From positions 1 through 9,920 of the forward strand of contig JAKAOC010000047.1 of NCBI GenBank assembly GCA_021823385.1: a stretch of 9,920 nt of DNA, written 5' to 3'. Both the position numbers and the translations under genes were made by a program. The notes under the pieces are model-generated. The model did not search any database and was not told where the DNA came from. It was given only the letters and a program-made list of their open reading frames with translations. Source of the DNA: Actinomycetes bacterium (GTDB lineage Bacteria > Actinomycetota > Acidimicrobiia > Acidimicrobiales > Acidimicrobiaceae). Every line of letters begins with the position of its first letter. Positions within the stretch are counted from its first letter, which is position 1. This document shows positions 1-9,920 of the stretch, piece after piece.

Positions 1-1284
1 GCCGAGATCATCGCCTTTGTCAATCAGGCCCTGCTCTCTCCGAACGTCAACGCGCTGCGCCGATTCGTATCGGCGCAGGACTACCTGCTCGACTCACTTC
101 TGAGCGCCGACCCGGTTGCCGCCCTGCTGGAGCGTCTTGCACCCTTGGTTCCCGCCGCTGTCGCCCTCTTGGAGGGAGGCGGCGGCGAGGTGCTCGCGGC
201 CAGCGAGACCATGGACGCGCGCACGTTGGCCGAGGTTCGCGAGTGCATCGAGCGCCAGAGCCCGTCGCCGGCCACCCCGGCGGGCCGCAACGCCAAGAGG
301 GCCGCGGAGGCCTCCGACTTCGGGGGCGCCGCGCTCACGCAGCTGATCGAATTCGACGCCGGCCACGGGCCCGGCCTTGCCCTGGCGGTGCAGCCGCCCA
401 GCCGCCCAGCCATGTGGCTCGCCCTGGTCGGAACCGCCGATTCGGGCGAGGCAGACTTCCAGCTGGCGCTTCCACTGGTACGCTCCGCCGGCCACATGCT
501 CTCCATCGCCCTGGAGACGCGCAGCGACCGCCTCGCCGAGAGACGGGCGCAGGAGAGGGCCCTGGTGGCAGAGGTTTGCGGCCTGCGGGCGGCCAAGGCC
601 CCGGCGGCCAAGAGCGCCCGCCCCCAGCTCGAACGCCTCTTCTCCTTGGGCATCGATTTCAGCGCACCTGCATGGGTCGTATGCGCAGCCGCTTCGGCCG
701 AGGTCGGCGACCCCGAGAGGGAATTCGGAGCTCGTCTCGACGAGCTGGAGAACCACCCGCCCTTGATCTGGGACACGACCGGAGAGGTGCTGGTGGCGAT
801 CGTGCAGTGCGACGAGGAGGCGCTGGCCAAAGAGCTGGGTGAACTGGCCGGCGGCCTCTACCATATCGGCGTCTCGTCGGCCTGCCAAGGCTACGCGGCC
901 CTTCCCGGCGCCTACCGCGAGGCAAATGCCGCCTTGGCCGAGCTGCTGGCCAACCCCCGTTCGGACGCGCCCCCCGGAATGCTCCTCTTCGACGAGGCCA
1001 GCATGACCACTTGGCTGATGGCCCAGGTCGACCTGCGCAAGCTGGCGGAAAAGCAGGAGCGCCGGCGCGCCCACCTCACGGTGGAGCGCCATGCCATCGT
1101 CACGCTGCGCTCATACCTGGAGTGCAACCTGGACATCAACCTCGCCGCCGCCCAACTCGGCATACACCCCAACTCCATGCGATACCGCCTGCACAAGGTG
1201 CGCGAGACCCAGGGAGTGCGGCTCGAGGACTTCGCCGAGCTGGTCGACCTCTACCTGGCCCTCAAGCTCCTGCCCGGCGGCTGA
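1..1284 (+). CDS. PucR/CdaR-type transcriptional regulator, 5' end cut off
   Basis: The reading frame is open from the first base, so the gene starts outside the window; 427 residues are visible. The C-terminal 60 residues or so (from about visible residue 369, around LRSYLECNLDINLAAAQLGI followed by HPNSMRYRLHKV) match the helix-turn-helix of PucR/CdaR regulators, in which an alpha-helical 'YLE.N.n...aA..L.iH.NtlryRL.k' block is characteristic. The preceding stretch, about residues 220-330, has the look of the GGDEF-like central domain of these proteins (G-V-S-S-A, then A-Y-R-E-A-N-A-A-L). The N-terminal part seen here is probably the sensor region and I cannot name its ligand. PucR-type proteins often activate neighbouring catabolic genes in response to a metabolite, so the aminotransferase and oxidoreductase downstream are candidate targets. 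Family assignment is firm; target and effector are inference. Confidence 0.88.
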   Translation, partial: AEIIAFVNQALLSPNVNALRRFVSAQDYLLDSLLSADPVAALLERLAPLVPAAVALLEGGGGEVLAASETMDARTLAEVRECIERQSPSPATPAGRNAKRAAEASDFGGAALTQLIEFDAGHGPGLALAVQPPSRPAMWLALVGTADSGEADFQLALPLVRSAGHMLSIALETRSDRLAERRAQERALVAEVCGLRAAKAPAAKSARPQLERLFSLGIDFSAPAWVVCAAASAEVGDPEREFGARLDELENHPPLIWDTTGEVLVAIVQCDEEALAKELGELAGGLYHIGVSSACQGYAALPGAYREANAALAELLANPRSDAPPGMLLFDEASMTTWLMAQVDLRKLAEKQERRRAHLTVERHAIVTLRSYLECNLDINLAAAQLGIHPNSMRYRLHKVRETQGVRLEDFAELVDLYLALKLLPGG

Positions 1285-1299
1285 ATGGCACGAAGGCCT

Positions 1300-1313
1300 C
1301 CCCCGGCCGGGGG
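1300..1313. repeat. GC-only perfect palindrome in the gap after the regulator
   Basis: The 14 bases CCCCCGGCCGGGGG form a perfect inverted repeat, 15 bases after the regulator's stop codon. As RNA it could fold as a 5-bp stem with a GGCC loop. No T-run follows, so it is not a canonical intrinsic terminator. It could be a U-less terminator, a protein-binding dyad or chance in GC-rich DNA. Confidence 0.4.
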
Positions 1314-1340
1314 GCGGCAAGTCCGTCGCGGGCGCCACGG

Positions 1341-1349
1341 TGCTATCTT
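1341..1349 (+). promoter_or_regulatory. Possible extended -10 promoter for the aminotransferase
   Basis: TGCTATCTT reads as an extended -10 element (TG, one base, then TATCTT, which fits TAnnnT). Transcription would begin near 1356, leaving a leader of about 27 bases that holds the AAAGGGG ribosome site at 1372-1378. No convincing -35 hexamer lies 16-18 bases upstream, so this would need an activator such as the PucR-type protein, or it is not a promoter. Confidence 0.3.
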
Positions 1350-1382
1350 GGTCACAAACCCGAAGCCGAGCAAAGGGGCAAC

Positions 1383-2642
1383 GTGACCGAGACAGCTTTC
1401 TGGCATCCCTTCGCAAACATGGCGGACGTAACCCGTAGCCGCCTCACTATTGCCGAAGCCAGCGGCAACTACGTTTACGACGATTCAGGGCGGCAGTACC
1501 TGGATGCGACCGCCTCCCTGTGGTATGCCAACGTGGGCCACGGGCGCAAGGAGATAGCCGACGCCATCAGCGCCCAGGCGGGCAAGCTCGCCGCTTATTC
1601 CACCTTCGCGGACATCACCAACGAACCGGCCGAGCTTCTGGCGGCCAAGGTGGCGGGGCACAGCCCGATGCCCGGCTCGAAGGTCTTCTTCGTCTCCGGT
1701 GGTGGCGACGCCGTCGACACCGCCGCCAAGCTGGCGCGCCGCTACTTCCACGAACTCGGCCATCCCGAGCGCCAGATCCTGGTGTCGCGGAAGGACAGCT
1801 ATCACGGCACACACGGGTTCGGCACCTCCCTGGCGGGAATGCCGGCCAACCGGGCCGGATACGGGGATCTGATCAACTCCGTCGCCCAGATCGACCGCGA
1901 CGATCCCGAGGACCTGGCGAGGCTGGCCGCCAACATCGGCGGCGAGCACATCGCCGCAGTCTTCGTGGAGCCGGTGATCGGGGCGGGCGGCGTGCACCTG
2001 CCCAAACCCGGCTACATCGAGCGCATCCGGGAGATCTGCACCAGCATCGGGGCTCTCCTGGTCATCGACTCGGTGATCTGCGGCTTCGGGCGCCTGGGCG
2101 AGTGGTTCGGGCCCGAGCGCTTCGGCGTGGTGCCGGACATGATCGCCTTTGCCAAAGGAATCACCAGTGGATATGTGCCCCTGGGCGGAGTGGTCGTCTC
2201 CGGCGAGGTCTCGGCCCCGTTCTTCGAGGGCAAAGGGGCGGCTTTCCGGCACGGGCCCACCTATGCCGGCCACCCGCTGGCCTGTGCCGCCGGCCTGGCA
2301 AACCTGCAGATAATGGAGCGCGAGAACCTCATAACCCGGGGCCGGACCTTGGAGGGCAGCCTGGCCGAGGCGCTCAACAGCACGCTGGACTCCCCTCTCA
2401 TCAGCGAAACCCGCGCCGGGCTGGGCCTGCTGGGCGCCATCGAAGTCGAGGCGGACGTGCTGAAGGAGCGCCCGGCCACGCTGGGGCGGATCCAGATGGC
2501 CATGCGCGAGCGTGGCGTACTGGTCCGCACGCTGCTCACCTCGATCGCGGTCTCCCCTCCCCTCACCGTCACCGAGGCGGAGATCGAGCGCATCGGCAAT
2601 GCCTTTGCCGACTCGCTGAAGCAGGTCGCCGCAGAGTCCTGA
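1383..2642 (+). CDS. Class III (omega/AdoMet-type) PLP-dependent aminotransferase
   Basis: This 419-residue protein has the usual length for a class III aminotransferase. It would transfer an amino group between an amine or amino acid and an oxo acid in the cytoplasm. Landmarks are the N-terminal 'FWHPF' and 'YLDATASLWYANVGHG' blocks, the 'SYHGTHG' segment, the PLP pyridine-binding aspartate D229 in IDSVICGFGRLGEWFG, the Schiff-base lysine K258 in DMIAFAKGITSGY, and GPTYAGHPLACAA near residue 300. Two normally conserved spots differ: the phosphate-binding NSGSEA block reads SGGGDA (about 105-110), and the usual DEV reads DSV. The GTG start at 1383 is chosen because AAAGGGG ends 4 bases before it and the homologous N-terminus begins there; the frame is open further upstream but that part does not resemble the family. 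Substrate is unknown: omega-amino acids, diamines and beta-alanine are all used by relatives. A quinone-oxidoreductase homologue follows after 50 bases. Confidence 0.9.
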   Translation: MTETAFWHPFANMADVTRSRLTIAEASGNYVYDDSGRQYLDATASLWYANVGHGRKEIADAISAQAGKLAAYSTFADITNEPAELLAAKVAGHSPMPGSKVFFVSGGGDAVDTAAKLARRYFHELGHPERQILVSRKDSYHGTHGFGTSLAGMPANRAGYGDLINSVAQIDRDDPEDLARLAANIGGEHIAAVFVEPVIGAGGVHLPKPGYIERIREICTSIGALLVIDSVICGFGRLGEWFGPERFGVVPDMIAFAKGITSGYVPLGGVVVSGEVSAPFFEGKGAAFRHGPTYAGHPLACAAGLANLQIMERENLITRGRTLEGSLAEALNSTLDSPLISETRAGLGLLGAIEVEADVLKERPATLGRIQMAMRERGVLVRTLLTSIAVSPPLTVTEAEIERIGNAFADSLKQVAAES

Positions 2643-2645
2643 GTG

Positions 2646-2661
2646 ACCCGCCGCGGCGGGT
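2646..2661. repeat. 16-bp perfect palindrome between aminotransferase and oxidoreductase
   Basis: ACCCGCCGCGGCGGGT is a perfect 16-bp palindrome starting 4 bases after the aminotransferase stop. With one mismatched pair it extends to 2643-2664, and GTGACCC occurs as a direct repeat at both ends (2643-2649 and 2660-2666). No T-run follows, so a standard intrinsic terminator is unlikely. It may be an operator or an RNA hairpin that sets the expression ratio of the two genes. Confidence 0.45.
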
Positions 2662-2692
2662 GACCCTCCAAAAGAATCCGAAAGGAGCAGCC

Positions 2693-3661
2693 GTGCGGGC
2701 GATACTCGTATCCAAGATCGGTGGCCCGGAGCAGCTCGTCCCGACCGAGCTGCCTGAGCGCGAGCCCGGCGCCGGCCAGGTGCGCATCCGCAACCTGCGG
2801 GCCTCGGTCAACTTCGCAGACCTGAAGGCGGTTGCCGGGAACTACCCGGTCTCCGGCATGCCCTTCGTCCCGGGCATCGACAGCTACGGCGTGATCGACG
2901 CCGTGGGCGCCGGTGTCGATGCGTCCTGGCTGGGCAAGCACGTCGTCGCCTTCGTCGATGACGGCGGCTATGCCGAGACCTCAACGGCCAGCCAAGGCCT
3001 CTTCTTCGAGATCCCGCCCGGCGTCGATCCGGACCAGGCGGGCGCCTCCCCACTGCTACTGGGTACCTGCTACGGCCTACTCACCAGAGCAGCGACGCTC
3101 AGCCCCGGCGACCGGGTGCTGGTGCATTCGGCCGCAGGCGGAATCGGGACCACCGCCATCCAGATGGCCGCCGCGTTGGGAGCCTCGACCGTGGTGGGAG
3201 TGGTCTCCAGCCCCGAGAAGGCTCCCATCGTCGAGGAGCTCGGCGCCAAGCCGGTGGTCGCGCTCGGTTCGGGCTTCGCCGATGCGGCAAAGCGAGCAGG
3301 CGGTGGGGACTTCCAGCTGATACTCAACGCGACCGGCGGCCCCACGGTGGCCGAGGATCTGGAGGTGCTGGCGCCCTTCGGGACACTGGTCGCCTTCGGG
3401 ATGGCGGCTGGAGAGCCCGGAGTGGTCCGGACCGACCAGCTCCACCCATCCGGCCGCACCGTAGCCGGCTACTCCTTCGGGCTGGTGCGCCGGATGCGCC
3501 CGGACAGGGTTGCACCGATGATGGATCCTGCGCTGGCCATGCTCAGGGATGGGCGGATTCGCATGGTGATCGACTCCGTGCTGGGGCTGGAGGAGGCCGA
3601 GAAGGCGCATCGGCGCATCGCCTCCCGCGAGTCGAAGGGAAAGATACTGCTCGTCCCCTAA
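2693..3661 (+). CDS. NAD(P)H:quinone oxidoreductase-type dehydrogenase (zinc-less MDR family)
   Basis: This 322-residue protein of the medium-chain dehydrogenase/reductase superfamily has the full length of the QOR-like (zeta-crystallin) branch. The N-terminal GroES-like domain contains 'VNFADLKAVAGNYP' and 'PFVPGIDSYGVIDAVGAGV'. The Rossmann domain carries the nucleotide-binding HSAAGGIG motif (H145 to G152), typical of NADPH-using quinone reductases and crotonyl-CoA reductase relatives. The catalytic and structural cysteine ligands of zinc-containing alcohol dehydrogenases are absent. It probably reduces a quinone or an alpha,beta-unsaturated carbonyl with NADPH. The GTG start is supported by AAAGGAG at 2681-2687, 5 bases before it. 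It lies 50 bases behind the aminotransferase and is probably co-transcribed with it, so it may act on the carbonyl product or on a related substrate; that link is inference. Confidence 0.88.
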   Translation: MRAILVSKIGGPEQLVPTELPEREPGAGQVRIRNLRASVNFADLKAVAGNYPVSGMPFVPGIDSYGVIDAVGAGVDASWLGKHVVAFVDDGGYAETSTASQGLFFEIPPGVDPDQAGASPLLLGTCYGLLTRAATLSPGDRVLVHSAAGGIGTTAIQMAAALGASTVVGVVSSPEKAPIVEELGAKPVVALGSGFADAAKRAGGGDFQLILNATGGPTVAEDLEVLAPFGTLVAFGMAAGEPGVVRTDQLHPSGRTVAGYSFGLVRRMRPDRVAPMMDPALAMLRDGRIRMVIDSVLGLEEAEKAHRRIASRESKGKILLVP

Positions 3662-3666
3662 CCCTC

Positions 3667-3688
3667 GGGCAGCGGCGCGCATCTGCCC
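3667..3688. promoter_or_regulatory. Dyad GGGCAG-N10-CTGCCC overlapping the mftA -35 region (candidate operator)
   Basis: Two perfect 6-base inverted arms (3667-3672 and 3683-3688) are separated by 10 bases. If transcription starts at 3706 the dyad spans about -39 to -18, where a -35 element would sit, and no TTGACA-like hexamer is present. Half-sites are 16 bp apart centre to centre, about one and a half helical turns. This suits a dimeric repressor or activator. A weak terminator for the gene before it is the alternative, but only TT follows the right arm. Confidence 0.4.
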
Positions 3689-3693
3689 TTCCC

Positions 3694-3699
3694 TATAAT
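3694..3699 (+). promoter_or_regulatory. Perfect -10 box TATAAT for a probably leaderless mftA transcript
   Basis: TATAAT is an exact consensus hexamer and stands out in this GC-rich DNA. Initiation 7 bases after the hexamer falls on the A of the mftA ATG at 3706. There is no Shine-Dalgarno sequence between the box and the ATG (only TTGAGCC), as expected of a leaderless mRNA, which is common in actinobacteria. The -35 position holds no consensus match. Confidence 0.68.
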
Positions 3700-3705
3700 T
3701 GAGCC

Positions 3706-3825
3706 ATGACCCAAGAGACGAGGACGCCGGTGGAGGAAATCGCCCAGGACCAGGACGGAGAACTCGTCGAGGACGACCTCGTCATCGAGGAGGTCTCCAT
3801 CGACGGCATGTGCGGCGTCTACTAG
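3706..3825 (+). CDS. mftA: Mycofactocin precursor peptide MftA
   Basis: This 39-residue peptide has an acidic leader and ends in SIDGMCGVY, which carries the invariant MftA C-terminus IDGMCGVY. In characterised systems MftB binds the leader, and MftC oxidatively decarboxylates the terminal tyrosine and then crosslinks it to the preceding valine (here V38 and Y39). MftE cuts after the glycine (here G37) to free the modified Val-Tyr, which MftD oxidises to premycofactocin. The leader is rich in Asp and Glu (for example QDQDGELVEDD, residues 14-24). The ATG coincides with the predicted transcription start of the TATAAT promoter, so translation is probably leaderless. mftB begins 11 bases after the stop, or inside the end of mftA if its GTG is used. 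Identification rests on an exact match to the family's signature tail and on mftB and mftC following directly. Confidence 0.97.
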   Translation: MTQETRTPVEEIAQDQDGELVEDDLVIEEVSIDGMCGVY

Positions 3826-3836
3826 CCGGGCCTGCC

Positions 3837-4112
3837 TTGGCCAACGAACGGCTGTCACTCAACCCCCGGATCTCGGTAAGGCCGGAGTCCTTCGGGGCGC
3901 TTTGCTACAACTTTGCGACCCGGGACCTTTTCTTGATCAAGTCGCGCCTCGCCCTGAGGCTGGCCGAGCTCGCGAAGGACGGAATTGACCGCGCAGAAGC
4001 GGAGCTGGCCCTGGGCACGCGGCCCGATCAGTTCACCAAACTGGTCGATGCCTTGGCTGCCAAGCAAGTGATACTTGTCAGCGAAGCCACAGGGAGCCCG
4101 GGCAATGAATGA
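3837..4112 (+). CDS. mftB: Mycofactocin chaperone MftB (precursor-recognition protein)
   Basis: This small protein, 91 residues from the TTG at 3837, belongs to the PqqD-like RRE-type family that binds the MftA leader and presents it to MftC. The signature is VRPESFGALCYNF (residues 14-26), followed by a 'TRDLFLIKSRLALRL' segment (28-42) and a helical C-terminus ending in a 'LAAKQVILVSE' strand, all in the order expected for MftB. The start is uncertain: TTG at 3837 has no ribosome site. A GTG at 3810 is also in frame, would overlap the end of mftA by 16 bases and adds 9 residues. GAGGAGG at 3787-3793 lies too far upstream (16 bases) to serve it well. Translation may depend on ribosomes finishing mftA. 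The 3' end overlaps mftC by 8 bases. Confidence 0.9.
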   Translation: MANERLSLNPRISVRPESFGALCYNFATRDLFLIKSRLALRLAELAKDGIDRAEAELALGTRPDQFTKLVDALAAKQVILVSEATGSPGNE

Positions 4113-5184
4113 CTCCCTGGCCGCCGCGCTGCGCGCCGGGCTCGACGCCCCAATCTGCCTGACCTGGGAGCTCACCTACGGCTGCAATCTCGCCTGCCGT
4201 CACTGCCTCTCCGACTCGGGGACGAAGGCTCCCGGCGAGCTCACCACCGGCGAAGCACTCTCGCTGATCGATGCGTTCGCCGAGATGGGGATCTTCTACG
4301 TGAACATCGGCGGGGGCGAGCCGATGATGCGCAGGGACTTCTTCCAAATCCTCGAGCATGCCGTCGCACGCAGGGTGGGGGTCAAGTTCTCCACCAACGG
4401 CACCTTCCTCGACGCCGACGCCGCCGAGAGGCTTGCCGCCATGGACTACGTGGACGTGCAGGTGTCCATCGACGGGCACGACGCCGCCACCAATGACGAC
4501 GTCCGCGGCGAGGGGTCATTCGCCAAGGCCGTCGCGGCGCTCGCCAACCTCGCAGCCGCGGGCTTCGCCAACCCCAAGATCTCGGTCGTGGCCACCAGGC
4601 ACAACATCGGCCACCTCGACGAGCTCGAGGCCTTGGCCAAGAGCCACGGCGCCGCCCTCAGGGTCACGCGCCTGCGCCCCTCGGGTCGCGGCGCGCTGAG
4701 CTACTCCGCGCTGCGCCCCACCGAACAGCAAAACCGGGAGCTTTTCGCCTGGCTCTCCGGCCGGCCCGAGGTTCTGACGGGCGACTCCTTCTTCCACCTC
4801 TCGCCGCTGGGCGATCCCCTGCCGGGCTTGAACATGTGCGGAGCCGGCAGAGTGGTCTGCCTGGTGGATCCGGTGGGCGATGTTTATGCCTGCCCGTTCA
4901 CAATCCACCCCGACTTCAAGGCCGGAAACGTCCGCGATACGGAGTTCTCCCGCATCTGGCGGAGCTCCGGGCTCTTCGCCGCCCTGCGGGCCGAGCCCGG
5001 ACCGTCCGGCTGCTCCAGCTGTGACGCCTATGCCTCCTGTCAAGGAGGCTGCATGGCCGCGAAGTTCCACACCGGCGCCGCCCTGGCCGATCCGGACCCG
5101 GAGTGCGTGATGGGGCGCGGTGCCAATGCGGTGGGCACCGTCGTCTCAATACGCCCACGGCGCAACGCCGTGGCCGCCCGCTAG
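4105..5184 (+). CDS. mftC: Mycofactocin radical SAM maturase MftC
   Basis: This 359-residue radical SAM/SPASM enzyme acts on the C-terminus of MftA bound to MftB. In known systems it uses S-adenosylmethionine first to decarboxylate the terminal tyrosine oxidatively and then to form a carbon-carbon bond to the neighbouring valine. The [4Fe-4S]-SAM motif CxxxCxxC is C27, C31 and C34 (YGCNLACRHC), followed by the 'GGGEP' SAM-binding motif near residues 70-75. The SPASM domain for auxiliary clusters has C245, C252, C263, then C303, C306, C312, C316 and C334, a full-looking set. ATG at 4105 is chosen because AGGGAG ends 8 bases upstream; a TTG at 4075 is possible but unsupported. It overlaps mftB by 8 bases, and the next gene starts 6 bases after its stop. 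Length is slightly below the mycobacterial homologue as I remember it. Nothing looks broken. Confidence 0.96.
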   Translation: MNDSLAAALRAGLDAPICLTWELTYGCNLACRHCLSDSGTKAPGELTTGEALSLIDAFAEMGIFYVNIGGGEPMMRRDFFQILEHAVARRVGVKFSTNGTFLDADAAERLAAMDYVDVQVSIDGHDAATNDDVRGEGSFAKAVAALANLAAAGFANPKISVVATRHNIGHLDELEALAKSHGAALRVTRLRPSGRGALSYSALRPTEQQNRELFAWLSGRPEVLTGDSFFHLSPLGDPLPGLNMCGAGRVVCLVDPVGDVYACPFTIHPDFKAGNVRDTEFSRIWRSSGLFAALRAEPGPSGCSSCDAYASCQGGCMAAKFHTGAALADPDPECVMGRGANAVGTVVSIRPRRNAVAAR

Positions 5185-5190
5185 GGGCGG

Positions 5191-7185
5191 ATGGTGACGA
5201 CCGGGCCACACTCGGCTCTGCTCCGGGCAGATCTGGTCCTGCATGGCCGGGGCCTGAAGAGCCGTGCGTACTTCGGCCCGCATCCCAGCAACCTCAACCG
5301 GCGTGAACGGTTCCGTCCCGCCTACGGGGACTACCTCGCCGCGCGGGCGGCGGGAGGAGCGGCGCTGTTGGTGAGCGAAGCCGCCTCCGTGAGCCCCGAC
5401 GACTGGCCCTACGAATACGCTCCGCTTCTGCCTGCAGCCGCCGGCTCGCTCGGAGCGGTGGCATCCCTGGTCCACCGAGAAGGTTCGCTGCTGTTGGCCG
5501 GCCTCGGCCATGCCGGGGGGCAGGGCTCGTCGGCCTACTCGCGCCAGGCGCTCTCGGCCCCGTCCCCCTTCGCCGAGACCACCGCCAACGAGATCTCCAG
5601 CCGGCTTGAGGAGGAGCGGATCGAGGAGATCGTGGCCGACTTCGCCTCCGCGGCGGAGGCGGCCCTTTCGGTGGGCTGCGACGGCGTGGAGGTCAACGCC
5701 GGTCAATACTCCCTGATACGCCAGTTCCTCTCGCCTTTGACCAACCAGAGGCAGGATCGCTGGGGCGAGGACCGCGCCCTCTTCGCGGCCAGGGTTCTGG
5801 GGGCCGTTCGTGAGCAGGTGCCCGAGGCGATAGTGGGGCTCAGACTCTGTGTGGACGAGCTCGCGCCCTGGGCGGGAATCCTGCCCACACACGCCGCCCG
5901 GATATTTGCCGGCCTGGAGGGATACGTCGACTACCTGGTGCTCGAGCGCGGATCAATCTACACCCAGCACTCGACCTGCCCTGATTTTCACGACGGAACC
6001 GGGTTCCTGGACGAGGCCGTGGAGGAGTTCAAGGGCGCGCGCGCCATTGCCGTCCCGCTCGCGGTGCTTGACGGCCGCGTCGGACTGGGAGAGGCCGAGG
6101 CCAGGCTGGAGCGGGGCGCCGTCCAGCTGGCCGAGCTCACCCGCCCTCTAATCGCCGACCCCGAAGCGCTGAACCGGCTCGCCGAGGGCAGCCCAGCCAG
6201 GCCGTGCGTCGCCTGCAACCAGGGATGTCAAGTGCGTGACCCTCGCAACCCGGTGGTGAGCTGCGCCTTCAACCCGGACGCAGGGCATGAGGCCGAAGCC
6301 GCGCGCCGCGTCGGCCGAGCGGTGCACGTCTCCGGGGCCCGTAGGCCGCCGTTGCTGATCGCAGGAGCCGGGATAGCAGGGATGGAGGCGGCCCTGGAAG
6401 CCTCCCGCCTCGGCATGAACGTTCAGCTATGGGACGCCTCGGATCATCCCGGCGGAGAGCTGCGGTTGCTCGCCGAGCGCGGGCTCAATCCCAATCTGGC
6501 CCGCATGCTCGACTACTACCTGACAGCCCTCGCCGACGCAAAGGTGGAGATATCCACCTCCTGCAGCCTGGATGCGGACGCCGCCCTCGCCGCCGCGCAA
6601 GGCGGTGGGCCCGTCCTGGTGGCCACGGGCGCCACTTATGCGCCCCGCCCGTGGAACCTGGGGCGGCTGGCCGCGGCGGGCATCGAAGGCGCGCCACTGC
6701 CGACCACGCCGGCGCAGGCTCTCCTGTCGCCGCCCGAATCCGGAGCCAAGGTGGCCGTTTTCGACCCCACCGGCGGGGCGTGGGCGATGACGGTCATCGA
6801 CGCGCTGCTCGCCTCGGGGGCCGAATTGACCTTGATCACCCCCGACCGGCTGGCCGGCTCGCAGCTCGCTCCGACCGGTGACCTGGTTCCCGCCGCCCAA
6901 CGCCTGGCAAGAGCGGGGGTGCGAGTCCTCACCGACTCCAACGTAACGGGGCTGGTCAAAGGCGGCGTTCGCGTCGAGCACCGCTTCGGCGGCGGTGGGC
7001 GGATGGTGGAGGCCGAGGTCCTGCTGGACTGCTCCCTTCCGGCGGCGCCGGGCGGCTGGCCCGAGCACCCGCTCCTGCGCCTGGCCGGAGACGCACTCGC
7101 CCCCAGGGGGTGGCAGGCGGCAATTCTCGATGCGCGCCGGGCGGTGGCCGAACTGGCGGCGGAGGTGGCCGGTGGCCGGCTTTAG
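5191..7185 (+). CDS. Mycofactocin-linked FadH/OYE-family flavoprotein, first copy
   Basis: This 664-residue protein has the length of E. coli 2,4-dienoyl-CoA reductase FadH (about 670) and of trimethylamine dehydrogenase. An N-terminal flavin TIM barrel (about 10-335) is followed by the [4Fe-4S] motif Cx2Cx3Cx11C at C339, C342, C346 and C358. A dinucleotide-binding GAGIAG (392-397) and a second Rossmann-like subdomain (about 515-600) follow. It resembles the family I know as 'mycofactocin system FadH/OYE family oxidoreductase 1'. The barrel is divergent: the usual LFSPLxIG entry motif is not recognisable, and in the active-site strand the normal H..N/H.Y positions read N169, Q172 and S174. 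The second Rossmann loop reads DPTGGAW (525-531) instead of a GxGxxG. It shares VSPDDWPYE with the copy downstream. The start is ATG 5191, 6 bases after mftC; no good ribosome site is seen, so translational coupling is likely. Substrate unknown. Confidence 0.88.
   Translation: MVTTGPHSALLRADLVLHGRGLKSRAYFGPHPSNLNRRERFRPAYGDYLAARAAGGAALLVSEAASVSPDDWPYEYAPLLPAAAGSLGAVASLVHREGSLLLAGLGHAGGQGSSAYSRQALSAPSPFAETTANEISSRLEEERIEEIVADFASAAEAALSVGCDGVEVNAGQYSLIRQFLSPLTNQRQDRWGEDRALFAARVLGAVREQVPEAIVGLRLCVDELAPWAGILPTHAARIFAGLEGYVDYLVLERGSIYTQHSTCPDFHDGTGFLDEAVEEFKGARAIAVPLAVLDGRVGLGEAEARLERGAVQLAELTRPLIADPEALNRLAEGSPARPCVACNQGCQVRDPRNPVVSCAFNPDAGHEAEAARRVGRAVHVSGARRPPLLIAGAGIAGMEAALEASRLGMNVQLWDASDHPGGELRLLAERGLNPNLARMLDYYLTALADAKVEISTSCSLDADAALAAAQGGGPVLVATGATYAPRPWNLGRLAAAGIEGAPLPTTPAQALLSPPESGAKVAVFDPTGGAWAMTVIDALLASGAELTLITPDRLAGSQLAPTGDLVPAAQRLARAGVRVLTDSNVTGLVKGGVRVEHRFGGGGRMVEAEVLLDCSLPAAPGGWPEHPLLRLAGDALAPRGWQAAILDARRAVAELAAEVAGGRL
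7161..7165 (+). promoter_or_regulatory. Shine-Dalgarno site that sets the start of the second flavoprotein
   Basis: GGAGG lies inside the end of the preceding gene, 6 bases before GTG 7172. It supports this GTG as the start, and the protein then begins just before the family's LFSPITIG motif. Confidence 0.75.
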
Positions 7186-9163
7186 ACACCTCTTCTCCCC
7201 CATCACCATCGGACGCATGCGCCTGGAGAACCGGATCGTCTTCTCCGCCCACCTGACCAACTACGCCGCCGACGGCCTTCCGGGGCCGGCGCACGCCGCG
7301 TACTACGAAGCCCGGGCCAAGGGCGGCGCCGGCCTCATAATCACCGAGGAGCACTCGGTGCATCCCAGCGATTGGCCCTACGAGAAGATGATCCACGGCT
7401 TCAAGCCGGAGGCGCTCCAGGGCTACCGCACCATCACCTCGGCCGTCCACCGTCATCCGGCGAAAATCATCGCCCAAATCAACCACAACGGTCCGCAAGG
7501 CTCTTCGATGTACTCGCGCCTTCCGCTACTCGGGCCGAGCCAGGTACCGGACCCTCTGTTCAGGGAGGTGCCCAAGGAGGCCACCGCCTCCGACCTGGCC
7601 CAGGTCGTGAACGGCTACCAGCTGGTTGCCGCGCGCGCCATGGAGGGCGGTTTCGACGGCGTGGAGCTGCAGTGCTCCCACTCCTCGATCGTCCGGGCCT
7701 TCCTCTCTCCGGCCAGCAACCACCGCGACGACGCCTACGGAGGCGACCTCAGGGGGCGAAGCAGGCTCATGCTGGAGATCGTCGCGGCGGTTCGCGATGC
7801 CATCGGCCCAGATCCGGCGCTAGGCGTGCGCCTCTCGGGCGACGAGATGATAGAGGACGGGACCACCCTCGAAGACGCGGTGGAGCTGGCCCGGATGCTC
7901 GAGGCCATTGGCGGCGTCGACTACATAAACACCTCCATAGGAGTGGCCACCGCCTCCCTCTACTCCATCGAGGCCTCCATGGCGATATCGCCCGGCTACG
8001 CCCTCTTCATTCCATCCGCGATACGCAAGGCGGTCAACCTCCCGGTGGTGGGTGTGGGGCGCATCAAGGACCCCCTGCAGGCCGAGAAAGCGCTTGCCGC
8101 CGGCCACTGCGACCTTGTGGGCATGGTGCGCGCGCAGATCGCCGACCCCGAGCTGGCCTCCAAGTCCCGCCTGGGACGGACGCGCGACATCCGCCTATGC
8201 CTCTCCTGCAACCAGGAGTGCGTGGGCAGGGTGGGAATGAACCGCTGGCTGGGTTGCATCGAGAACCCCAATGCGGGCAGGGAGTATCTCCCGCCGCCGT
8301 CCCGGTTCACCCGCCCGTCCTCTCCGCGGGTGGCGGTGATCGGCGCCGGGCCCGCCGGCTGCCAGGCGGCGATCTCGCTCGCCCGCGCGGGGGCGATGGT
8401 GGCGCTCGTCGAAGCCGGGGATCAGCTCGGTGGCCAGCTGGCCTGGGCGGGCCGTGTCGCCTCCCGTGCCGAGCTGACCGACCTGGTGCGCAACCAGCGC
8501 AACGAGCTCGCCTCGCTCGGCATCGAGCCCGAGTTCGGCCGGCTGATCCGGCCCGAGGACATCCCGCTCCTCGGCGCAGACGCCGTTGTGGTGGCGACCG
8601 GATCCCGCGACGTCGCCCCCGACTGGGCCACCGATGGTGGCGAGCGCGCGATGCGGGTCATCTCGGCGCGCCGACTCATGGCAGAAGGTCCGCGCGTGCC
8701 TCCCGGAGCCACCGCGGTCGTCTACGACGAGGTCGGCTTTCACCAGGCGACCTCGGCCGCCGAACTCCTTTGGGAGATGGGCGTAAAGGTTCACTTTGCC
8801 ACCCCGTTACTGGTGGCGGGCCAGGACTTGGGGATCACCCTCGACTACGAATCCTTCCGGATGCGCGCCGCCTCCCACGACGTGAAGTTCCACACGGCGG
8901 TGATAGCCACCGCAGCCGGGACACGAGGGGTCTCGCTGTTCAACCATCTCGACGGTGGCTTGCTCGAGCTGGAGGCGGACCTTCTCGTTCTCTCCCTACA
9001 TGCCGCGGCGGAGGACTCGCTCTATCGGGCTGCGCGCGCCGGCGGAGTGCCAGCACTGCGCATCGGCGACGCCCTCAGCCCGCGCCGGGCGCACTCGGCG
9101 GTCATCGAAGGCGACAGTGCTCCCGGTCTGATTGCCGGCCTTCTCAAGGGGGGCTCGGCATGA
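7172..9163 (+). CDS. Mycofactocin-linked FadH/OYE-family flavoprotein, second copy
   Basis: This 663-residue protein is a paralogue of the gene before it, with the same domain order: FMN barrel starting at LFSPITIGRMRLENRIV, [4Fe-4S] motif Cx2Cx3Cx11C (C343, C346, C350, C362), GAGPAG (391-396) with EAGDQLGGQL after it, and a second Rossmann-like part. It resembles the family I know as 'mycofactocin system FadH/OYE family oxidoreductase 2'. Its barrel is more canonical than that of the first copy. The active-site strand reads Q167, C168, S169, H170, S171, S172: the histidine equivalent to old yellow enzyme N194 is kept, but the tyrosine position is serine. The NADPH loop of FadH (GCGGIG) is replaced by YDEVGFH (518-524), much like trimethylamine-dehydrogenase-type proteins that pass electrons to ETF. 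The gene overlaps the preceding one by 14 bases and the ETF-like gene by 4, so these three are very probably co-translated partners. It may form a complex with the first copy; that is inference. Confidence 0.92.
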   Translation: MAGFRHLFSPITIGRMRLENRIVFSAHLTNYAADGLPGPAHAAYYEARAKGGAGLIITEEHSVHPSDWPYEKMIHGFKPEALQGYRTITSAVHRHPAKIIAQINHNGPQGSSMYSRLPLLGPSQVPDPLFREVPKEATASDLAQVVNGYQLVAARAMEGGFDGVELQCSHSSIVRAFLSPASNHRDDAYGGDLRGRSRLMLEIVAAVRDAIGPDPALGVRLSGDEMIEDGTTLEDAVELARMLEAIGGVDYINTSIGVATASLYSIEASMAISPGYALFIPSAIRKAVNLPVVGVGRIKDPLQAEKALAAGHCDLVGMVRAQIADPELASKSRLGRTRDIRLCLSCNQECVGRVGMNRWLGCIENPNAGREYLPPPSRFTRPSSPRVAVIGAGPAGCQAAISLARAGAMVALVEAGDQLGGQLAWAGRVASRAELTDLVRNQRNELASLGIEPEFGRLIRPEDIPLLGADAVVVATGSRDVAPDWATDGGERAMRVISARRLMAEGPRVPPGATAVVYDEVGFHQATSAAELLWEMGVKVHFATPLLVAGQDLGITLDYESFRMRAASHDVKFHTAVIATAAGTRGVSLFNHLDGGLLELEADLLVLSLHAAAEDSLYRAARAGGVPALRIGDALSPRRAHSAVIEGDSAPGLIAGLLKGGSA

Positions 9164-9920
9164 GCGTGAGCCGCGACATCCTGATCGTCGCAGTGGGCTG
9201 TGACGCCGGCCAAGCCGTCTCCCCGCTGACGGGAGGCGCCGGCACCTACCGCGTCCTGGCTCTTGGGACTCCAGGACGGAGCGATGAATCGCGGCCCGAA
9301 CGCCGCGGGCTCCCCGCCGGGGCCTTCCGGCTGCATGGCGCCGACCTGCTCAGCCGGCGCGAGCTCGCACTGGTCGTCGCCGAGGTGGCCAGCCGGGTGG
9401 GAGCGCACATGGTCGTCCTGGCCGGCGCCCAGGACGCGGTCGAGCTGCTCGGCCACACGGCCAAGGCATTGCAAATGCCGATTCTCGGCCAGGTCGCCGA
9501 GGTTCGGGGCGCGGTCCTGAGAAGTGTGGAGCGCGAAGGCGTCCAGCTCGGCTACCCCATCTCCTCGGGCTCGGGAGTGGCCCACTTCGCGGTGCCGGAG
9601 CACGCGGTGACCCCTTTGGCGGCCATGGAGGGCGCGGTGGGCAGGCCGCCCGCCCGGTCACTCAAGATCCGCCGAGGCCGTGGGAACGTGGCCTGGGTGA
9701 CCGATGGCGGCGCGGAGCTCGGTACCGGCCCGATCGTCCTGGGGGGAGCGCCCGGGTCGGTGACCTCGCGCAGCTGCGAGGCGGTTCCACGGGGGGCCGG
9801 CACGGCGAAACTGAGCGAGGCCGGAGTGGTGATCGCCGCCGGCGCCGGGGTGGGCGAAGCCGGTGTGTCGGCGATGCTCGCCGAGGCGTCGCAGCGGCTC
9901 GGAGTCTCCTTCGGGGCTAC
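9160..9920 (+). CDS. Electron-transfer flavoprotein alpha-subunit-like protein, 3' end cut off
   Basis: The frame is open from ATG 9160 to the window edge, 253 complete codons. ETF alpha is normally 300 residues or more, so roughly the last 60-80 are missing. The N-terminal half has an ETF-type nucleotide-binding-like fold (VVAEVASRVGAHMVVLAGAQ, then GHTAKALQMPILGQV). The C-terminal stretch 'GVVIAAGAGVG...LAEASQRLGVSFGAT' (about 222-254) corresponds to the FAD-binding 'ivvsgGRGvg...lA..LGaavGaSR' block of ETF alpha. The canonical GGRG reads AGAG here, a departure in the FAD region. The ATG overlaps the previous stop (ATGA), and AAGGGGGG at 9146-9153 is a good ribosome site 6 bases upstream. 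ETF takes electrons from flavin dehydrogenases and feeds them to ETF:quinone oxidoreductase. The beta subunit, often encoded first, is not upstream and may follow downstream. Confidence 0.82.
   Translation, partial: MSVSRDILIVAVGCDAGQAVSPLTGGAGTYRVLALGTPGRSDESRPERRGLPAGAFRLHGADLLSRRELALVVAEVASRVGAHMVVLAGAQDAVELLGHTAKALQMPILGQVAEVRGAVLRSVEREGVQLGYPISSGSGVAHFAVPEHAVTPLAAMEGAVGRPPARSLKIRRGRGNVAWVTDGGAELGTGPIVLGGAPGSVTSRSCEAVPRGAGTAKLSEAGVVIAAGAGVGEAGVSAMLAEASQRLGVSFGA

Follow-up and report, generated by a model that had tools for sequence, protein, structure and literature searches.

Results

A mycofactocin cluster joined to two flavoproteins and an ETF gene

The window, by which we mean the whole 9,920-nucleotide stretch of DNA analyzed, carries on its forward strand the mycofactocin (mft) genes mftA, mftB, and mftC. 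The first (3706..3825) encodes the precursor peptide, which ends in IDGMCGVY and matches TIGR03969 at 43.6 bits (cut-off 25) as well as PF23709; the second (3810..4112, starting from GTG at 3810 or TTG at 3837) encodes the peptide chaperone (TIGR03967, 51 bits, cut-off 33), and the third (4105..5184) the radical SAM/SPASM maturase (TIGR03962, 532 bits, cut-off 265). Separated from mftC by 6 bases is the gene for OYE1 (5191..7185), an Fe-S flavoprotein of the trimethylamine dehydrogenase (TMADH)/FadH type, which overlaps by 14 bases the gene for a second Fe-S flavoprotein, OYE2 (7172..9163), if the latter starts at GTG 7172. A further overlap of 4 bases leads into a mycofactocin-associated ETF alpha gene (9160..9920) that is cut by the window end. 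These coordinates and family scores confirm the gene order given in a preliminary description of the locus, mftA-B-C followed by two FadH/OYE flavoproteins and an ETF alpha-like gene; that mftD is absent from the cluster had escaped it. We do not regard the arrangement as a chance one because the same gene order is found again in relatives.

The 253-residue ETF fragment in the window matched no family in a profile search. Its full-length counterpart, P0001 (349 residues), is ≈100% identical across the fragment, with one residue different by eye, and belongs to PF00766 (ETF_alpha, 82 bits). The ETF alpha of one relative, L018, reaches 145 bits against NF038209 (mft_etfA), below the cut-off of 240, and so falls outside that family; judged by its sequence, the ETF alpha of the window is a divergent one. 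In the relatives L016 to L018, FixC, FixX, ETF beta, and mftE come next, beyond the point at which the window is cut, with an SDR also downstream, after mftE; the protein after the SDR in L016 is an unrelated queuosine salvage protein. FixC of the near relatives is of the ETF:quinone oxidoreductase type, and the series OYE1-OYE2-etfA-fixC-fixX-etfB lies between mftC and mftE in L016, L018, G402, G443, and G461. The operon, together with FixC/FixX in relatives, bears out the earlier suggestion that the flavoproteins are linked to ETF.

OYE1 and OYE2 have the build of ETF-linked amine dehydrogenases

OYE2 is a member of TIGR03997 (mycofactocin system FadH/OYE oxidoreductase 2; 820.8 bits, cut-off 793). 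For OYE1, TIGR03996 (mycofactocin system FadH/OYE oxidoreductase 1) is the best of all families at 482 bits, which is below its cut-off of 628 and leaves the protein outside the family as defined; OYE1 occupies the same operon place as proteins above that cut-off. NCBIfam already names the association of these flavoproteins and ETF with mycofactocin: TIGR03996, TIGR03997, and NF038209, the nearest families to OYE1, OYE2, and ETF alpha, carry it in their names, and the descriptions shown give no reaction, in agreement with the remark in the preliminary description that no function had been assigned. What is new is the missing mftD, the gene for premycofactocin synthase.

AlphaFold2 models of OYE1 and OYE2 have pLDDT values of 90.8 and 91.6. 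The architecture is that of TMADH-type ETF-linked amine dehydrogenases, with an OYE barrel, two nucleotide domains, and a CxxCx3Cx11C motif. The four cysteines of this [4Fe-4S] motif (C339-x2-C342-x3-C346-x11-C358, 6205..6264) are present in 62 of 68 aligned OYE1 sequences, and those of OYE2 (C343-x2-C346-x3-C350-x11-C362, 8198..8257) in 79 of 80. The NAD(P)H motif GxGxxG of the second nucleotide domain is gone from all 80 OYE2 and all 68 OYE1 sequences, as is characteristic of the TMADH type; in OYE2 it is replaced by D519xxG522 (8726..8737; 80 of 80), whose Asp is also found in histamine dehydrogenases and in PDB 6l6j, at a place where the alignment puts GCGGIG of E. coli 2,4-dienoyl-CoA reductase (DCR). 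With the cluster cysteines kept and the NAD(P)H motif absent, the pair is of the Fe-S flavoprotein type seen in trimethylamine and histamine dehydrogenases, in line with the superfamily named in the preliminary description. OYE2 is not a TMADH proper; Cys30, the site of covalent FMN attachment in TMADH, is Leu28 in 80 of 80 OYE2 sequences.

The family name would point to FadH/OYE-type enoyl reductases that use NAD(P)H, and E. coli DCR is indeed the best-scoring solved sequence for both proteins. A fold search, with 6l6j among the nearest structures, did not separate amine dehydrogenase from CoA reductase. We nevertheless consider an enoyl reductase extremely improbable given the lost glycine motif, the linkage to ETF and FixC/FixX, and Ser172, which in 78 of 80 OYE2 sequences stands at the position of the DCR Tyr that we take to be the catalytic residue of a classical ene-reductase; OYE2 therefore does not qualify as an ene-reductase by this residue. 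TIGR03966 (MftD) is not among the 15 families of OYE1 or the best 25 of OYE2, and none of the families listed for proteins of the window is TIGR03970 (MftG); the likeness to MftD proposed below concerns how OYE2 may work, not the family to which it belongs.

In the mycofactocin genomes tested, OYE2 is present wherever MftD is missing

We surveyed a phylum sample of 396 genomes, 73 of them MftC-positive, and an order sample from a second order, with 80 MftC-positive genomes tested for MftD (153 tested in both samples). In the phylum sample, where OYE2 was scored on the best 3 candidates per genome, MftD over its cut-off is missing in 16 of the 73 MftC-positive genomes, and exactly these 16 have OYE2, which occurs in 0 of the 57 MftD-positive genomes (Fisher 2e-16, relatedness ignored). 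Thirteen of the 16 OYE2 proteins score above the cut-off and the others just below it (G000, 788 bits; G378, 787 bits, where the contig cuts the gene; G326, 764 bits). All 4 MftD-less genomes of the order sample likewise have OYE2, as do 32 MftD-positive ones. Strict mutual exclusion therefore holds for the phylum sample and fails for the order sample, where 32 of the 36 OYE2-positive genomes carry both proteins; we keep the weaker rule that an MftD-less genome has OYE2 (20 of 20), the reverse of which does not hold. None of the 153 genomes lacks both. At the thresholds used, MftC-negative genomes with OYE2 number 0 of 323 and 0 of 139 in the two samples, so that OYE2 is specific to mft genomes; a gene pair common in genomes without mft genes, which the preliminary description had said would count against it, is not what we observe.

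Apart from lacking mftD, the clusters of these 20 genomes are typical of mycofactocin makers, with mftC in 20 of 20, the mftA motif in 19 (the contig ends in G436), and, within the fetched stretches, mftE in 13 and mftF in 14. A weak MftD paralogue was considered as the substitute and rejected: at E 1e-60, matches occur only in G247, G253, G378, and G382, all below the cut-off (252-303 bits), and the remaining 12 of the 16 phylum-sample genomes give no MftD match at this threshold. A search of G000 at E 0.001 returned partial matches of up to 157 bits. BGCFlow describes Saccharopolyspora as lacking mftD, a statement that concerns its clusters; we do not use it as proof because 30 of the 36 OYE2-positive order-sample genomes have MftD outside the fetched cluster stretch.

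Deletion of mftD in M. smegmatis abolishes premycofactocin (PMFT) and causes AHDP to accumulate, and MftD is there required, according to a passage of PMC7491314. Of the 25 ETF-module genomes, 20 lack MftD. We lean, if modestly, toward the view that an alternative premycofactocin synthase, replacing MftD, is made up of OYE2 (together with OYE1 in genomes that have it), a dedicated ETF, and FixC/FixX, OYE2 being the proposed ETF-linked AHDP dehydrogenase. The preliminary description had entertained an ETF-linked dehydrogenase for an amine or alcohol that needs mycofactocin. For an external substrate, with mycofactocin used or needed and its synthesis not involved, such an enzyme is very unlikely: TMADH, histamine dehydrogenase, and 6-hydroxypseudooxynicotine dehydrogenase (Pno) are catabolic amine dehydrogenases of the same build, and L018 has a mycofactocin-type SDR in the module operon, but the loss of MftD would go unexplained, OYE2 is tied to MftC, and the module sits between mftC and mftE in several clusters. 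The amine dehydrogenase part of that suggestion comes close to the synthase that we favor; its amine would then be AHDP, from which the cofactor itself is made.

MftG is absent alongside the module

PMC11778925 names MftG models for Gordonia and Dietzia; here MftG was called with TIGR03970 as the only model. On this basis, none of the 25 ETF-module genomes has an MftG above the cut-off, compared with 56 of the 128 remaining MftC-positive genomes that were tested; among OYE2-positive order-sample genomes the figures are 0 of 9 with the ETF module and 20 of 27 without. This absence had been predicted from the idea that the module is a mycofactocinol dehydrogenase replacing MftG, through which reduced mycofactocin would pass electrons via ETF and FixC/FixX to the quinone pool. 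The midpoint potential of PMFT is given as -255 mV in a passage of PMC7491314, and re-oxidation through ETF and quinone would therefore be downhill; what serves in the ≈25% of mft genomes without MftG is left open by Graca et al. in the corresponding passage of PMC11778925.

Replacement of MftG, the reading of the preliminary description, was the role we considered first, and as a sole role we demoted it because genomes lacking both MftG and OYE2 are common, whereas genomes lacking both MftD and OYE2 number none among 153. Thirty-nine phylum-sample genomes have MftC and MftD without TIGR03970 MftG and without OYE2, although some may have a Gordonia- or Dietzia-type MftG. OYE2 and over-cut-off MftG coexist in 20 of 52 OYE2-positive genomes (in 13 of these 20, the MftG score passes the cut-off only when separate pieces are added up), and the MftD step would stay unfilled in all 20 MftD-less genomes. 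The contrast also leans on weak MftG matches. With a floor of 570 bits, the counts are 0 of 25 and 22 of 128 (p 0.026), and no contrast is left in the order sample (0 of 9 versus 6 of 71). Placed on the MftC tree, the contrast carries almost no information (median 1 opposite, 6 ties). The absence of over-cut-off MftG is as predicted, but the role drawn from it does not stand as the main one; as an alternative or second role, we judge it unlikely.

OYE2 drifts where the cluster lacks ETF genes

In an OYE2 tree with OYE1 as the root, ETF genes accompany the early branches, and those of them that were tested lack MftD. The ETF genes, looked for in the order sample together with the Fix genes only within fetched stretches of up to 20 kb, leave the cluster 3 times, each time in MftD-positive genomes. 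Sites fixed in ETF-module sequences, among them His170, Arg440, and Asn441, drift in those whose clusters lack them. His170 (7679..7681), a predicted active-site residue aligned with His172 of TMADH, is kept in 52 of 52 ETF-module sequences and in 6 of 28 others, being Gln in 22 of the 28 without ETF-Fix genes in the cluster versus 0 of 52 with them. Overall, 16 of 141 OYE2 sites fixed with ETF genes are kept in <70% of the other sequences (reverse, 2 of 98). The same count for OYE1 is 1 of 81 (reverse, 6 of 112).

This difference in evolution between the paralogues, seen when the cluster has no ETF genes, would suit a division of labor in which PMFT comes from OYE2 and mycofactocinol is re-oxidized at the same carbon by OYE1 or again by OYE2, one ETF/FixCX chain replacing both MftD and MftG. 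The two paralogues have one ETF chain in common in 22 of the 25 ETF-module genomes, which, besides their MftD losses, uniformly lack over-cut-off MftG. Yet OYE1 is still conserved in clusters without ETF genes, and the MftD-less genomes G176, G309, and G325 have OYE2 without OYE1 (E 1e-120) and without over-cut-off MftG; we find such a dual role decidedly unlikely.

Discussion

For the module as a substitute for MftD, we infer the substrate, direction, and electron path as follows. MftC would cyclize the Val-Tyr core, and MftE would then release AHDP. AHDP would then give up two electrons at its C3-NH position to the FMN of OYE2, and hydrolysis of the resulting imine would give the C3 ketone, which is PMFT. 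Electrons may then travel from FMN to the [4Fe-4S] cluster, ETF, FixC/FixX, and finally quinone.

The step proposed for OYE2, oxidative deamination of AHDP to PMFT, is that of MftD, which is a flavoenzyme too but belongs to a different, lactate-dehydrogenase-like family and has, to our knowledge, no Fe-S cluster or ETF partner. The trimethylamine and histamine dehydrogenases share with OYE2 the domain order and the [4Fe-4S] motif; histamine dehydrogenase also has the Asp that replaces the NAD(P)H motif, and TMADH passes its electrons to ETF. Both enzymes differ in their covalent FMN and in other active-site residues. Pno, which acts with EtfAB and Euo, resembles the module as an Fe-S flavoprotein clustered with ETF and an ETF:quinone oxidoreductase. 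A passage of PMC7688666 describes it as TMADH-like, with noncovalent FMN, [4Fe-4S], and ADP, deaminating an amine and sending electrons to EtfAB and on to the ETF:QO of the same cluster. Its close relative 6l6j has the Asp-type second nucleotide domain of OYE2; Pno differs in its role in nicotine catabolism, and 6l6j is 27% identical to OYE2 (structure alignment). MftG, like the module as proposed, joins the chemistry of mycofactocin to the respiratory chain, but it is a GMC-family protein whose substrate is the reduced cofactor.

A broader picture is possible, though on balance doubtful: OYE1/OYE2, the dedicated ETF, and FixC/FixX might form a self-contained mycofactocin respiratory branch, in which the ketone is made without MftD, the spent cofactor is re-oxidized without MftG, and synthesis and use are both wired to the quinone pool. 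This branch would be ancestral in the OYE2 clade and would have been dismantled in genomes with MftD and MftG.

A literature search for mycofactocin together with ETF found nothing, and no proposal that this module replaces MftD was found in the titles, abstract openings, and passages covered, subscription papers lying largely outside that scope. MftD is treated as required for mycofactocin, and the rule of antiSMASH 6.1.1 requires it, as stated in a passage of PMC11162802; yet in groups of Actinobacteria the cluster lacks mftD. If the module is the substitute, it would explain how these organisms synthesize the cofactor without MftD, give a function to three named but uncharacterized families, and correct a detection rule that misfiles MftD-less clusters as ranthipeptides. 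It would also offer a candidate for what serves where MftG is missing, the question raised in the cited passage of PMC11778925.

The window and its closest relatives encode an ETF-linked module

On its + strand the window carries, in order, a PucR-type regulator, a class III aminotransferase, a quinone-oxidoreductase-like protein, mftA, mftB, mftC, the Fe-S flavoproteins OYE1 and OYE2, and the start of etfA, within which the window ends. The regulator (open at the window start), the aminotransferase and the oxidoreductase, which is PIG3-like, occupy positions 1-3661 (+) upstream of mftA; relative L018 has open frames there that are alike in size and order, the only features compared. The window's mftA, mftB, mftC and OYE2 pass curated NCBIfam cut-offs, and TIGR03996 is the top family for OYE1, with a score under its cut-off. 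A family search with the ETF alpha fragment returned no match; its full-length version, P0001, carries the ETF alpha FAD domain. Contig C134 of G000, the genome counted together with the window, stops within OYE2.

In relatives L016 and L018, whose OYE2 proteins are 90% and 81% identical to that of the window, the operon continues with etfA, fixC, fixX, etfB, mftE, and a mycofactocin-type SDR. Their FixC matches FixC models and the ETF:quinone oxidoreductase ubiquinone-binding domain, FixX (93 aa) matches 4Fe-4S domains, and ETF beta matches PF01012. With this gene set, a predicted electron relay from the flavoproteins through ETF and FixC/FixX to quinone would therefore be complete on paper.

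After the SDR, L016, the nearest relative, encodes a queuosine-salvage protein (PF10343; 10733-11767). Another contig of the window's species (L009:1495-3453 (-), 3660-4946 (-)) encodes a further Fe-S flavoenzyme that scores 587 bits against TIGR03997, overlaps an aldo/keto-reductase-like frame and adjoins a replicative-helicase-like protein that, by eye, appears to bear an intein.

Sampled genomes without MftD carry OYE2

No mftD occurs in the window or in the clusters of its nearest relatives. MftD is described as converting AHDP to premycofactocin (PMFT); M. smegmatis deleted for mftD is reported to make no PMFT and to accumulate AHDP (PMC7491314). Because mftD is not in the cluster, yet is needed for PMFT in M. 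smegmatis, we surveyed which genomes lack MftD in a 396-genome sample from the same phylum as the window (Actinobacteria, judging from named relatives; at least 90% completeness requested), plus G000 (82.75%). MftC was over cut-off in 73 genomes, of which 57 also had MftD over cut-off and 16 did not. OYE2 was over cut-off in 13 of 396 genomes. Three more scored slightly lower: G000 at 788 bits (the window's copy reaches 821), G378 at 787 (a contig end cuts the gene), and G326 at 764. These 13 plus three are precisely the 16 MftD-less genomes. OYE2 scores stayed below 760 bits in all 57 MftD-positive and all 323 MftC-negative genomes, with G375 (654 bits) the highest among them. OYE1 (E 1e-120; 13/73) and mft_etfA over cut-off (11/73) were likewise confined to the MftD-less 16. 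All 16 have etfA (counting the window for G000), and all have FixC except G378 and G000, where the contig or window ends. The ETF genes can lie apart from mftC, on another contig in G088, G178, G314, and G366 and tens of kb off in G253 and G382. In G028 (L159), the OYE1 and OYE2 matches sit in longer open frames of 1107 and 1070 aa, possibly a frame overlap or assembly problem.

A second sample comprised 298 genomes from the order of G270, which has an mftABCDEFG cluster of mycobacterial type. OYE2 (E 1e-200) was present in 36 of the 159 MftC-positive genomes and in none of the other 139. We tested MftD in 80 of the 159, namely the 36 with OYE2 and 44 without it spread across families, and found it in 44/44 OYE2-negative and 32/36 OYE2-positive genomes; OYE2 therefore does not imply the absence of MftD. 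The converse holds in both samples: MftD-less genomes, here G402, G436, G443, and G461, carry OYE2 (20/20). Within the 36 fetched stretches, to which the ETF/Fix counts refer, a full etfA-fixC-fixX-etfB set appears in nine (the four MftD-less genomes plus G490, G573, G644, G656, and G660), an ETF-alpha-like gene alone in four, and neither in 23, these 27 all being MftD-positive.

MftD lies beside OYE1/2 within the stretch only in G588, G627, and L040 (Speluncibacter), and in many genomes of both samples its gene is far from the mft cluster (for example L262 and L263), so absence of mftD from a cluster does not mean absence from the genome.

MftG (TIGR03970) was over cut-off in 18 of the 73 MftC-positive phylum-sample genomes and in none of the MftD-less 16; 39 genomes have MftC and MftD with neither this MftG nor OYE2. 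Genomes with and without the ETF module compare as 0/16 versus 18/57 (phylum) and 0/9 versus 38/71 (order, where the 44 OYE2-negative genomes were scored module-less from their lack of OYE2), in Fisher tests that treat genomes as independent and ignore relatedness. Many MftG matches are weak; if only those reaching 570 bits are counted, the comparison becomes 0/25 versus 22/128.

Gains and losses on the MftC and OYE2 trees

In an 87-sequence MftC tree, MftD is gained or lost seven times, starred branches require at least four changes for the MftD-less module group, and MftG is nearly uninformative. Among independent pairs differing in the ETF module, MftD differed in the opposite direction in four and the same direction in none, with three ties (p 0.125). 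Closely related genomes can differ in this respect: G247 has the module and lacks MftD, and in its sisters G099 and G338 MftD is present and OYE2 absent. In the OYE2 tree, rooted on OYE1 with a root made unsure by the long branch, early branches carry ETF genes and, where tested, lack MftD; ETF genes leave the cluster three times within one clade, in every case in genomes that have MftD. Three genomes of family f48 (L156, L157, and L158) combine a divergent MftC (325-340 bits), an MftA motif, OYE2, ETF alpha, FixC, and FixX with no OYE1, and would represent either a pared-down or an early version of the module.

Conserved residues of OYE1 and OYE2

OYE2 can be aligned with E. coli 2,4-dienoyl-CoA reductase (DCR), trimethylamine dehydrogenase (TMADH), histamine dehydrogenase, and 6l6j, a structure of a relative of 6-hydroxypseudooxynicotine dehydrogenase (Pno). 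All four cluster cysteines are present in 79 of 80 OYE2 rows and 62 of 68 OYE1 rows, and the first GxGxxG in 80/80 OYE2 rows. Where the NAD(P)H GxGxxG would stand, OYE2 has D519xxG522 (80/80) and OYE1 has D525xxG528 (68/68); two histamine dehydrogenases and 6l6j share this Asp, whereas DCR has GCGGIG. TMADH Cys30 is replaced by Leu in 80/80 OYE2 rows, and the DCR Tyr, which we take to be catalytic, by Ser in 78/80.

The OYE2 residues that track the ETF genes include His170, aligned with TMADH His172 (52/52 ETF-module rows versus 6/28 others, with Gln in 22), Arg440 (52/52 versus 11/28), and Asn441 (52/52 versus 6/28). The latter two lie a few residues from the insertion holding TMADH Tyr442, an ETF-docking residue. 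His170 loss accompanies ETF-gene loss in ≈2.8 of three independent losses, and His170 is kept in L040, L251, and the four clusters with an ETF-alpha-like gene. OYE1 shows no comparable drift in clusters without them. A review has electrons passing to ETF from the Fe-S cluster, probably through a tyrosine, and is no more specific (PMC8097209). AlphaFold2 models were confident (OYE2, 91.6; OYE1, 90.8) but lie as close to CoA reductases as to amine dehydrogenases.

A candidate route to premycofactocin

The families are already named in NCBIfam. TIGR03966 (MftD) is noted in most, not all, mycofactocin species by Haft 2011 (PMC3023750), and the BGCFlow account describes Saccharopolyspora clusters without mftD and with TIGR03997, whose function it calls unknown (PMC11162802). 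Replacement of MftD by the flavoprotein-ETF-Fix set was not proposed in any paper that our literature search turned up. Pno of Agrobacterium S33 offers a precedent: it is described as a TMADH-like enzyme with noncovalent FMN, [4Fe-4S], and ADP that deaminates its amine, taking the oxygen from water; the electrons reach ETF:quinone oxidoreductase by way of EtfAB, and the genes for both lie in the Pno gene cluster (PMC7688666). The best-supported reading is that the module is an ETF-linked AHDP dehydrogenase. Two observations favour OYE2 over OYE1 as the putative AHDP deaminase: three MftD-less genomes encode OYE2 and the ETF proteins without OYE1, and OYE2 alone changes in clusters that lack the ETF genes. 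For OYE1, re-oxidation of mycofactocinol is a fair guess.
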